Origin: Planctomycetota bacterium
GTDB taxonomy: Bacteria > Planctomycetota > UBA1135 > GCA-002686595
Direction: 5' to 3'
Assembly: GCA_012960475.1 (NCBI GenBank)
Contig: DUBE01000013.1
Location: 59,324-123,323, forward strand
Length of the DNA stretch: 64,000 bases
Part shown: positions 1 to 64,000 of the stretch, piece after piece
How positions within the stretch are numbered: the stretch's first letter is position 1
Layout of the letters: every line of letters starts with the position of its first letter
Notes under the pieces: generated by a model
Seen by the model: the letters and a program-made list of their open reading frames with translations, nothing else
What the model was told of the DNA's origin: nothing
Databases searched by the model: none
Made by a program: the position numbers and the translations under genes

Positions 1-1485
1 GTAACCGTAGCGGACCCGAATCCAGAACGCTGCGCATTTGCGGAGAGGCGTGACAATGAATACGCGCCCGGGAAAGTGTCTTGGGTGCACGCCGCCCATG
101 ACCAGCTGCCCTTTGCCCCCAAGAGCTTTGATCTGGTGGTGCGTGAGGACGCGGCAGATGGACTCGACCTGACTCGGGCCCCAAGCCTGGAGAAACTCAA
201 GAACCTGAGCCGTGGCGCGCAGGTTCATCTGGCGGACAATCGCTGGGCCTACAAACGGGCCACGGGAGAACGGGGCCGCTTTCGACGGCATTCGCCCCTC
301 TCCTTCATGCGGCAGGCGCTGTTCCCCGCTCCGGGCCTACATACTTTGGCAGGGCATCGCCGCAACCTTGACCCTGAACTACCAGCCCGCACCTTTGCCC
401 TCTATCCCGATGGACGGGAGTTCAGTCATGTGGTCAACCTGGATGGCAAGTATCCACGACTCACCGTTGGCCCCCGAGAAAGAGCAAATCTACCCAAAGT
501 GCTCGCCAGGAAAATCGGCCTGTTCCCCCTGCTGACCCCTAGTTTCGCCCTGATCAGCGAAGCCGAGGGCGCGACTTTCAGCGCACGGTTGTTGGCCTTT
601 CTGGCAGAGAAAATCGGCGAAGAGGCCGGCCAACTTGACCAGTTGATTGCGACCCGTTCCAACTGCGCCATGTTGATGACCGCACCCAAGGGAGTGCACA
701 TGGAAGAGGAACAAGCTCCCATCCCAGGGAGCTGGGTGATCCACATTCCCCTTTCACCGGGCAAACATCGGGTCCTCTCGCAGCATGTACAGTTCATGCG
801 CAGGGCGGCGATAGAATTTCCGCAATTGAAAGCGCCCGAGGTACTCTTTGAAGGCACTTTTGAGGGGGTCTACCTGTGTGTCGCCAAGCGTATAGGTGGC
901 TGGACCGCAACCCACGCCACCGATGATGCGGGGCAGATGGCAGCACTTGCAATCGATCTAGGCCGCCTGTTGAGTGAACTTGTGGTGCGCCCCGCACAAG
1001 CATTCAGCGCAGAGGACTTCGAGCGTCTTCTGGGTCAGCGATTCGAGCGGGTCGCTCAGAAATGCAAGCGACCCGAGACCGTGGCGCGGGTGCATGCGGC
1101 CACCGAATCCCTGCGCGAAGCCCTGGTGGGAGCGCAGTTGCCCTTGATGTTCCACCATGCGGACCTGCGAGCGAAGCACCTGATCATCGACGATCAGGCC
1201 AAGGTACGCGCTACCTTGGACTTTGGATCCGCCGAGCCCGAGTTCCTGCCCCTCGTTGACCTGCTGCATCACCTCGGACATCAACGCAAACAGAAGCAGC
1301 AATGCAGCGCGCAGCAGGCCTGGCAGGAACTACGCAATCCGGCAACCCGCTCAGGACACGAGCAGCAGGCTCTTGAGGAACAAGCCCAGACCCTCAACAT
1401 TGAAACTCCCATCGTGGCGGGCATGGCAGAAGCCAACTGGGACTGGAGCAGGCCCGAGTGGATTCACCGTGAATTCGGATGGTAG
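1..1485 (+). CDS. SAM methyltransferase-APH-like kinase fusion, 5' truncated
   Basis: The frame is open from base 1, so the gene starts upstream of the window. The GTG at 76 is an internal codon. The first 45 visible residues resemble the second half of a class I SAM methyltransferase: an acidic 'VADPNPER' strand end, then an 'LPFAPKSFDLVV' motif. The C-terminal half (about residues 230-470) resembles aminoglycoside/choline kinase-fold enzymes, with a catalytic loop 'HHADLRAKH' and a metal-binding 'LDFGSAEPEF' followed by 'LVDLLHH'. In active APH enzymes the first motif is usually HGD-x4-N. Here HAD and a missing Asn make activity uncertain. The role is probably modification of a glycan or small molecule, by analogy with the kinase-bearing cluster near 56 kb, but substrate and partners are outside view. 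A weak hairpin (1487-1509) follows the stop. Confidence 0.7.
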   Translation, partial: VTVADPNPERCAFAERRDNEYAPGKVSWVHAAHDQLPFAPKSFDLVVREDAADGLDLTRAPSLEKLKNLSRGAQVHLADNRWAYKRATGERGRFRRHSPLSFMRQALFPAPGLHTLAGHRRNLDPELPARTFALYPDGREFSHVVNLDGKYPRLTVGPRERANLPKVLARKIGLFPLLTPSFALISEAEGATFSARLLAFLAEKIGEEAGQLDQLIATRSNCAMLMTAPKGVHMEEEQAPIPGSWVIHIPLSPGKHRVLSQHVQFMRRAAIEFPQLKAPEVLFEGTFEGVYLCVAKRIGGWTATHATDDAGQMAALAIDLGRLLSELVVRPAQAFSAEDFERLLGQRFERVAQKCKRPETVARVHAATESLREALVGAQLPLMFHHADLRAKHLIIDDQAKVRATLDFGSAEPEFLPLVDLLHHLGHQRKQKQQCSAQQAWQELRNPATRSGHEQQALEEQAQTLNIETPIVAGMAEANWDWSRPEWIHREFGW

Positions 1486-1759
1486 GAGACCCATCCCGGG
1501 GAAGGGTCTTCAGTTGGTCCAGGAGATTCTGGATCGAGTGCTTCTGGTGCTTCACTCTTCATCATAGAAATGACCTCTCGATCCTTAGAGACAAACACTC
1601 GTTTCTGTAGGTGTTCAGGTAAAGAGCAAGAAGACTGTGTTGAGTAGGATGCTTGAACGAAACAAGAACCAGAAAAGTCTTCAAGCTCTTACTTGCATGG
1701 ACGAAGGAAGAGACTGAAATTTCCCCAGAACCTTGAGTTAGTGTCGATAATCTCTACTC
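1486..1759. other. intergenic stretch, AT-rich in its second half
   Basis: No coding frame is convincing here. AGACCC (1487-1492) can pair with GGGTCT (1504-1509) just after the upstream stop, giving a weak terminator-like hairpin without a U-tract. From about 1560 the base composition becomes clearly AT-richer than the surrounding genes and stays so through the next gene, so the composition break lies in this gap. The 15-mer GAGTGCTTCTGGTGC at 1536-1550 recurs at 49821-49835 in another intergenic stretch. Confidence 0.5.
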
Positions 1760-2860
1760 ATGAAAAAAATTCTACCCATACTTGCTCTCTTCTTAGCTTC
1801 TTGTGGTTCTGATCCGGCCTGGCGAGATGCTCATTATCGCGAAGATGGGGAGTTAGGATCGTACATGGCTGCTACTTACCCTCAAGTTGTGTGTGCTGGA
1901 GTCGCGCAAAAGATGGCCTTGAATGCTGCAATTGAGCATAAGGTTCTCGGCAAGTTAGGAGATTGCAGGGACTTTGTGATCGAGGAGTCTTGCCGATCTA
2001 TGGAGGGGATGAAGACTGACCCCTCTAAGTATGGTCATTCGTATCGAGAATGGAGATATGAAAGCACTTACCAGCTAGGACACATTGAGCCTGATTCTGT
2101 GAGCTTCTGTGTGAAAGAGTATTCGTATACCGGCGGGGCGCACGGGAATTGGAATTTCTATCCTGTGAATTTTCTGTGGAGCGGTGGAGGTGTCAAGGAA
2201 ACCCCTCTAGAGGCCCTCTTTGATCAATCGAAACAGTGGCGTGAATGTCTCGATGAGCTTATCTGGGCTGGCTTTCTAGACTTGTTGTCTGAAAGGTCTG
2301 ACAACGAAGAGTACTTACGCAAGGTGCGAAAGGATGCAGAAGCTAAGAAGGATATGCACAAGGAGACCCCGTTTGCTTATTCCGCAGAGGGGGTCACGTT
2401 CTTTTTTGATCCCTACAGGCTTTCATCGTTCTCTATGGGCGATTTCTGCATACTTGTTCCACTTAATAAGATTGATAAGCTGTTAGATCAGAATGGGCCA
2501 ATGAAACGCTACCTGGTCTCAAGGGCTCAGTTCAACCTTGGGTTGATGTATGGCAGTGGAGAAGGCGTACTCAAGGACGACAAAGAAGCGGTGAAGTGGT
2601 ATCGCAAAGCCGCTAATCAGGGACTTGCAGATGCTCAGTTCATGCTTGGGAGTATCCACCATGATGGAGTAGGCGTACTCAAGGACTATGTGGCAGCTTA
2701 TGCTTGGTACAGCCTTAGTGCATTCATTGGCGATGAAGACGGTAAGGAGAACAGAGACAAGTTAGCCGAGAAAATGACACCAGAACAAATCGCAGAAGCG
2801 CAAGAACTCTCCAAAGAACTTCTCAAGCAGATTGAGGAGAACAAGAAGAAGGCTAAGTAG
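1760..2860 (+). CDS. DUF3298/RsiV-like lipoprotein with C-terminal Sel1 repeats
   Basis: The N-terminus is a lipoprotein signal with a lipobox 'FLASC' at about residues 11-15, so the product should be lipid-anchored. Residues of about 60-250 resemble the DUF4163/DUF3298 fold: a 'YTGGAHG' motif, 'LEALF', and a late 'FFFDPYRLSSF' that corresponds to the 'PYxxAPY' region of RsiV/PdaC proteins. Residues of about 255-330 hold two Sel1-type repeats ('FNLGLMYGSGEGV', 'AQFMLGSIHHDGVGV', 'AYAWYSLS'). A Lys/Glu-rich tail follows. The gene and its upstream 200 bp are distinctly AT-richer, with many A/T-ending codons, than the GC-rich genes on both sides. This suggests recent acquisition. No partner gene is adjacent. 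Function unknown; periplasmic binding or scaffolding is a guess. Confidence 0.75.
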   Translation: MKKILPILALFLASCGSDPAWRDAHYREDGELGSYMAATYPQVVCAGVAQKMALNAAIEHKVLGKLGDCRDFVIEESCRSMEGMKTDPSKYGHSYREWRYESTYQLGHIEPDSVSFCVKEYSYTGGAHGNWNFYPVNFLWSGGGVKETPLEALFDQSKQWRECLDELIWAGFLDLLSERSDNEEYLRKVRKDAEAKKDMHKETPFAYSAEGVTFFFDPYRLSSFSMGDFCILVPLNKIDKLLDQNGPMKRYLVSRAQFNLGLMYGSGEGVLKDDKEAVKWYRKAANQGLADAQFMLGSIHHDGVGVLKDYVAAYAWYSLSAFIGDEDGKENRDKLAEKMTPEQIAEAQELSKELLKQIEENKKKAK

Positions 2861-2873
2861 AACTCCCTCCAAC

Positions 2874-2901
2874 GAACTCCCACCTAGCTCTGAAGGAGTT
2901 C
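2874..2901 (+). terminator. hairpin after lipoprotein gene
   Basis: GAACTCC (2874-2880) pairs with GGAGTTC (2895-2901) across a 14-nt loop, 13 bp after the stop of the Sel1 lipoprotein gene. A second GAACTCC copy at 2859-2865 offers an alternative 5' arm. No U-tract follows, so this is at best a weak or Rho-assisted terminator. The 219-bp gap to fadE holds nothing else that I recognise. Confidence 0.3.
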
Positions 2902-3079
2902 CCAGGGAAGGCTGGACGGTGGCACCTGCCCCAGGGCAATGGTGCGCAGGAAACCCAGGAAAACGGCGAAGATTCGGGCCTCAGGAGCCCCCTCCCAATG
3001 AGATTCTTGGCTACCTGACCGATGATCACGTGGGAACCTCCCGATCCCTGTCCCGCCCCCAGACCCTTATGCCCTGGCC

Positions 3080-5500
3080 ATGACCCTGACCCTCATCATC
3101 GCCGCCTTGGTTGGCGGCTGCTTGCTCTTCAGAGGCCATGCCTGGTTGAGTCTGGTCAGCACACCGGCACTGGTGATTGCGGGCTGGACCGCGACCCAAG
3201 GGGACTTCGCAGCGCCCCAAATAGTCAGCACCGGCGCGCTCGTTCTCGTTGGCCTCATTACCAGTGTGCCGAAGCTTCGGCGATGGATCCTGACCGGCCC
3301 CGCCATGACCCTTGTCGCTCCCCTCCTGCCTCGAATGAGCCAGACCGAAAGAGTTGCCTTGGAAGCGGGCAGTGTTTGGTGGGACGGAGAACTCTTCAGC
3401 GGAAATCCAGATTGGGCCAAGCTCGCCGCGTTTGAAATACAGCCACTCTCCCCTGAAGAAGAATCGTTCCTGGAGCAAGAGGTCGAGACCCTCTGCCACA
3501 TGACCGACAGCTCGCAGGTGGATGACCTGGGAGACTTGCCCCCGGAGACCTGGGCTTACTTGAAAGCCAATGGCTTCATGGGTTTGATCATCCCCAAGGA
3601 ACATGGTGGCCTCGGCTTTAGCGCGCAAGCTATCAGCGAGATCATCACCCGCTGCTCCAGTCACAATGTGACCCTCGCAATCACTGTCATGCTGCCCGCG
3701 TCTTTGGGCCCGGCAGAATTGCTCTTGCACTATGGCACGCAAGAGCAAAAGGAACACTGGCTGCCGCGCCTGGCCCGAGGCGACGAGATCCCGGCCTTTG
3801 CCCTGACCGAACCCCTGGCCGGTTCAGATGCAGCCTCCCTCACCAGTCGCGGAGTGATCTGCCACGAAGAATGGAAGGGCAAGAGAGCCCTGGGCGTGCG
3901 CCTGACCTGGAACAAGAGATACATCACCCTTGCGCCGGTGGCGACGCTCTTGGGTATCGCCTTCCAACTTGAGGATCCGGATGGGCTGATCGGAGATGAA
4001 GTCCACCGCGGAATCACGCTTGCCCTGGTCCCCACGGATCTGCCCGGCGTGAAAATCGGCGACCGCCACGATCCCCTGGGGGTCAAGTTCATCAACGGAC
4101 CAACCACCGGCGAAGAGGTGTTTGTGCCCCTGAACATGATCATTGGGGAGACAGAACAGGTGGGCAATGGCTGGCGCATGCTGATGGATTGCCTCTCAGC
4201 TGGACGCTCCATCTCCTTGCCCGGACTGGCAACGGGCGCGACCCAGACCACCCTGCGCACGGTGACTTCCTACGGACTCCTACGCGAACAGTTCGGCATG
4301 CCCATCGTGCGCTTCGAAGGGGTGGAAGAAAAAATCTCCAAGCTTGCTGGCCATGCCTGGTGGATGGACGCCGCCCGCCAACTGACCGCCGGGGCCGTGG
4401 CCAGCGGCGAAAAACCCGCGGTGCTCTCGGCGATCATGAAGGCCTACACGACCGAATACATGCGGATCACGGTCAACCAAGGCATGGATGTACTGGCGGG
4501 CGCTGCAATTTGCCGCGGACCGCGCAATGTGCTGGCGGGCTTCTACCAGTCGATTCCCATTGGTATCACGGTGGAAGGCGCGAACATCCTTACGCGCACC
4601 ATGATCATCTTTGGCCAAGGAGCCCTGCGCTGCCATCCCCATGCCTTTGACGAAGTGGATGCGGTGGAGAAAAACGATGCAGCCCTCTTTGACCGTGCAT
4701 TCAGCGGACATGTGGGCCATGTGGTCTCCACGGGATTCCGCGCTGCGCTCTTGGGTTGGAGTGCTGGACTCCTCGCGAGCAATCCTCTGCCTGGCCGCAC
4801 GGGACGCGCCGCCCGTCAGGCGACTCGCCTGTCGGCGGCCTTTGCCCTGGTGTCCGAGGCGGCCATGATCACCCTGGGCGCGAACCTCAAGCGCAAAGAG
4901 CGCTTGACCGCTCGCCTTGCGGATGCCCTCGCGCACCTCTACTTCGCCAGCGCCGCGATCCACCGTGACGCCACACGGGGGCAGCGCAGCGAAGAAGCAC
5001 CCTTCTTCGAGTGGGCCATGCGCACACATCTGGGTGCGGTGGAAGATGCTATTTTGGGCGTTCTGGAGAACCTGGAATCGCGTTGGTTGGCGCGCAGCTT
5101 GCGCCTTCTGATGTTCCCTCTGGGACGACAGACGAGCCCGCCCTCAGATGCCCTGGAGCAACAACTCGCACTTCTGGCCATCTCTGACGAGTCCGTGCGT
5201 AACGACCTGACCCACAGTGTGCACCTGCCAAAGCCCGAACGGGGCGGTCTCGGTGCCCTCGAACAGGGCCGCGAGGTTGTGCTGAAGGTGCGGCCCCTGC
5301 GCAAGCGACTGAACACAGCCGTTCACTCAGGCGAGCTGCCCAGGGGTAGCGAAGCACAGGTCACCGAAGCCGCCCTTGAGAAAGACCTGATCACCCAAGA
5401 GGAGGCGCAACTGATCGAAGAAGCGCGTCTCCTGCAAGTGGACCTGATCCAAGTGGACACCTTCGGACCCGAAGCCTATCGCGCCCGCTGCGGTGCCTGA
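3080..5500 (+). CDS. fadE: acyl-CoA dehydrogenase, FadE type
   Basis: This enzyme carries out the first step of fatty-acid beta-oxidation, the FAD-dependent acyl-CoA to enoyl-CoA oxidation, passing electrons to ETF. At 806 residues it matches the unusually long FadE form (about 814 in E. coli) rather than the 380-residue soluble enzymes. Hydrophobic N-terminal segments (residues 1-60) would anchor it to the membrane. The dehydrogenase core follows, with 'LTWNKRYITLAP' and, near residue 499, the catalytic Glu in 'VEGANILTRTMIIFGQGA', a signature of this subfamily. The C-terminal about 250 residues correspond to the FadE-specific DUF1974 region. Its likely electron acceptor, EtfBA, is encoded at 14492-16199. 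The gene stands alone, with gaps on both sides. Confidence 0.95.
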   Translation: MTLTLIIAALVGGCLLFRGHAWLSLVSTPALVIAGWTATQGDFAAPQIVSTGALVLVGLITSVPKLRRWILTGPAMTLVAPLLPRMSQTERVALEAGSVWWDGELFSGNPDWAKLAAFEIQPLSPEEESFLEQEVETLCHMTDSSQVDDLGDLPPETWAYLKANGFMGLIIPKEHGGLGFSAQAISEIITRCSSHNVTLAITVMLPASLGPAELLLHYGTQEQKEHWLPRLARGDEIPAFALTEPLAGSDAASLTSRGVICHEEWKGKRALGVRLTWNKRYITLAPVATLLGIAFQLEDPDGLIGDEVHRGITLALVPTDLPGVKIGDRHDPLGVKFINGPTTGEEVFVPLNMIIGETEQVGNGWRMLMDCLSAGRSISLPGLATGATQTTLRTVTSYGLLREQFGMPIVRFEGVEEKISKLAGHAWWMDAARQLTAGAVASGEKPAVLSAIMKAYTTEYMRITVNQGMDVLAGAAICRGPRNVLAGFYQSIPIGITVEGANILTRTMIIFGQGALRCHPHAFDEVDAVEKNDAALFDRAFSGHVGHVVSTGFRAALLGWSAGLLASNPLPGRTGRAARQATRLSAAFALVSEAAMITLGANLKRKERLTARLADALAHLYFASAAIHRDATRGQRSEEAPFFEWAMRTHLGAVEDAILGVLENLESRWLARSLRLLMFPLGRQTSPPSDALEQQLALLAISDESVRNDLTHSVHLPKPERGGLGALEQGREVVLKVRPLRKRLNTAVHSGELPRGSEAQVTEAALEKDLITQEEAQLIEEARLLQVDLIQVDTFGPEAYRARCGA

Positions 5501-5559
5501 GCGGGGAAGAGCAGAGGGACTGGATCAAACTGAGACATAGGGAACTCCCCATGGAGCAT

Positions 5560-5577
5560 ACACGCCCCAAGGCGTGT
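5560..5577. terminator. perfect 7-bp hairpin between fadE and pseudopilin genes
   Basis: ACACGCC (5560-5566) and GGCGTGT (5571-5577) form a perfect stem with a four-base CCAA loop, 60 bp after the fadE stop and 67 bp before the first pseudopilin start. There is no U-tract. It may be a fadE terminator or an operator-like site for the downstream operon; the sequence does not decide. Confidence 0.35.
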
Positions 5578-5644
5578 CCCAGGTTGATGTTCGAGTCCAT
5601 GGCTGCTCCGAGCGCGCCCCTCCCTGAGTCGATGAGGAAGCAGG

Positions 5645-6229
5645 ATGCTTCTCTCCTCCTCACGCCGAGGCGCTCTCCTTCACCGGGTGCGCTCCAATCA
5701 GGGTATGACCCTGATCGAAGTCATGGTCAGCGTATTGGTTCTGACCCTGTGCACGTGGATGCTCAGCACTACGCTCATGGCATCTGCCCATCACGCAAGC
5801 ACCAAGCGGGAACGGGCGCTGGCAGTGAACAGCGCGACAAATCTGTTGGAGCACCTGCACGCCTTGCCCTTTGATCAGGTCTTCGCGCTCTACAACGAAA
5901 GCCCCGAAGACGACCCCCTTGGCCCGGGCACGGCCCCAGGCCCGCATTTCCAAGTAGAAGGCCTTGAGCCCCTCTTGGAAGACACAGATGGTTTCGTCGG
6001 CCGTCTGATCCTGCCGAGCCCTGGCCCAAGCCTACGCGAAGACACGGATGACAAACGGCTGGGACTGCCGCGGGATCTGAACGGCGACTTGTATGTCGAT
6101 GAAGAAGACCACGGAGGCGACTATCTGGTCTTGCCACTGGTGATCGAAGTCGAGTGGCAGGGTTCCGCCGGCCGCAGGATCTTCAACCTGGAAACGATTC
6201 TCTCTGGCATCGGGAGACACGACCAGTGA
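5645..6229 (+). CDS. pseudopilin, PilV/GspI-like
   Basis: The protein carries a class III prepilin signal: a basic leader to about residue 20, then the cleavage and methylation motif 'GMTLIEVMVS' with the conserved Glu at mature position 5, followed by a hydrophobic helix. At 194 residues with an 'ERALAVNSATNLLEHL' segment it resembles minor pilins of the PilV or type II secretion GspI/GspJ group. The soluble part contains 'DDKRLGLPRDLNGDLYVDEEDHGGDY', split here only for description, an Asp-rich run that may bind calcium. It is the first gene of a three-gene pseudopilin set, and its stop overlaps the GTG start of the next (6226). No prepilin peptidase, ATPase or secretin lies in the window, so the assembly machinery must be elsewhere. 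Whether it serves secretion or pili cannot be told. Confidence 0.8.
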   Translation: MLLSSSRRGALLHRVRSNQGMTLIEVMVSVLVLTLCTWMLSTTLMASAHHASTKRERALAVNSATNLLEHLHALPFDQVFALYNESPEDDPLGPGTAPGPHFQVEGLEPLLEDTDGFVGRLILPSPGPSLREDTDDKRLGLPRDLNGDLYVDEEDHGGDYLVLPLVIEVEWQGSAGRRIFNLETILSGIGRHDQ

Positions 6230-6840
6230 TCCGTTCGCGAGCTGGATTCACCCTGATCGAGCTGATGGTCGCCATGACGATCTTCGGTTTGGTGTCTGCC
6301 AACATGATGATGATTTCCAAGAGTGGAGCCAGCGCGATCAAGAACGAAGCCTTTCATTCGACCCTGGAAGACGAAGCCAACTTGACCTCCAACCGCATTC
6401 GCAGGGCATTGCTTTCGGCTTCGGCGGATTCCCTGGACCCGGTCATCCCCGCTCCCCTGGGGAGCGACCACCTGCAGTTCCAGATGACCCTGGGGGCTGA
6501 TGAGAAGGGCGAGACACTCTTTGGGGAACCGGAGAAGATCCACTGGGCCGCAGACCCGGATGGCCGCGGGCGTGTGCTCTGGACCACCTCACCCGCCCTG
6601 TCCAATGAGCGCACCCTGGTCTGGTCCAGTGCGATTCCGAACCTCGCAAACGGGGAGTTGGCCAACGGGCTCGACGACAACGCGAACCTCTTGACCGATG
6701 AAACCGGCCTGGCCTTCGCCGTGCAGGAACAAGAGGAACTCAAGCGAGAGGTGGAAGTCTATCTGACGGTCCTACGCATCGACCCGAATGGCAAACCGAC
6801 ACCAAGCCAGCGCCGCATCCTTGTCACTTGTAGAAACTGA
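6226..6840 (+). CDS. pseudopilin, PilW/GspJ-like
   Basis: The start chosen is GTG 6226, overlapping the TGA of the previous gene, because it gives a short basic leader 'IRSRAG' directly before the prepilin motif 'GFTLIELMVAMTIFGL'. A start further upstream would place about 24 unrelated residues before it. After the N-terminal helix comes a soluble domain of about 170 residues, including 'NGELANGLDDNANLLTDETGLAF', given only as a description of an Asp-rich loop, and a late beta-rich section. Size and order fit a PilW/GspJ minor pilin that cooperates with the preceding PilV/GspI-like and following PilX-like products in priming a pilus or pseudopilus. It ends 2 bp before the next start. Confidence 0.8.
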   Translation: MIRSRAGFTLIELMVAMTIFGLVSANMMMISKSGASAIKNEAFHSTLEDEANLTSNRIRRALLSASADSLDPVIPAPLGSDHLQFQMTLGADEKGETLFGEPEKIHWAADPDGRGRVLWTTSPALSNERTLVWSSAIPNLANGELANGLDDNANLLTDETGLAFAVQEQEELKREVEVYLTVLRIDPNGKPTPSQRRILVTCRN

Positions 6841-6842
6841 AC

Positions 6843-8513
6843 ATGCAATACTCTTCATTCAGGACCCTCCAACGGGTTCCCAAGACGCGCCGCGGCGGTG
6901 CATTGATTGCCTCTCTGATCATGGCCACTCTTCTGGCCGGCCTCGGCGCGGGGCTGGTGCAAGTGCAGACCGCCATTACGCGCCGGCAAATGTCCGCCAT
7001 TGACCAGACCCGGGCCATGTACATGGCCGAAGCGGGGCTGGCAGAAGCCTTCATCGCCCTGGCCCAGGGCAAGAGTGGTGCCATCGCGAACGCCAACCAA
7101 CCGGCGAAATTGGGGGGCGGATTGTTTTGGGTGGAAGCCACGGAAGGAGCTGATGGTCAAGTCCTGCTGCGCTGCACAGGTATCATCGAACGGGCCCACG
7201 CGACCCTTGAGTCAGTGGTCGAACGCTCGGTCAGCCCCTTCGGACGCCTGGGATTCTTCGGTCTAGAAGAAGTAGTCCTTCGCAAGGGTGCCCGCGTACT
7301 GGCAGACAAAGATCAACCGGCCCTTGTACGCTCCAACGGAGATGTCTCCTTGGCGCCGTCCATTGGAGGCAACCTGATCGAAGGCCGCATCATCGCAGGC
7401 ACGAATGGTTTGATCGCAATGGGGCCCGGCAGCAGCGTGAGCACAGGGATGGAGCAGGCCAGGCGTGCGGCGGTCCTGCCCGAGATTCTCGTCCCCAACC
7501 TCCCCCAGGGAAACCTGCAGCAAGCTCTGGAACCCAAGCACGCAAACATCGGACCAGGAGGGTTGGATGCAGAGGAACTGGAAGTGGACGGAGGACAAGA
7601 GGTTCGCTTGATCGGGCCCTTGGTACTGGCCCTCGACACTCTGGAGGTGGAAGACGGCGGAAGCCTCTTGATCGACGCCAGCGCAGGGCCAGTGATCATT
7701 CACGTACGCCATGAACTCACAATGGAGGAGGGCTCGGTATGGCAGCACGAAGCGGGATCAATCAGCGATGTCTCGCTTTTCTTCCATGGGACGGACCCTG
7801 TGGACTGGAAGGTCAAGGGGGTCTTCAGGGGAGCAATCGTGGCCATTGAACAGGACTGGGCCCTGACAGGTGAACTGGACTTTCAAGGCTCCATCGCAGT
7901 CAAGAGTCTGGAACTCTTGGCGGATGTCCAGGTGCGCGGCTCCGAAGAAGCGACCAACTTGATTGCCGGTGTTCCGTCAGTCCCGACCCTGGTGGCCTGG
8001 CAATTCAGCGATGCTCCAGACGCGGAGATTCTGAACTGCCTGACAGATCCAAAAAACTGGCTTAAGCAACACCAGATCGAGCCCGTGAAGAGTTCCAGCG
8101 CAGCCGCAGAGAGCGAGGTCTCTTTGCAATATGTCACAAAGGACGGGGCCATCGGTGTCTACCAAGGGCTCCCTTCCGAGTTCGATTTCAGCAAGGCAAG
8201 CTCAGTGGTGCAGCAGGTCTGGATGGACGGCTTGATCGGCGAAGGACAACTCGGCCCGCCGCCAGCACCCCTGCCCTCTTACGCAAGTCCGGTGGGCAAC
8301 GGTTCATCCAGCAAGGACCAAGAGAAGAACGAAGGTCACGGCTCCCACAAGAAAGACGGTGATGACCACAAGGACCACGGTGCCCACCCCAAGCACAAGC
8401 ACAAGCAAACAGGATCAAAGAAACAACACGGTCATGATGGCGATCAAAAGGACTCGAAGAAGAAGCACGGTCATAAGGACCACAAGGTGAACAAGCACAG
8501 CAACGACGACTAA
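6843..8513 (+). CDS. PilX-like minor pilin with long His/Lys/Asp-rich tail
   Basis: The N-terminus has a basic stretch ending 'RRGGALIASLIMATLLAGL', a hydrophobic helix, then 'YMAEAGLAEAFIAL'. This is the usual pattern of PilX-type minor pilins, where 'AEAG' follows the helix. The 556 residues are far more than typical PilX (150-200). The middle (about 130-480) contains Gly/Val/Ile-rich segments such as 'IIAGTNGLIAMGPGSS', consistent with beta-solenoid-like structure. The last about 70 residues are almost only His, Lys, Asp, Gly, Ser and Gln ('HKDHGAHPKHKHKQ'), a probable metal-binding or polyanion-binding tail. It is the third pseudopilin gene and is followed 6 bp later by a HEAT-repeat gene, so they are probably one transcript. 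Confidence 0.75.
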   Translation: MQYSSFRTLQRVPKTRRGGALIASLIMATLLAGLGAGLVQVQTAITRRQMSAIDQTRAMYMAEAGLAEAFIALAQGKSGAIANANQPAKLGGGLFWVEATEGADGQVLLRCTGIIERAHATLESVVERSVSPFGRLGFFGLEEVVLRKGARVLADKDQPALVRSNGDVSLAPSIGGNLIEGRIIAGTNGLIAMGPGSSVSTGMEQARRAAVLPEILVPNLPQGNLQQALEPKHANIGPGGLDAEELEVDGGQEVRLIGPLVLALDTLEVEDGGSLLIDASAGPVIIHVRHELTMEEGSVWQHEAGSISDVSLFFHGTDPVDWKVKGVFRGAIVAIEQDWALTGELDFQGSIAVKSLELLADVQVRGSEEATNLIAGVPSVPTLVAWQFSDAPDAEILNCLTDPKNWLKQHQIEPVKSSSAAAESEVSLQYVTKDGAIGVYQGLPSEFDFSKASSVVQQVWMDGLIGEGQLGPPPAPLPSYASPVGNGSSSKDQEKNEGHGSHKKDGDDHKDHGAHPKHKHKQTGSKKQHGHDGDQKDSKKKHGHKDHKVNKHSNDD

Positions 8514-8519
8514 CACCCC

Positions 8520-9719
8520 ATGATCTCGTCCCTCCTGCTCTTGCCCCTGTGTGTGACACCAGCCCTCCCCCAGGAGGTGCCCGTGGCCCATTGGTTGCAG
8601 AATCTAAGCGCGACCCACCCAAGCGCGGAACAGGTGGTGACTGGGTTGGGGCAACGGGGTGCCCAGGGTCTCCTGGACTTGGAACGAGCACTCGGAGCAC
8701 GCATCTCCCATCCAGCCTGGGAGCGAACCCTGAACGGATTGCCCCAGCAATCCGTCCTGCGCATGCAGACAACCCCCAGCGCCGAGCTACGCACCTTTGG
8801 CATGCTCGCCGCCCATCGCCATGGGGAAGCGGGATGTTTGAGTGCTCTCGTACAACTGTCAAAGCTACCCGATACCACTGCGCTGCCACAACGCCAACAA
8901 ACTGGCAAACGCCTCGCCGACGCCCTTGCCGCGATCTTCCGGCGCGATCATCAAGCCCTGCCCAAACTGAGTTGGAATACGATTCCCCGGGAACATCTGC
9001 CTCCTCTTGCGGATCGTCTGGGTGGCCTTGCTGACCCGCGCGCGTTCGAGGTCCTGATAAGATTGATGGACGGAGAGACCGGCTTGGAACAGGTCGCGCT
9101 CTCTGCCATCGCACACCTCGCGCGCACGATTTCACTAGAGCCTGCGGACGCGGAGTTGCGCAGGGTCCGCTACCGCGTGGAACACCCAGAAGTCAGCCTG
9201 CGCATGCTCGCTTGCCAGGCTCTCGGGTTGTTGCATGATGAAGAAGGAGCACGCTTGCTCCAGGAGCGCCTGACGGATCCCGCATCGTCAGTACGCAGCG
9301 CCGCCCACACCGCTCTGAAACGGATCACGGGCCTGCGTCTACACGCGGGACCAAAGGCCTGGCTCTCATGGATCCGCGCACAAGAGAACTGGTGGAACGA
9401 GCGCAGTGACAAGGTACTGAGCGCCTTGCCCCTGGCACGGGGAGCTGAGCGCACGGCCCTCCTGCGCGAACTTGCAGGCGCCCGCCTTCATCGGCGCGCC
9501 CTGACCAAAGAACTATTGTCCTTGCTCGATCAGAGCCAGGGAGAAAGCCTGCGTCTTCTGCTGTCAGCCATCGTGGCCCTCGACAGCCCCCAAGCCCTGC
9601 CCGCTATCACCCTGCTCCTGAGCCATCCCGAACTGGAAGTCCGGACCGCCGCAAATCAGGCCCTGAATGCCCTGAGAGGCTCAAGAGCCTCGACACCGGG
9701 TTCCAAGTACGCCCTCTGA
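8520..9719 (+). CDS. exported HEAT-repeat protein
   Basis: The protein begins with a hydrophobic signal-like segment ('MISSLLLLPLCVTPALPQ'), then is all-helical with Leu/Ala-rich repeats. HEAT-like units are clearest around residues 220-280: 'LRMLACQALGLLHDEEGARLL' is followed by 'SSVRSAAHTALKRI', and a last unit near 365-390 contains 'PELEVRTAANQALNAL'. HEAT proteins of this kind act as protein-binding scaffolds; no catalytic motif is seen. The start lies 6 bp after the stop of the pilin gene, so co-expression with the pseudopilins is likely. It may be a periplasmic accessory of that system, which is inference from position only. Confidence 0.7.
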   Translation: MISSLLLLPLCVTPALPQEVPVAHWLQNLSATHPSAEQVVTGLGQRGAQGLLDLERALGARISHPAWERTLNGLPQQSVLRMQTTPSAELRTFGMLAAHRHGEAGCLSALVQLSKLPDTTALPQRQQTGKRLADALAAIFRRDHQALPKLSWNTIPREHLPPLADRLGGLADPRAFEVLIRLMDGETGLEQVALSAIAHLARTISLEPADAELRRVRYRVEHPEVSLRMLACQALGLLHDEEGARLLQERLTDPASSVRSAAHTALKRITGLRLHAGPKAWLSWIRAQENWWNERSDKVLSALPLARGAERTALLRELAGARLHRRALTKELLSLLDQSQGESLRLLLSAIVALDSPQALPAITLLLSHPELEVRTAANQALNALRGSRASTPGSKYAL

Positions 9720-9794
9720 ACCACAGCCAAGCCCCACGATCATCGCAGTCAACCTGACTGAAGAAGACCCCTTAGCACCCTATTCGGACCCATC

Positions 9795-10292
9795 ATGACA
9801 CGCAAACGATTTCAACGCCGCCGCAAGCTGATCAAGCCCAGTTTGCAACTCAAGCTGACGGCGATTTTCACGGGGCTCTGCGCCTTGTCCCTGCTCTTGC
9901 AGTTCATCCTGTTCCAGTCTGCCTTGACCTCAGCAGCCCTTGAGCTACCCGCTGACAGCGCCCGCATGTTGGACTTGAGCCAAAGCATCGTGCTCAAGGT
10001 TCTGGCGATTTCGTTCCTGGTTTGTCTACCGTTGACCTTCCTGGTGGGAATCATGACCACCTTCAGGTTTGCCGGTCCGGTATGGCGCTTCGAGACATTC
10101 TTGAAGTCCATCCTGCGGGGAGAAAAGCCACAGGACTTCACCCTGCGCAAGGGTGATCAGCTGACCGAGTTGGCAGAACTCTTGGTGCGCTCCACACGAC
10201 CCCTGCGGGCAGATAGCCCCCAAGCTGCCCCCGCGACGGGGACTCCCACCGGCCGCCCCTCCGTCCCTGCCGGCTTGCGCAAGGTTTCTTGA
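9795..10292 (+). CDS. small two-helix membrane protein with HAMP-like region
   Basis: Of 165 residues, two segments are strongly hydrophobic ('LTAIFTGLCALSLLLQFILF' at about 22-41 and 'VLKVLAISFLVCLPLTFLVG' at about 67-86). They flank a short extracytoplasmic loop. The cytoplasmic part starts 'FRFAGPVWRFETFLKSIL', then 'LRKGDQLTELAELL', which is the shape of a HAMP linker (AS1-connector-AS2). There is no kinase, methyl-accepting or cyclase output domain. It ends 14 bp before the histidine-kinase gene, so it is probably an accessory sensor or signal-relay subunit of that two-component system. The C-terminus is Pro/Arg-rich and disordered. Confidence 0.65.
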   Translation: MTRKRFQRRRKLIKPSLQLKLTAIFTGLCALSLLLQFILFQSALTSAALELPADSARMLDLSQSIVLKVLAISFLVCLPLTFLVGIMTTFRFAGPVWRFETFLKSILRGEKPQDFTLRKGDQLTELAELLVRSTRPLRADSPQAAPATGTPTGRPSVPAGLRKVS

Positions 10293-10306
10293 ACTTCAAC
10301 TGAACC

Positions 10307-12301
10307 ATGTCGCTCTCCACACGCATCACCATGACCCTCGTCATCGTCGTAGCGGCCTTTGCCGTACTCGACGGCTGGGTGGTTCAGCGTGTATTTGGCG
10401 AGCGGTTTGATGCCCTCGAAGAGAGCAGCGCCCTGACGGACATGGATCGGGTCAGGCAAGCCCTTGAACAGGAAGTGCAGCAGCTTGCGAATCTGACCCA
10501 CTCATTGGCTGGCGCACCCTCATTGCGCAACGGAGAAGAGGGTGCAATGCCCAGGGCGGAGGAACTCATCGCCTTGGACTTGGATGTCTACTTCCTGCTT
10601 GGTCCGGCTGACCGAAGCCAGAACCGCCCAGTGCTGCGCTCCCGGATAGAGCTGCCAGCTGAACGGGACGATGCACAACTCACTAATTTCCCAAGAGCGA
10701 GTTGGTCTGGCCAGCACCCGCTGCTGACCGGAGATCTCAAGCCTCAACAAGACAAAGGAGCCCTGCGATCTAGCATCCAGCTGACCGAAGCTGGCCCAAT
10801 GCTACTGGCTGTGGACCCTGCCTGGTCTCCAACCGGCGATGCTCAGGATCAGATCCTGATCACCGGCCGCTTCCTCTCCTGGAATCGCATCGCCCGTCTG
10901 CGCGAACGAACAAAGGTTGAGTTCCAGGTCTGGCAACTGGACGGCCAAGATCAACTGCCCAAACACATCCTCCAACGCCTGCCCCAGGTCACCGGTTCTC
11001 CCACACCCCACTTGGAACAGGGTGACGAGTACCTCTTGGGCATGAGCACTTTCGACGATCTGCGCCAAAGACCTCAGCTGTTGATCGAGGCAAAACTGCC
11101 GCGAACCATCAGCGCCGAAGGACAAGCCGCCGTCACTTTCGGACGGATTTCAGTTCTCACCGGCGCCGCAGTCCTGGTACTGGCTCTGCTGATTCTCCTG
11201 CGGCGCATCGTGCTCAATCCTCTAGCTGCCCTGACTGACCACGCGGAATCGGTGGGCAGCACCGAGAACATCAGCCTGCGCATGAACTCACCACGCACGG
11301 ACGAACTCGGGCGCCTCTCGGGAGAGTTGGACTCAATGCTCGACAAGCTGGTGGAAGCACGTGCTGCCCTGGTGGACGCCGCACGCACCGCAGGCAAGAG
11401 CGAAGTGGCCACAGGAATCCTGCACAACGTGGGCAACATGCTTTCGGGGATAGGAATCTCTTCTGATGAACTGAGCGAGTCAATTGAGCTACTGGGGACT
11501 GATGATCTCAGCACCGTGGCCGCTGCCCTGGAAGAACATGCCGCAGACCTGGAGGGTTACCTCTGCGAAGACCCCCACGGCCAGCACCTGCCTCCCTTCG
11601 TGCAAGCCTTGGCCGAGCAACAGACCACCCAGCGAGATCGCCTGCGGCGAGAGCTGCGCTCCCTGCGTCAGGGCCTCGAACATGTGGCCGAGTTGGTCCG
11701 CGGGCAACAGCAATTCACCCAACGAGGCAGCTTGACCGGTGCGTTCAACCCCAGTGCTCTTATGGAAGAAGCCCTGCGTCTGGTGGAGCAAAGCCTGGGC
11801 CAGGATCCAGAGCTTGAGATCTTGCGCTTCTTCGATCCCAACCTGACCACAGTGCCAGGAGACCGCCACCGCACCCTGGACATCCTGGTCAACCTGATCC
11901 AAAACGCCTTCCAAGCCATGGAAGGACAGGTCGCGCCCCGGACCTTGATCCTGCGCACTCGCCGGGAACAGACCATCGCTTGCCTGGAGGTCGAAGATTC
12001 AGGACCCGGCATCGACCCCGCCCATCTGACCCAGGTCTTTGCCCCGGGTTTCACCACTCGCAAGGATGGTCACGGCTATGGCCTGCACACCGCCGCCAAC
12101 GCCGCCCTGGAAATGGGCGGCCACCTGGAAGCCCACCCATCCAGTTGCGCCCAGGGTGCTGCATTCCAGTTGCAGCTGTCAACTCAAAATGCGCACGCTC
12201 GACAATCAACTTCACAACATATCTCTGTCTCTATACCTGAAACCGCGCCTCCTTCAGGAGTGCCCTATGGAATACACCAATCGAATCCTAGTCGTGGATG
12301 A
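10307..12301 (+). CDS. membrane-bound sensor histidine kinase
   Basis: The N-terminal helix (residues about 5-25) and a second one near 285-305 bracket a periplasmic sensor of about 255 residues. This is followed by a HAMP domain ending near 'DELGRLSGELDSML'. The phosphoacceptor box is 'ATGILHNVGNML', the LHNVGN form common in environmental kinases in place of the classical HE[LF]RTPL. The ATPase domain shows the N box 'NLIQNAFQAM', the G1 box 'DSGPGI' and 'GHGYGLHTAANAALEMGG'. The gene follows the HAMP protein by 14 bp. Its 3' end overlaps the response-regulator start by 35 bp, a strong sign of translational coupling and a cognate pair. The sensed signal cannot be read from the sequence. Confidence 0.9.
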   Translation: MSLSTRITMTLVIVVAAFAVLDGWVVQRVFGERFDALEESSALTDMDRVRQALEQEVQQLANLTHSLAGAPSLRNGEEGAMPRAEELIALDLDVYFLLGPADRSQNRPVLRSRIELPAERDDAQLTNFPRASWSGQHPLLTGDLKPQQDKGALRSSIQLTEAGPMLLAVDPAWSPTGDAQDQILITGRFLSWNRIARLRERTKVEFQVWQLDGQDQLPKHILQRLPQVTGSPTPHLEQGDEYLLGMSTFDDLRQRPQLLIEAKLPRTISAEGQAAVTFGRISVLTGAAVLVLALLILLRRIVLNPLAALTDHAESVGSTENISLRMNSPRTDELGRLSGELDSMLDKLVEARAALVDAARTAGKSEVATGILHNVGNMLSGIGISSDELSESIELLGTDDLSTVAAALEEHAADLEGYLCEDPHGQHLPPFVQALAEQQTTQRDRLRRELRSLRQGLEHVAELVRGQQQFTQRGSLTGAFNPSALMEEALRLVEQSLGQDPELEILRFFDPNLTTVPGDRHRTLDILVNLIQNAFQAMEGQVAPRTLILRTRREQTIACLEVEDSGPGIDPAHLTQVFAPGFTTRKDGHGYGLHTAANAALEMGGHLEAHPSSCAQGAAFQLQLSTQNAHARQSTSQHISVSIPETAPPSGVPYGIHQSNPSRG

Positions 12302-13052
12302 TGATTCATCGATTCACGAAGCCTTCACCAAGATTCTGGCCAGCGATCACGGTTCGCATGAATCACTAGACGCCGCGCGGGCCGCATTCATGGGAGTACC
12401 TGACAAACAGCCCAAGCGCGGCTCTGACAAGTGTGAACTGCTGCACGCGCACCAGGGCGAAGAAGCTGTTCAAGCCGTCAAACAGGCCGTCGCAGCGGGC
12501 ACACCCATTGACCTGGCCTTTGTAGACGTTCGCATGCCCCCGGGCATGAATGGAGTCGAAACGGTGCGACATATCTGGCAGGTGGCACCCATGACCGAGA
12601 TCGTGCTCTGTACCGCCTGGTCGGACTACAGCCATGAAGAAACGCTGCAGGCCCTGGGACAGAACCACCGGCTCCTGATCCTGAAGAAGCCCTTCGAATC
12701 CATCGAAGTGCGTCAGATGGCGCTGGCCCTGCATGAAAAACGCCGGGCGGCAGAGCGGGAAGCCATCCTGATAGAAGATCTGCAGGCCGCATCAAGAGAG
12801 ACCAAATCCTATGCGGCCTCACTTGTAACAGCCAACCGAGCTCTCTCCCTTTCAAAGAAGGCGATGGACCACGCGGCCCGCTTGAAAACCCAAGCCCTCG
12901 AAGATCTGACATTGGAACTCCGCGACCTGATTGAGACTGTGATGGGACAGTTTCTTGCTACGAATGACCCTCAAGAGATGGAGCAAGCGATCAAACAGGC
13001 TCAGGACCTGCTGGCCCGGGCTGAGGAGGCCCGCGGCCACTCGCAGGCTTGA
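12267..13052 (+). CDS. response regulator with receiver and C-terminal coiled coil
   Basis: The ATG at 12267 is preceded by AGGAG (12256-12260) at good spacing. It starts the protein exactly before 'RILVVDDDSSIHEAF', so the in-frame extension to 12039 inside the kinase gene was rejected. The receiver has the acidic pair DDD, the phosphorylatable Asp in 'LAFVDVRMPPGMNG', a Thr in 'LCTAWSD' and the Lys in 'LKKPFE'. An insert of about 35 residues after the first helix ('LDAARAAFMGVPDKQPKRG') is unusual. The C-terminal 100 residues are helical, charged and probably coiled coil, with no DNA-binding domain. It should act through protein contacts. It is coupled to the kinase upstream by a 35-bp overlap. 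Confidence 0.88.
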   Translation: MEYTNRILVVDDDSSIHEAFTKILASDHGSHESLDAARAAFMGVPDKQPKRGSDKCELLHAHQGEEAVQAVKQAVAAGTPIDLAFVDVRMPPGMNGVETVRHIWQVAPMTEIVLCTAWSDYSHEETLQALGQNHRLLILKKPFESIEVRQMALALHEKRRAAEREAILIEDLQAASRETKSYAASLVTANRALSLSKKAMDHAARLKTQALEDLTLELRDLIETVMGQFLATNDPQEMEQAIKQAQDLLARAEEARGHSQA

Positions 13053-13564
13053 AAGCACAATCTAGAACCCTTCTGTTCTGGGACCATTGTCCACATTCTC
13101 GCGCCACAACTAGGGAAAGCACCTAGAACGAACTCCCTATGTGCCTGATGTGCCCAAGCCTCCCCGGTGCCGCCCGGTTCAAATCCTAAGTCCTTCACGA
13201 GAAGAAGGTTACGACGGCTTCTTGCTCGTCCACTGACTGGAGGCCTGCTCTTGTTCGGAGGAGTGCCTCCTTCCATAGCCTGTTCGGACCAACTTCGGAG
13301 CCTCACACGCCCAGTTCTCCCCAACTTGTCCACATGGGAAGTCCTATTTGACAGGATGGAAATTCCACCAAGCCTAAGTCGCTCTCGAGACTAGGGTTCG
13401 GACAGGTCTGAAAGGCAAGACCTTGACCAGTTGGAATTGTCTGATCTCACCACCAGGCTGTTCTCATTTCTTGGCTCCCCGATCCCGGAGAAAACAACAC
13501 ACTCGTGCCAGCGCCACAGCGCAAACGGCCCTCCAGGGCCGCCTGCCTGCTAAACTTCCCCTGC
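13053..13564. other. 512-bp intergenic stretch before lptB
   Basis: I see no convincing gene. A 75-codon + frame at 13167-13394 has no recognisable features or ribosome site. CTAGAAC (from about 13062) can pair with GTTCTGG across a six-base loop shortly after the response-regulator stop, a possible weak terminator. GGAGG (13257-13261) and CCTCC (13266-13270) form a small hairpin. The stretch is less GC-rich than the genes around it. Confidence 0.4.
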
Positions 13565-14317
13565 GTGGAAAGAGCCCTGCTGGAAGTCAATGGCCTGACC
13601 AAGAGCTATCGTCGGCGACGGGTGGTGGACGGGGTCAGCTTCAAGGTCGGCGCGGGAGAAATCGTCGGCCTGCTGGGTCCCAACGGAGCGGGCAAGTCCA
13701 CCAGTTTCCGCATGACCATTGGCCTGATCGTGCCAGACGCGGGCCAGGTGAGCATCAGCGGAGTTGACTGCAGCAAAGCCCCCATGTACCGCAGAGCGCG
13801 AATGGGCATGGGATACCTGCCCCAGGAGACAAGTGTTTTTCGCCAGATGACCGTACGCGACAACTTGCTGGCGGTATTGGAGGCCATGCCCATCTCACGC
13901 AAGGAGCGCCTCGCCGAAGCCCATCGGCTAATGGCTGAACTTGAGCTTGAACACCTGGAAAACAACCTGGGAGAAATCCTCTCAGGAGGCGAGCGACGTC
14001 GCTTGGAACTGGCCCGTGCCCTGGCCACCAAGCCCAAAGTGCTGCTGCTGGACGAACCCTTTGCCGGAGTAGATCCGATCAATGTGGAGGAAATACAGCG
14101 CCTGGTAGGTCGCCTGCGCGAGCAGGGTCTGGGAGTCTTGATCACCGACCACAATGTGCGTGAAACCCTGCAGAGCACCGACCGGGCCTACATCATCTTT
14201 CGCGGCCAGATCCTTCGTCACGGGGATGCGTCGCAGTTGATCACAGACCCCAAGGTGCGCGAGGTCTACCTGGGACACAAATTCGATTTGGACCTGGAGG
14301 CCAACGAACAGGCCTAA
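13565..14317 (+). CDS. lptB: LPS-export ABC ATPase, LptB
   Basis: LptB powers extraction of lipopolysaccharide from the inner membrane with LptF/G. The protein has Walker A 'GPNGAGKSTSF', the LptB-type Q-loop region 'MGYLPQETSVFRQMTV', signature 'LSGGERRRLELARALA', Walker B 'VLLLDEPFAGVDPI' and the switch His in 'LITDHNV'. These are close to the family. The start is uncertain. GTG 13565 begins 'ERALLEVNGLTKSY' and gives 250 residues, near the normal 240. A GTG at 13505 would add a 20-residue basic leader unlike the family. Neither has a clear ribosome site. lptA, lptC, lptF/G are not nearby. Its presence supports a diderm with LPS-like lipid. Confidence 0.9.
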   Translation: MERALLEVNGLTKSYRRRRVVDGVSFKVGAGEIVGLLGPNGAGKSTSFRMTIGLIVPDAGQVSISGVDCSKAPMYRRARMGMGYLPQETSVFRQMTVRDNLLAVLEAMPISRKERLAEAHRLMAELELEHLENNLGEILSGGERRRLELARALATKPKVLLLDEPFAGVDPINVEEIQRLVGRLREQGLGVLITDHNVRETLQSTDRAYIIFRGQILRHGDASQLITDPKVREVYLGHKFDLDLEANEQA

Positions 14318-14491
14318 GGTTCCTGGACTCCCGGTCTGGACCCTCATTGGATCCGAAAGCGTCGGCCGCTGGCCCTTGAGAGATGCGAGCCCCATGGCTA
14401 TCCTCATCGCCCCCATGATCGGCCCCGGCAGTTCTTGCAAGGACCATTCCCGGCAGAATCCCCACGCCACTTCATTCCCCCTTTGAGCGCC

Positions 14492-15244
14492 ATGAACATA
14501 GTCGCCTGCGTCAAACGAGTTCCCAACACCGAAGCGGTGGTTAAGGTTGCCGATGGAGGCACGTCCCTGGACGAGAGCGGCCTCTCCTACATGATTTCCT
14601 TCTATGACGAACTGGCCATTGAAGAGGCGGTTCGCACCAAGGAAGCCCACGGGGGTGAGGTCACAGTTCTGACTCTGGGGCCCAGCGAAGGCACCAAGGA
14701 GATCCGTGAATGCCTGGCCAAAGGCGGCGATCGCGCAGAATTGCTGGCCGACAGCAACTGGCTCTCCCGGGACTGCCGCGCCAGCGCCAAGGCTCTGGCT
14801 GCCAAACTCAGTGACCTGGGTGCGGATGTGGCCTTCATGGGCCGCGTGGCCACGGATAGGGACAACGCTGCGGTGGGACCGATGGTCGCCACCTACCTGG
14901 GTTGGGCTTGCGTCACCGATGTGGTCTCACTCGAAATCGCCGAGGACAAGGGCACTGCCAGGCGCGAAACCGAAACGGGCATTGAGACCATCGAGTTCTC
15001 CCTGCCCGCGGTCATCACATGCAACAAGGGGCTCAACGAGCCGCGCTACTCCAACCTCAAGGGGATCATGGCTGCCAAGAAAAAGCCCTTCGAAGAGAGT
15101 CCTGCAGAATTGGTGGACAACCAGGCGAGTGTGATCGCCCTGACGCCCCCTTCGCCCCGAGCGGAAGGCCGCATCCTGGGTACCGGACCAGATGCGGTAC
15201 CGGTCCTGATCGATGCATTACGCAACGAAGCCAAGGTCATCTAA
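14492..15244 (+). CDS. etfB: electron transfer flavoprotein, beta subunit
   Basis: EtfB and EtfA form the soluble FAD/AMP heterodimer that takes electrons from acyl-CoA dehydrogenases. The protein begins 'MNIVACVKRVPNTEA' and has 'EAVRTKEAHGGEVTVLTLGP', near-invariant parts of the AMP-binding fold. It continues with 'DLGADVAFMGRVATDRDNA' and ends with the usual extended arm that wraps around EtfA. The 250-residue length is standard. The ATG at 14492 was chosen because it starts the first beta strand; the upstream in-frame extension is not conserved in type. It lies 13 bp before etfA, so the two are co-transcribed. FadE at 3080 is a plausible electron donor. Confidence 0.95.
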   Translation: MNIVACVKRVPNTEAVVKVADGGTSLDESGLSYMISFYDELAIEEAVRTKEAHGGEVTVLTLGPSEGTKEIRECLAKGGDRAELLADSNWLSRDCRASAKALAAKLSDLGADVAFMGRVATDRDNAAVGPMVATYLGWACVTDVVSLEIAEDKGTARRETETGIETIEFSLPAVITCNKGLNEPRYSNLKGIMAAKKKPFEESPAELVDNQASVIALTPPSPRAEGRILGTGPDAVPVLIDALRNEAKVI

Positions 15245-15257
15245 TACTCAGATCAGC

Positions 15258-16199
15258 ATGAAACCCATCCTCGTCTTCGTCGAACTCACCGCCGGTGCCC
15301 CGCGCCGTGCGAGCCTGGAAGCCCTCGGAGCCGCGCGCGCCACCGGGGCAGAGACCATTGCCATTTTCGCTGGCGAAGGGTCCAATTCCGCAGCCTGCAG
15401 TGGCGCCCAGAAAGCCATCGCCCTCTCAGGCGATGCCTCAAGCTCCGATGCCCTTGCCAGCGCCCTTGCTGAAGCGGTCAAGAGCAATGACTGCGGCGGA
15501 TTCATGGCAGCCGCCAGCAGCGCGGGCCGCGATCTGGCCCCACGGGTTGCCGCACACCTCGATGCAGTGCTCTTCAGCGATTGCATCGGAATCACCGCCG
15601 TAGGCGATCAACTCAATGCACGTCGGCCCTGGTTGGCGGGCAAGGTCATCGCAGATCTTGCCTCCAACGCCAGTGTTTTTTGCGCCACGACACGCCTGAA
15701 CGTGTTTACCTCCAGTGAAGAAGCCGGGCCTGACACCTGCGACGCAGCTGCGATCAGCGCAGAACCCAAAGCACGGGTGGTTTCAGTGGAAGCCAAGGCA
15801 AGCGCGCAACTGGACGTACAGGAAGCACCGGTTGTGATCTCCGGCGGACGAGGAATGGGCGAACCAGAACAATTCAGTCTGCTCGAAGGACTTGCCGCTG
15901 CCTTCGGTAATGCAACCGTGGGCGCCAGTCGCGCAGTGGTGGACGCCGGGTGGCGACCCCATGCCGAGCAGGTAGGCCAAACCGGCAAGACCGTCTCACC
16001 CCAGCTCTACTTTGCAGTGGGCATTTCGGGAGCCATCCAACACCTGGCCGGCATGCGCACCAGCGGTGTGATTGTAGCGATCAACAAAGATGCGGAAGCT
16101 CCGATCTTCAAGGTAGCGGACTATGGCATCGTTGGTGACGCCCTGGAAATCCTACCAGTGCTGACCGAGGCGATCCAAAAGATCAAGGCCGAGGCTTGA
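15258..16199 (+). CDS. etfA: electron transfer flavoprotein, alpha subunit
   Basis: The start at ATG 15258 gives '[15 protein letters not shown]'. The C-terminal FAD domain is unmistakable: '[15 protein letters not shown]', '[20 protein letters not shown]', '[20 protein letters not shown]' (residue runs quoted in parts), '[21 protein letters not shown]'. Together with EtfB it passes electrons from beta-oxidation dehydrogenases to ETF:quinone oxidoreductase. The 313-residue length is typical. It is co-directional with etfB at 13 bp. The stop is only 15 bp from the stop of the convergent sulfatase-fold gene, with no obvious terminator hairpin between them. Confidence 0.95.
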
Positions 16200-16214
16200 G
16201 CCTGACCGGGAGCA

Positions 16215-17627
16215 TTACTTCTCCCCTCCTCCATAACCACTTGCACGTATCGCTTGATCCAAAGCGGGCGGCAGCACAATCGGCTGATGCGGGTATTGGT
16301 GTTGCTCGGATACGAGTTGGATAGTTCTTATTTCAGCCTGTAGGGCGCGCAAGAGCTCGGGGCCCAGCCCCTGACTCAAGTCCCGCTGCGGATTGCGCTC
16401 TTCCGGATCCCGATCGAGATCGAACCAAACCACGTCGCCGCTGACTTCGTTCCAAACCAACTTGCCCGAGCCACTGATCACGCTGCGCATGCGATTCTGA
16501 TCCGCCAGGAGTTCGCTGAGGGCGGCTCTTGGGGCACTACCCTCGCCCGTGGCCAAGGGGGCAAGACTGATGCCTACGAACCGGTTGCTGGGAGGCAACC
16601 CAGAGAGTTCCATCAGGGTCGGGCCCAGATCCACCATGCGTGAAAGGTCATCGACCACGACTCCGGCGGGTAGCTGACCCGGGGCCCGGATTACCAGGGG
16701 GATTTCGATTGCCTCCCCATACAAGGTGCGCCGATGACCCTTGCCACCGTGGTCAAAGAACTCCGTGCCGTGGTCACTGGTCACCGCCACGATAGTGTCG
16801 TCGGCCAATTCCAGATCGTCCAGCAGTTCAAGCAGACGCTTCACATGGGCATCACACCACATGATCTCGCCGTCATAGAGCGCAACCAACTGGTGAAGAT
16901 CCTTTTCCGCCATGGTGCGGTTGATGCGCTGATCAAAGAAGAACTCGCGCCCGTCGACGAAGCCCTCGTAGTCGGGATCACCAAAACGCGCATCAAACGG
17001 CTTGGGTGGCACAAAATCAAAGTGCGCATCCCACAGATGAACGAAGAGAAAGAAGGGCTCTTGACCGTGCTCTTGCAACCAGGCCGACGCCGCATCCACC
17101 ACTCCTGGATTGGTGACCCCGTGGTGCGAACGCCGATGGGCGGCTGGATCTCCAGCCCACTCTCCCACGCTTTGCCCGTCCATGCTTGCAGCCAGATCAG
17201 GCACGCAAAAACGATACTCATCAAAGCCCTGACCCAACCCAAATGCCGGGTGCAAGTAAGGTCCCGCGAAAAAGCCACCGGTACCATAGCCCGCAGTCTG
17301 AAAGCGCTCAGCCAAGGTGACAATTCCGTCCGGCAGGGCGTTGTCCGTCCCATCCACGCAACCGTGCACGGAATCCGGCAAGGAGCTGAACATGGCCGCG
17401 TGCGCCGGCAGAGTCCAAGGAGCGCTTGAGATGTGACGCGCAAAGCGCACGCCCTCAGCAGCCAGGCCGTCAATGGTTGGCGTCGTGTTGCGCTCATAGC
17501 CATAGCACGACAGGTGATCCGCACGCAGCATGTCGATGGAGATCAAGAGCACACTGGGCTGGCGCTGCTCCGCGCCACAGGCGACAAGAGCAAGCAAGAA
17601 AATCATCGGAGCTGTGCGCAACATCAT
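16215..17627 (-). CDS. sulfatase-fold lipoprotein with Thr at the nucleophile position
   Basis: The protein starts with a lipoprotein signal ending in 'LLALVACG'. It has the alkaline-phosphatase/sulfatase superfamily metal sites: 'LLISIDMLRADHLSCYGY' at the N-terminus and 'VTSDHGTEFFDHGGKGHR' in the middle. The expected formylglycine motif C/S-x-P-x-R is replaced by 'SAPWTLPAHAAMF', so Thr occupies the nucleophile place, as in LtaS-type phosphoglycerol transferases. This argues against a formylglycine sulfatase and toward a phosphodiester or phosphotransferase activity, perhaps on envelope glycans. It is the last gene of a four-gene minus-strand set, 36 bp after the PMT-TPR gene. Annotated homologues are usually just called sulfatases. 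Confidence 0.8.
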   Translation of the reverse strand: MMLRTAPMIFLLALVACGAEQRQPSVLLISIDMLRADHLSCYGYERNTTPTIDGLAAEGVRFARHISSAPWTLPAHAAMFSSLPDSVHGCVDGTDNALPDGIVTLAERFQTAGYGTGGFFAGPYLHPAFGLGQGFDEYRFCVPDLAASMDGQSVGEWAGDPAAHRRSHHGVTNPGVVDAASAWLQEHGQEPFFLFVHLWDAHFDFVPPKPFDARFGDPDYEGFVDGREFFFDQRINRTMAEKDLHQLVALYDGEIMWCDAHVKRLLELLDDLELADDTIVAVTSDHGTEFFDHGGKGHRRTLYGEAIEIPLVIRAPGQLPAGVVVDDLSRMVDLGPTLMELSGLPPSNRFVGISLAPLATGEGSAPRAALSELLADQNRMRSVISGSGKLVWNEVSGDVVWFDLDRDPEERNPQRDLSQGLGPELLRALQAEIRTIQLVSEQHQYPHQPIVLPPALDQAIRASGYGGGEK

Positions 17628-17663
17628 CAGCAGGGTACGGAGTCAGGGAACAACAGGTGAGAC

Positions 17664-19916
17664 CTAAGGCGTCTCGATCCAGGCCTCTTCCCGGCCATAG
17701 GCAGCTTGGCGCTCGAGCAGACCCGCACGCATCTCCACGGGCCAGTCAGCGCCAAGCTCAAGAGCGCGGACAATCGTCCTCTGGGCTGCAGAAAAATCAC
17801 CCGCAGCCGCCTGGGCCGCGGCCAGGGTATCGAGGGAATCAGTGCTCGGCGGGTCTGGCAGGCGGTCCTGGAGCAATTCCAGGGCCCTTACCCCATCGCG
17901 CAGTTCGGCGTCAGGAGTCGTGGCCAAGAGCCAGACGCACAGAGAGCGGACAGGCCAAAGCTCCGGGGTCTCTGCCAGCCACACTTCCAGCAACTCCACC
18001 AACTCCACACTCAAACCCGCGCGCAGCAACTGACGCACCAGCAAGTCCCGACCCGGTTGATGGTCCGGACCATGAACCAAAGTCTCGCGAGCCAACTCCA
18101 GGGCTCGCTGATCATCCCCGAGCATTTCCGCCGCCAGCCCACAGGTGTAGAGCACATCGGGCTCCGTGGGCGCAAGGTCCAAAGCCTTATCCAAGATCTC
18201 CAGCGCCTGCCCGGCCGCATCGGACTGCAGCAGAGCAGCGCCCCAACCCTGGAACGCTCGCCAATCCAAAGGATCGGCCTGTGCGGCCACTTCAAAGCGC
18301 TCAAGCGCCGCGGGCAAACGCCCAGCTTGCGCCAAAGCGATCGCCACTCGCCTTTGCAGATTACCATCGCCAGGACTTTGATCCGCCAAAGCCAAGAGGG
18401 CGGCCAGCCCTTCGCTACCCCCCGTCAACTCCGCCAACAGAATTGCTGCTCGCGACTCACCCGCCTGATCTGCCAGCAATGCCTGGGCACTGGCCGCCTG
18501 GCGGTTGCCCAGATCCGAGTACGCCTGGGCCAGAGCCAGGTGAAAGCCCCCGCGCCAACGATCAGAATCGTCCCAGCCAATCCTCTCCACCACCAAAGAA
18601 AGCACAATCAACACGGCCGCAGCAGCAAGCCAACGCGATCGCCTCATGACCGCCAGGGAGACACCACCCGCAACCAAGAAACTCGCAGCGGGCACGACCG
18701 GCAGGCGATAGCGCGGGGTGTACCAAAAAACCACCACCACGCCCAGAGCCGAGAGTGTCAGCAGCAACGCTGGCAGCAAGCAACGCGCATTTCTGCGCAG
18801 ACCCAACAGGCCTGCCAGAATTCCAAGGGCCACAACCAGATGACTGGGCAAGGGCGCCAACCAGAGGGTCGACAGCACTTCATCACGCTCCAGGGTGACC
18901 AAATCGATGTCTCCGTAGTTGCGTCCCCCGAGGAACAGGGCGCCCTTGCGCAGGGCCAGCCCAAAGGCCCGTTTGGGTTCGGACTTCCACCACTCAAGGC
19001 CGCGCGAGAAGAAGTGCCCACTCACATCCGACCAGCCCGCATCAGGTCCCAGAGCAGCTCGCGTTTGCTCCAGAGCTTCCCGCTGGTGGACACTCTTGTC
19101 CATGGAGAGGCCTGAACCCGTGATGGTCCCGTCCGCGCGGAAGTTGTTTCCATGGTAGAAAGTCACGCCGGCATGGGCCGTCACCGGAATCAGGTCTCCG
19201 CTAGCCGCCAGGTTGTGAAGGGTCGCGGGAGCGATGCAGACGACCGCCGCCAAGGCCGCGCCCATTCCAGCCTTCGCCCCGGCAATCCAAACAACCCAAA
19301 GAGCCATCAAGAGGAGCAGTGGCAACATCACCGGCCAGGCCAAGGTCGTCGCGCCAGCTGCTGCGCCCAGCCAAAGAGCGCGCCGCAGATCCGGCTGCAA
19401 TACACAGGCGACGGCCCGTTCGATCACCCAGGCCACGAGCAGCAACTGCAGAGAACCGGACAGGACCCTCCCGGGGGCGTGAGCACATTCGGTACTGAAG
19501 AGCACGAGCCCCGCAGCCAGAGCCGGGGCGGTAGCGCCCCCAAAGGCCCTCATCACTGCGCGACCCACCAAAGCCGCAGCCCCAAGCACGAACACACCAC
19601 CGAGCACTTGCCAAGCCAAGAGGCCACCTCCCAGAGCTCGCACCAGGCCCGCCACGTAGGGCGCAAGAGGTGCACCGAAAAAGGGCATGTCCCCGATCAA
19701 CTCTCCGCGGGCGATGCGTCCGGCCCACTCCCAGTTGTGCGCCGCGTCCACCCGGGGCACGTGACTCAATGGATTTTGCGCCCAGTCCTGAACGCGAATC
19801 AGAATCTGCACTAACAAACCGGCCAGGAGCACGAGCAAGAGACGTTGTTGACCCGCGCTGTTCTGAGCAGGACTGGGTCGATCAGGCTTGGGCCCTCTAG
19901 AATCAGAAGCTCCCAT
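17664..19916 (-). CDS. PMT/ArnT-type membrane glycosyltransferase with C-terminal TPRs
   Basis: The start at 19916 is the second Met; its ATG overlaps the upstream TGA as TGATG, a classic coupling arrangement. The alternative Met lies 12 bp earlier. The N-terminal about 460 residues have around ten hydrophobic segments, with an early acidic 'DAAHNWEWAGRI' in the first periplasmic loop, where dolichyl/undecaprenyl-phosphate-sugar transferases (GT39/GT83) carry catalytic acids. The last about 280 residues form Ala/Leu-rich TPR-like repeats ('PAALERFEVAAQADPLDWRA', 'AGQALEILDKALDLAPTEPD'). Such PMT-TPR fusions would add sugars to exported proteins or lipids. The neighbouring TPR and ASPIC/UnbV lipoproteins are candidate substrates or partners, by position only. 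Confidence 0.75.
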   Translation of the reverse strand: MGASDSRGPKPDRPSPAQNSAGQQRLLLVLLAGLLVQILIRVQDWAQNPLSHVPRVDAAHNWEWAGRIARGELIGDMPFFGAPLAPYVAGLVRALGGGLLAWQVLGGVFVLGAAALVGRAVMRAFGGATAPALAAGLVLFSTECAHAPGRVLSGSLQLLLVAWVIERAVACVLQPDLRRALWLGAAAGATTLAWPVMLPLLLLMALWVVWIAGAKAGMGAALAAVVCIAPATLHNLAASGDLIPVTAHAGVTFYHGNNFRADGTITGSGLSMDKSVHQREALEQTRAALGPDAGWSDVSGHFFSRGLEWWKSEPKRAFGLALRKGALFLGGRNYGDIDLVTLERDEVLSTLWLAPLPSHLVVALGILAGLLGLRRNARCLLPALLLTLSALGVVVVFWYTPRYRLPVVPAASFLVAGGVSLAVMRRSRWLAAAAVLIVLSLVVERIGWDDSDRWRGGFHLALAQAYSDLGNRQAASAQALLADQAGESRAAILLAELTGGSEGLAALLALADQSPGDGNLQRRVAIALAQAGRLPAALERFEVAAQADPLDWRAFQGWGAALLQSDAAGQALEILDKALDLAPTEPDVLYTCGLAAEMLGDDQRALELARETLVHGPDHQPGRDLLVRQLLRAGLSVELVELLEVWLAETPELWPVRSLCVWLLATTPDAELRDGVRALELLQDRLPDPPSTDSLDTLAAAQAAAGDFSAAQRTIVRALELGADWPVEMRAGLLERQAAYGREEAWIETP

Positions 19917-21592
19917 CACTGGCCCCACGCTCCCGACTGCACCTCTCCACTCGCCTGATCTATGCGGTATGTCCGCCCCGCAGACAAGGCGCCGACCTCC
20001 AATCGACTGCCATCAGGCCAGACAATCCGCAATCCATCGAGTTGCTGCGCCTCGCCCAAACCAAAGTGCAGACGATTATCACTGCTGGAGAGAAAGCCTG
20101 TCTGGGATCCCACCCAGCGTTTCTGGATCTGCTCTCCAAGCAGGCCCTCCACAATCGCTCCAATTGCTTCGCGATTGCCACCTTGACCCACGAGTTCCAC
20201 CAACAGACTGTTTCCGCCGCGCCCAAGATTCTCCAACACCACCGGCGCACCATCCAACACGCCCATGACCAGATCCAAGTCCCCGTCATGATCCAAGTCC
20301 CCGACCGCTCCCCCGCGCCCGGAGCGAGGAACACGAAATCCCGGCCCCCCTTGTTCCTTGGGCTCAGAAAAGTGTCCCTGGCCATCGTTCTCAAAGATCT
20401 GAGCGGGCTGGGCGTAACTCGGCCCTCCAGGTACGGCGTCCATTTGTGGGTACACATGGCCATTGAAGGCCCATAGATCCTGATCCCCATCGCTGTCCAG
20501 ATCCGCAAAACCACAGGCCCAGCCAAGGGAATTCCAAGTGGGCGCGTGCAAGCGGGTGCGGGTAGTGCGATCGCGCCAGAATCCGTCCTTACCCCGGCGA
20601 TAGAAGGTGAAATAGTCGTTGGAAAAATTGGTGATGAACAACTCCGGCTGCAGATCTCCGTCCGCATCTCCTAGAGCAATGCCCATACCCGCCTGAGGCC
20701 CACCCTCCATGGAGAGGGCACAACCCAGGCGCCCTGCATGGTCCACAAGCGCTTGCCCGTCCTCATTGCGCCAGAGCTGGTTTGGCGTAGTGTCATTGGC
20801 CACATAGAGATCCAAGTCTCCATCCCCATCCTCGTCAAAGACAACCACGCCGAAGCCATAGTTCGGGTCGCGTCCGAGTTCTTCCCCTGGCTGGACCAAC
20901 TCAAAGCTCCCGTCTTCCCGACCCAAGTACAAGTGGTCCATCTGGGCGGGCAACCCCGTTGGGCCATAGTACACATGCTGACCGAGATAGAGGCTCTTGC
21001 CCCGCTCCTTGATCGCCGCCTGATCGAAGTCGATGTGGTTGACGACAAAGAGATCCAGGATTCCATCCCTGTTGAAGTCGAGCCAGGCCGCGCCGGTACT
21101 CCAACTCTCATCCCCGAGTCCGCTAGACTCGGTGCGATCCTCAAAGGTCCCATCTCCCCGGTTGAGCAACAGACGATTCGGACCAGCTCGGGTAATGTAG
21201 AGATCTACATCCCCATCCCCATCAAAGTCGCAGGCATTGACCCCATAGGCCCGACCACCGGGTGTGGCCGCCAAACTGGAATCAGCAGACGCCCGCCGAA
21301 ATCCCCCGCGCCCATCCCCAAGAAAAAGGGCGTCTGCCCTGGCTTCCCCCGCAGCATTCCCGCCGCCAACAGCAAAGAGGTCGAGGTTGCCGTCTCCATC
21401 AAAATCCCGCAGGGCCACGCCGGCTCCAAAGGAATCGCTGACATAGTCTTTTTGCCCTGTACCGCTGATGTTCTGAAAGTCCCCTTCACCCACCGGCCGA
21501 GCTTCAAACCAAAGGGTTGGCTTGGGTGCGCCAGGCCCGCAACCAACCCAAGACAGGCCGAGCAAAAGCAGCAGACGCGCGGATCGCATCAA
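19916..21592 (-). CDS. FG-GAP/ASPIC-UnbV (CRTAC1-like) lipoprotein
   Basis: A lipoprotein signal ends in 'LSWVGCG'. The body holds repeated Asp-rich calcium loops of the FG-GAP/VCBS type ('DFDGDGNLDLF', 'DFDGDGDVDLYI', 'DEDGDGDLDLYVAND', 'DLDHDGDLDLVMG'), which build a beta-propeller. The C-terminus is the ASPIC/UnbV domain: 'GGNSLLVELVG', 'GFLSSSDNRLHFGLG' and 'LRIVWPDGSRLEV'. These proteins are surface or periplasmic and of largely unknown function. They are very often encoded next to TPR proteins, as here. The start overlaps the end of the TPR lipoprotein gene by 4 bp (ATGA), and the stop overlaps the PMT-TPR start. Confidence 0.88.
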   Translation of the reverse strand: MMRSARLLLLLGLSWVGCGPGAPKPTLWFEARPVGEGDFQNISGTGQKDYVSDSFGAGVALRDFDGDGNLDLFAVGGGNAAGEARADALFLGDGRGGFRRASADSSLAATPGGRAYGVNACDFDGDGDVDLYITRAGPNRLLLNRGDGTFEDRTESSGLGDESWSTGAAWLDFNRDGILDLFVVNHIDFDQAAIKERGKSLYLGQHVYYGPTGLPAQMDHLYLGREDGSFELVQPGEELGRDPNYGFGVVVFDEDGDGDLDLYVANDTTPNQLWRNEDGQALVDHAGRLGCALSMEGGPQAGMGIALGDADGDLQPELFITNFSNDYFTFYRRGKDGFWRDRTTRTRLHAPTWNSLGWACGFADLDSDGDQDLWAFNGHVYPQMDAVPGGPSYAQPAQIFENDGQGHFSEPKEQGGPGFRVPRSGRGGAVGDLDHDGDLDLVMGVLDGAPVVLENLGRGGNSLLVELVGQGGNREAIGAIVEGLLGEQIQKRWVGSQTGFLSSSDNRLHFGLGEAQQLDGLRIVWPDGSRLEVGALSAGRTYRIDQASGEVQSGAWGQ

Positions 21593-22623
21593 TCGTCCTT
21601 CTCCGTGGCTTGACTCGCCTGCTCGATCAGATCGCGCACATGCGCGCGCAAGTGCACAGTTTCCCTGCGCTCGGGATCTCGCAAGAGCGCCAATTCCAAG
21701 GTCTCCAACGCTGCACCTAGTTCGCCCAGGGCCAGAAACAAGCGAGCCTGAGCAAGGAAGACACGCGGGTCAGCAGGTGCCACCACTGTTGCCTGATGAG
21801 CATGGTTGCGTGCAGCGTTGCGATCCCCAGCAGCCAAGGCCATCTCGCTGCGCTCCATCCAGGGGCGCGGGTCGTCCTGGGCTAGGGAAGTGACCAACTC
21901 AAAGTGGACTAGCGCGGTGTCCGGATCCCCGTGCAGGCGAGCGATGCGCCCAGCCACCATGTGCGCCTCGGGATTGTCATGTTTGAGTCCAAAGGCCCGG
22001 TCAACCCAATCCTGGGCATCATCCACAAAGCCCAGGTTCAAGTGCGCCGCCGCCGCCGCGGCCGCGAGCATGGCGTCACCCGGCTGAGCCTGAGTCGCCT
22101 GCAAGGCCGTCAAGAGCACCTTCTCGGCTCCAACAATGCGCTCGAACTCAGCCAGAGCTTCTTCGGCCGCGAATTCATTCCCCAAACGACGCTCCACCTG
22201 GGCTAGACGAAACCAGGCTTCCTTGCGCAGGAGTTCGCGCTCAAGAGCAAGTGAGAAGGCAGCTTTGGCCGCTGCGTCCCGCCCCTCAGCTTCATAGGCT
22301 TCGCCCCGAGTCTGATGAAAACGCGCACTATCCAGGCCCATTGCCTCTGCGCGATCGAGAGCGTCTGAAACACCGGCCAGGCCGGAGAGCAAACGCATCT
22401 CCCCCAAGCGATGCCAGGCCCCAACATGACCAGGATCGAGTTCCAGGGCACGAGCCAACAACTCCGCAGCCTGCGGCGTGTTTCCCGTCCCGGCAACCGC
22501 CTGAGCCTCGATGATCAAATCACGCGCACGATCCTTCGGGGTCTGGGGCTGCGCCGACTCTGAACCGTCGTTGCAAGCGACGGCCAAGAGCAGGGACACG
22601 GTCAGGGGCAGAAACAATCGCAT
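21589..22623 (-). CDS. TPR-repeat lipoprotein
   Basis: The N-terminus has a signal with lipobox 'LLAVAC'. The remaining about 320 residues are helical Ala/Leu/Glu repeats of TPR type: 'AAELLARALELDPGHVGAWH', 'LGFVDDAQDWVDRAFGLKHDN', 'DTALVHFELV', 'GAALETLELALLRDPERRE'. No catalytic motif is seen. It is the first gene of the four-gene minus-strand operon and overlaps the ASPIC/UnbV gene by 4 bp. TPR proteins paired with ASPIC/UnbV proteins are a recurrent arrangement, so the two probably work together at the envelope. The upstream 62 bp to xdhC show no clear promoter; read-through from xdhC is possible. Confidence 0.8.
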   Translation of the reverse strand: MRLFLPLTVSLLLAVACNDGSESAQPQTPKDRARDLIIEAQAVAGTGNTPQAAELLARALELDPGHVGAWHRLGEMRLLSGLAGVSDALDRAEAMGLDSARFHQTRGEAYEAEGRDAAAKAAFSLALERELLRKEAWFRLAQVERRLGNEFAAEEALAEFERIVGAEKVLLTALQATQAQPGDAMLAAAAAAAHLNLGFVDDAQDWVDRAFGLKHDNPEAHMVAGRIARLHGDPDTALVHFELVTSLAQDDPRPWMERSEMALAAGDRNAARNHAHQATVVAPADPRVFLAQARLFLALGELGAALETLELALLRDPERRETVHLRAHVRDLIEQASQATEKDD

Positions 22624-22685
22624 GATGGCAGAGTCTAGACGTCTGCTCCCTACGGTCCAACTGTCGGCGTGTGGGAGATCGGAGG

Positions 22686-23510
22686 CTAAATCCCCGAAGT
22701 TGCCGTACCCGGTGCTCCCTGTGCCTCAATCGAGGAAAGCACGGTCAAAATCTCGGCGGCAGCGGCGAGAGCGATAGCGCCAGGTTCCTTGGATGGCCGT
22801 GCCCCACCGATGGGGCAGTGCACACGCTCAAGTTGCTCTGCATTCATGCCCCGCTGGATCAAGCGGCCTCGAAAGCGTTGCCACTTGCGTTCTGAACCGA
22901 TCATGCCAAGGTAGGGGAATGGCCGCTTGAGCGCCGCCTCCAGCAACGTCAGATCGAGGGCGTGATCGTGGGTCATGATCAGGACGCAGGTGTCTGGGCC
23001 AAGGGTATCCAACTCCGCTTCCGGCGCAGAACTGAAGACCACGGGAAAGGCTGGATCCGATGGCAATTTGGGTTCCAGGGTGTCCTCGGATCGAGAGTCA
23101 ATCAACAGGACCTCGGCTCCCATCCAGGGCGCCAACCCGCCCAAGGCCTGGCCCACATGCCCCGCCCCAAAGACTGCCACCTGCCGCGCTTGCCAAAGGA
23201 AGACCTCGATCAACAATGAAACCTGGCCGCCGCAGCATTGACCCGCTCGCTCGGCCAGAGGCAAATCCAAGCTCTCGGTGCTGGCTGCTCCAGCAGCCAG
23301 CAACTCACGGGCACGCTCCATGGCCATGTGCTCAAGTCGTCCCCCGCCGATGGTTCCAAAAGCCAGTCGGTCAGCAGTCACAATCATGCGCGCTCCCACA
23401 TTGCGCGGGGTACTGCCGATGATGCCGACGACCGTGACCAGAGCGCAGTGCGTCCGGGCCCGGCGCAGGCTGGCCAACTCCTCGATCCAGCGTTGTTGGT
23501 CGTGTGCCAT
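22686..23510 (-). CDS. xdhC: XdhC-family molybdenum-enzyme maturation protein
   Basis: XdhC proteins bind sulfurated molybdenum cofactor and insert it into xanthine dehydrogenase-type enzymes. Seen here are 'GSTPRNVGARM' and 'GTIGGGRLEHMA' of the N-terminal CoxI/XdhC domain, the 'GQCCGGQVSLLIE' motif with its Cys pair, and a Rossmann segment 'VAVFGAGHVGQAL' followed by 'LIMTHDHALD' and 'YLGMIGSERKW' of the C-terminal domain. ATG 23510 was taken as the start; a TTG at 23549 would add 13 residues that do not look native. No xdhA/B or other molybdenum hydroxylase is in the window, so the client is elsewhere. It would fit purine or nicotinate-type catabolism. Confidence 0.88.
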   Translation of the reverse strand: MAHDQQRWIEELASLRRARTHCALVTVVGIIGSTPRNVGARMIVTADRLAFGTIGGGRLEHMAMERARELLAAGAASTESLDLPLAERAGQCCGGQVSLLIEVFLWQARQVAVFGAGHVGQALGGLAPWMGAEVLLIDSRSEDTLEPKLPSDPAFPVVFSSAPEAELDTLGPDTCVLIMTHDHALDLTLLEAALKRPFPYLGMIGSERKWQRFRGRLIQRGMNAEQLERVHCPIGGARPSKEPGAIALAAAAEILTVLSSIEAQGAPGTATSGI

Positions 23511-23646
23511 GGGGATTGCCAGGAGCCAGTGTAACTGACAAGTGGGCAATAGGTGTGATGCCCCGGACCTCGCCCCTCAGCAGTCAGGGCCTAACCCGCC
23601 AGAACTTGATCGGGAACAGCGAGAAATCTGACGAGGCACATCAAGG

Positions 23647-23723
23647 TGGTGGGCCGTAGTGGACTCGAACCACCAACTTCCACCGTGTGAGGATGGCACT
23701 CTAACCAATTGAGTTAACGGCCC
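23647..23723 (-). tRNA. tRNA-Val (anticodon CAC), CCA encoded
   Basis: On the minus strand the sequence folds as a full cloverleaf: acceptor GGGCCGT/ACGGCCC, a D-arm with the usual AATTGGTTAGA loop, anticodon stem CCATC/GGTGG with loop CTCACAC, five-base variable region, and T-arm GGTGG-TTCGAGT-CCACT. The loop places CAC at positions 34-36, reading GTG (Val). The discriminator A (23650) is followed by an encoded CCA (23647-23649). A TAAGAT hexamer at 23744-23739 lies 15 bp upstream and could be its -10 element, but I see no well-spaced -35. No other tRNA is adjacent. Confidence 0.95.
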
Positions 23724-23845
23724 TCTTGAGGGGGCGGGATCTTACTCCCGAGGCCGGGGTCTGGCGACAAGATTCTGGCGGGTTGTAGCCCGGAGATCCA
23801 TGGGACCCTGAACGAGAGCCAGCCAACCCCTTTCCATCGCCCTGC

Positions 23846-25519
23846 TCAGTCCCAGGGCGTCATCCGTCGACGCTTGCTGGGTTTGAAACCAATGCGATGG
23901 GCAACTACTTCGATTTCGGGCACCTCGGGCAGCACAGTGCTGGGCTCATAAACCCACCAGACTTTTGCGCCAGTAACACGCCAGCCGATGGAAGCTCCGG
24001 GGGTGGCGCAAGCAAGCCCATGAGCTGGCGTCAAGGTCACGGGCTCAGTCGTTGGCTGCTTCCCCGAAGGAGGCCAGAGCTCAGTTCGCACCATCTCGCC
24101 CTCGGGCAACAGACCGAGATCTCCGGTGGCCTGCATCCACACACGCAGGGTCTTTTCCAGAGCCGCTGCGCGCTCAGTATGCTGCGGATCGTCGATGAGG
24201 TTGTGCACCTCGTGGGGATCGGCTTGTGTGTCGTACAACTCCCGCGGGGGCTTTGGTGTCAGCAGCATCTGCCATTGAGCTGCGTTGGCCTGCCCACTGG
24301 CCTGCAACTTCTTGATGTCCTCCATCATGGGAATCGAATTGGCATAGGCCACGGGATAGAGATGCGGCTTATCGGGCATCAGGTTGAGCAACAGCCGCCA
24401 GCGGCCATCGGTAATCGCCCGGGTGCGATCGGTTTCCGAGTCCATACGATCCGCATGAAAGGTCACATGGGGTCGGCCCTTCACTTCATGCCGCCCAAGA
24501 AAAGCACGCCCCCCCATCCAGTCCTTGGGTTGGATCCCCGCCAGAGATAAAATCGTCGGTGCAAAATCGATGAAGCTCACCAGCCGCTCGACAGTTGCCG
24601 ACTTGCCCCCGGGCAATCGCACGATCAAAGGCACATGGGTTCCCGAGGCATATGAACTGCGCTTGCCCCGAGGCAGGCCTACCCCATGATCGGCGAAGAA
24701 GAACACCACCGTTTCTTCAAGCAGTCCATCTTGCTTGAGTTGGCCCAAGATCTCCCCCACCTGCTGATCCATCGCCGCGATGTTGTCGTAGGTGCGTGCC
24801 AGATCCTGACGCACGAGGGGCGTGTCAGGATAATAGGGCGGCACACGGATATGAGCGGGATCGGTGACCTTTGGATTACGCTTCGCCTTGGGAAAAGTAC
24901 GGCTCTCGTGCGTCGTGGCCAGATTGAAGACGCTGAAGAAAGGCTGCGAGGGATTGGGCCGATTACGCCAGTGAGCCTTCCCATTGGACTGGTCCCAAAC
25001 CGTCACCGGCTCGCGAAACTGGTAGTCACGCTTGGCGGCATTGGTGCAGTAGTAACCAGCCATGCGCAGAATCTCTGGGAAGCAGCGCACCTCCGGGGGT
25101 GGAGTAGCTTCATAACTGGGGATCGCCGCATAAGCAGCGGGATTACGCTTCACAGCAGCCGAACTGGGTTTTCCGGCGCGGTGATGCATTGAACCAATCG
25201 CAGTAGCCCAACATCCGGTGATCAGAGTGGAACGGGCGCAGGAGCAAACCGGTGAGGTGGCATGTGCTTGGGTGTAGCGCAGGCCCTCTGCGGCGAGAGC
25301 GTCGAGGTTCGGCGTCTGGGCCAAAGGATCCCCGTAGCAACCAAGCCAGGGACTCATGTCTTCAACCGAAATCCAGAGGATGTTCAGAGGGCGTGCCGAG
25401 TCTGCCTCGACAGCATCGCCCTGTGCGGAGGCAATGGACACGATACCCAAGGCCAGTCCTGGCCACAGAAGTAGAGCCCAGCGCACGGGCTTAGTCCTTG
25501 GACTTGTCCCCGAGCACAT
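23846..25519 (-). CDS. sulfatase, heparan N-sulfatase (SGSH)-like, atypical CSCAR motif
   Basis: After an N-terminal hydrophobic signal-like segment, the protein has 'NILWISVEDMSPWLGCYGD' with the metal-binding Asp, then the activation site 'SPVCSCARSTLITG'. The codons TGC-TCC-TGC-GCC-CGT were checked in the sequence. Formylglycine sulfatases normally have C-x-P-x-R or C-x-A-x-R, so Cys at the third position is unusual. The rest is typical: 'FFADHGVGLPRGKR' and 'YDTQADPHEVHNL' near the C-terminus, as in N-sulfoglucosamine sulfohydrolase-like enzymes that attack sulfated polysaccharides outside the cytoplasm. The ATG overlaps the 3' end of an ECF sigma-factor gene by 29 bp, so the two are translationally linked. 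Confidence 0.88.
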   Translation of the reverse strand: MCSGTSPRTKPVRWALLLWPGLALGIVSIASAQGDAVEADSARPLNILWISVEDMSPWLGCYGDPLAQTPNLDALAAEGLRYTQAHATSPVCSCARSTLITGCWATAIGSMHHRAGKPSSAAVKRNPAAYAAIPSYEATPPPEVRCFPEILRMAGYYCTNAAKRDYQFREPVTVWDQSNGKAHWRNRPNPSQPFFSVFNLATTHESRTFPKAKRNPKVTDPAHIRVPPYYPDTPLVRQDLARTYDNIAAMDQQVGEILGQLKQDGLLEETVVFFFADHGVGLPRGKRSSYASGTHVPLIVRLPGGKSATVERLVSFIDFAPTILSLAGIQPKDWMGGRAFLGRHEVKGRPHVTFHADRMDSETDRTRAITDGRWRLLLNLMPDKPHLYPVAYANSIPMMEDIKKLQASGQANAAQWQMLLTPKPPRELYDTQADPHEVHNLIDDPQHTERAAALEKTLRVWMQATGDLGLLPEGEMVRTELWPPSGKQPTTEPVTLTPAHGLACATPGASIGWRVTGAKVWWVYEPSTVLPEVPEIEVVAHRIGFKPSKRRRMTPWD

Positions 25520-26174
25520 GCTTGAGGCGGTCGCCCAGTTTGCTTTCAGCCCGTCGCAACATCATGCGCACAGCGTCTTCGGACTTGCCGCCCATTTTCT
25601 CCCCTGCAGCACGCAAGGTCAGGCCTTGAAAGAAAACCAGAGTGATCGCCTGACGATGTTCAGCTGACAACTCTTCAAGTGCCTGATGCAACAGGACAAA
25701 CGACTCGTCTCGGGCCACCACTCGGGTGACTGAGAGGTCTTCGGTGGGAAAATCCTGCCCAGGACGGTCAGGGTCATTGGAGCCCGCGTCAATTGGACGC
25801 TCAAGAGTCGTGTCCCGCTTGCCGGCGCTGTAGAATTCCGCCCGATCGCGAATCTTGTTCTGCAGAATCTGGATCAACCACCGCAGGAGCGAGCCCTCGC
25901 CCTGATATTGGTAACGTGCAAAGTCCCGGGTCGCCTCACGGAAGGTCGTCTGCGCCAGATCGTCGGGTTCTTCCTTGGCAAGCAGGCGGGCCCCGAGCTG
26001 GCGCCGCGCCACCTGGATCATGGTCTCGTGATAGCGAGTGAACAGATCGTTGAGCGCCTTGGTGTCCCCGGCCTGGGCCTGATTCACCAATTCCTCGACC
26101 TCAGAGGTGAGGAACTCTTCCGGAAGCTCAATTGCGGGGGCTTCGGAGGGCTGGGAATCGTCGGGGAGGGACAT
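25491..26174 (-). CDS. ECF-type RNA polymerase sigma factor
   Basis: The 227-residue protein has sigma region 2 ('LFTRYHETMIQVARRQLG', 'DDLAQTTFREATRDFARY', 'GSLLRWLIQILQNKIRD') and region 4 ('LEELSAEHRQAITLVFFQGL' then 'LRAAGEKMGGKSEDAVRMML'). Regions 1.1 and 3 are absent, as in ECF factors. An acidic 40-residue N-terminal extension precedes region 2. No anti-sigma factor gene is adjacent; instead a sulfatase gene overlaps its 3' end. Planctomycetes encode many such stand-alone ECF factors, some with kinase- or modification-based control. Coupling to a sulfatase suggests it may control sulfated-glycan use, which is inference. Confidence 0.9.
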   Translation of the reverse strand: MSLPDDSQPSEAPAIELPEEFLTSEVEELVNQAQAGDTKALNDLFTRYHETMIQVARRQLGARLLAKEEPDDLAQTTFREATRDFARYQYQGEGSLLRWLIQILQNKIRDRAEFYSAGKRDTTLERPIDAGSNDPDRPGQDFPTEDLSVTRVVARDESFVLLHQALEELSAEHRQAITLVFFQGLTLRAAGEKMGGKSEDAVRMMLRRAESKLGDRLKHVLGDKSKD

Positions 26175-26279
26175 GGGACTGGGGCAGCTCCTATTCTAAG
26201 CCAGACGCATCCCAGATGGGAAAATTCCAGCTTCCCCAGGGCTTGTTTCAGGGCATCCCTGCTGACATTCAGGAAAAAC

Positions 26280-28433
26280 TCAAGCAGACCCATCCGCCAG
26301 CAATCCCAAGAAATCCTCTTCCAACAGCACCTGCACACCCTTGTCCTGCGCCTTCTTAGCCTTGCTGCCGGGCTTGCCTCCCTGGACGAGGAAATCGGTC
26401 TTGGCGCTAACAGAAGAGGAGACGCGCCCACCGCGATCCTCTACCAACTTCTTGGCTTCAGCCCTGGTGGTGCCGACCAATGTGCCGGTGAAGACAACTG
26501 TCTTCCCCTCGAAGGGCCCGCCCCCCTCGATAGCAGCTGGATATTCAATGGTCATTCCACCTTCGAAGAGGCGCTCGAAGAGAGCCACGCTCTGTGGCCT
26601 GCCGAACCACTCGACTATGCGCGCTCCGTCGATGGGTCCGATGCCATCAATCTGTTCCAGGTCGGAGAGTTCGGCCGCCTTCAGCGCATCCAAGTCCGCA
26701 AAGCAGCGCGCCAGCAAGCGAGCGGTAGCTTCTCCCAGCCCAGGAATTGAGAGTCCTGCGAGCAGCCTGGCAAAGGGCGCTCGGCGCCGTTCTTCCAGTT
26801 GAGCCATTAGCTTGGCTGCGCTTTTTTCGCCCCAACCATCCAGGCCGGAGAGTTGTTCGGCTCGTAAGTGGAAGAGATCAGCAGGATCCTCAAGCAGCCC
26901 CTCTCCATAGAGTTGAACGATCAGTTTCTCGCCAATTGCATCGATCTCAAGGCCGCTGCGTCCCGCCAGGACCACCGTACGCCCAACCAGTTGCGGACGG
27001 CATGCATAGATGTTGGGGCAGGAGAAATACTTGCCGGACTCCTCCACTTCGCTGCCGCAGGCAGGACAGTGAGACGGCATCAAGAGGGTCTCGCCATAGC
27101 GCCAGACGACGCCGGGTACAACCTCGGGCTCAGCCTCGCCCGTCTCCTCCAAGACTGTGCTCAGAAGGCTCTCCGGAACCCGCTGATTCCAATCTTTTGG
27201 CCCTTTGCCCTTGGACTTGCGCTCCACACCGACGATTTTTGGAATCACATCTCCGGCACGCTTGAGGGAGACTCGATCACCGATGCACAGCCCTAGCTCC
27301 GCCACATGATCGGCGGTGTGCAGGGTGGTATGGCGCACCACGACCCCCATGACCTTCACCGGATCCAGATGGGCCCGCGGGGTCAAGCGTCCACTGACCC
27401 CTACCTGCACCTCTATCGCACGCAGAGTCGTAACCGCCAACACAGCCTTGAACTTCTGAGCGTACTGCCAGCGGGTCGAGCGTGCGGTGGTGCCGAGCCG
27501 CTCACGCAAAGCGATCGAATCTAATTTGCACACCACCCCATCCACTTCAAAAGGCAGGTCATCGCGGGCCTCCTCCATCTCCCGGTGATAGGCCAAACAG
27601 GCCTCCAGCCCCTTGACTCGACTCCCCAAGCCAGAATCTGGTAAGCCCCAATCTCGGAGAGCGGCCACCATCTCCGTGTGAGTCTCAAAGGGATCAGGTC
27701 CTACTATCCGGGGCGCAGAGTAAAGGTGAAACTCCAATGGGTAGCGCGCCACCTCGACGGGGTCATTGCGACGAATAGCTCCGGCAGTGGCGTTACGTGG
27801 GTTCGCCAGTTGGGCTTCGCCTCGCTCCCTGCGGTCTGCATTGAAAGTGTCCAAGGCGGCCTTGGCTATCAACACCTCCCCCCGTACTTCGAGCAACTTG
27901 GGCAACTCGCGCCTGGATCCATCAAGGACCAGGGGCAGGTTGCGCACAGTGCGCAGATTGGCGGTCACATCTTCCCCCTCCACACCGTCTCCGCGAGTCA
28001 ACCCGCGCACAAGCACACCGTCTTCGTAGATCAGAGCCGCGCTGACCCCATCGAACTTGGGTTCGCAGGACCAAGAAAGGGACTCCACTTCGTCCATGCC
28101 CAGAAATCGCTGGATCTTCTCCACAAACTCCTTGACCGATTCCACGCCAAAGAGGCTGGCAATCGAGAGCATCGGCACCTCATGGCGCACCTTGATGAAG
28201 CCCTGTCCCTCGGACAGAGCTGAGCCCACGCGTTGAGTTGGACTCTCGGGAACCACGAGGATGGGGTGATCCTCTTCTAGTTTGAGCAGCTCCCCAAAGA
28301 GCAGGTCATAGTCCTGATCCGAAACCTCCGGCGAGGCTTCCACATAATAGAGTCGGTCATGGCGCAGGATGCTCTGGCGCAACTCCGCTGCCCGCACCTG
28401 CACGGAAGCTGGAACTTTCCTCTCAGGCGTCAT
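26280..28433 (-). CDS. ligA: NAD-dependent DNA ligase
   Basis: LigA seals nicks during replication and repair, using NAD+. The adenylation motif is 'CEPKFDGVSAALIYEDG' with Lys as nucleophile. Upstream is the Ia domain ('YYVEASPEVSDQDYDLL'). Further on are the OB region, the zinc site 'CPACGSEVEESGKYFSCP' with a fourth Cys in 'NIYAC', HhH repeats ('GLDGWGEKSAAKLMAQL', 'QIDGIGPIDGARIVEWF') and a C-terminal BRCT domain ('GKTVVFTGTLVGTTRAEAKK'). At 717 residues it is full length. The ATG at 28433 overlaps the cdd stop as ATGA; a Met four codons earlier is possible. It is the last gene of a three-gene minus-strand set. Confidence 0.96.
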   Translation of the reverse strand: MTPERKVPASVQVRAAELRQSILRHDRLYYVEASPEVSDQDYDLLFGELLKLEEDHPILVVPESPTQRVGSALSEGQGFIKVRHEVPMLSIASLFGVESVKEFVEKIQRFLGMDEVESLSWSCEPKFDGVSAALIYEDGVLVRGLTRGDGVEGEDVTANLRTVRNLPLVLDGSRRELPKLLEVRGEVLIAKAALDTFNADRRERGEAQLANPRNATAGAIRRNDPVEVARYPLEFHLYSAPRIVGPDPFETHTEMVAALRDWGLPDSGLGSRVKGLEACLAYHREMEEARDDLPFEVDGVVCKLDSIALRERLGTTARSTRWQYAQKFKAVLAVTTLRAIEVQVGVSGRLTPRAHLDPVKVMGVVVRHTTLHTADHVAELGLCIGDRVSLKRAGDVIPKIVGVERKSKGKGPKDWNQRVPESLLSTVLEETGEAEPEVVPGVVWRYGETLLMPSHCPACGSEVEESGKYFSCPNIYACRPQLVGRTVVLAGRSGLEIDAIGEKLIVQLYGEGLLEDPADLFHLRAEQLSGLDGWGEKSAAKLMAQLEERRRAPFARLLAGLSIPGLGEATARLLARCFADLDALKAAELSDLEQIDGIGPIDGARIVEWFGRPQSVALFERLFEGGMTIEYPAAIEGGGPFEGKTVVFTGTLVGTTRAEAKKLVEDRGGRVSSSVSAKTDFLVQGGKPGSKAKKAQDKGVQVLLEEDFLGLLADGSA

Positions 28434-28891
28434 GACTCTTCGCAATCAGCCGCGCCCGCCCCATTGGGGCCCCCCAGCAGGCCCCCATGAAAAGCCCCGG
28501 GCAGCAGTTCATTCAAGGTCGCGCGGCCCACAATTCCCTCGGGACCACCCCAGGCAATCTCAAGGTCCAGCCCGAACTCCGCCATGAACTGACGACAGGC
28601 TCCGCAGGGGGGAACCTTGGCTTCCCCCACAAAAACGATCACCATAGAGCGAAACTTGCGCGACCCGCTAGCCACCGCGCTGCACACCGCCACCCGCTCT
28701 GCACAGATTGTCAGGCCATAGCTCGCGTTCTCCACATTGCAGCCCACATGCACCACTCCCTCTGAATCCAGCAAGGCCGCCCCAACGCAAAACCCCGAAT
28801 AGGGAGCATGAGCTTGATTGACCACTTCAAGAGCCGCGGCAAGCAGTTCATTTTCTTGGGGAACGGGCGTTTGCACGGGGGCAATTATCAC
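28430..28891 (-). CDS. cdd: cytidine deaminase
   Basis: This enzyme deaminates cytidine and deoxycytidine in pyrimidine salvage. Zinc and catalytic residues are visible in 'ICAERVAV' (the C-A-E form) and 'PPCGACRQFMAEF', with substrate-binding 'APYSGFCVGAALL' before them and 'NVENASYG' between. The C-terminus, with 'LNELLPGAF', is followed by a Gly/Ala tail. The start is uncertain. GTG 28891 has AAGG nine bases upstream and gives 153 residues; TTG 28912 would add seven. The gene overlaps ligA by 4 bp and lies about 38 bp after the unknown gene upstream. Its uridine product feeds, after base release, the uracil-degrading enzymes encoded at 31886-38018. Confidence 0.93.
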   Translation of the reverse strand: MIIAPVQTPVPQENELLAAALEVVNQAHAPYSGFCVGAALLDSEGVVHVGCNVENASYGLTICAERVAVCSAVASGSRKFRSMVIVFVGEAKVPPCGACRQFMAEFGLDLEIAWGGPEGIVGRATLNELLPGAFHGGLLGGPNGAGAADCEES

Positions 28892-28929
28892 CCTTTTCGA
28901 CCTTGGGGTCAATCCAACGCGCCGAACCC

Positions 28930-29388
28930 TTAAAAGGGATCCGGTTCCCCAGGGGCAGACTGGTTGAAGCCCGTGGATTCGGAGTCAGGATCCGCTTCCA
29001 CCTTCGCCCAGCCGTTGTAGGGCACCACCAATTGCTCTCGCCGACTGCCCAGCAGGGGATCCTCGTAGACCTCTTCTACGAGCCGCACACGCGCTTCCTT
29101 GCCCACCAGGTCCGTGGGATTGACTTCAAGTTCACCCTGCACGTTGAAACCCAACACGCCCAACACAGAGCGCACCCGATGAACGCCCCGCTCGCTCCAG
29201 GTGATCGAGTCCCAGGCCGCATGATGGCCTGCGTGTTCACCATCCAGCACCTCGAGTTTCATGCTCCAGCGCGAGCTACCGTCCCGGGACAGCCCCTCCC
29301 GCACCTCCCGAATCGCGCAAATGTGCACTCCTGCAGGCACACTGCGCAAACTGATCGTGTCCTGCACCTCATCAAAATCGTACTTCAT
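28930..29388 (-). CDS. unknown protein, DUF669-like
   Basis: The 152-residue protein begins 'MKYDFDEVQDTISLRSVPAG'. It has a beta-rich pattern 'GVHICAIREVREGLSRDGSS' then 'WSMKLEVLDGEHAGHHAAWD' and a later 'LVGKEARVRLVEEVYED'. The pattern resembles DUF669-type small proteins, often found with phage or recombination genes and thought to bind DNA. I infer this from the order of motifs and would not insist on it. AAGGAG lies four bases before the ATG at 29388. A strong hairpin (29396-29437) in the leader ends at that ribosome site. It is the first gene of the set with cdd and ligA, so a nucleic-acid role is plausible. Confidence 0.6.
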   Translation of the reverse strand: MKYDFDEVQDTISLRSVPAGVHICAIREVREGLSRDGSSRWSMKLEVLDGEHAGHHAAWDSITWSERGVHRVRSVLGVLGFNVQGELEVNPTDLVGKEARVRLVEEVYEDPLLGSRREQLVVPYNGWAKVEADPDSESTGFNQSAPGEPDPF

Positions 29389-29395
29389 CTTGCTC

Positions 29396-29437
29396 CTTGG
29401 TTCAGCCTCCGGCGAAGTACCAGAGGCTCAAACCAAG
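29396..29437 (-). promoter_or_regulatory. leader hairpin touching the ribosome site of the 29388 gene
   Basis: In the minus-strand leader, CTTGGTT (29437-29431) pairs with AACCAAG (29402-29396), and GAGCCT-type arms inside (AGCCTC 29423-29428 complement, GAGGCT 29404-29409 complement) form a second 6-bp stem over a 13-nt loop. The 3' arm includes the AAG of the AAGGAG ribosome site before ATG 29388. Folding would partly hide that site, so the hairpin may tune translation of the operon. No known riboswitch class is recognised. Confidence 0.4.
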
Positions 29438-29689
29438 AACGAAGGTTCCGATCACAGGTTTCAGGTGTTCTTGTTCAATTCCTGTAGTCTGCGTGTTGGG
29501 AGCACCAGGAAACAGGCTCATGACAACTCCCGGAGGGAATCAAAACGGGTCTCAGCGTGTAACAGGTGGGACACAGGCTCACCACGCAGAGCCCCAGAGA
29601 TGACCAGGCCTTGTTCGAATTCTGTCCAACAAGCCGCCAGAGTCCAAGATCACTTGGTCAATCGACCAATCTGATCTACAATCCAGTCA
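29438..29689. other. divergent intergenic region with a palindrome
   Basis: This region separates the minus-strand cdd-ligA set from the small + strand gene at 29690. It contains no convincing frame. A perfect inverted repeat TTGGTC-AATC-GACCAA lies at 29654-29669, about 20 bp before the ATG at 29690. It could be an operator or a 5'-leader hairpin of that gene. I recognise no strong -35/-10 pair. Confidence 0.35.
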
Positions 29690-29845
29690 ATGAAACAAAC
29701 ACTGATCACCATCGCGCTCAGCACCCTGCCCATCACAGGCATCTGGATGAAATTGAAGGGAGGCTGCTGAGGCACCGCGCGCGGAGTGGCCAGTTCGGCC
29801 CTCATTTTTGGCGGAGCGGTCGGCTTGTTCTACATGTGGAAGTGA
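29690..29845 (+). CDS. candidate 51-residue membrane selenoprotein (in-frame TGA as Sec27)
   Basis: From ATG 29690 the frame runs 25 sense codons to TGA at 29768-29770, then 24 more sense codons to a second TGA at 29843-29845. Both parts have the same strong GC3 bias (19/25 and 19/24 codons ending in G or C) and each encodes one membrane helix: residues 4-20 ('TLITIALSTLPITGIWM') and 33-50 ('VASSALIFGGAVGLFYMW'). Read as Sec, the TGA falls in a positively charged loop 'KLKGGC-U-GTARG', giving a vicinal Cys-Sec redox pair at the membrane surface. A bulged-U hairpin with a SECIS-like layout lies 13-33 nt after the TGA. Alternatives are a 26-codon peptide followed by chance openness, or a pseudogene. 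No Sec machinery genes are in the window. Family not recognised. Confidence 0.45.
29784..29803 (+). promoter_or_regulatory. candidate bacterial SECIS hairpin
   Basis: GAG (29784-29786), a bulged U (29787) and GGCC (29788-29791) pair with GGCC (29797-29800) and CUC (29801-29803), leaving the apical loop AGUUC. There are 21 nt between the TGA (29768-29770) and the loop. Bacterial SECIS elements have the loop roughly 16-37 nt after UGA, a G in the first two loop bases and, in E. coli fdhF, a bulged U in the stem. All three features are present, though the stem above the bulge is 4 bp, longer than in fdhF. Confidence 0.45.
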
Positions 29846-29886
29846 ACATCCCCAGCCGGATCGGGTAGCAAGCACACTGACTCAAT

Positions 29887-31581
29887 TCAGCGCCGGCGGA
29901 AGGCACTCAGGGTCACCTCCCGCGCACGCCCCCCCGGCAGTTGCACTTCAGTGCTACCGACAACCTGCTCCAGCCACTCGCCGTTCACCCGCAGATGATT
30001 TTTGAGGGGAGCAAAGCCTTGGCGTGCCCCTCCCTTGATGGTCGTAGGGTCGCTGGTCAAGATCACATCAAAGTCCTTCGCCCAATGTTCAAGCTCAGCG
30101 CTCGACCAAGGTGGCGCCGTGTTGTCAGTAGTAATGATGCGCCCGTGTGGATCGCGAATCAGGTCTCGGGCACGCGGATCGCCTGGGCGCAGGGTCTTGA
30201 GCCCCATGGCCCAGGCCATCGGCGAAAATGCCTGGGAGTGGCCAAGCCAGGCAATGCGGTCTCCAGACTGGAAGGCAATATCCAGTAGCTCGATCAGACG
30301 GTCGTGACTCGCGCGCTCGATGCCGTTAGTGGGCAGGCTGCGGCCGGGAGCCAGGCTGCGCTTGGCGGCCAGAATTGCCTCCTGCTCCGCGCGTTTCTCC
30401 GGTCTGGCCCTACCCACTGCATGCAACATGGCCATGGAATCCGCCACGGGCACCACCAAGCCAAAACCAAGAAGCGCGGCTCCCACGAAAGCACCGGGAG
30501 AACCGAGGCGCGCGAGGAAGCCCGAGACTCCGATAGCCGCCAAGGCAAACAAGAACGGAGCACCGGGCAACAGGAATCTCTCCAGTTGAAAGTTGTGGGT
30601 CCAAACGGGAACTCCGCCGAGAACCAGTACCAACACCAATGTCCGAATCGCGCGATTGCGCAACTGAAAGAGCATCAGTCCCGCAGCGAGCACCACCCAC
30701 AAGAGTACCCGCGGGCTGGGAACCAGGGACAAGGTCCAATGCACCCAGCGGTCGGCTGCGGGAGTCTCCTGCAGACCGGTGTTGCCACCGAGGAACGAGA
30801 TGAACGCCGTTCGGTGGGAAGCAGCGGTTTCAAGACCTGCGGGAAGAGGCAACCCGAACCACCAAAGACAAGCGAGAAAGCTGGGCAAGCCCAGACGCAG
30901 GACCGAAAAAAGGTACGGGCGCAAATTGTCACGCCGCGCGATGCCTTCCAGGGTCAAATCCACCGCCAGGGCAGCTCCCAAGAGCAACCCATAATTCCAC
31001 TTGGTGAAGAGGCAGGCCGCAAGCAATACGCCCGTGCCAACATCCCAGAGAGGCGAGTCCTTTCGACTCCGAACGATCCAGGCGGCCACCGCCAAGGTGC
31101 CCCAGGCAACAAAAGAGGACTCCAGAAATAGTGTTCCTCCAAAAGCCAAAGCCATGGGGCTCATGGCCAGCAAGGCCAAAGCCATCCAAGGAGCACCACG
31201 CGCACCAGGGGATGGTTCATCGTCCTCGTCCGGGCGACACGCCGCGCGAACCAGGAAGAAGATCCCCAGCAGCCCCAGCGCCCAAAACCAACGCTGGGTC
31301 TGACGCATCAAGAGCTCATCGCTGCCAAGAACCCAACCCAAGAACCCGTGAAGAGCCGGGGTCAAAGGAGGATAGCGCTCGCAGGAAAGCACCACATTCA
31401 CAGCCTCGCGCACTTCTCCTTCGCCCAGAGCCTGGCTGATGTGAGCAGCGGGAGCAGCCAGGTGCATGGCCTCGTCCCAACCCATGCTGTCGCGCATAGA
31501 AACACTGCATGCGCCGATGATTCCAATCAGGAAAACCACCACCACGCCACTCATGGGATGGTCGATCAATCGGGACAGCAT
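29887..31581 (-). CDS. PMT/ArnT-like polytopic membrane glycosyltransferase
   Basis: The protein has about ten to eleven hydrophobic segments. Its first periplasmic loop carries acidic residues in 'MRDSMGWDEAMHL' (the D-E pair typical of GT39/GT83 dolichyl- or undecaprenyl-phosphate-sugar transferases) and an 'RYPPLTPALHGFLGW' segment, the conserved place for 'H/Y-x-PL' in ArnT-like enzymes. The C-terminal 150 residues form a soluble domain with 'DNTAPPWSSAELEHWAKDFD'. ATG 31581, starting 'MLSRLIDHPMSGVVVVF', puts the first helix near the N-terminus. Starts up to 31692 are open but add a non-membrane leader. Acceptor and donor are unknown. The gene is monocistronic and divergent from the pyrimidine operon. 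Confidence 0.75.
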   Translation of the reverse strand: MLSRLIDHPMSGVVVVFLIGIIGACSVSMRDSMGWDEAMHLAAPAAHISQALGEGEVREAVNVVLSCERYPPLTPALHGFLGWVLGSDELLMRQTQRWFWALGLLGIFFLVRAACRPDEDDEPSPGARGAPWMALALLAMSPMALAFGGTLFLESSFVAWGTLAVAAWIVRSRKDSPLWDVGTGVLLAACLFTKWNYGLLLGAALAVDLTLEGIARRDNLRPYLFSVLRLGLPSFLACLWWFGLPLPAGLETAASHRTAFISFLGGNTGLQETPAADRWVHWTLSLVPSPRVLLWVVLAAGLMLFQLRNRAIRTLVLVLVLGGVPVWTHNFQLERFLLPGAPFLFALAAIGVSGFLARLGSPGAFVGAALLGFGLVVPVADSMAMLHAVGRARPEKRAEQEAILAAKRSLAPGRSLPTNGIERASHDRLIELLDIAFQSGDRIAWLGHSQAFSPMAWAMGLKTLRPGDPRARDLIRDPHGRIITTDNTAPPWSSAELEHWAKDFDVILTSDPTTIKGGARQGFAPLKNHLRVNGEWLEQVVGSTEVQLPGGRAREVTLSAFRRR

Positions 31582-31885
31582 GGAATCAGTGTAGCACGAG
31601 GAGGGTCGTGCCCCAATCAGGTGCGTGGGTTGGGGCAGTCTTGCAAGGAGCGAACTCATGTCCGCAATCTGGCAGGCACCCGCCCCCAACACACCCCTTA
31701 TGCGCCTGACTGCGGAACGATGCGCCTGGACCCTCCGATCTTGATCCCTCCCAGTTCAAGAACTGAAGACAAGGACTGAACTCAGGAACAAGAAATCGCC
31801 CCAACCAAGACCCCGCTGCTCACACAAGTGACACGCGGGCTCGAGCTTCCCACACTCCCCCTCTGCTCTCCGTTACACTCCATTC
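31582..31885. other. divergent promoter region between PMT-like gene and pyrimidine operon
   Basis: No gene is seen. A perfect inverted repeat GCACGA-N6-TCGTGC occupies 31594-31611, 13 bp from the PMT-like start, and could be an operator. TACACT at 31874-31879 lies only 6 bp before the ATG of the dehydrogenase gene at 31886. If it is a -10 element the operon transcript would be nearly leaderless. No good -35 was found. Confidence 0.4.
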
Positions 31886-33331
31886 ATGCCTGTCACACGT
31901 CTACAGAACTACATCGGCGGCGAGTGGGTCGACTCCAACGCAAGCACCACATACCCAGTCACCAACCCCGCCAGCGGTGAAGTGATCGGTGAGTGCCCAC
32001 TGTCCAGCGCCGACGAATTGGATGCTGCAGTCCAATCAGCACGGGCGGCATTTGAAACCTGGCGCCGAGTTCCCGCCCAAGAACGCGTGCAGTACCTCTT
32101 CCGATTCAAGACACTGATGGAGAAGCACGCGGAAGAACTCGCCGCCATCGTCACCCGAGAAAACGGAAAGACCCTCTCCGAGGCAATGGGCAGCGTAGGC
32201 CGAGGTATCCAGATGATCGATACGGCCACCGGTGCGCCGAGCATGCTGATGGGACAGGCCCTTGAAGACATTTCAGCGGGCATCGATTGCGAGTCGATTC
32301 GCCAACCCATGGGCGTTTTTGCCTGCATCGCTCCGTTCAATTTCCCGGCAATGGTGCCCCTCTGGTTCTTCCCCTTCGCCGTGGCCTGCGGCAATACATT
32401 TGTCTGCAAGCCCTCGGAGCAAGTTCCCTTCAGCCAGAAACTCGTCTGGGAGCTGATTCACGAAGCAGGTTTTCCTCCCGGCGTTCTGAACCTGGTCAAC
32501 GGCGGCCGAGAAGTTGTGGAGAGCATGTGCTCCCATGCGGACATCGCCGGGATTTCATTTGTCGGATCGAGCCCGGTGGCCGAAAAGGTCTATGCGGCAG
32601 CCGCCAGCAACAGAAAGCGTGTGCAAGCTCTCGGGGGCGCCAAGAATTTCATCACCGTCATGCCCGATGCGGACATGGTGCACACAGCCAACAATGTCTG
32701 CGAATCGGCCTTTGGATGTGCAGGGGAGCGCTGCCTCGCGGCATCCGTCGTGCTTACCGTTGGCGAAGCCCACGGCCCCGTGCGCGCCGGACTGCAAGAG
32801 CAGATGGCCAAGATCGTGGTGGGCGATGGTTCCCAGCCTGGAGTGACCATGGGCCCCTTGATCAATGCGGACTCCAGACAGCGCGTGCTTGACTTCATTG
32901 AAAGCGGAGTGGCTGAGGGTGCCGAGTTGGTTGTGGATGGTCGCAAGGCCGATGTTCCAAGTGAGGGTTTTTTCATGGGGCCAACCCTCTTCGATGGTGT
33001 CACCCAAGACATGAAGATCGCCACAGAGGAGATCTTTGGCCCGGTACTTTGCATCCAACAGGTCGCCAGCCTCGACGAAGCCCTGGCCATTTCGAAGGCC
33101 CAACCCCTGGCCAACGCCAACTCCATTTTTACCAGCTCCGGCAAGTCCGCGCGCCAGTTTCGCTATGAGGTGGACGCCAGCATGGCCGGGGTCAACATCG
33201 GTGTGGCCGCACCCATGTCCTTTTTTTCCTTTGGAGGCGCCAAGGGTTCCTTCTTCGGCGACCTCAAAGCCCACGGCCGCGAAGCCTATGACTTCTTCAC
33301 GGACCGCAAGGTCTTCATCACGCGCTGGTAA
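31886..33331 (+). CDS. mmsA: (methyl)malonate-semialdehyde dehydrogenase, CoA-acylating
   Basis: This enzyme converts malonate semialdehyde (or methylmalonate semialdehyde) with NAD+ and CoA to acetyl-CoA (or propionyl-CoA) and CO2. The protein has the MmsA-type 'IAPFNFPAMVPLWFFPFA', the Glu-less 'ALGGAKNFITVMPDAD' and the catalytic Cys in 'FGCAGERCLAAS'. It ends 'GAKGSFFGDLKAHGREAYDF'. The 481-residue length is standard. It is first in a five-gene + strand set with beta-ureidopropionase, dihydropyrimidinase, an aminotransferase and PreA. In that company its job should be the last step, malonate semialdehyde from beta-alanine to acetyl-CoA. The next gene starts 9 bp later. Confidence 0.93.
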   Translation: MPVTRLQNYIGGEWVDSNASTTYPVTNPASGEVIGECPLSSADELDAAVQSARAAFETWRRVPAQERVQYLFRFKTLMEKHAEELAAIVTRENGKTLSEAMGSVGRGIQMIDTATGAPSMLMGQALEDISAGIDCESIRQPMGVFACIAPFNFPAMVPLWFFPFAVACGNTFVCKPSEQVPFSQKLVWELIHEAGFPPGVLNLVNGGREVVESMCSHADIAGISFVGSSPVAEKVYAAAASNRKRVQALGGAKNFITVMPDADMVHTANNVCESAFGCAGERCLAASVVLTVGEAHGPVRAGLQEQMAKIVVGDGSQPGVTMGPLINADSRQRVLDFIESGVAEGAELVVDGRKADVPSEGFFMGPTLFDGVTQDMKIATEEIFGPVLCIQQVASLDEALAISKAQPLANANSIFTSSGKSARQFRYEVDASMAGVNIGVAAPMSFFSFGGAKGSFFGDLKAHGREAYDFFTDRKVFITRW

Positions 33332-33340
33332 ACTGATCCC

Positions 33341-34207
33341 ATGTCAAGAACTTTGCGAGGCGGACTGATCCAGTGCGCCAATCCTCTCAACGATGAGAGT
33401 CTTCCGGTGGCCGAGATTCAGGCCGCTGCTTTTGAAAAGCATATCCCCTTGATTGAAGAGGCCGGGACCAGAGGCGTGCAAGTCCTTTGCCTGCAAGAGA
33501 TCTTCAACGGACCATACTTCTGCCCTGGCCAAGACCCCCGCTGGTACGATGCGGCAGAGACGGTTCCCGGCCCCACCACCGAGGCACTGACTCCTTACGC
33601 GATCAAGCACAGCATGGTGATCATCGTGCCGGTCTACGAAGAGGACGGCGCGGGCATTTTCTACAACACCGCCGCCGTAATCGATGCGGACGGGACTTAC
33701 CTGGGGAAATACCGCAAGAATCACATCCCCCAAACTTCAGGTTTCTGGGAGAAGTACTTCTTCAAGCCTGGCAACCTGGGCTATCCCGTATTCGCAACCG
33801 CCTACGGAAAAGTCGGCGTGTACATCTGCTATGACCGACACTTCCCCGAAGGCGCGCGAGCCTTGGGTTTGGCGGGAGCCGAGGTAGTCTTCAATCCCTC
33901 CGCCACGGTGGCGGGCCTTTCCCAATATCTCTGGAAACTGGAACAACCAGCCCACGCGGTTGCCAATGGTTACTTCATGGGCTGCATCAACCGGGTGGGC
34001 GAAGAAGCTCCCTGGAACATCGGGCGCTTCTATGGCTCGAGCTATTTTGTCGACCCGCGTGGTGAGTTCTTGGCAGAGGCTTCCGAAACGGAAGACGAAC
34101 TTGTGGTGGCGGACATGGACCTCTCTATCATAGACGAGGTCCGACGCATCTGGCAGTTCTATCGGGACCGCCGCCCTGAAACCTACGAATCGCTGACCGG
34201 CCTCTAA
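33341..34207 (+). CDS. beta-ureidopropionase (nitrilase-fold N-carbamoyl amidohydrolase)
   Basis: It hydrolyses N-carbamoyl-beta-alanine to beta-alanine, CO2 and ammonia. The nitrilase triad is visible: Glu in 'QVLCLQEIFNGPYF', Lys in 'KYRKNHIPQTSGFWEKYFF' and Cys in 'VGVYICYDRHFPEGARALG'. The 'FWEKYFFKPGN' stretch and 'LWKLEQPAHAVANGYFMG' match beta-ureidopropionases and N-carbamoyl-putrescine amidases more than aliphatic nitrilases. At 288 residues it is of normal size. The gene lies between mmsA (9 bp) and dihydropyrimidinase (5 bp), which fixes the pyrimidine assignment over the polyamine one. No gene symbol is fixed for this type; pydC is used in some genomes. Confidence 0.92.
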   Translation: MSRTLRGGLIQCANPLNDESLPVAEIQAAAFEKHIPLIEEAGTRGVQVLCLQEIFNGPYFCPGQDPRWYDAAETVPGPTTEALTPYAIKHSMVIIVPVYEEDGAGIFYNTAAVIDADGTYLGKYRKNHIPQTSGFWEKYFFKPGNLGYPVFATAYGKVGVYICYDRHFPEGARALGLAGAEVVFNPSATVAGLSQYLWKLEQPAHAVANGYFMGCINRVGEEAPWNIGRFYGSSYFVDPRGEFLAEASETEDELVVADMDLSIIDEVRRIWQFYRDRRPETYESLTGL

Positions 34208-34212
34208 GTCCC

Positions 34213-35589
34213 ATGGGAATCCTGATCAAGAACGGCACCATTGTCACGGCTCTCGACACAACCGTGGGCGATGTATTGACCCAGGACGGCGCGATCGTGG
34301 CGGTCGGAGCGAACCTTGAAGCGAACAGCGGCGACACCACCATAGATGCCAGCGGCCAGTATGTGTTTCCCGGTGGACTCGATCCCCATGTGCACATGGA
34401 GCTACCTTTCATGGGCACGATCTCTGCCGACGACTTCGAAACCGGCACTGCTGCGGGCGTAGCTGGAGGCACCACCTCCATCATCGACTTTGTGATCCCC
34501 GCCCGAGACCAGAACCTGATGGAGGGACTCGCCGAATGGCATGCCAAGGCGAAAAAGTCCGTAGCCGACTACGCCTTCCACATGGCGGTCACCTGGTGGG
34601 GTGACGAAAGTGCCGAGTGGATGCGCCGTTGTGTGCAGGAGGAGGGCATTCCCTCCTTCAAGACTTTCATGGCCTACCGCGGCGCCATCGGTGTGGACGA
34701 CCACGAACTGATCCAAGTCATGCGCACAGCCAAGAGTCTGGGCGCTTTGACCACCGTGCACGCAGAGCACGGGGACATGGTGGTGCACCTGCAGGACAAA
34801 TTGTTCGCCGAGGGCAAGACTGGCCCTGAGTACCACGCCCGCTCACGCCCCGCGCCTGTAGAAGCAGAAGCCACAACCCGCGCAATCATGCTGGCGCGCA
34901 TGACCCATGAGCCTCTCTATGTGGTGCATGTGACCACCGCCCAATCAGTGGCGGCCATCGCCGAAGCGCGCAGTCGCGGACAAAATGTGATGGGCGAAAC
35001 CTGCCCCCAGTATCTCCTGTTGGACGACTCGGTCTATTACAAGCCCGACTTCGAAGGAGCAGCAGCGGTCATGTCACCTCCGATCAGGCCAAAGGGTCAT
35101 CAAGAACCTCTTTGGGCAGCTCTTCGGTCCGGAACATTGGAAGTCGTCGCAACGGACCATTGCCCCTTCAACCAAAAGGGACAGAAGGACATGGGCATCG
35201 ATGACTTCCGCAAGATTCCCAATGGCGCGGCGGGCATCGAGCACCGCCTGGCATTGATGTACACCTACGGGGTGCTGGAGGGCCGCTTGAACCTGAACCA
35301 GTTTGTGGATGTGACCAGTACGCGAGCGGCCAAGATCTTTGGTCTCTATCCGCGCAAGGGCTCCATCACAGTGGGTGCCGATGCGGACTTGGTGATCTGG
35401 GATCCGGAAGCGAGTGGAACAATCTCCGTCAAGACCCACCACCACAAGGTAGATCGCAACATTTTTGAAGGCTTTGCCACCAAAGGAGCGCCATCGACAG
35501 TGGTGGTCAACGGCCAGGTGCAATACCAAGACGGCGATCTGCGCGTGACCCGCGGAGCAGGCCGTTACCTCAAGAGAAGCCTAGGATGA
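34213..35589 (+). CDS. hydA: dihydropyrimidinase (D-hydantoinase family)
   Basis: It opens dihydrouracil or dihydrothymine to the N-carbamoyl beta-amino acid. Metal ligands are visible in 'GGLDPHVHMELPF', the carbamylated Lys in 'FKTFMAYRG', His in 'TTVHAEHGD' and 'YVVHVTTAQS', and Asp in 'EVVATDHCPFNQKGQK', all in the order of the cyclic amidohydrolase family. The 458-residue length is typical. The stop overlaps the aminotransferase start by 4 bp (ATGA). Hydantoinase activity is possible, but the neighbours (PreA, ureidopropionase) indicate pyrimidine breakdown. Confidence 0.94.
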   Translation: MGILIKNGTIVTALDTTVGDVLTQDGAIVAVGANLEANSGDTTIDASGQYVFPGGLDPHVHMELPFMGTISADDFETGTAAGVAGGTTSIIDFVIPARDQNLMEGLAEWHAKAKKSVADYAFHMAVTWWGDESAEWMRRCVQEEGIPSFKTFMAYRGAIGVDDHELIQVMRTAKSLGALTTVHAEHGDMVVHLQDKLFAEGKTGPEYHARSRPAPVEAEATTRAIMLARMTHEPLYVVHVTTAQSVAAIAEARSRGQNVMGETCPQYLLLDDSVYYKPDFEGAAAVMSPPIRPKGHQEPLWAALRSGTLEVVATDHCPFNQKGQKDMGIDDFRKIPNGAAGIEHRLALMYTYGVLEGRLNLNQFVDVTSTRAAKIFGLYPRKGSITVGADADLVIWDPEASGTISVKTHHHKVDRNIFEGFATKGAPSTVVVNGQVQYQDGDLRVTRGAGRYLKRSLG

Positions 35590-36905
35590 ACCAAGCCGAT
35601 TCTGATCCCAGCACCGAAGAGGTACTGACCAAACACAAGGAGTTCCTGCTGGGCGCCGTGGCCAACTACTACGCCGAGCCCCTGGTTCTGACCGATGGTG
35701 ACGGCCTCAGGGTCACTGACCGGGAGGGCCGCACCTACCTTGATTTCTTTGGCGGCATCCTGACCATCTCCCTGGGCCAGTGCGATGAGCGCGTGAACAC
35801 ACCCCTCAAGGCGCAGCTTGACCGCCTGGGCCATGTATCGACCCTCTATCCCACCTTGCCAATCGTGGAACTCGCCGAACGCCTGGCACGGATCACGCCC
35901 GGGCGGCTTCAAAAAACCATGTTCACCGCCAGCGGAACAGAGGCGGACGAGACCGCGGTGGCTCTAGCGCAGGTCTACACCGGGTCCATTGAGTTGATCG
36001 CCTTGCGGCACGGTTATTCGGGGCGCTCTCTTCTGGCCCAGTCCCTCACCGCACACTCTTCCTGGCGCGCGATCCCCTCACAAGTTGCCGGTATCAAGCA
36101 CGCTCCCGCGCCCTACTGCTATCGCTGTCCCCTCAAACTGACCTATCCCTCCTGCGAAGTGGCCTGCGCCACCGACATCGAAGAACTGATCCAAACCACC
36201 ACCACGGGCAAGATCGCTGGCTTCTTGGCCGAGCCGATCTTGGGCGTAGGTGGCTTTGTGGTGCCCCCGCCGGAGTATTTTTCCATCGCAACTGAGATCA
36301 TCCGCAAGTACGGCGGGGTTTTCATTTGCGACGAGGTGCAGACCGGCTTTGGTCGCACGGGCGGAAAGATGTTCGCCATTGAGCACTGGGGTGTGGAACC
36401 CGATGTGATGACCATGGCCAAGGGAGTGGCCAACGGCATGCCCCTGGGGGTGACTATCGCCACTCCAGAAATCGCCGATGCGTTCCAGTCCCTCACGATC
36501 TCGACCTTTGGGGGCAATCCCATGTCCAGCGTGGCCGCCAACGCGACCTTACAGGTAATCGAGGAAGACAATCTGGCCGCCAACGCGGAGATCCAAGGCG
36601 CACGCCTACGCGCTGGCCTAGAAGAATTGCAACGCAAACATCCCAAGCACATGGGCGATGTGCGTGGAATGGGCTTGATGTTGGCCATTGAGTTCGTGGC
36701 AGACGAACCCGCCGGCGATCGCACTCCCGACCCCGCCACCACAGGCATCGTCTTTGAAGCCGCCAAGCAAGGTGGCCTGCTCGTGGGCAAGGGCGGCCTG
36801 CATGGCAATGTGCTGCGCATATCTCCCGCCCTGACCGTCAATAGCGACGAGATCGACGAAGCCCTCGCGATCCTCATCCAGGCCTGCGCCCAGCTTCCTG
36901 CCTGA
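35586..36905 (+). CDS. class III aminotransferase, probable beta-alanine transaminase
   Basis: A PLP enzyme of the AGXT2/omega-aminotransferase type. The core shows 'FTASGTEADETAVALA', 'ICDEVQTGFGRTG' with the PLP-contacting Asp, and the Schiff-base Lys in 'DVMTMAKGVANGMPLG', followed by 'STFGGNPMSSVAA'. It also has a Cys-rich patch 'PYCYRCPLKLTYPSCEVAC', common in alanine-glyoxylate/beta-alanine transaminase homologues. In this operon it would move the amino group of beta-alanine (or 3-aminoisobutyrate) to pyruvate or glyoxylate, making malonate semialdehyde for MmsA. It overlaps the dihydropyrimidinase gene by 4 bp and ends 12 bp before preA. Confidence 0.88.
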   Translation: MNQADSDPSTEEVLTKHKEFLLGAVANYYAEPLVLTDGDGLRVTDREGRTYLDFFGGILTISLGQCDERVNTPLKAQLDRLGHVSTLYPTLPIVELAERLARITPGRLQKTMFTASGTEADETAVALAQVYTGSIELIALRHGYSGRSLLAQSLTAHSSWRAIPSQVAGIKHAPAPYCYRCPLKLTYPSCEVACATDIEELIQTTTTGKIAGFLAEPILGVGGFVVPPPEYFSIATEIIRKYGGVFICDEVQTGFGRTGGKMFAIEHWGVEPDVMTMAKGVANGMPLGVTIATPEIADAFQSLTISTFGGNPMSSVAANATLQVIEEDNLAANAEIQGARLRAGLEELQRKHPKHMGDVRGMGLMLAIEFVADEPAGDRTPDPATTGIVFEAAKQGGLLVGKGGLHGNVLRISPALTVNSDEIDEALAILIQACAQLPA

Positions 36906-36917
36906 GATCCAAGAACC

Positions 36918-38018
36918 ATGGCAGACATCAGCATTGAAGTCGACGGTATCCGGTTCGTCAACCCATTCATCCTGGCATCGGGCCCCCCCGGCACCAACGG
37001 AAAGGTCATCCAGCGATCTTTTGAGCTGGGCTGGGGAGGAATCGTCTGCAAGACCATCAGCCTCGACCACAGTCAGGTGCACAACACCGTTCCGCGCTAC
37101 GCCAAACTGACCGATCCTGATGATCGCAAGAAGGTGCTGGGCTTCCAAAACATTGAACTGATCAGTGACCGGCCATTTGACATCTGGCTGGAAGAACTCA
37201 CCGCTGCCAAGAAGGCCTACCCTGATCGCGTCCTGATCGCATCGATCATGGAAGAGTTGGAAGAAGACAAGTGGATCGAGATCACTGAGCGCACCCAAGC
37301 GACCGGAATCGATGCTTTGGAACTCAACCTCTCCTGCCCCCACGGCCTGCCCGAACGACAGATGGGCGCCGCCATGGGCCAGGATCCCAAGATCGTGGCC
37401 CAGGTCACCGGCTGGGTGAAGTCTGTGTCCAAAGTACCCGTCTGGGCCAAGATGACCCCCAACATCACCGACATCACTCTGCCCGCCAAGGCCGCGGCCA
37501 GCGCTGGCGCTGAAGGCATCAGCGCCATCAACACGATTCTGTGCGTGATGGGCATCAACCTCGACACCATGCGGCCGATGCCCACAGTGGAAGGCTACAC
37601 GGTTCCGGGTGGTTTCTCGGGCCAGGCGGTGCGCCCCCTGGCCTTGCGCCAGGTGATGGAGTGCGCCCGCGCCTGCCCCGAGCAATCCATCAGCGGCATG
37701 GGCGGCATCGAGAACGCCCTTGATGCGGTGCAGTTCATGGCCCTTGGCGCCTCCACCGTCCAGATCTGCACCGGTGCCATGCTGCAGGGATATGAGATGA
37801 TCGACAAACTCTGCGCTGACCTCTCGGACTTCCTCGATTCCAAGAACATGGCATCCCTGCAAGAACTCATCGGTGTCTCCCTGCCCTACTTCACAACACA
37901 CCACGATCTGGTGGACCGCCAGCGCCAGGCCAAGCGCGAAAAAGCCGGTCAAGCCGGCCGCGACAGCATGTGGAAAGGAGATATCAAGTCCGAGACGGAA
38001 GGTCTGATTACGGACTGA
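36918..38018 (+). CDS. preA: dihydropyrimidine dehydrogenase PreA-like subunit, lacking ferredoxin domain
   Basis: PreA is the FMN TIM-barrel subunit that reduces uracil or thymine to the dihydro form. The family core is clear: 'GWGGIVCKTISLDHSQVHN' in parts, 'RVLIASIMEELEEDKW', the catalytic Cys in 'ALELNLSCPHGLPERQMG', 'VWAKMTPNITDIT' and 'GMGGIENALDAVQFMALGAS'. E. coli PreA continues with two 4Fe-4S motifs over about 80 residues. Here the protein ends after 366 residues in 'DSMWKGDIKSETEGLITD' with no CxxCxxC. The partner PreT, which supplies NAD(P)H electrons, is not encoded nearby. How the flavin is reduced is therefore unclear. Its stop is 4 bp from the stop of the convergent permease gene. 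Confidence 0.9.
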   Translation: MADISIEVDGIRFVNPFILASGPPGTNGKVIQRSFELGWGGIVCKTISLDHSQVHNTVPRYAKLTDPDDRKKVLGFQNIELISDRPFDIWLEELTAAKKAYPDRVLIASIMEELEEDKWIEITERTQATGIDALELNLSCPHGLPERQMGAAMGQDPKIVAQVTGWVKSVSKVPVWAKMTPNITDITLPAKAAASAGAEGISAINTILCVMGINLDTMRPMPTVEGYTVPGGFSGQAVRPLALRQVMECARACPEQSISGMGGIENALDAVQFMALGASTVQICTGAMLQGYEMIDKLCADLSDFLDSKNMASLQELIGVSLPYFTTHHDLVDRQRQAKREKAGQAGRDSMWKGDIKSETEGLITD

Positions 38019-38022
38019 GTTG

Positions 38023-39492
38023 CTACTGTTCGGTAGTGCGGGGTGGAACGCGTCCGCAAAGCTGCATCCCAACCCAGTAGACCGCAACAGAGATCGCGAA
38101 ACCAACAAACCAGGCGTACTGGTAGAGATCAGTCCAAAAAGACTGGCCTTCCAACCCTCTCACCGCAGCGAGGAAGCCGGGAACGTTGGGAGCCACGCCC
38201 AGCACCAGAGCCAGAATCGCGATCATGTTGACACCCCTCTGATAGGAATAGGGGCCGTCAGATTGGTACAGCCCCTCCAGATCGAGGTTGGTGCGCCGCA
38301 CCAGAAAGTAGTCCGCGATCACGATTCCTCCGATGGGGCCCAGCAACGCGGAATAACCAAGCAGCCAAGTGAAAATGTAACCGCCGGTGCTCTCGATCAA
38401 GTGCCAGGGCATGATGACCACTCCGATACCAGCGGTGATCATGGCCCCCATGCGGAAACCCGCCCGGCGCGGGGCCAGGTTCATGATCGCATTGGCGGGG
38501 GCGACCACATTGGCGGCGATGTTGGTGGAAAGGGTCGCGATGGTCAGGGCGAAGAGCGAGATCACCACAGCGAAGCCCCCTCCCATGCGCCCGGCCAAGA
38601 CTGTGGGATTGGGGATCGCTTCGCCAAAGATCACCACGGTGGCCGATGTCACGGCAACTCCAATGAAAGCGAAGAGAGTCATGAACAGGGGCAAGCCAAT
38701 CGCCTGGCCGAGCATCTGGTCCTTCTGACTCTTGGCGTAACGCGTGAAGTCGGGAATGTTCAACGACAGAGTCGCCCAAAAGCCGACCATGCCTGTGAGT
38801 CCGGGCCAAAAGGCGCTCATGAACTGACCTTCCTTTTCGCCACCCTCATCAAAAGCTGACTTGGCGGAGAGCATCTCACCAAAACCGTCCGCTTTGATGT
38901 AGGCCCAAGCCAGAAGCGCCAACCCCAGCAAGATCAAGAACGGCGCAGCCCAGGTCTCCAACAGTCGGATCGAGTCAATTCCGCGCAAGAGAACCGCCAC
39001 CTGCAAACCCCAAAAGGCGAAGAAACAGAGCAACTCACCCCCGTTGATTCCAAGCCAGGTGATGTCCTCCCCCACCAGCATGTCCTCGCCCAGGGCGTTG
39101 ACCAACTGATAGATCGCGCTGCCCCCGATCCAGGTTTGAATCCCAAACCAACCGCAGGCCACAAGCGCGCGCAAAATCGAAGGCACATGGGCCCCCACAA
39201 TTCCAAAACTCGCTCGGGACAGCACGGGAAAGGGCACCCCATACTTGGTGCCCGCGTGACCGTTCAACAGCATGGGCACCAGCACGATCACATTCCCGAG
39301 CAGCACAGTGCAAACCGCCTGCCACCAGTTCATTCCAAGGTCGATCAAGCCACCTGCCAACATATAGGTCGGCACACAAACAACCATCCCAATCCAAAGG
39401 GACGCCATGTGATGCACCTTCCAGGTGCGGTCTTGCGGAGAGGTGGGCGCAAGATCGTCATTGATCAGACGGGGGTCAGGGTTCTTCAGCAT
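38023..39492 (-). CDS. NCS1-family nucleobase/hydantoin/allantoin permease
   Basis: A 12-helix cation symporter. NCS1 signatures include 'NDDLAPTSPQDRTWKVHHMA' near the N-terminus, 'GTKYGVPFPVLSRASFGIVG', 'ACGWFGIQTWIGGSAIYQL' (substrate-site Trp and Gln) and 'SLNIPDFTRYAKSQ'. The 489-residue length is normal. Members carry uracil, cytosine, allantoin or hydantoins. Its position tail to tail with the pyrimidine-degradation operon makes uracil or a related pyrimidine the best guess. It is 54 bp downstream of the dipeptidase gene on the same strand and may share its transcript. Confidence 0.92.
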   Translation of the reverse strand: MLKNPDPRLINDDLAPTSPQDRTWKVHHMASLWIGMVVCVPTYMLAGGLIDLGMNWWQAVCTVLLGNVIVLVPMLLNGHAGTKYGVPFPVLSRASFGIVGAHVPSILRALVACGWFGIQTWIGGSAIYQLVNALGEDMLVGEDITWLGINGGELLCFFAFWGLQVAVLLRGIDSIRLLETWAAPFLILLGLALLAWAYIKADGFGEMLSAKSAFDEGGEKEGQFMSAFWPGLTGMVGFWATLSLNIPDFTRYAKSQKDQMLGQAIGLPLFMTLFAFIGVAVTSATVVIFGEAIPNPTVLAGRMGGGFAVVISLFALTIATLSTNIAANVVAPANAIMNLAPRRAGFRMGAMITAGIGVVIMPWHLIESTGGYIFTWLLGYSALLGPIGGIVIADYFLVRRTNLDLEGLYQSDGPYSYQRGVNMIAILALVLGVAPNVPGFLAAVRGLEGQSFWTDLYQYAWFVGFAISVAVYWVGMQLCGRVPPRTTEQ

Positions 39493-39546
39493 TGAGGTAT
39501 GAGGCTAGCGCTTTGGCCTTGGTGAGAGCCAGTGTTGCTGGCCTTT

Positions 39547-40689
39547 CTACTGGCCCCCGCCCTCTTGGTCAACGCTCTTCAACCGAGCCGTGGCCGCAGC
39601 GGTTCTGTTCCCAGTTGCCTCTGCAAGTACCCGTTCAGTATTGCTGAAGAGCACCTTCTTGATAGACGCGGAGTCAAACCCGCGAGACTCAAGGCCGGGA
39701 ACCAGAGCCTGGTAGCAACTGGCATCGATGAGTCCCTGGGGTGTACATTCGATGCCGTCGTAGTCGGATCCAATGCCCACGTGATCAATGCCGGCGACTT
39801 CCACTGCGTGGCAGATATGATCCAGGACACGCTCCAAAGGCAGGGGTTTGACCTGGGCCTGCAGCCATTCGGCCTGCATTAGAAAAGTACCAGTGGGGTT
39901 GGAACCCCGCAAGGATTGGTACTCCTCGGTCTCACGCAAGCGGGATTCGGTGGCGCGCGCATCCGCGTCAAGGAAGGGAGTGCAAAAGACAATACCCAGG
40001 ACGCCTCGGTTATCTGCCAGGGCCTTCATCTGTTCATCGCGCAGGTTACGTGGATGGTCATGCAATGCATAGCACCCGGAATGGCTTACAAGGACGGGAG
40101 CGCTACTGACTTCCACAGCCTCGTAAAAACTCCGCTCCCCCGCGTGGGAGAGATCCACCAACATGCCCAGGCGGTTCATGGTCTGCACAACCTCACGGCC
40201 GAAGGGGGAGAGCCCAGGAGGAATTCCGGGCCCGGCACCATCCCGACACGAGCGAATCCAGTCCAGGTGATTGTTCCAGACAAGAGTCATCACTCGCACT
40301 CCATGCTCAAAGAACCACGCGAGATTATCGAGACTGCCTTCAATGGAATGACCTCCTTCGATACCGAACAAGGCGCCGATGCGCCCGGACGATCGAGCGG
40401 CCTGCAGGTGCTGGGCATTGCCGACCCACTGAACCTGATCCGGATGACGCGCCAGGAGTTGGTGACCCTGGGTCAAAAGACGCGCGGTACGTTCGCGCGC
40501 CCCGATCTCGCCGGCTTGAATGTGCAAGGGATCACACCAACAGACCAGCACGACCGCTGCCAGGCCCCCCTCGCGACCGCGCACCAGATCCAAGTGTCCG
40601 GGCGTACGCTGGCCCAGGTCATGAGCCAGATCCAGATCCCTCTGCAGGGAGTCGCAGTGGACATCAAAAACCGGAATCAAGTCCTCCAT
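39547..40689 (-). CDS. membrane dipeptidase, M19 family
   Basis: M19 enzymes are binuclear zinc dipeptidases of the amidohydrolase fold. The protein starts 'MEDLIPVFDVHCDSL', with the first metal-binding H-x-D. Further ligands are Glu in 'FGIEGGHSIEG' and His residues in 'VDLSHAGERSF' and 'VLVSHSGCYALHDHPRNL', followed by 'GIDHVGIGSDYDGI'. These are in the family order. ATG 40689 is preferred because the next in-frame starts upstream only add Pro/Gly-rich residues, and further extension runs antisense to the receiver gene. No signal peptide is visible, so it may be cytoplasmic. It precedes the NCS1 permease by 54 bp, suggesting nitrogen-scavenging co-expression. Confidence 0.9.
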   Translation of the reverse strand: MEDLIPVFDVHCDSLQRDLDLAHDLGQRTPGHLDLVRGREGGLAAVVLVCWCDPLHIQAGEIGARERTARLLTQGHQLLARHPDQVQWVGNAQHLQAARSSGRIGALFGIEGGHSIEGSLDNLAWFFEHGVRVMTLVWNNHLDWIRSCRDGAGPGIPPGLSPFGREVVQTMNRLGMLVDLSHAGERSFYEAVEVSSAPVLVSHSGCYALHDHPRNLRDEQMKALADNRGVLGIVFCTPFLDADARATESRLRETEEYQSLRGSNPTGTFLMQAEWLQAQVKPLPLERVLDHICHAVEVAGIDHVGIGSDYDGIECTPQGLIDASCYQALVPGLESRGFDSASIKKVLFSNTERVLAEATGNRTAAATARLKSVDQEGGGQ

Positions 40690-40987
40690 AGCCCCATTCT
40701 GGCCCCCAGGGGCCTCTCCATGTACGTCTTCTGCCATTCCGACAGGTCTCCTTGTCGCGGCTTGGGCGATCTGCCAGAACGGCAGCACCCGAGCTTCGAG
40801 AGTCCCGCTGGGGACCAGACTCCAGATGGCCCAAGCCCTTGCATCATAAGGACTTGGAACGTTCGAGCCCAACAGGCCTCTGGGAAGATTGATCGGCACG
40901 GACTTTGCACTTCCTGCTACTCGACCAGTGCCCCAGGTGCCTTCCAGGCCCCCTCCCAGGCACCCCAGACCAGCCACACCCGACCCC
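40690..40987. other. divergent region between dipeptidase and receiver genes
   Basis: About 300 bp with no gene I can support. On the + strand the receiver frame stays open back to 40889, with a Pro/Arg-rich reading that looks non-coding. On the minus strand the dipeptidase frame stays open too. The region must contain the promoters of both genes, but no clear -35/-10 or sigma-54 element was found. Confidence 0.4.
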
Positions 40988-41371
40988 ATGCTACTCCACC
41001 GCATTCTGATCGCTGACGACGATCCCGAGATCCTGGCGGGGGCCGTGGACCTGCTCAGCATGTCCGGCCGTGAGGTACTCACCGCGTCGGACGGCCAAGA
41101 GGCCCTGGACACCCTGCAACTGGGCGGCCTGCACCTGGCCCTGCTCGACCTGCACATGCCACGGCAATCCGGCCTCGATATCTTCCAGCATGTGCGTGAA
41201 CGCAACATCACCATCCCCTGCCTGTTCTGGTCCGGCGAGGCAACAGACACCACAGCCCAATGGCTGCTCGACGAAGGCGCCGCTGGCTTTCTGCGTAAGC
41301 CAGTCAAGCCCAGCGAGTTGCGGGCCTGCGTGGCCAAGACCTTGGAACAACACTGGGGTCTCGCCAGCTGA
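40988..41371 (+). CDS. single-domain response regulator
   Basis: The protein is one receiver domain of 127 residues. It has the acidic pocket 'ILIADDDPEIL', the phosphoacceptor Asp in 'LALLDLHMPRQSGLDIF', a Ser at the Thr/Ser position in 'LFWSGEATD', and the Lys in 'GFLRKPVKPSEL'. No output domain or linker follows. It should act like CheY or Spo0F, by binding a partner or passing phosphate. No kinase is adjacent; the next gene is groES 104 bp downstream. ATG 40988 is chosen because it begins the first beta strand. Confidence 0.9.
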   Translation: MLLHRILIADDDPEILAGAVDLLSMSGREVLTASDGQEALDTLQLGGLHLALLDLHMPRQSGLDIFQHVRERNITIPCLFWSGEATDTTAQWLLDEGAAGFLRKPVKPSELRACVAKTLEQHWGLAS

Positions 41372-41475
41372 ACGCAAACCAACATCCACCGCTGGTCGCA
41401 CCACAACCTAAAGCAACGCGACCAACGGCTCCAACCAACTTACCCCAACCCCATAACTTCATTCCCAGACCCCCC

Positions 41476-41790
41476 ATGGCCACTACCAAGTCCAAGAAAA
41501 AAACCGCTATCCGTCCCCTCGGTGATCGCGTCCTCGTCCAACGTGTCGAGGCCGAAGACATGACCGCCGGCGGCATCCTGCTGCCCGAATCTGCCAAGGA
41601 GAAGCCCAAAGAGGGCATCATCATCTCCATCGGCTCTGGCCGCACCCTCGATAACGGCGACAAGAGCACTTTCAGCGTCGCAACCGGCGACCGAGTGTTG
41701 TTCACCTCATACGGTGGCACCGAAGTCAAGTTCAACGGCGAAGATTATCTGATCATGCGCGAGGACGACATCCTCGGCGTCATCGGCTGA
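41476..41790 (+). CDS. groS: co-chaperonin GroES
   Basis: The heptameric lid of the GroEL chaperonin. The protein has '[17 protein letters not shown]', the mobile loop '[19 protein letters not shown]' with its GIL contact motif, and '[20 protein letters not shown]'. It has 104 residues, slightly longer than usual (about 97), due to a basic leader '[10 protein letters not shown]'. It is followed 43 bp later by groEL. I looked for a CIRCE operator (TTAGCACTC-N9-GAGTGCTAA) before it and did not find one, so heat regulation by HrcA is not evident at this locus. Confidence 0.96.
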
Positions 41791-41833
41791 TTGCACATCT
41801 GTTTCCAACCAACCAAATCAAGAGGACCTACTC

Positions 41834-43447
41834 ATGGCCGCTAAACAAATCTCCTATGACAGCAACGCACGCGAGCACATCAAAGAGGGTGTGCAAAAGC
41901 TTGCGCGGGCTGTCAAAGTCACCCTGGGCCCGCGTGGGCGCAATGTGATCATTGAAAAATCCTTCGGCAGCCCGACCGTCACCAAAGACGGCGTGACTGT
42001 TGCCAAGGAAGTCGAACTGGACGATGCCTACGAGAACATGGGCGCCCAACTGGTCAAGCAAGTTGCCCAGAAGACCAACGATGTGGCCGGTGATGGCACC
42101 ACCAGCGCGACCGTGCTGGCCGAGGCCATCTTCCTTGAAGGCCTCAAGAACGTGACCGCAGGCGCCAGCCCGGTGATCCTCAAGCGCGGCATCGAAGGTG
42201 CCGTCAAGACCTGTGTTGCCAAGCTCAAAAAGCTTTCCACTCCGGTCAAGGGACACAAGGAAATCGCCGCAGTCGCCGGCATCGCCGCCAACAACGACGT
42301 GGAAATCGGCCAGAAGATTGCCGATGCCATGGAAGCGGTTGGCAAAGACGGTGTAATCACCGTCGAAGACGGCAACACCCTTGACACCGAGATCACCTTG
42401 GTAGAGGGCATGGAGTTCGACAAGGGCTGGCTATCGCCGCACTTCATCACGGACCCAGCCAACATGGTGGCTTCCTTCGAGAACGCCCACATTCTGATCC
42501 ACGAGAAAAAGATCACAACGATCCAACCCCTCGTTCCGATTCTGGAGCAAGCGATCCAAGGGGGCCGTCCCCTGGTGATCATCGCCGAAGACATCGAAGG
42601 CGAAGCCCTGACGACCCTGGTGGTAAACAGGCTGCGTGGCTCCTTCCCCATCTGCGCCATCAAAGCCCCGGGCTTTGGAGATCGTCGCAAGGCCATGATG
42701 CAGGACATCGCGGCTTTGACCGGTGGCACCGCAGTGATGGAAGACATGGGAGTGCAAGTCGAGAACCTGACTCTCAAGGATCTTGGTAGCGCCAAGAAAA
42801 TCACCATCAGCAAGGACAACACACTGATCGTCGAAGGCGGCGGCCGCAAGGCCGACGTCAAGGCGCGCATTGAGCAGATCCGCGGCGAGATTGAAAACAC
42901 CAAGTCGGACTACGACCGCGAGAAGCTCGAAGAGCGCCTCGCCAAATTGTCCGGTGGAGTTGCCCAGATCAATGTGGGCGCGGCCACCGAGGCCGAGATG
43001 AAGGAGAAAAAGGCGCGTGTGGAAGACGCCCTGCACGCCACCCGTGCAGCCGTCGAAGAGGGCACCGTCCCCGGAGGCGGCAGCGCTCTGCTCTCCTGCA
43101 TCAAGACTCTCGAAGATCTCAAGCTGGAAGGTGACGAGCGTGTCGGTGCCATGATCGTGCGCCGCGCCCTTGAAGCTCCCATACGCCAGATCGCGATCAA
43201 CGCGGGCCAGGACGGCGCCGTGGTGGTACAGAATGTATGCAATGAAAAGAGTGCCAACTACGGCTACAACGCCGCGACCGACACCTACGAAGACCTGACG
43301 AAAGCTGGCGTAATCGACCCCACCAAGGTTGTGCGCTCTGCCCTGCAGAACGCCGCTTCCGTGGCCGGTCTGCTGCTGACTACCGACGCCCTGGTTTCCG
43401 AAGCACCCGGTGCTGAGAAGGAGCCTTCTGGCGGCCATGGCCACTAG
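41834..43447 (+). CDS. groL: chaperonin GroEL
   Basis: The 60-kDa folding chamber. Family signatures are present: '[17 protein letters not shown]', the ATP-site '[14 protein letters not shown]', 'ISPHFIT'-type '[12 protein letters not shown]', the apical '[19 protein letters not shown]' and '[16 protein letters not shown]'. The length of 537 is normal. The C-terminus ends '[10 protein letters not shown]' instead of the usual GGM tail, with two His; this is a modest variation. AGAGGA lies eight bases before the ATG. A strong terminator follows at 43472-43507. Confidence 0.97.
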
Positions 43448-43471
43448 GCCGATCTAGCTTCCAGAAGCAAG

Positions 43472-43507
43472 AACGCCCACCCCCGCTATCAAGCAGGGGT
43501 GGGCGTT
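43472..43507 (+). terminator. strong intrinsic terminator after groEL, probably bidirectional
   Basis: AACGCCCACCCC (43472-43483) pairs perfectly with GGGGTGGGCGTT (43496-43507) over a 12-nt loop, followed by TGTTTG. The 12-bp stem lies 25 bp after the groEL stop. The ABC-F gene ends 72 bp beyond on the other strand, where the hairpin is followed by TTCTTG-type sequence, so it could stop both transcripts. Confidence 0.85.
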
Positions 43508-43578
43508 TGTTTGATAGAAACCGGGTCAGGCTTCGCACTCGGGCAGGGTGGCAAGTGCCGGTCTGAAGTCCCAGCGGA

Positions 43579-45489
43579 TCACTCTCGCTCCGCCAGCTCT
43601 TCCCAACGGAGCATAGCGGTCATGAGGGCTTGTTCCACTTCTTCGCGTTCACTGGTCAAGGCAAGTGCCTGCTCGTTACCGCTGCGATAGAGATCCGGTT
43701 GAGAGAGGGCTCCATCCAGACGAACGATGTCGGACTCAAGACTGCTGATACGCTGGGTGAGTTCCTCTAGTTCAGTGCGCTCCCAATTGCTGAGGCGCTT
43801 GGGCTTGGAGGAGGGTTTTGGCGAGGTGGAAGCAGGCCTGCTCGTTTGGCGTTTTGTCTTTCGACGCTCTTCCCCTTCGCTGGCCAGCTTGTCAAGCAAC
43901 TCACTCATGGAGCCGTGATGCATTTGCGGTCCCTGTGGCCCGCCCAGGTGCAAGATCCGCGTAGCCACACGATCCAAGAACCAGCGGTCGTGGCTGACCA
44001 CGATCAATACCCCTTGGAATGCCAGTAGAGCTTCTTCCAGGGCCCGCAAAGTGCTCAGATCCAAGTCGTTGGTGGGCTCATCGAGCACCAGCACATTGCC
44101 GCCGGAAAGAAGCAGCTTGGCCAAGACCACGCGCCCCCGTTCGCCACCAGAGAGCTTGCCGATGAGGACATGCTTCTTGGGCCCCGGAAAAAGGAACTGG
44201 TTCAGAAACGAAGCCACACTGATGCGTTCCGTGCCAACAAGGACAAAGGCTCCCTCCCCGGCCACCTCCTCCACCACCGTCTTCTTTGGATCCAAGTCCG
44301 ACCGACGCTGGTCGATAGTGGAGAATTCAACGGTCTCGCCGACCTCGATAGTGCCATGATCGGGCTGTAGCTGACCCAACAGAATCCGCAAGAGAGTCGT
44401 CTTGCCCGCACCGTTGGGACCCACAATTCCAAGACGCATCCCCGGAGTGATTTCCAGGTCCAGGGAGGGCAGAACCACGCGCTCTCCAAGAGTATGCTGC
44501 AATCCCTTGACCTCCAACACGCGGTTGCCCAGGCGGCGACCCATCACAAAGCGCATAGAGAGGTCGTTGCTACGCTCTTCCGGTTCGTCATTGACGAGCT
44601 CCTCGTAGCGTTCAATACGCGCCTTGGCCTTGGTGCTGCGGGCCTTCGGACCACGACGCATCCAGGCAGTCTCCCGCCGCAGTAGGAGCAAACGTGAGCG
44701 CTCATCCTTGGCCTCCACCTCAAGCCGCGCGGCGCGCTGCTCCAGATAGGAGGAATAGCCGCCGCTGTAGTGATAGAACTTGCCCTGGTCGATCTCCACA
44801 ATACGGTCCACGATGCGATCAAGCAGGTAACGATCATGGGTGACCAAGACCAAGGGCGCCTTGATCAACCGCAGACGCTCCTCCAACCAAGCGATCACAA
44901 AGGTGTCCAAGTGATTGGTGGGCTCATCCAACAAGAAGACATCCGGCTGGCTGACAAGCAACTGGGCAAGGGCCACCCGACGCACTTCACCACCGGAAAG
45001 TTCACCGCACTTGGCACCCGAATCGAGCAGGCCAACCCCGTGAATGGTCGCCTCAACCACATGCTCCACATCCGCGCCCCCCAGATCATCAAGCCGCGCC
45101 TGAAGTTGCTCTTGGCGGCGCAAGAGTCGCCCCAAGACCTCGCTCGCCAAATCAGGATGCGCCAGAGACTCATGCAACTCATCGAGTTCTGCAAGCAACT
45201 CCTCGCGGCCCACAAAGCCCTTGCGCACCGTCTCTTTGATGGTCTCCTGGAAGTCAAACTTGGGTTCCTGTTCCAGGTACCCAATGCGAAGCCCGTTGGC
45301 TCGAACCACCTTGCCGCTCTCGGGTTCCAGCTCGCCAGTCAAGAGACGTAGGAGAGTCGACTTGCCGCAACCGTTGGCACCGATCAGGCCCAAACGATCG
45401 CTCTCGCCCACTGTCAGGCTAACCCCGCGAAGCAAGGGTTTGTCCGCATCAAAGGACTTGCAGACATCGACCAGACTGATCAGAGCCAT
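43579..45489 (-). CDS. uup: ABC-F family ATPase, Uup-like
   Basis: A cytoplasmic ATPase with two ABC domains and no membrane part. Walker A motifs are 'GANGCGKSTLLRLL' and 'GPNGAGKTTLLRIL', signatures 'LSGGEVRRVALAQLL' and 'LSGGERGRVVLAKLLL', Walker B 'VFLLDEPTNHLDTFV' and 'VLVLDEPTNDLDLST'. Between them is the ABC-F linker with 'ETAWMRRGPKARSTKAKARI', and the C-terminus (about 565-636) is a charged coiled coil, the Uup-type DNA/ribosome-binding tail. Such proteins act on the ribosome or on branched DNA. Uup rather than EttA is favoured by this tail. It lies 11 bp downstream of the RNase H gene on the same strand. Confidence 0.92.
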   Translation of the reverse strand: MALISLVDVCKSFDADKPLLRGVSLTVGESDRLGLIGANGCGKSTLLRLLTGELEPESGKVVRANGLRIGYLEQEPKFDFQETIKETVRKGFVGREELLAELDELHESLAHPDLASEVLGRLLRRQEQLQARLDDLGGADVEHVVEATIHGVGLLDSGAKCGELSGGEVRRVALAQLLVSQPDVFLLDEPTNHLDTFVIAWLEERLRLIKAPLVLVTHDRYLLDRIVDRIVEIDQGKFYHYSGGYSSYLEQRAARLEVEAKDERSRLLLLRRETAWMRRGPKARSTKAKARIERYEELVNDEPEERSNDLSMRFVMGRRLGNRVLEVKGLQHTLGERVVLPSLDLEITPGMRLGIVGPNGAGKTTLLRILLGQLQPDHGTIEVGETVEFSTIDQRRSDLDPKKTVVEEVAGEGAFVLVGTERISVASFLNQFLFPGPKKHVLIGKLSGGERGRVVLAKLLLSGGNVLVLDEPTNDLDLSTLRALEEALLAFQGVLIVVSHDRWFLDRVATRILHLGGPQGPQMHHGSMSELLDKLASEGEERRKTKRQTSRPASTSPKPSSKPKRLSNWERTELEELTQRISSLESDIVRLDGALSQPDLYRSGNEQALALTSEREEVEQALMTAMLRWEELAERE

Positions 45490-45500
45490 CCAGCAGACCT

Positions 45501-46151
45501 CTAGACTGTCTCACGCCGCCAGGCCATGGCCAGGCTGTCCGCGTACTCGTTCCAACGGTTCCCTGCATGAGCGGCAATCCACTCAAGAGTGCAGTTCGGA
45601 TGGGCGCGGGAAAGGGCCAGTAGCTCCTTCACGAGTTCAAGGTTCTTGATCTCGCCGCCCTTCTTCTTCCAGCCTTTTTTTTCCCAACCTGGAGCCCATT
45701 GGGTGATGGTGTCCACACATAGGCGACTGTCGGTATAGAGCGTGACCACGGCGTCCTCGGGCAGGAGCCCATAGGCCTCGATCAAAGCGGTCAATTCCAT
45801 TCGGTTGTTTGTGGTTTCTGGATCGTGGCCGTGGCACGACGCGCGAACCTCTCCGCCTTCGACCCAGACCACACCCCAGCCCCCGGGGCCAGGGTTGGGC
45901 ACCGAGCTGCCATCGGTAAAAATGCCTTCTGCGGGGCCATCCGTGTATTTCTGAAGGACCTCGGCCACGGTCAGGTTCTCTTCTCGGGCACTGGTGCGCC
46001 TGGACCTTCTGGACCCGGATGCCCTGGTGCTGGAAGACTTGGACCGGGAATGCTCGCGGCAGAACTTCGGTTCCCAGCCTGGATACTTGTCGAGGGTCGC
46101 CTGGGGCAAATCAAAAGTCTCCCCGCAATCTTGACAGGCAAATGAAGGCAT
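45501..46151 (-). CDS. ribonuclease HI with N-terminal zinc ribbon
   Basis: The C-terminal about 145 residues form RNase HI: Asp in 'GIFTDGSSVPNPGPGGWG', Glu in 'NNRMELTALIEA', Asp in 'VTLYTDSRLCVDTI', and the final His-x-Gly...Asp in 'WIAAHAGNRWNEYADSLA'. It cleaves RNA in RNA-DNA hybrids. The N-terminal 70 residues are extra: a zinc-ribbon-like 'FACQDCGETFDLP' with later 'KFCREH', then a basic Ser/Arg linker 'SRSKSSSTRASGSRRSRR'. These may bind the hybrid, a role played by a different domain in eukaryotic RNase H1. ATG 46151 starts just before the ribbon. The Met 13 codons upstream is less likely. Confidence 0.9.
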   Translation of the reverse strand: MPSFACQDCGETFDLPQATLDKYPGWEPKFCREHSRSKSSSTRASGSRRSRRTSAREENLTVAEVLQKYTDGPAEGIFTDGSSVPNPGPGGWGVVWVEGGEVRASCHGHDPETTNNRMELTALIEAYGLLPEDAVVTLYTDSRLCVDTITQWAPGWEKKGWKKKGGEIKNLELVKELLALSRAHPNCTLEWIAAHAGNRWNEYADSLAMAWRRETV

Positions 46152-46257
46152 GGCCCCACCATAGACAACTGCCGGCAGGGTTCCCAGCACCTCTCGGCCA
46201 ATCGGTTATCCTATCCGACCGCTGGGCGAATCAATGCAAGCGCTCGGCCCCAAGACC

Positions 46258-48339
46258 ATGACCACAACCGAAGCAAGCAACCCTCTTCTCACCTGCGGCA
46301 AGCACCCGCGTTTCTCTGAAATCACCCCGGCCAGCGTACGGGAAGCGATCCCGTCTCTACTGGAAACGGCCAGCATCGAGTTCAACGCCTACGAGCAATC
46401 CATCGAGTCCACCTGGTCCGGGATATTTGATCGCCGCCGCCGCATTATTGATCCCCTTGGATATGCCTGGGGAATCACTTCGCACCTGATGGGCGTGCTC
46501 AACTCGGATGATCTGCGAGAAGTACACGAAGAAATGCAGCCTAAGGTGATCGAGTACTTCACCCGCATCGGCCAGAGCAAGCCGGTCTATGAGGCCCTTG
46601 AAGCCCTCAAGAACGGAGACGGTTGGGGCCAACTCAATGGTCCCCAGCAACGACTGCTGGAAAAGGAACTGGTCGACATGAAGCTCTCGGGGATCTCCCT
46701 GGAAGGCGAAGAGAAGGAGCGCTACAACGCCATTGCCAAAGACCTCGGCGAATTATCCACGGGCTTCTCCAACGCAGTACTCGACAGCCGCAAGGCCTTC
46801 GAATTGATGCTGACAGAGAAGGCTGACACGGAGGGGCTGCCCGCGACCCTCTTGCAAGCCGCCGCCGCATCAGCTGCGGCCAAGGGGTCTGAGGGCGCCA
46901 ACGCCGAAGAAGGTCCATGGCGCATTACCCTTGATGCCCCCATCCTGGTGCCCTTCCTGCAGCACAGTCAGAACCGCGACCAGCGCGAGACTGCCTACCG
47001 AGCCATGATCACCGTGGCCTCGTCCGGCGAATTCGACAACCAGGAGCGCATCGAGAATATCCTGAGCCTGCGAAAGGAAAAAGCAGGGCTACTGGGCTTC
47101 AACTCCCATGCGGAGATCTCGGTCAGCACCAAGATGGCCGAGAAGGTCGAGGCGGTGGACGAACTAGCCTCCGACCTGCGAGCAGTGGCCTTTCCCAAGG
47201 CCAAGGAAGAGTTGGCCGAGCTGATCGCCTACGCTCGCAAGAAGACCAGCAACGAGAATTTGGAACTGGCCCATTGGGACATGGCCTTCTGGGCCGAGCG
47301 CATGCGCGAGGAGCAGTACGACCTCTCGGATGAGGAACTGCGCCCCTACTTCCCATTTCCCAGAGTCCTCGAGGGTCTGTTTGCGGTCACCAAGCGACTC
47401 TTTGACGTGACAGTGGAGGCCGCCGACGGAGAAGTGGATGTGTGGCACGAAGATGTGCGCTTCTTCCGCATCAAGAACAATTCAGGCGAAGACATCGCCA
47501 GCTTCTATCTCGACCCCTACTCCCGCCCGGAGAACAAACGGGGTGGGGCCTGGATGAACGACGTCATCGGCCGAGAGAAACTTGAAGACGGGACCCAACA
47601 GCTGCCCACCGCGGTATTGGTTTGCAACCAGAGTCCGCCCACCGGGGACACGCCCTCCCTAATGACTCACCGCGAGGTGGAGACCCTCTTTCATGAATTC
47701 GGTCACGGTCTGCAGCACATGCTGACCACTGTGGACCTGCCCGACGCCGCTGGCATCAACTGCGTAGAATGGGATGCAGTAGAGCTGCCCAGCCAGTTCA
47801 TGGAAAACTGGACCTACCACAAGGCGACAGTGATGAACTTCGCGCGCCACTGGAAAACCGACGAGCCACTGCCCACCGAGCTCTTCGATCGCTTGGTAGC
47901 GGCAAAGAACTATCGCGCCGCCACAGGCGTCATGCGCCAGCTGTACCTGGGTGGTTTCGATATGGAACTGCACCACCGTTACTCGCCAGGCAAGGACGAG
48001 AAGGTCAAGGAGGTCAAGGCGCGCGTCAATTCCAAGATGTCCGTCATGCCCCCGCTTGAAACTGATCGATTCGAGTGCGGCTTCTCACATATATTTGCCG
48101 GAGGCTATTCCGCGGGCTACTACAGCTACAAGTGGGCCGAAGTACTCTCCGCTGATGCCTTCGGAGCCTTCGAGGATGCTGGCTTGGACGACGAGGAGGC
48201 CCTGGCGGCAACGGGACGCAGGTTTCGGGATACGGTGCTTGCCCAGGGTGGCAGCCGCCACCCCATGGAGGTCTTCCAGGAATTCCGTGGTCGCGCCCCA
48301 TCCACAGAAGCCCTGCTGCGTCACACGGGGCTCACTTGA
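46258..48339 (+). CDS. prlC: M3-family oligopeptidase (oligopeptidase A)
   Basis: A cytoplasmic zinc metallopeptidase that breaks down short peptides, including signal peptides. The zinc motif is 'EVETLFHEFGHGLQHML' with HEFGH, followed by 'DAVELPSQFMENW' and 'FECGFSHIFAGGYSAGYYSY', all M3 hallmarks. At about 693 residues it matches oligopeptidase A (680). The internal Ala/Gly-rich stretch 'AAAASAAAKGSEGANAEEG' is a probable surface loop. ATG 46258 gives 'MTTTEASNPLL'; an ATG 24 bp earlier is possible. The stop overlaps the TTG start of the alkB gene. Confidence 0.94.
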   Translation: MTTTEASNPLLTCGKHPRFSEITPASVREAIPSLLETASIEFNAYEQSIESTWSGIFDRRRRIIDPLGYAWGITSHLMGVLNSDDLREVHEEMQPKVIEYFTRIGQSKPVYEALEALKNGDGWGQLNGPQQRLLEKELVDMKLSGISLEGEEKERYNAIAKDLGELSTGFSNAVLDSRKAFELMLTEKADTEGLPATLLQAAAASAAAKGSEGANAEEGPWRITLDAPILVPFLQHSQNRDQRETAYRAMITVASSGEFDNQERIENILSLRKEKAGLLGFNSHAEISVSTKMAEKVEAVDELASDLRAVAFPKAKEELAELIAYARKKTSNENLELAHWDMAFWAERMREEQYDLSDEELRPYFPFPRVLEGLFAVTKRLFDVTVEAADGEVDVWHEDVRFFRIKNNSGEDIASFYLDPYSRPENKRGGAWMNDVIGREKLEDGTQQLPTAVLVCNQSPPTGDTPSLMTHREVETLFHEFGHGLQHMLTTVDLPDAAGINCVEWDAVELPSQFMENWTYHKATVMNFARHWKTDEPLPTELFDRLVAAKNYRAATGVMRQLYLGGFDMELHHRYSPGKDEKVKEVKARVNSKMSVMPPLETDRFECGFSHIFAGGYSAGYYSYKWAEVLSADAFGAFEDAGLDDEEALAATGRRFRDTVLAQGGSRHPMEVFQEFRGRAPSTEALLRHTGLT

Positions 48340-48947
48340 GCCCAAGCCCAGCGAGGCCATCCAGACTCTTACACAGCGGCGCGGTCTTACCCGCCGGATT
48401 TGAATTGCGAGAGGCCTACGTGGAGGCATCCCAGGCCAGCGACCTCATGGACGACCTGCTCGCCACAGCAGATCTCGAAACTCACAGGATCCATGTCTTT
48501 GGGCGCAGCTGCCCCATGCCCAGACGTATCGCCTGGTTCGGTCAAGAGCCCTACTCCTATTCTGGCGTGCACCATCCGGCGCGGCCCCTGCCCGAGAACC
48601 TCAAGCGTATCGCCGAGCAACTGAAACTGGATCTCGGCCAGCCTTTCAATTGTGTGCTGCTCAACCACTACCTGGACGGGCGTGACAGCATGGGTTGGCA
48701 CTCAGACGATGACTACGCAGCGGGGGACTATCCCAAGATTGCCAGCATCAGCCTGGGGGCAACCCGGCGCTTCCGCCTGCGCCCAACAGGGGATCCCGCG
48801 CGCAGCATTGGAATGGACCTCACCCACGGCAGCCTGCTGACTATGGGCGCGGGCACACAACTGACGCACCAGCATGCGGTGCCCCGCACACGCCGACAGG
48901 TGGAACAGCGCTTGAACTTGACCTTCCGCTGGATTGAGCCCAAGTAG
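48336..48947 (+). CDS. AlkB-family 2-oxoglutarate/Fe(II) nucleic-acid demethylase
   Basis: AlkB-type dioxygenases repair N-alkylated bases by oxidation. Iron ligands are seen in 'SMGWHSDDDY' (H-x-D) and 'LTHQHAVPRT', the oxoglutarate-binding Arg in 'RLNLTFRWI', and substrate-side 'NCVLLNHYLDGRDSMGWHSD' quoted in parts. 'PYSYSGVHHPARPLPENL' is like the AlkB homologue 2/3 type. The 203-residue length fits. The start is TTG 48336, overlapping the TGA of the oligopeptidase gene; I see no better start. This coupling suggests co-expression but no known functional link. Confidence 0.88.
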   Translation: MSPSPARPSRLLHSGAVLPAGFELREAYVEASQASDLMDDLLATADLETHRIHVFGRSCPMPRRIAWFGQEPYSYSGVHHPARPLPENLKRIAEQLKLDLGQPFNCVLLNHYLDGRDSMGWHSDDDYAAGDYPKIASISLGATRRFRLRPTGDPARSIGMDLTHGSLLTMGAGTQLTHQHAVPRTRRQVEQRLNLTFRWIEPK

Positions 48948-48953
48948 GGGACG

Positions 48954-49661
48954 CTACTTCTTGGCTGCGGAAATGTGCGCGATCGCCGGAGGCGTATGGT
49001 GCCGCAGAGTTCCGTGGATCACGGCCAGAGTTTCCATGTAGATTCCGTTTTCCACGGTGTAACCGTCCGGGACCTGCTTGATCTCTTCCATGAAGGTCTC
49101 ATCTTCGAAGTAGTAGTCCCGGAAGGGCCCGCGCCGACGCTCGACAACCTCTGCGTCAAAACCGTTCTCGTCCAAACGACGCAGGGTCTTGTGTAGGTCC
49201 GCCATGGAGGACTGGATGAAGACAAGCTCTCCCCCCGGTCGCAAGCGCTGGTGGGCATCGAGGATCAAACTGTCGATGTAATAGCGCCGGTTCTGCTTGC
49301 CACTTACGCAGAAGGGCGGGTTGGTCACGATCAGATCGAAAGAGCCCTCGGTGGAGAGCCAGTCCGCAACCCGGTATTCGATCACTGATTCTTGGGGTCG
49401 ATTGCGCTCCACATTGGTGCGAGTCGAAGCCAGAAGAGCGTCGTCAATCTCGGTGACCACCAAAGAACGCGGCCCCTGTCGCAGCAATACGATCGTGTGG
49501 TTGCCCACGCCGCCACCCAGTTCCAGCACATCCTTGCCTTTGGCGAAAAAGTTCTTGGCAAGGACATCAGCCAGGAAGCGCCCGTGGGGTGTAGGTCGCC
49601 AATCGTCGCCGCCTGCACTGAGTTCCATGGTTAAAAGGTCGTTGTTTTTCTCAGAAGTCAT
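48954..49661 (-). CDS. SAM-dependent methyltransferase, small-domain (RsmC/HemK-like)
   Basis: The protein has motif I 'DVLELGGGVGNHTIVLL', an acidic 'VVTEIDDALLA' strand end, and the amide/base-methylating 'FDLIVTNPPFCVSGKQNRRY' with NPPF. This puts it in the group of RsmC, TrmN6 and PrmC, which methylate bases or glutamine. The C-terminal 'RRGPFRDYYFEDETFMEEIK' is family-specific and not recognised. Substrate cannot be told: rRNA or a small molecule are both possible. It is convergent with alkB, with 6 bp between the stops. Confidence 0.8.
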   Translation of the reverse strand: MTSEKNNDLLTMELSAGGDDWRPTPHGRFLADVLAKNFFAKGKDVLELGGGVGNHTIVLLRQGPRSLVVTEIDDALLASTRTNVERNRPQESVIEYRVADWLSTEGSFDLIVTNPPFCVSGKQNRRYYIDSLILDAHQRLRPGGELVFIQSSMADLHKTLRRLDENGFDAEVVERRRGPFRDYYFEDETFMEEIKQVPDGYTVENGIYMETLAVIHGTLRHHTPPAIAHISAAKK

Positions 49662-49854
49662 TGCGTGCTGTACGGGGGGGAATACGCCAAGGAAGTGAGG
49701 CGGGAAGGCTCCGGTCTGGTATGCCCTTCAGGAAGATCGGCGGGCTCCCTTAGTCCGCATGATCTTGGTACAGGAGACCTGGAATCGGGAGAAAACCCAG
49801 CCAAAAAAGGTCTTCCTGAGTGCTTCTGGTGCCCTGGCCACCCCTTGAGCGCCC

Positions 49855-50277
49855 TCAGGCCCTACGGGACTCACGCACAATCTGGTTGCCCCCCTCAGGC
49901 ACCAAATAGAAACGGCCGACCTGAACCTGGAAGTCACCCCCCTCGGCACTGGCAAAGGAATAGGCCCCTTCCATCGTGCCCCAGGAGGTGCGCAGGGGGC
50001 AATAGCTGATGTACTCGAAAATGCCACCGGGAGCCAGGACCGGCTGCTTGCCCACCACGCCTTCGCCCACCACCTCTTCCCGACGGTTGTTGGCGTCCAA
50101 GATCATCCAACGCCGGGAGAGCAACTTGGCAGCCACGCTCCCGCTGTTCTCGATACGAATGCGATAGACGAAAAAGAAACGATCCCGATTTGGATCAGAT
50201 TCTCCGGCCAGATACTGGGCCTCCGCGCGCACGCGCAGGCCCATAGTGGTGTGGTCTGAGTTGAGGTTAGGGGACAC
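49855..50277 (-). CDS. apaG: ApaG-domain protein
   Basis: The 140-residue protein is an ApaG immunoglobulin-like domain: 'FVYRIRIENSGSVAAKLLSR' then 'RRWMILDANNRREEVVGEGVV' in parts, 'PVLAPGGIFEYISYCPLRT', 'WGTMEGAYSF', ending 'FYLVPE'. ApaG was linked to Co/Mg phenotypes in Salmonella, and the fold appears in F-box proteins and polymerase-interacting proteins. Its molecular role remains open. It is alone: 193 bp separate it from the methyltransferase gene on the same strand. That gap contains no gene I can support. Confidence 0.9.
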   Translation of the reverse strand: MSPNLNSDHTTMGLRVRAEAQYLAGESDPNRDRFFFVYRIRIENSGSVAAKLLSRRWMILDANNRREEVVGEGVVGKQPVLAPGGIFEYISYCPLRTSWGTMEGAYSFASAEGGDFQVQVGRFYLVPEGGNQIVRESRRA

Positions 50278-50358
50278 GACTGTAGACTTGGGGGGACAGA
50301 GCTTCGTACCCCTATGATACCAGAGCCAAGGAGCACCTGATCACCCCGTTGCACAACG

Positions 50359-52125
50359 ATGCACTTCTGCCGTCCAATTGTCCCAATCCTAGCTCTCTTA
50401 CCATTGTGCCCCGGTTGCTCCTGGCGCTCGCAAAATGCAACGGTTCCTGCGCGCCTGCCAGGGATCAGAGCCGCAGATCCCAACGGCCTGGCTGAAGAAC
50501 TCTTCGCCGAACGCATGGACAGAGTGCCTCGACTGGCCGACAAGATCACCACCAGACCTGCGCGCTCAGACTGGGGCCAGGAGCAGGAGTGGACTGAACG
50601 TCCCGCCTTTGGACAACTGGGTGGCATTCGCATCGGCAGTATCGATCAGGCACTCTCCACGGCCGACGATCAAGAACGAGAGACTCTTCAACGCATCCGA
50701 GCCGAACTGCGCTTCGAAGCGCTGGAGCCTGCGCTGACCCTGGATCGCGCGCCGTTGGGTCCTATGCGCGGTCTCTTGCGTATTGGCTTGCTGCACCTCT
50801 ACTTGGATCATCCGCTTGAGAGCGGGCCTGACCTGGAAGCCTTCCGTGCGCGACTGGAAGCGTTGACCGTCTGGACCCTACAAGCTGCAGAACGGAGCAA
50901 GCATGTCAAGGGGACCCAAACGCCACTCCCCTCCACTCTGATGAGCTTGCGTGCTATGGCATCTCCCGCCTTGGCGGAAGTCATTCTTGAACGAGTCGCC
51001 CAAGAAGCGCGCATGGCGGTGGACTTGACCCCCAGCTCCCGCTTGCAGTCCATGGGCGAAATTGAAACCTTGCTGCGAGTCTCGCTGCCAGCCGCGGCGA
51101 CTGATCTTCTCGCCGCACTTGAAGCCCCCCATCGCAGCCAACCCAGGCGCGGACTCGTGCGCCAACCCGGGGGCCTGCGACTGCATCGCGAACGCGTCAA
51201 GCAGTTGGTCAGCGCGGACCTTACCGTGACTGAAATCGAAGCTCGCCTGAGAACTCAAAGCCGTGAACTCGAAGAGGCCCTGCTCAAGATCACCACCAGT
51301 ATCAACTACATAGGCGATGGCCTCGATCTGCTGGCCCAATTGCGTGATCAACACGATGATTCTGTGGGACACCCTCTGGCTGACCTCGACCGTCTTGAAC
51401 TCCTGACCCAACGCGCTGACCTTGCGTTCAAGATCCTCGGCCCCCTCCTTCCCGCCGATCTCGGAGAACTGCCAGGCGTGAACCGGCTGCCCCTCTGCCT
51501 GCGTCCCCTGGCCGATGGCTTGCTGCGCCAGAACGCACACCACGGTCGTGCACGAGCACGCAGACTCATGCTCGACCCAGCCCGACTGCATGCTGCAAGC
51601 ATGGACTCCTTTGCCGTGAGTTGGATCCTGGGGACCAAGGCTCTCAGCTACTGCGACCAACCCACGAGTGACCTACCACGCTGGTTGAGGCATGCCCAAT
51701 GGCCAGGATGGGATGATGCCATGGGGCTCTATCTGGCGCGCTTGCATGACGAACTCAAACCCGGTCGCGATCCGTGGCACAGGGCAGCGGGACTGGGCTT
51801 GGAACTTGAGTGCGTAGCCCGCGGACTGACAGACCTTGGCTTGCACTTGCACGGATGGTCCCGTGCGGAAGCAATCAAGTTCCTTCAGGCGCGCTGTATG
51901 GCCCAACCAAGTCGAGTGGAGTTATGGGTCGATGACTGCTTGGATCGACCGGGCCTGGCTCTCGCAGCCCCTCTGAGCTTGCAAGAGATCCTCGCCGCTC
52001 GAGCGGATGTACGGCGCTTTAGAGGAGTTGCCTTTGACCTGCTCACGTTCCACCGAGCGCTCTTGGAAGTTGGCCCGCTCCCGGTGGATCTGACACGCGA
52101 GGAGATTCTGCGACGTCTGCCCTAG
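50359..52125 (+). CDS. DUF885-related exported protein, metal site apparently lost
   Basis: A hydrophobic N-terminus with 'LPLCPGC' looks like a signal, perhaps lipoprotein, though the lipobox is not canonical. The C-terminal third follows the DUF885 peptidase-like pattern: 'LGTKALSYCDQ', 'GWDDAMGLYLARLHDEL' (compare 'EGWALYAExL'), 'DLGLHLHGWSRAEAIKFLQ', 'DRPGLALAAPLSLQEILAAR' and 'FDLLTFHRALLEVGPLPVDL'. The usual zinc motif HE-x2-PGHH is missing; the matching region reads 'LRHAQWPGWDDA'. I infer a DUF885 homologue that lost its catalytic metal site. Function unknown. The stop is 1 bp from the convergent sulfatase-fold gene. Confidence 0.6.
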   Translation: MHFCRPIVPILALLPLCPGCSWRSQNATVPARLPGIRAADPNGLAEELFAERMDRVPRLADKITTRPARSDWGQEQEWTERPAFGQLGGIRIGSIDQALSTADDQERETLQRIRAELRFEALEPALTLDRAPLGPMRGLLRIGLLHLYLDHPLESGPDLEAFRARLEALTVWTLQAAERSKHVKGTQTPLPSTLMSLRAMASPALAEVILERVAQEARMAVDLTPSSRLQSMGEIETLLRVSLPAAATDLLAALEAPHRSQPRRGLVRQPGGLRLHRERVKQLVSADLTVTEIEARLRTQSRELEEALLKITTSINYIGDGLDLLAQLRDQHDDSVGHPLADLDRLELLTQRADLAFKILGPLLPADLGELPGVNRLPLCLRPLADGLLRQNAHHGRARARRLMLDPARLHAASMDSFAVSWILGTKALSYCDQPTSDLPRWLRHAQWPGWDDAMGLYLARLHDELKPGRDPWHRAAGLGLELECVARGLTDLGLHLHGWSRAEAIKFLQARCMAQPSRVELWVDDCLDRPGLALAAPLSLQEILAARADVRRFRGVAFDLLTFHRALLEVGPLPVDLTREEILRRLP

Positions 52126-52126
52126 A

Positions 52127-53959
52127 TCAATCCCCGTAACCGATGGCCTTGAGGTTCTCCAGTTCCTCAGCGGTCAGAGTGCTGGTGTCTCGAGCGGTCC
52201 AAACCCGACGCTGAACGAAACGGCGCACCAGGGGCGGTAGGAACTCGGTCACTTGATCGGGGCGAATGGGCTTCAATTCACCGGGGTCAATAGCGAGATC
52301 AAAGAACAGGACCTCGTCGGGGGTGCGAGCAGGGGCATCGCCACTGAACCAACCGGCCACAGTGATGCGGTCCAGATCTCGATCCTGTGCCAGGATGCGA
52401 GCTGCGGCTGCGGGCACGCGCAGGGTCTGGCCCCCCACAGCCCAAAGGCCTTGGCCCTCGGTGCCACCAAAGGGGCCGCGCAATTCGAGGGTCTGTTTTG
52501 CGCCGGGGCCATAGAGCTTGAGTTTCTCGATCACCATGCCAGAACTGTCCCCATAGCCCACAGCCTTGACCATCTCGCCAGCTACGAAAGCAGGGGAAGC
52601 TTGGGTACGATCGCCCAGTTCACCATAGAGAGTCCAGCTCTCGCCCAGTTCAAGGGGAACCCCGGCAATAGAAATCCGACGACCTCTCACCTCCAGCGGC
52701 CCCTTGAGTTCCACTCGCGATTCTGCGGGATCGTCGCTCTCCTCAATTTCCACTGCAACCAGATCACGCCCCGCCCGTCGCAGCTTGACTTCGAGCCGCA
52801 TGCCCATGGGGGGCAGAGCATCCTCGCCCAAGTCCTCAACTCGCGGCTTGAAACGTTCAATGTACTTGGCACTTGCCATACGAAGGGAGCGCTCGTACCG
52901 GCCGGGTTCGAGGTGTTCAGCGAAGAGCGGACGAGCCTTTGCGTTGGCGCCCAGTTGGTCAATTCCCTCAGTGGGCGGAGCGGGTACATCCAGGGCACCC
53001 ATCAGGGTCGGCAACAGATCCAGCAGACTGACAGGATGGGTCACGCGCTTAGGTGCACGACCGGGCACTGACATGATCCAGGGCACATGCAAGAGGCCCT
53101 CGTAGAGCCCATGACCGTGACCGATGCGCCCGTGCTCGCCGAATTCCTCCCCGTGGTCACTGATCAAGACGATTGCTGTGTCTTCAAGCAGGCCCTCGTG
53201 GTCAAGGAACGCCAGCAAGCGCCCAAATTCCGCATCCAGGAACGACAATGCTCCGTCATAGAGGGCGATCAACTCATCGCGTTCGGTTTCCTCTAAAGGC
53301 CGATCCCCATGATTGACCTCGTCCCGAAAGGCCTTCCAGTTCTTGCCGCGAAATCGCTCCACGGCTGCTGGGTCCGCAAACCGGGTAGCGTATTCGAGAG
53401 GTACGGGATAAGGCCAATGCGCATCAAGCATGTGAAGATAGAGCAGGAACGGTTTTTCCTGGTCACGCTCAAGCAAGAAGTCCATCGCCTTCCAACGGAT
53501 CTCGCGTGCATCGCCCCCCTGATCGTCGTATTCATCAAATCCCTGCTCGATGCCTTGGCCCAGGCGCAATTGGGCGTTGCGAATGAAGGCCACTGTCTGG
53601 TAGCCGCGCTGTTGCAAGACCTCAGCGATAGTCACAGATTCCTTGGGCAGCACATCGCTGACAACCCCCGCGGCATCCTTGGATGATCCACGATAGACCC
53701 CATGTTGCAGAGGCGGAGTGCCGGTCAGATAGGAGGGCACGCTGGGCTTTGTCCAACAGGCGCTAGCGCTGGCAGAATCGAATACCGTGGCGCCCTTGGC
53801 CCAAAGGTCCACATGCGGCGTAGTGCCATGCGTCTTGTAGCCATAGGTTCCCAAGTGATCCGCACGCACCGTATCCCAACAGATCAGGATCAGGTTCTTG
53901 GTGCCCGGTTCCTCAGCGGGAATCTGAAGAGCAGCGGACAAGAGTATTGCGGCAATCAT
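52127..53959 (-). CDS. sulfatase-fold hydrolase/transferase, Thr-type, last gene of glycan cluster
   Basis: After a short signal ('MIAAILLSAALQ') comes the superfamily metal site 'NLILICWDTVRADHLGTYGY'. The nucleophile region is 'ASACWTKPSVPSYLTG', with Thr where sulfatases have Cys or Ser in C-x-P-x-R and with Arg missing. 'VLISDHGEEFGEHGRIGHG' supplies the second metal site. The enzyme is therefore more likely a phosphotransferase or phosphodiesterase than a formylglycine sulfatase. The C-terminal 200 residues are beta-rich and unassigned. It sits 16 bp downstream of the AlgE-like barrel gene, in a cluster of glycosyltransferases and an ABC exporter. Decorating or trimming the exported glycan is a reasonable guess. 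Confidence 0.8.
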   Translation of the reverse strand: MIAAILLSAALQIPAEEPGTKNLILICWDTVRADHLGTYGYKTHGTTPHVDLWAKGATVFDSASASACWTKPSVPSYLTGTPPLQHGVYRGSSKDAAGVVSDVLPKESVTIAEVLQQRGYQTVAFIRNAQLRLGQGIEQGFDEYDDQGGDAREIRWKAMDFLLERDQEKPFLLYLHMLDAHWPYPVPLEYATRFADPAAVERFRGKNWKAFRDEVNHGDRPLEETERDELIALYDGALSFLDAEFGRLLAFLDHEGLLEDTAIVLISDHGEEFGEHGRIGHGHGLYEGLLHVPWIMSVPGRAPKRVTHPVSLLDLLPTLMGALDVPAPPTEGIDQLGANAKARPLFAEHLEPGRYERSLRMASAKYIERFKPRVEDLGEDALPPMGMRLEVKLRRAGRDLVAVEIEESDDPAESRVELKGPLEVRGRRISIAGVPLELGESWTLYGELGDRTQASPAFVAGEMVKAVGYGDSSGMVIEKLKLYGPGAKQTLELRGPFGGTEGQGLWAVGGQTLRVPAAAARILAQDRDLDRITVAGWFSGDAPARTPDEVLFFDLAIDPGELKPIRPDQVTEFLPPLVRRFVQRRVWTARDTSTLTAEELENLKAIGYGD

Positions 53960-53975
53960 GGCAACAGGGAATATT

Positions 53976-55718
53976 CTAGAACTTCATTCGGACTTGAATG
54001 CGAGCCATTTGAGCTGGATCCTGCTCATCGTAGGCACTACCGGGCTGAAAGTGAGAAATGGCGAGTTCCAGGTCAAGACTACGCCAATAGCGCGAGCCCA
54101 GAACCAGGTCGAGTTCCCAGCCAATGTCGCTGCCCACACCATTGGTATTTTCGCCTAGACTCCCCACACGCACGATGTCTGATTCCACCTGGCTGTATTC
54201 GTGCCAGATCAGGTCCAACGAAGTACGCTTGCCCAAGGAAACTCCGGCACTGGCAGTAAGAATTCCAAGGTTCGAAAGCTCTGGTTCAAGCAACTCACCG
54301 TAGTACTTTACGCTGGTGGCTCCACCGAGCTTGTCGTTGTTGTCGTGGTAGCCGGTTTGATAGAAGGTACGATCTACCCCATCACCGGGATCGGAGTCCC
54401 CCGAACCCATGGCCCACCCAAGAGAAAAATGAAAGGGATCGAGGGCATCGGGCTCCCACACAAGCCCTCCGTCCAGAGCCCAAGCGCGCAAATCCTCTGT
54501 GTCCCGGTATCCGGTCAGATGTGACAATTCAAGCCACACATCCGAGTCCGGCAACCACTCCCCCAGAGCACGCAGGCCCAGGTGAAAAGGATAATCTCGC
54601 CCCATTTCTGTGAAGCGCCGATCCACCAGGTAAGCCGCCAAGATGCGGTCGCTCTCCTCCCAACTGTAGTAGGCCAGAAAATTCTTGCTGCTACGATCCC
54701 GATCAGAGGCGTCGGAGTATGAAATCGCTGCGGCGAGTTCCAAACGGTGACTGCCGCGGCTCCAAGCCACACGCAGGGCGTCTAATTCCTGATCCCAAAG
54801 CCACTCCCGTTGCTCTTCGAAATCCTGTCGGCCAAATTGAACTTCCAAGCCACCAGGAAGGTCATCCCAATAGCCGAAAGCCTCTACAATTCGGGCGTCT
54901 CGGCGGTTGGAAGGGCCGTCGTCTTCGTCTTCACGGTCCCGATAGAAGAAACGCGCACTGGCCACGCCTGAGAAATTTCCGGGCGGCGCCCAGGTCATCT
55001 CAGCCTTGAGAGAGTAGTCCGCATCGAAACGGTCCTCGTTGTCCGAATCCCGCAGGTTTAAGTTGTTCTCATCGGTGATCTTGGTCTCTGCTCGAAACCC
55101 CAAGAACAAGTCCGGGCCATAGGGTCGCCCGGGGATCTGGTCCTCTTCACGCATGCGGCGGCGTTGGACGCGCCGAGTCTGTTGCGGCGCCAGTTCTAGA
55201 CCTGACAGAGGTTCTACTAGTTCGAGCTTCTCGGTGATCTTGGCGGTTATGAGGAAGCGCTGCACACGCAATTCCATGAAGCCTCCCTTGCGGTGGACCG
55301 CGTCGATCCGGCCCTCCACTCTGGCGCGACCTCTGGAGCGCTGACGCACCTGGCCGGCGACAAACTCCGGACGGCCTTCAAAGTGGCCTTCCACGCGTAC
55401 GAGCTGACCATTCACAACAGCTCCGTCGGGCAAGTCCGTGCGACTGTTGGTGACCACGCGTTGACCCAAGACACGGAACTCGTGACCCCCATCGATAGAA
55501 CTTAGACCTGAGACGGTTCCCACCAGAGACTCCTCATCATCCGCATCCACGACCTCCACCTCGTCCGCCAGAAAGTGATCCTTGGAGGTCAACTCGCCAC
55601 TGATCACCACCCAATGCCCAACCTTGAGATCCTGAACCGTGTGCTCTTCCTGGGCCTGAGCACTGGCGCTCAAGACCAGCAAGCCGGCCACCAAATACGT
55701 CCAGTGACACCTAGACAC
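53976..55718 (-). CDS. outer-membrane beta-barrel, AlgE-like, with N-terminal OB-type domain
   Basis: A signal peptide ends 'LLVLSASAQAQE'. Residues of about 25-200 have two DUF5666/OB-like beta modules: 'LKVGHWVVISGELTSKDHFL' and 'NGQLVRVEGHFEGRPEFV'. From about 210 to the end the sequence alternates in the amphipathic manner of a barrel: 'FGRQDFEEQREWLWDQELDA' in parts, 'LGLRALGEWLPDSDVWLEL', 'GWELDLVLGSRYWRSLDLEL' and a final aromatic 'RIQVRMKF'. The 'W-E-x-D-L' and 'S-L-D-L-E-L' ends resemble the alginate-export (AlgE/AlgJ) porin family. It overlaps the tandem-kinase gene by 8 bp. Export of the cluster's glycan across the outer membrane is the natural hypothesis. Confidence 0.75.
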   Translation of the reverse strand: MSRCHWTYLVAGLLVLSASAQAQEEHTVQDLKVGHWVVISGELTSKDHFLADEVEVVDADDEESLVGTVSGLSSIDGGHEFRVLGQRVVTNSRTDLPDGAVVNGQLVRVEGHFEGRPEFVAGQVRQRSRGRARVEGRIDAVHRKGGFMELRVQRFLITAKITEKLELVEPLSGLELAPQQTRRVQRRRMREEDQIPGRPYGPDLFLGFRAETKITDENNLNLRDSDNEDRFDADYSLKAEMTWAPPGNFSGVASARFFYRDREDEDDGPSNRRDARIVEAFGYWDDLPGGLEVQFGRQDFEEQREWLWDQELDALRVAWSRGSHRLELAAAISYSDASDRDRSSKNFLAYYSWEESDRILAAYLVDRRFTEMGRDYPFHLGLRALGEWLPDSDVWLELSHLTGYRDTEDLRAWALDGGLVWEPDALDPFHFSLGWAMGSGDSDPGDGVDRTFYQTGYHDNNDKLGGATSVKYYGELLEPELSNLGILTASAGVSLGKRTSLDLIWHEYSQVESDIVRVGSLGENTNGVGSDIGWELDLVLGSRYWRSLDLELAISHFQPGSAYDEQDPAQMARIQVRMKF

Positions 55719-58017
55719 GGCTGACCTCTGGACGCAAACCGCCCTTGGCTACGTCCATCAAGCCCGGAATCAAGGATGTCCAGCGGGGGCGCAGGCGGTA
55801 GACCATCACCAAGCGCAAGGCGGTGGTGCGTTCGTAGAAGTCGAGCAAGTCCCGATTCAGTTCGCCGCCCTCGAATCCATAACCCTCAAGCAGAGCCTTG
55901 CGAGCTTGCCACGCTTGATCAAAGCTGCCAAGCCCTTGCCAGGCCCGCAAAATGAGATGCACACCAAGGTTCGCCAAATCCACCTCCCGGTCCCCTTGGG
56001 CCAAGAGATCCCAGTCAATCAGGACCAGGCCCCCATCCGGACACACGATCAACTGACCATCGTGCAGATCCCGGTGCAACGGAACCGTACTTGCGGATCC
56101 TGGCATGCGATCAGTGAGAACCGCGTGCACGGTTTCGACGTCCTTCGGCAGTTGCAAGCCAGCCAGCACCTGGCGCATACCGAGGGCTTCCATGATTCTC
56201 AGCTCTGCAACGGCATCGTGGATAGGAAGATCCTCAGTGGAAACCGTACGCTGCATGACAGCCACCCCCCGACCAACGATCGCCCAGATCTCCGTCTGAT
56301 CAAGGGCCGGTGTGCAGCCGTCAACCCAACCATGGCGCATCAAGCCGAGTTCAGGATCCTGACTGATAAACGGCGCGGGAACCAAGGGCGCGTTTCTCTC
56401 GCGCAACACCTGAACCCTGGTTGCACGGTCAACGGTCTTGGCCAGACGCGAAGGACGCAAGGCTTTGATCGCATCGCCAGTCTCATGATCGCGCCAGGCG
56501 GCGCGACGCCCAGGACGCCAGGAATTCAAGATTGCAGGTCCCTTCTGACTCAGACCAGGCAAACAATCGTCGTCCTCTGTGCCTAGCTGCGACCACTTGC
56601 CCGAAGTGGAACGCAGATAAAAAACCGAAGCGGCAGATGACTCACTCTCCAACACAAACTGGCCGGTTTTCTGGACCTCTGCGCGCACGACCGTCTCAGG
56701 ATGGACGCCTTCCGGTAGGGGAATCGAAAGGGCCTCCGGGGAAGTCAGGCGGCAGCGATCCTCCAAACTCAAGGCGAATTCTATCAGGTTGCGCACCTGC
56801 TCTTCGGCGTTCGCCTCCATGCGCCTTAAGGTGCTTGAAGCATGAATCACAATCTGACGCAAGAGCAACTGGTCCAACCGGAAAGTGTTGATACCCGGCC
56901 CGCCCGCAGCCTTGTAAGCGGCCAAAAGGCGCTCGCGCTGCCCTTCGAGGGAACCGCCCGCTAGATGAACATCTGCCAACCAAGAGGCCAGGTCTTCTTC
57001 GGGCTCGCCGGGACGCAAGGCGTCAAGGTCAAGCATCACAACCCCTTCGTCATCCAACAGCCATTGATCAGGATGCAGGTCCCCGTGAATCAGCACATGG
57101 CCGCGGGCCAATGGGATCGTACGCAACAGGCGGTCCGCTTCCACAGCAAGGTCTATATCCAGAACCCGTAAGACTCCGAGTTCTGGACTCACCGCTGGCA
57201 TCTCGCCCGCAGGGGGCAACAAGCGATGCAGACCAGCAAGCGCCGCGCCCACAAGCTCCACATGTTCAAAGGAGCCCTCAGGGGGCGCACTACCCGACAC
57301 CCATTCCTCAAGCAGAATACCCACCTCCGGGTCCGTACCCAACAACTTGGGATAGCGCAGTCCTTGACAAGGTCGCAGGGAGCGACGCACGGATTCAATG
57401 CGCATGGTCTCCTCTGGGGGGTGTACACGCATTCCAATTCGACGGTCTTCACGACGGCCATCCGGATACTTCAAGGAGAGATTGGCCACAAGAACCGCGC
57501 GACGCTCAGGCTTGTAGCGCAAGGCAATGAAACTCGAACGCCGACGGCGCACATCAGCGGGATGGAAGAGATCCAACTGTTTGATCCAGCGAACTGTACG
57601 CTTGTCATCGAAGGCTCGCTCCAACCCCGGTAGGACTCGATCGCTAGGGAAAGAAATCAAGTAGGCCCCATCGGGCAGAATTGCCCCGGGCAACAGGCGC
57701 TGTTCCGAGGTGGCACGCCACTCGGTCCCTACTATGCTGCTTGCGTGTTTGCTGGCCTTGCCCGAAAGGTGCTTCTTCCAAGTCACCCAACTCTCAAAAC
57801 CATCAGCCCAGCCCATGCAGAAAGTCGCGGCCGCTGCGACGCCGTGCTTCCAGCGAGCATGGGACCAATGGACGGAGGTAGGCGGCTCTCCCCCTTCTGG
57901 AATAAGCAATTCGCAAACCAGTCGCAGGAGGTCTCCCTCCACCGGAGGACTCAAGCCTGCATCCCCCGCCCTCGCGGGCAGGTGACAATCTCGGTCTCTT
58001 TCTCGCAGGCCGCTCAT
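55711..58017 (-). CDS. tandem APH/choline-kinase-fold protein (two kinase modules)
   Basis: The 768-residue protein contains two kinase-fold modules. The first has the catalytic loop 'LIHGDLHPDQWLLDD' near residue 311 and metal-binding 'VVMLDLDALRPGEPEEDLA'. The second has 'PLHRDLHDGQLIVCPDGG' near 647 and 'LVLIDWDLLAQGDREVDLAN'. The HGD/HRD-x4-Q loops have Gln where most APH enzymes have Asn. Both have the downstream Asp, so both may be active. Each module has its own N-lobe ('AVLVANLSLKYPDGR', 'GDAIKALRPSRLAK'). Likely role: phosphorylation of sugars or lipid-linked intermediates of the glycan made by the cluster. It overlaps the exporter gene by 4 bp and the barrel gene by 8 bp. Confidence 0.75.
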   Translation of the reverse strand: MSGLRERDRDCHLPARAGDAGLSPPVEGDLLRLVCELLIPEGGEPPTSVHWSHARWKHGVAAAATFCMGWADGFESWVTWKKHLSGKASKHASSIVGTEWRATSEQRLLPGAILPDGAYLISFPSDRVLPGLERAFDDKRTVRWIKQLDLFHPADVRRRRSSFIALRYKPERRAVLVANLSLKYPDGRREDRRIGMRVHPPEETMRIESVRRSLRPCQGLRYPKLLGTDPEVGILLEEWVSGSAPPEGSFEHVELVGAALAGLHRLLPPAGEMPAVSPELGVLRVLDIDLAVEADRLLRTIPLARGHVLIHGDLHPDQWLLDDEGVVMLDLDALRPGEPEEDLASWLADVHLAGGSLEGQRERLLAAYKAAGGPGINTFRLDQLLLRQIVIHASSTLRRMEANAEEQVRNLIEFALSLEDRCRLTSPEALSIPLPEGVHPETVVRAEVQKTGQFVLESESSAASVFYLRSTSGKWSQLGTEDDDCLPGLSQKGPAILNSWRPGRRAAWRDHETGDAIKALRPSRLAKTVDRATRVQVLRERNAPLVPAPFISQDPELGLMRHGWVDGCTPALDQTEIWAIVGRGVAVMQRTVSTEDLPIHDAVAELRIMEALGMRQVLAGLQLPKDVETVHAVLTDRMPGSASTVPLHRDLHDGQLIVCPDGGLVLIDWDLLAQGDREVDLANLGVHLILRAWQGLGSFDQAWQARKALLEGYGFEGGELNRDLLDFYERTTALRLVMVYRLRPRWTSLIPGLMDVAKGGLRPEVSRV

Positions 58018-59816
58018 GATGTGCAGGGCGCAGGTCCTCCGCCGCCCAGGGGAGATTCATCGCTGTCTTGCGATAGGTAGGGACTTGAGTCCTGATCGGT
58101 TGGGGCATCTTCAAGATCCTGATCAGGATCCGCGCTGGCCTCGACCTGAATTACAGTGCCAAATTCGGCAAGATGGACCGGGTCATGGGTCACCACAATA
58201 ACAATGGACTCAAGCGAGCGAGCCTTGAGCGATGCGAACACATGACGCGCAGCCGCAGCATCAAGCCCAGCAAAGGGCTCATCTGCCAACAGAATCGGCG
58301 ACTCGCGCAGGAAAGCGCGCGCCAGGCAAAGTCGTCGCCGTTGACCTCCGGAGAGCCCTGCCCCCTGTGAGCCGAGGGCCGTGTCAATTCCATCAGGCAA
58401 TTCCTCGACCACTTGAAGGGCGCCAGCGGCGTCAATTGCCTCCCAAAGTGCCTCGTCCGTTGCATCGGGCTTGGCCAGAGTCAGATTCTCGCGTACGCTG
58501 GTCCCGAACAGGACCGTCTCCTGCAATGAAGCGGCCACAGAAGAGCGCAAACCGTCGAGTTCGTACTCATGCAAGGGAACCCCGTCCAGGGTCACTCGCC
58601 CTTTAGTGGGATCCATCAAGCGCAAGGCCAAAGCGACGAGAGTACTCTTACCCGAACCACTGGCCCCCACAAGTGCGGTGAGCACGCCCCGATCAAAGCG
58701 CGCATCAAAACTGTCCAATGCCACGCGGCCATCGGGGTAGGTATAGCGCACATTCTCCAGGGCCAAGACCGCCGGCTGAGCGGGAACCACACGACTGCCC
58801 TGCCGTTCACGCACAGGTGAACGCTGATCGAGCACATCGAGCAACCGATCTGCACAGGCAACGCCCTTGGCCACGCGCGCCTGTTGTTTGGCGGCGGATC
58901 GAGCGGGCTTGAGGAGACCCCGCACATAGGACATGAAGACCAGCAGTTCGCCAGGACTCAAGACCCCGTCCAAGACGCGCATTCCCCCGAGGCCAAGGGT
59001 CAATGCAACGCCAACGGTCAAGAGTGACTCCACCGAAGCGGACAGCCGCGCCGCAGCTCGGGCAGCTTTGAGTTCGGCACGCGCTGATCGGCGATTATCA
59101 CGGGCAAAACGATGTGTGACCTCCGCTTCCTGGCCCATGGACTGCACCAAGGTAACAGCCCCCACAGCCTCGCCCATGAAGTCCGCCAACGCTCCTTCCT
59201 TCTTGCGCTGCTTACGGATCGCAACCGAGAGCCTCCGAGAGAGCACCCGCACAACCCAAGCCAGACCAGGCACCAACCCCAGGAGGATCAAAGTCAGCTG
59301 GGCATCAACGGTAAACATCACTGCCAAGACTGCGATCGCATGCAGGCTGCGGGCGAACAGCGCGGTTGAGGCATCCACCAACATGGTCTTGACCATGGGA
59401 GCGTCACCCATCAAGCGCATCAGAAGGTCACCGGATCGCTGCTTGCCGTGATACGCAGGCGGCAACTGCAAGAGACGTTCGAACAAGACCAGACGCAAGG
59501 CGCGAGTCACACGGTGACCGACCTTTGCAACGGTCAGGTTCGCGTTGTACTCCACCAAGACACGCAAGACAACGATGACAAGCAAGGCTCCCGCGCACAA
59601 CAGCAGCAGTTCGCCACCGCCCCTCGATTCCAGATCCAAGGGAGCCAGGACCCGGTCAAAGGCAACCTTCATGGGCCAGGGTTGCAAGACCGAAAGCGCA
59701 ACCACGCAGAGCTGCAAGAGCACAACCCCCGATAACGCCAAGCGATGGGGTCGCAGGACAAATCCGAGCCTGACGCCAACACGCCAGGCATCAAACAATT
59801 TCAGAAAGGCTCGCAC
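58014..59816 (-). CDS. ABC exporter, fused membrane and ATPase domains (MsbA-like)
   Basis: A half-transporter of about 600 residues that works as a dimer. The membrane domain (about 20-320) has six hydrophobic segments. The ATPase domain has Walker A 'LVGASGSGKSTLVALAL', Q-loop 'SVAASLQETVLFGTSVREN', signature 'LSGGQRRRLCLARAFL', Walker B 'PILLADEPFAGLDAAA' and the switch His in 'VVTHDPVHLAEFG'. The start is GTG 59816, fixed by GGGAGG nine bases upstream; an ATG at 59867 would add 17 residues from inside the previous gene. An acidic tail follows the ATPase domain. It would flip or export a lipid-linked sugar or glycan. The start overlaps the glycosyltransferase gene by 16 bp. Confidence 0.92.
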   Translation of the reverse strand: MRAFLKLFDAWRVGVRLGFVLRPHRLALSGVVLLQLCVVALSVLQPWPMKVAFDRVLAPLDLESRGGGELLLLCAGALLVIVVLRVLVEYNANLTVAKVGHRVTRALRLVLFERLLQLPPAYHGKQRSGDLLMRLMGDAPMVKTMLVDASTALFARSLHAIAVLAVMFTVDAQLTLILLGLVPGLAWVVRVLSRRLSVAIRKQRKKEGALADFMGEAVGAVTLVQSMGQEAEVTHRFARDNRRSARAELKAARAAARLSASVESLLTVGVALTLGLGGMRVLDGVLSPGELLVFMSYVRGLLKPARSAAKQQARVAKGVACADRLLDVLDQRSPVRERQGSRVVPAQPAVLALENVRYTYPDGRVALDSFDARFDRGVLTALVGASGSGKSTLVALALRLMDPTKGRVTLDGVPLHEYELDGLRSSVAASLQETVLFGTSVRENLTLAKPDATDEALWEAIDAAGALQVVEELPDGIDTALGSQGAGLSGGQRRRLCLARAFLRESPILLADEPFAGLDAAAARHVFASLKARSLESIVIVVTHDPVHLAEFGTVIQVEASADPDQDLEDAPTDQDSSPYLSQDSDESPLGGGGPAPCTS

Positions 59817-60871
59817 GCTGGAATTCCTCCCAGGGCCGTCAAGATTTTGGCTGCAACCACGGTCCAATCGTGCCTCGTAGCTTCTTCAATTGCAATTCTA
59901 GCGAACTCATCCCTCAGGACTTTGTCCCAGGCAAGCTCGTACAGGCAATTCGCCAAGGCCTCCTCGTCCCCGGGAAGATAGAGCAAACCAGCACGGCCGC
60001 TCAAGACAGCATCGGGCAAGTCCCCCAGAGTGGGCACGATGGGCACCAAGCCCATGGCCATACCCTCGCGCAACTTGAGGGGCGAAAACCAGGTCGAAGT
60101 CTCATTGGAGTGAGAGAGTGCAATCAAATCGCAAGCTCCCACACGTCGGGACACGCCGAACTTGTCAGACCAACCACAGATTCGAATAGCCTCCTTGGGC
60201 AACACGTCACCCACGGCCTCTTCAAAATCCCCACGCCCGGCACAAACCAGGACCATATCAACGCCGTTGTCACGAGTACGGGCAACAGCTCGGCCCAACA
60301 AGGGCAGATCATGCCAGGGGCGCAGACGACCGTGAAAAACCACTGCGATCTGATCGTCCGCCAGGTCAAGCTCCTGACGGGCAGAGGCTCGATCCTCAAG
60401 TGGAGCAAATACTGAAGTGTCCACTCCATTGGAGATCACACTTATAGCTGACGGAGATGCACCCAACTTGATCGCATATTCAACAAGGGGCTCTGAAACA
60501 ACCGCCACCAGCTGCGCGCTGTCGAACGCCACGCCCCAGTCTTCATTTCGTTGGGGATAGATAGTTCCATTGCGATAGACAGCTTCCTCAATATCCAGTG
60601 GCGAGTTCACCTCGATGCCGTAGGCGATGCCCTGTCGTTTGGCCCAGGTCGCGATCGGTCCGGTTCCCAAGGAGAAGCGCTCGTAGATCACGTCGAAGGG
60701 CCCCTGGTTGATCAGTTGAGCAATGGCTTCGCCCCCGTCGGGCTCTTCAATCAAGGAGACCTCAGCGCCACAGGCCGCGAAAGCTTCGCAGAGACTGGCG
60801 ATATGCACCGCAGCCCCTTTCTCGCGGCCCGCTCGAATGCCTCGATCCTGATGAACGATGGCAATCTTCAT
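59801..60871 (-). CDS. glycosyltransferase, GT4 family
   Basis: A GT-B fold retaining transferase. It begins 'MKIAIVHQDRGIRAGREKGA' and has the nucleotide-sugar site features 'VISNGVDTSVFAPLED', 'IAVVFHGRLRPWHDLPLLG', 'IRICGWSDKFGVSRRVGACD' in parts, and the E-x7-E region 'SPLKLREGMAMGLVPIVP'. The 356-residue length is standard. It is the third glycosyltransferase of the cluster, with a 4-bp overlap (ATGA) to the GT4 gene before it and a 16-bp overlap to the exporter gene after it. Donor sugar is not predictable from this. Confidence 0.9.
   Translation of the reverse strand: MKIAIVHQDRGIRAGREKGAAVHIASLCEAFAACGAEVSLIEEPDGGEAIAQLINQGPFDVIYERFSLGTGPIATWAKRQGIAYGIEVNSPLDIEEAVYRNGTIYPQRNEDWGVAFDSAQLVAVVSEPLVEYAIKLGASPSAISVISNGVDTSVFAPLEDRASARQELDLADDQIAVVFHGRLRPWHDLPLLGRAVARTRDNGVDMVLVCAGRGDFEEAVGDVLPKEAIRICGWSDKFGVSRRVGACDLIALSHSNETSTWFSPLKLREGMAMGLVPIVPTLGDLPDAVLSGRAGLLYLPGDEEALANCLYELAWDKVLRDEFARIAIEEATRHDWTVVAAKILTALGGIPACEPF
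59826..59831 (-). promoter_or_regulatory. strong ribosome-binding site deciding the exporter start
   Basis: On the minus strand GGGAGG is followed after nine bases by GTG 59816. This is one of the best Shine-Dalgarno matches in the window and lies inside the 3' end of the preceding glycosyltransferase gene. It supports GTG 59816 over the upstream ATG as the exporter start. Confidence 0.75.
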
Positions 60872-62100
60872 GCCACCGACCTCGAATCAATGACCAAACG
60901 GTGCCATTCGTTGAGTACCCGGGCCACGACCCGGCCGTCGAAGTGCTTGGCGGCGTGGGCAATGCCTGCACGCGCGATCTTGCTGCGTTGATCCGCATCT
61001 GCGAGCAGTTCCAACAGGTTTGCCTGCAACTGTTCCACATCATCGATGGGCACAATGCGGCCAGCCTTTCCATGGTCAAGAATCTCAGGGATGCCGGTTA
61101 CTGGGGTCGACACACACGGCAGACCCGTGGCCAGAGCTTCAAGCAAGACCGTTGGCAGAGCATCTCGATTGCCGTCTTCTCCGATGCGACAAGGCAGAGC
61201 AAAGACCGTAGCGGATTGCATGTGAGCCTGGACTTGACCCTGATGTAGTGCACCGGTGAGTTGCACATGGGATCCGATATCAAGTTCACCGATCAAAGCC
61301 TCAAGGTTCTCCCTCTCTTCCCCATCACCGACGATCACGCACTGGACTTGTGGCCGCTCTCTGGCGATGCCCACCATGGCCCGGATCAAGACATCAAGGC
61401 CCTTCTTCTCCACCAGGCGCCCCACGCTCAGGATCACGTCCTCTTGACGAGGCTCTTCAGGCGGTAGGAACTCAGTAAGGTTGATGCCGTTGAACAACTT
61501 GCGGAGTTTCGGCTGGGCATCGGCGTTGAGGAAGGTCTGCAGGTGCTGCAGGTTGGCCTGACATACTGTTGTGGTGAACTCAGAACCCGACACAATGCGC
61601 GATAGGAATTCAGGGTTGATCGTCGAACGGTAGATGTCCTTGGCGTGAGCAGTAATGCTGTAGGTCGGGCCGCCCAGGCGATGGAGAAGGTGCGCCACAA
61701 CTGCCGAGTCCGTGGCAAAGTGAGTGTGGATATGGGTGAGACCCAACTCGCGCACGCGCCCGCTCAAATAAAGAGCTTCAGCCACCAACTTGCCGAAACG
61801 TGGATGCCCATAGGGTCCAAGATCGCGCACAATCGGGCCTAGACGTTCCAACAATTCCGCGCCCTCAGGGCCTTCGGCGAACAAGATCGACCAGGGATCG
61901 AGACCAGAAGTAGATGGCAAAACCTCGATAGGGGCATGCAGCCCATCGAGTGCCGGATGCTTGGGCTCATCGTCAGGAGTCTTGCGGGACAGAATAACCA
62001 CATCTGCTCCAAGGGCCTCCTGCTGGAGGATTTCATTGAGGATGAAGGTCTCTGAGAGCCGAGGAAATTTCTTGAGGAGATAGCCGATTACCGGTTGCAC
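60868..62100 (-). CDS. glycosyltransferase, GT4 family (WcaL/AmsK-like)
   Basis: The start 'MQPVIGYLLKKFPRLSETFI' with the 'FPRLSETFI' motif is typical of colanic/amylovoran-type glycosyltransferases WcaL and AmsK. It continues with 'HTHFATDSAVVAHLLHRLGG', 'YSITAHAKDIYRS', 'KLRKLFNGINLTEFLPPEEP', 'LSVGRLVEKKGLDVLIRAM' and 'ALPTVLLEALATGLPCVSTP'. The 410-residue length fits. Its gene overlaps the upstream transferase gene by 13 bp and the next GT4 gene by 4 bp. An extracellular or envelope polysaccharide is the expected product. Confidence 0.92.
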   Translation of the reverse strand: MQPVIGYLLKKFPRLSETFILNEILQQEALGADVVILSRKTPDDEPKHPALDGLHAPIEVLPSTSGLDPWSILFAEGPEGAELLERLGPIVRDLGPYGHPRFGKLVAEALYLSGRVRELGLTHIHTHFATDSAVVAHLLHRLGGPTYSITAHAKDIYRSTINPEFLSRIVSGSEFTTTVCQANLQHLQTFLNADAQPKLRKLFNGINLTEFLPPEEPRQEDVILSVGRLVEKKGLDVLIRAMVGIARERPQVQCVIVGDGEERENLEALIGELDIGSHVQLTGALHQGQVQAHMQSATVFALPCRIGEDGNRDALPTVLLEALATGLPCVSTPVTGIPEILDHGKAGRIVPIDDVEQLQANLLELLADADQRSKIARAGIAHAAKHFDGRVVARVLNEWHRLVIDSRSVA

Positions 62101-63305
62101 GCCTGGCCTCCATGGGAAACGGATTCGGAAGAATCTCCAGCGCCTATCCGCTTGGCGATGATGTCAGCAGTGCGTTCTGCACCACCCAGATCTACAGAAA
62201 TGTCGCGTCGCAGCCCCCCATCCAGCAATTTCTGGACGGTTTCTGGAATGCGAGTCAGGCCACTGCGCACGAGGCATTCGGCCACTCCAAAGGACTTGAG
62301 ACGGGTAGCGCGCACGAACTGCTCGCGCCTGGGAGTGGTGCGCGGGAGAAGCACGGCGGGTGTTCCTGATGCGAGGATCTCGGCGCAAGTGTTGTAGCCA
62401 GCCATGGCCACCACAACATCGGCCTGTGCAATGTGAGTGCGCAGGTCCGGATCGAAGCGAATTGTGCTGACCCCTTCGATTCTTGCGGCCAGGTCTTCAG
62501 CAGCACGTGCCCGTTTGTCATCGGCAAGAGGACCAATCACCACACGAGATCTCCAAGAGACCTCTCGGCCCAGCAAGGATCGCAGATAGGCTTCGATGCG
62601 ATCAAGCCCATCCCCACCACCGCCGGTTGTGAACAGGACCTCCTGCACGCCCGGTGAAGGCTTGAGACTGGATTCAGGCCGCACCACATAGCCCACATGG
62701 TGCACACGCTCGCGCAATTCGGGGGGCACCGGATATTCGCGGCGCATGTCAAAGACGCGCGTGTCTCCATAGACCAGCACATCTTGATAGGACTCGGCAA
62801 GGGCCTCGCGGATCCTGGGGTGACTCCACTCGCGGGCCACATGCAGAGGGGAGTCGATCACATCTCGCAAACCAAGGACGCAGGGGATGCCCTGTCGCTT
62901 GGCACTAGCCAGTGTCTCGTGCAACTCGCCACGCAAGCCAATAGGGGTGTGGTCAACCAGCAAGAGATCCGGTTCGAAAGACTCAAAGGCCGCCAACACG
63001 GTCTTCGAGCGCAGTCGCAGCATGCTCTCCATGTCAATGCCCAGGCGCAGGGAGACGTAATGGGCCCCCCCCTTGGTCACGGAGGGCAGTTTGAGTACAT
63101 CCACGCCATCCGGCACTGGGAACTGGGTAGCGCAGGGAGATCCGGTCACGATCAGAACCGAGGCATCTGGCAACCGATTGCGGAGACTCTCGGCCAGAGT
63201 CAGGCAACGGCGCAGGTGTCCCAAACCGAATGAGTCATGGCCGTAAAACATGATTCTGGGACCTCGTATGGAACTGGTTGGACTGTGGGGATGGCTGCTT
63301 GACAT
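62088..63305 (-). CDS. predicted glycosyltransferase, GT28/MurG-like (COG4671 type)
   Basis: The protein has a GT-B fold with 'IMFYGHDSFGLGHLRRCLTL' (the G-x-GH-x2-R donor loop seen in COG4671 and MurG-like enzymes), 'DLLLVDHTPIGLRGELHETL', 'VLFTTGGGGDGLDRIEAYL' and 'QADVVVAMAGYNTCAEILAS', the GT28 C-terminal signature. ATG 63305 is set by AAGGAG nine bases upstream; earlier in-frame starts to 63545 run through the promoter region and were rejected. It is the first gene of the seven-gene cluster, 29 bp after a sigma-54-like promoter (63334-63349). It would begin or extend the lipid-linked glycan. Confidence 0.85.
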   Translation of the reverse strand: MSSSHPHSPTSSIRGPRIMFYGHDSFGLGHLRRCLTLAESLRNRLPDASVLIVTGSPCATQFPVPDGVDVLKLPSVTKGGAHYVSLRLGIDMESMLRLRSKTVLAAFESFEPDLLLVDHTPIGLRGELHETLASAKRQGIPCVLGLRDVIDSPLHVAREWSHPRIREALAESYQDVLVYGDTRVFDMRREYPVPPELRERVHHVGYVVRPESSLKPSPGVQEVLFTTGGGGDGLDRIEAYLRSLLGREVSWRSRVVIGPLADDKRARAAEDLAARIEGVSTIRFDPDLRTHIAQADVVVAMAGYNTCAEILASGTPAVLLPRTTPRREQFVRATRLKSFGVAECLVRSGLTRIPETVQKLLDGGLRRDISVDLGGAERTADIIAKRIGAGDSSESVSHGGQACNR

Positions 63306-63333
63306 CGATCGGTACTCCTTGGACCACTCATAT

Positions 63334-63349
63334 CGCAAGGGGCGTGCCA
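63334..63349 (-). promoter_or_regulatory. sigma-54 promoter for the glycan cluster
   Basis: Reading from 63349 down, TGGCACG-CCCC-TTGC matches the -24/-12 sigma-54 consensus TGGCACG-N4-TTGCW except for the last base (G). The invariant GG and GC are exactly ten bases apart. Transcription would start near 63323, leaving a leader of about 18 nt that contains the AAGGAG (63315-63320) of the first glycosyltransferase gene. Confidence 0.7.
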
Positions 63350-63434
63350 AGGGGCTCCAGGAGGCTTGCGTAAGGGTTGACGGCCAAGTCTTGTCCGAAT
63401 TCCGGATCTTGTGACCGAAATCTGCACACAAGAC

Positions 63435-63450
63435 TGGCACAAACCCTGCT
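63435..63450 (+). promoter_or_regulatory. sigma-54-like promoter, distal
   Basis: TGGCAC-AAACC-CTGCT keeps the GG-N10-GC core, with one mismatch in the -12 TTGC. It points toward the secreted-protein gene at 63563. Upstream, AGTCTTGT (63387-63394) and ACAAGACT (63428-63435) form an inverted repeat, possible binding sites for an enhancer-binding activator. Confidence 0.45.
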
Positions 63451-63470
63451 CTTGGCGCCCTTGAGGGGGA

Positions 63471-63486
63471 TGGTACGGCGCTTGCA
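63471..63486 (+). promoter_or_regulatory. sigma-54 promoter, proximal
   Basis: TGGTACG-GCGC-TTGCA differs from the consensus TGGCACG-N4-TTGCW at one base and keeps GG-N10-GC. Transcription would start near 63498, giving a 65-nt leader to ATG 63563. With the minus-strand element it makes a divergent sigma-54 pair. Confidence 0.65.
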
Positions 63487-63562
63487 TCAAGCACTTGCCC
63501 GGCCACCTGCACCTGCAGTTCTGCGCCGCGACCCCCAAGAACCACAACGAGTCACAAATCCA

Positions 63563-64000
63563 ATGCGCCTCTCATTCCTAAGCCTGGGCCTTCTCCTGAC
63601 GGCCTCCACAGCCCAAGCGGACATCATCACAGGCCGCGTCCTGGACGCTGCTGGCCAGCCGATCAGCGGCTGCAACATCGACATGATCGATGAAGTCACA
63701 GGTACCAACATGACGATTGGCAACGATGGCACCAATGCTCTGGGCATCTTCAGCATCGTTGTTCCCACAGGTCTCTACCAGGTAACGGTCATCCCGCCCC
63801 AGCCCCCCGTGACCGTCAGCTTGATCGAAGAGTTGAACGATGTGGTTGTGGTCATCACTCAGGACCTTGGCGACATTCACCTGGCGCCTGGAGGGCTCCT
63901 GAGTGGAACCATCCTGCTGCCTAACGGCCTGCCTGCAGTAGGTGTAAACCTGGATGTCGAAATGCCTGACGGAAGCGAATACATACCCGCTTTCGATGGA
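63563..64000 (+). CDS. secreted Ig-like/carboxypeptidase-regulatory-domain protein, 3' truncated
   Basis: From ATG 63563 the frame is open to the window end (146 codons visible). A signal peptide 'MRLSFLSLGLLLTASTAQA' is followed by 'IITGRVLDAAGQPISGCNID', the start of a carboxypeptidase-regulatory-like beta-sandwich, with 'GTNALGIFSIVVPTGLYQVT' as its end strands. A second such repeat begins 'GGLLSGTILLPNGLPAVGVN'. Planctomycete and other environmental genomes encode large multi-domain adhesins or matrix proteins of this type. The rest of the protein, including any sorting tail, is outside the window. It is divergent from the glycan cluster and has its own sigma-54-like promoters. Confidence 0.8.
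   Translation, partial: MRLSFLSLGLLLTASTAQADIITGRVLDAAGQPISGCNIDMIDEVTGTNMTIGNDGTNALGIFSIVVPTGLYQVTVIPPQPPVTVSLIEELNDVVVVITQDLGDIHLAPGGLLSGTILLPNGLPAVGVNLDVEMPDGSEYIPAFDG

Follow-up and report, generated by a model that had tools for sequence, protein, structure and literature searches.

The C-terminal redox centre of animal thioredoxin reductase is a Gly-Cys-Sec-Gly motif, which works through selenenylsulfide chemistry. In the KCU-star family (NF033934) of small bacterial selenoproteins, an adjacent Cys-Sec (CU) pair is located at the very C-terminus, as the family name indicates, and the proteins of the DUF6132 family (PF19628) are small, with two TM segments and a Cys-containing loop between them. 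Adjacent Cys-Sec pairs are also present in HgcA (NF040863), SaoL (NF040728), SaoC (NF040734), the CopZ-like Csac_0668 and MbdU (NF045648). Moreover, the MerT-type mercuric transport selenoprotein (PF02411) is a small membrane protein that has both Sec and Cys. A catalogue of 2026 lists 119 prokaryotic selenoprotein families and subfamilies (PMC13188914).

In a 64,000-nucleotide stretch of DNA from a Planctomycetota bacterium (hereafter the window), a frame of 51 codons on the plus strand (29690-29842, followed by the stop codon TGA at 29843-29845) is interrupted solely by the TGA at 29768-29770, as an earlier note made from the letters of the DNA had stated. The frame has 26 codons, the internal TGA, 24 codons and the terminal TGA, and reads MKQTLITIALSTLPITGIWMKLKGGC-U-GTARGVASSALIFGGAVGLFYMWK. 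With a probability of roughly 85%, judged from sequence comparison, it encodes a small integral-membrane selenoprotein of an undescribed family, with Sec inserted at the UGA 29768-29770. The similar GC3 on the two sides of this codon, also claimed previously, was reproduced on the printed codons, at 20/26 (77%) before and 19/24 (79%) after. The gene had indeed been overlooked by the usual gene finding, since ORF calling with translation table 11 misses a gene whose middle codon resembles a stop.

Table 1. Positions of the predicted selenoprotein gene and its elements in the window.
Feature	Position	Strand	Evidence
Putative selenoprotein gene, 50 sense codons plus Sec, TGA-terminated	29690..29845	+	Frame conserved across 22 genomes; coding signal before and after the TGA
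In-frame TGA, probably read as Sec	29768..29770	+	TGA in 22/22 members; tRNA-Sec, SelA, SelB and SelD in the genome
Cys26-Sec27 codons TGC-TGA, core of the Cys-Sec-Gly motif, hairpin turn	29765..29770	+	Invariant, 22/22 members
First hydrophobic helix, residues 2-24; Gly17 invariant, Trp19 mostly conserved	29693..29761	+	AlphaFold2 H2-24; conservation
Second hydrophobic helix, residues 30-50, many small residues	29777..29839	+	AlphaFold2 H30-50; hydropathy of every member within 1.0-2.2
SECIS-type hairpin, 3 bp, bulged U, 4 bp, loop AGUUC; begins 13 nt past the TGA, within the CDS	29784..29803	+	Fold, covariation, RNAalifold

The product is predicted by AlphaFold2, using 22 sequences, to be a two-helix membrane hairpin that consists of helix 2-24, a turn of residues 25-29 and helix 30-50 (mean pLDDT 76.6, pTM 0.45), in which the turn carries the Cys-Sec pair within a Gly-Cys-Sec-Gly segment. 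Both hydrophobic helices are found in all members of the family, with a weaker N-terminal stretch in G062 and G029; the helix on either side of the TGA that had been proposed from the single sequence is thus seen in both the model and the hydropathy of the members. Only Gly17, Cys26, Sec27 and Gly28 are invariant among the 22 members, and the TGC that was noticed directly 5′ of the TGA is accordingly part of a TGC-TGA pair in all of them. The three positive residues reported for the loop are K21, K23 and R31. They might seem to orient the protein in the membrane, yet the loop has on average 1.6 K/R against 0.8 D/E over the family and the tails are positive too, so that the family means decide neither way and an orientation from charge was rejected.

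Compared to animal thioredoxin reductase, the protein shares a vicinal Cys-Sec pair flanked by Gly, and the selenenylsulfide chemistry proposed for it is alike; however, its 51 residues hold no FAD or NADPH domains, Sec is placed mid-protein in a membrane hairpin, and the two have no homology. It resembles the KCU-star proteins in being a small bacterial selenoprotein with adjacent Cys and Sec, but here a whole second helix follows the CU, and the HMM of that family gave no match. HgcA, SaoL, SaoC, Csac_0668 and MbdU belong to other protein families, and their listed NCBIfam models match no member. The MerT-type protein differs in its motif, C/SxxU instead of CU, and no Pfam match links the two. 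DUF6132 is similar in its general layout of a helix, a Gly-Cys-rich turn and a second helix, but was rejected as a distant relative because Pfam gave no match and DUF6132 is absent from 81/81 genomes of the window's family.

Searches against NCBIfam, Pfam and PHROG revealed no family that matches the selenoprotein, and all 22 members searched against NCBIfam 20.0 at E ≤ 1 gave only unrelated single weak matches. A sequence profile search of the PDB found no match, and Foldseek against the PDB returned only non-significant two-helix matches. None of the 119 catalogued families fits, and the NCBIfam models cited in the catalogue do not match (PMC13188914). Within the open-access literature, these comparisons of sequence uphold the earlier proposal of novelty and support a family that is new but belongs to a known kind, the bacterial selenoproteins, its unusual feature being the Sec-only distribution.

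We propose that the vicinal Cys-Sec pair cycles between the selenolate/thiol and selenenylsulfide forms at the membrane surface and might thereby reduce peroxides or disulfides; a partner encoded elsewhere, either of thioredoxin type or in the membrane, would then re-reduce the pair. Such a redox role, somewhat favoured by analogy, is read from the Cys-Sec motif itself, because neither conserved neighbours nor a known fold adds to it. In a true selenoprotein, the pair could instead be a binding site at the membrane for soft metals or metalloids such as mercury, copper or arsenic, and the protein would then serve as a sensor, a chaperone or a subunit of a transporter. The catalogue does hold metal-related Sec proteins with a CU motif (HgcA, SaoL, the CopZ-like Csac_0668 and MbdU), as well as a MerT-type mercuric transporter with C/SxxU (PMC13188914); however, the annotated neighbours include no metal-resistance gene, the members have no common neighbourhood, and no match to MerT/PF02411 was found, so we regard metal binding as unlikely and keep the redox role as the preferred reading.

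The gene is present in at least 22 genomes, that of the window included, all of which belong to one family of the window's class and represent about 16 genera. A scan with the single sequence found two planctomycete contigs, each of which has TGA at the corresponding codon. A profile search of the class from three close sequences reached 6 genomes, an apparent limit that was overturned when the profile was widened by one distant member, which added seven more genomes, and then built on 13 rows, which gave 22 genomes after inspection. The members have a median pairwise identity of ~31% and a minimum of 16%; nevertheless, each starts with an ATG 22-26 codons upstream of the TGA, contains TGC-TGA-GG(N), and stops 24-61 codons downstream. 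In the last profile search of the class, the 21 top-scoring matches have exactly one TGA each, in contrast to most of the later, chance-level matches, which have none. Among genomes of the same genus, G018 and G020 gave no hit, but both are below 80% complete and the absence there may reflect incompleteness. The weak hits without a TGA (L026, L032-L041 and others) were rejected as glycine-rich lipoproteins, fragments of large ORFs or chance matches, and four TGA-containing hits in G278 were considered as a second cluster until the one inspected (L035) proved unrelated. No members were found among the viral contigs and plasmids searched.

The earlier note had looked to homologues with either TGC or TGA at codon 27, and the family offers only half of this: TGA occupies the codon in 22/22 members and TGC in none. 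A search at profile sensitivity, which covered 154 genomes of the class and 392 of the phylum with C in the codon-27 column of the profile, a setting that favours Cys forms, found no match with Cys at this codon. We therefore think it probable that this is a Sec-only family, a membrane hairpin of ~50 residues with the invariant core Cys-Sec-Gly and no Cys counterpart.

The frame beyond the TGA is conserved in all 22 homologues, none of which ends at the TGA or shifts frame, the two outcomes that had been named as evidence against the gene. Among 17 representatives, the sense frame after the TGA showed an amino-acid similarity of z = 3.64, above 300/300 column shuffles, whereas the other five frames had no elevated signal; the six closest members gave the same sense-frame signal past the TGA. 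Over the 21 codons that follow the TGA, a stop occurs in 0/22 members in the sense frame, compared to 12/22 and 5/22 for the other forward frames. As composition alone would keep such a stretch open ~64% of the time, this openness is supportive rather than decisive; stronger evidence that the region probably codes comes from the substitution pattern. A second TGA terminates 13 of the 22 genes, and TAG or TAA the others; TGA thus serves as a stop in this family, and the internal one is set apart by its local context.

These data bear directly on the idea that a membrane peptide of 26 residues truly ends at the TGA and is followed by a conserved RNA hairpin acting as an attenuator or terminator. 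The stub MKQTLITIALSTLPITGIWMKLKGGC would indeed form a single membrane helix, and the hairpin is conserved. Against this, the downstream frame is open in 22/22 members under selection at the amino-acid level, and it codes for a second hydrophobic helix about as long as the first before the frame ends 24-61 codons later, which makes a genuine stop at the TGA very improbable.

An antisense ORF of 51 aa at 29650-29805 (-) overlaps the gene and shares its wobble position, and its frame is open within the overlap in six relatives. Were this ORF the real gene and the sense frame its shadow, the signal of the antisense frame before the TGA (z 1.74 for 17 representatives; p 0.014 for the six closest members) would be accounted for. 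After the TGA, however, the antisense frame falls to z -0.95 against the z of 3.64 in the sense frame. Within the window's genus, the conserved block spans the sense ATG to the sense stop and so passes the antisense ATG, whereas the antisense C-terminus is not conserved. Antisense coding leaves both the TGA and the SECIS hairpin unexplained; we hold it to be still less probable than the peptide stub, and the antisense ORF is probably a shadow of the sense gene. The weakest reading, a pseudogene or sequencing error that put a nonsense mutation into an ordinary Cys- or Trp-containing small protein, fits one in-frame TGA viewed in a single genome but has a negligible probability when the same TGA recurs in 22 independently assembled genomes with identity down to 16% and no Cys/Trp counterpart was found.

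Downstream of the TGA, the hairpin GAG-U-GGCC-AGUUC-GGCC-CUC was located as previously described, with its bulged U at 29787 and its loop AGUUC beginning 21 nt past the TGA. Folding bore it out in part: the 21-nt element itself reaches -11.5 kcal/mol (z = -3.8, 0/200 shuffles as good), but in 43 nt of context the energy is unexceptional (z = +0.4), so the hairpin alone proves nothing. A similar pattern, which was written with the window hairpin in view, follows 12/2055 TGAs of the window on both strands. Taken singly, the window hairpin is therefore a weak case.

The alignment of the homologues adds covariation. In 21 sequences aligned from the TGA, 89.9% of the cells in columns 18-25/29-36 are paired, compared to 78.8% after shuffling, and 22 cells are changed on both sides, compared to 9.1. 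The covariation score is 0.390 versus 0.219 in shuffled alignments, none of 500 shuffles being as good, and slid versions of the pairing collapse. An independent run of RNAalifold returned the same structure. Most of the unpaired cells arise because the hairpin of the window's genus is a variant, in which the bulged U shifts the lower three pairs. The distance from the hairpin to the TGA is nearly fixed among members, and most have a loop [A/G]G(U/G) ~21-22 nt past the TGA. The bacterial SECIS model, as quoted, has a spacing of 16-37 nt and a G among the first two loop positions (PMC13188914), and the family hairpin fits it in both loop G and spacing. Neither the Rfam SECIS_1 model nor an Rfam scan near the gene gave a match; SECIS_1 matched no control either and is thus uninformative here.

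The genome of the window (3.83 Mb, 90% complete) encodes a tRNA-Sec with a UCA anticodon (73.7 bits) and has matches to SelA (382 bits), SelB (348 bits) and SelD (334 bits), so the lack of selB or selC that had been raised as a ground for rejection does not apply. Its selD gene (L028, G000:C66:5443-6390) contains one in-frame TGA in the context TDYAACAG-U-AAKMPMG; SelD is itself a selenoprotein in this genome and serves as an internal positive control. SelA was found in 144/154 genomes of the class and in 21/22 carrier genomes, the exception (G059) being 76% complete. As a separate observation, the SelA match of G061 (G061:C34:3930-5021) holds an in-frame TAG, which points to a broken gene, an assembly error or another recoding.

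It is the homologues that carry the case for the selenoprotein gene, because 22 diverged genomes have retained the TGA together with the open frame past it and the hairpin. By sequence evidence, UGA 29768-29770 is the 27th codon of a continuous selected frame, and the conserved, covarying hairpin downstream is placed as a SECIS. Given the selected frame, the hairpin in this position and the full machinery, SelB-GTP-Sec-tRNA most likely inserts Sec at the internal UGA, and a second TGA, a TAG or a TAA would terminate the protein.

According to the deep-Sep paper, every selenoprotein known to date seems to have a Cys homologue, and the homology filter of deep-Sep would discard a selenoprotein without one, searches for Cys/Sec pairs being likewise dependent on such homologues (PMC12013277). 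A small, membrane-bound, Sec-only family evades tools of this type as well as ordinary gene finding, and more such genes may therefore be hidden, especially in Sec-rich planctomycetes. In addition, a 50-residue protein with an invariant Cys-Sec-Gly would be a natural scaffold of very small size for selenium chemistry in a membrane.

Within the window's genus, the neighbourhood of the gene is conserved, with cdd, ligA and a gene for a 152-aa protein to one side and a gene for a 601-aa multi-pass membrane protein to the other. Outside this genus, no neighbour recurs beyond sister species; the gene thus appears free-standing and its context yields no functional clue. In G024 (L066, ~11150-15000), it lies near a metallo-beta-lactamase/rhodanese fusion, a membrane-tailed rhodanese and a TauE-type permease, identified by eye, an arrangement resembling a sulfane-sulfur detoxification cluster that is not common to the other members. 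Elsewhere in the window, an aldehyde dehydrogenase, a carbon-nitrogen hydrolase and a hydantoinase/dihydropyrimidinase-like gene stand in a row at 31886-35589; they are conserved in the genus and together look like an operon for reductive pyrimidine degradation. Upstream of the gene in 5/22 members (0.04 expected from mononucleotide shuffles), a two-box motif GTCAC-N(15-17)-CGTA is located ~40 nt or less from the start codon. Its carriers, G044, G075, G076, G058 and G059 (L126, L128, L136, L133 and L131, respectively), belong to related genera, and the motif resembles a promoter for an extracytoplasmic-function sigma factor, followed by a very short leader, and would hint at stress control.
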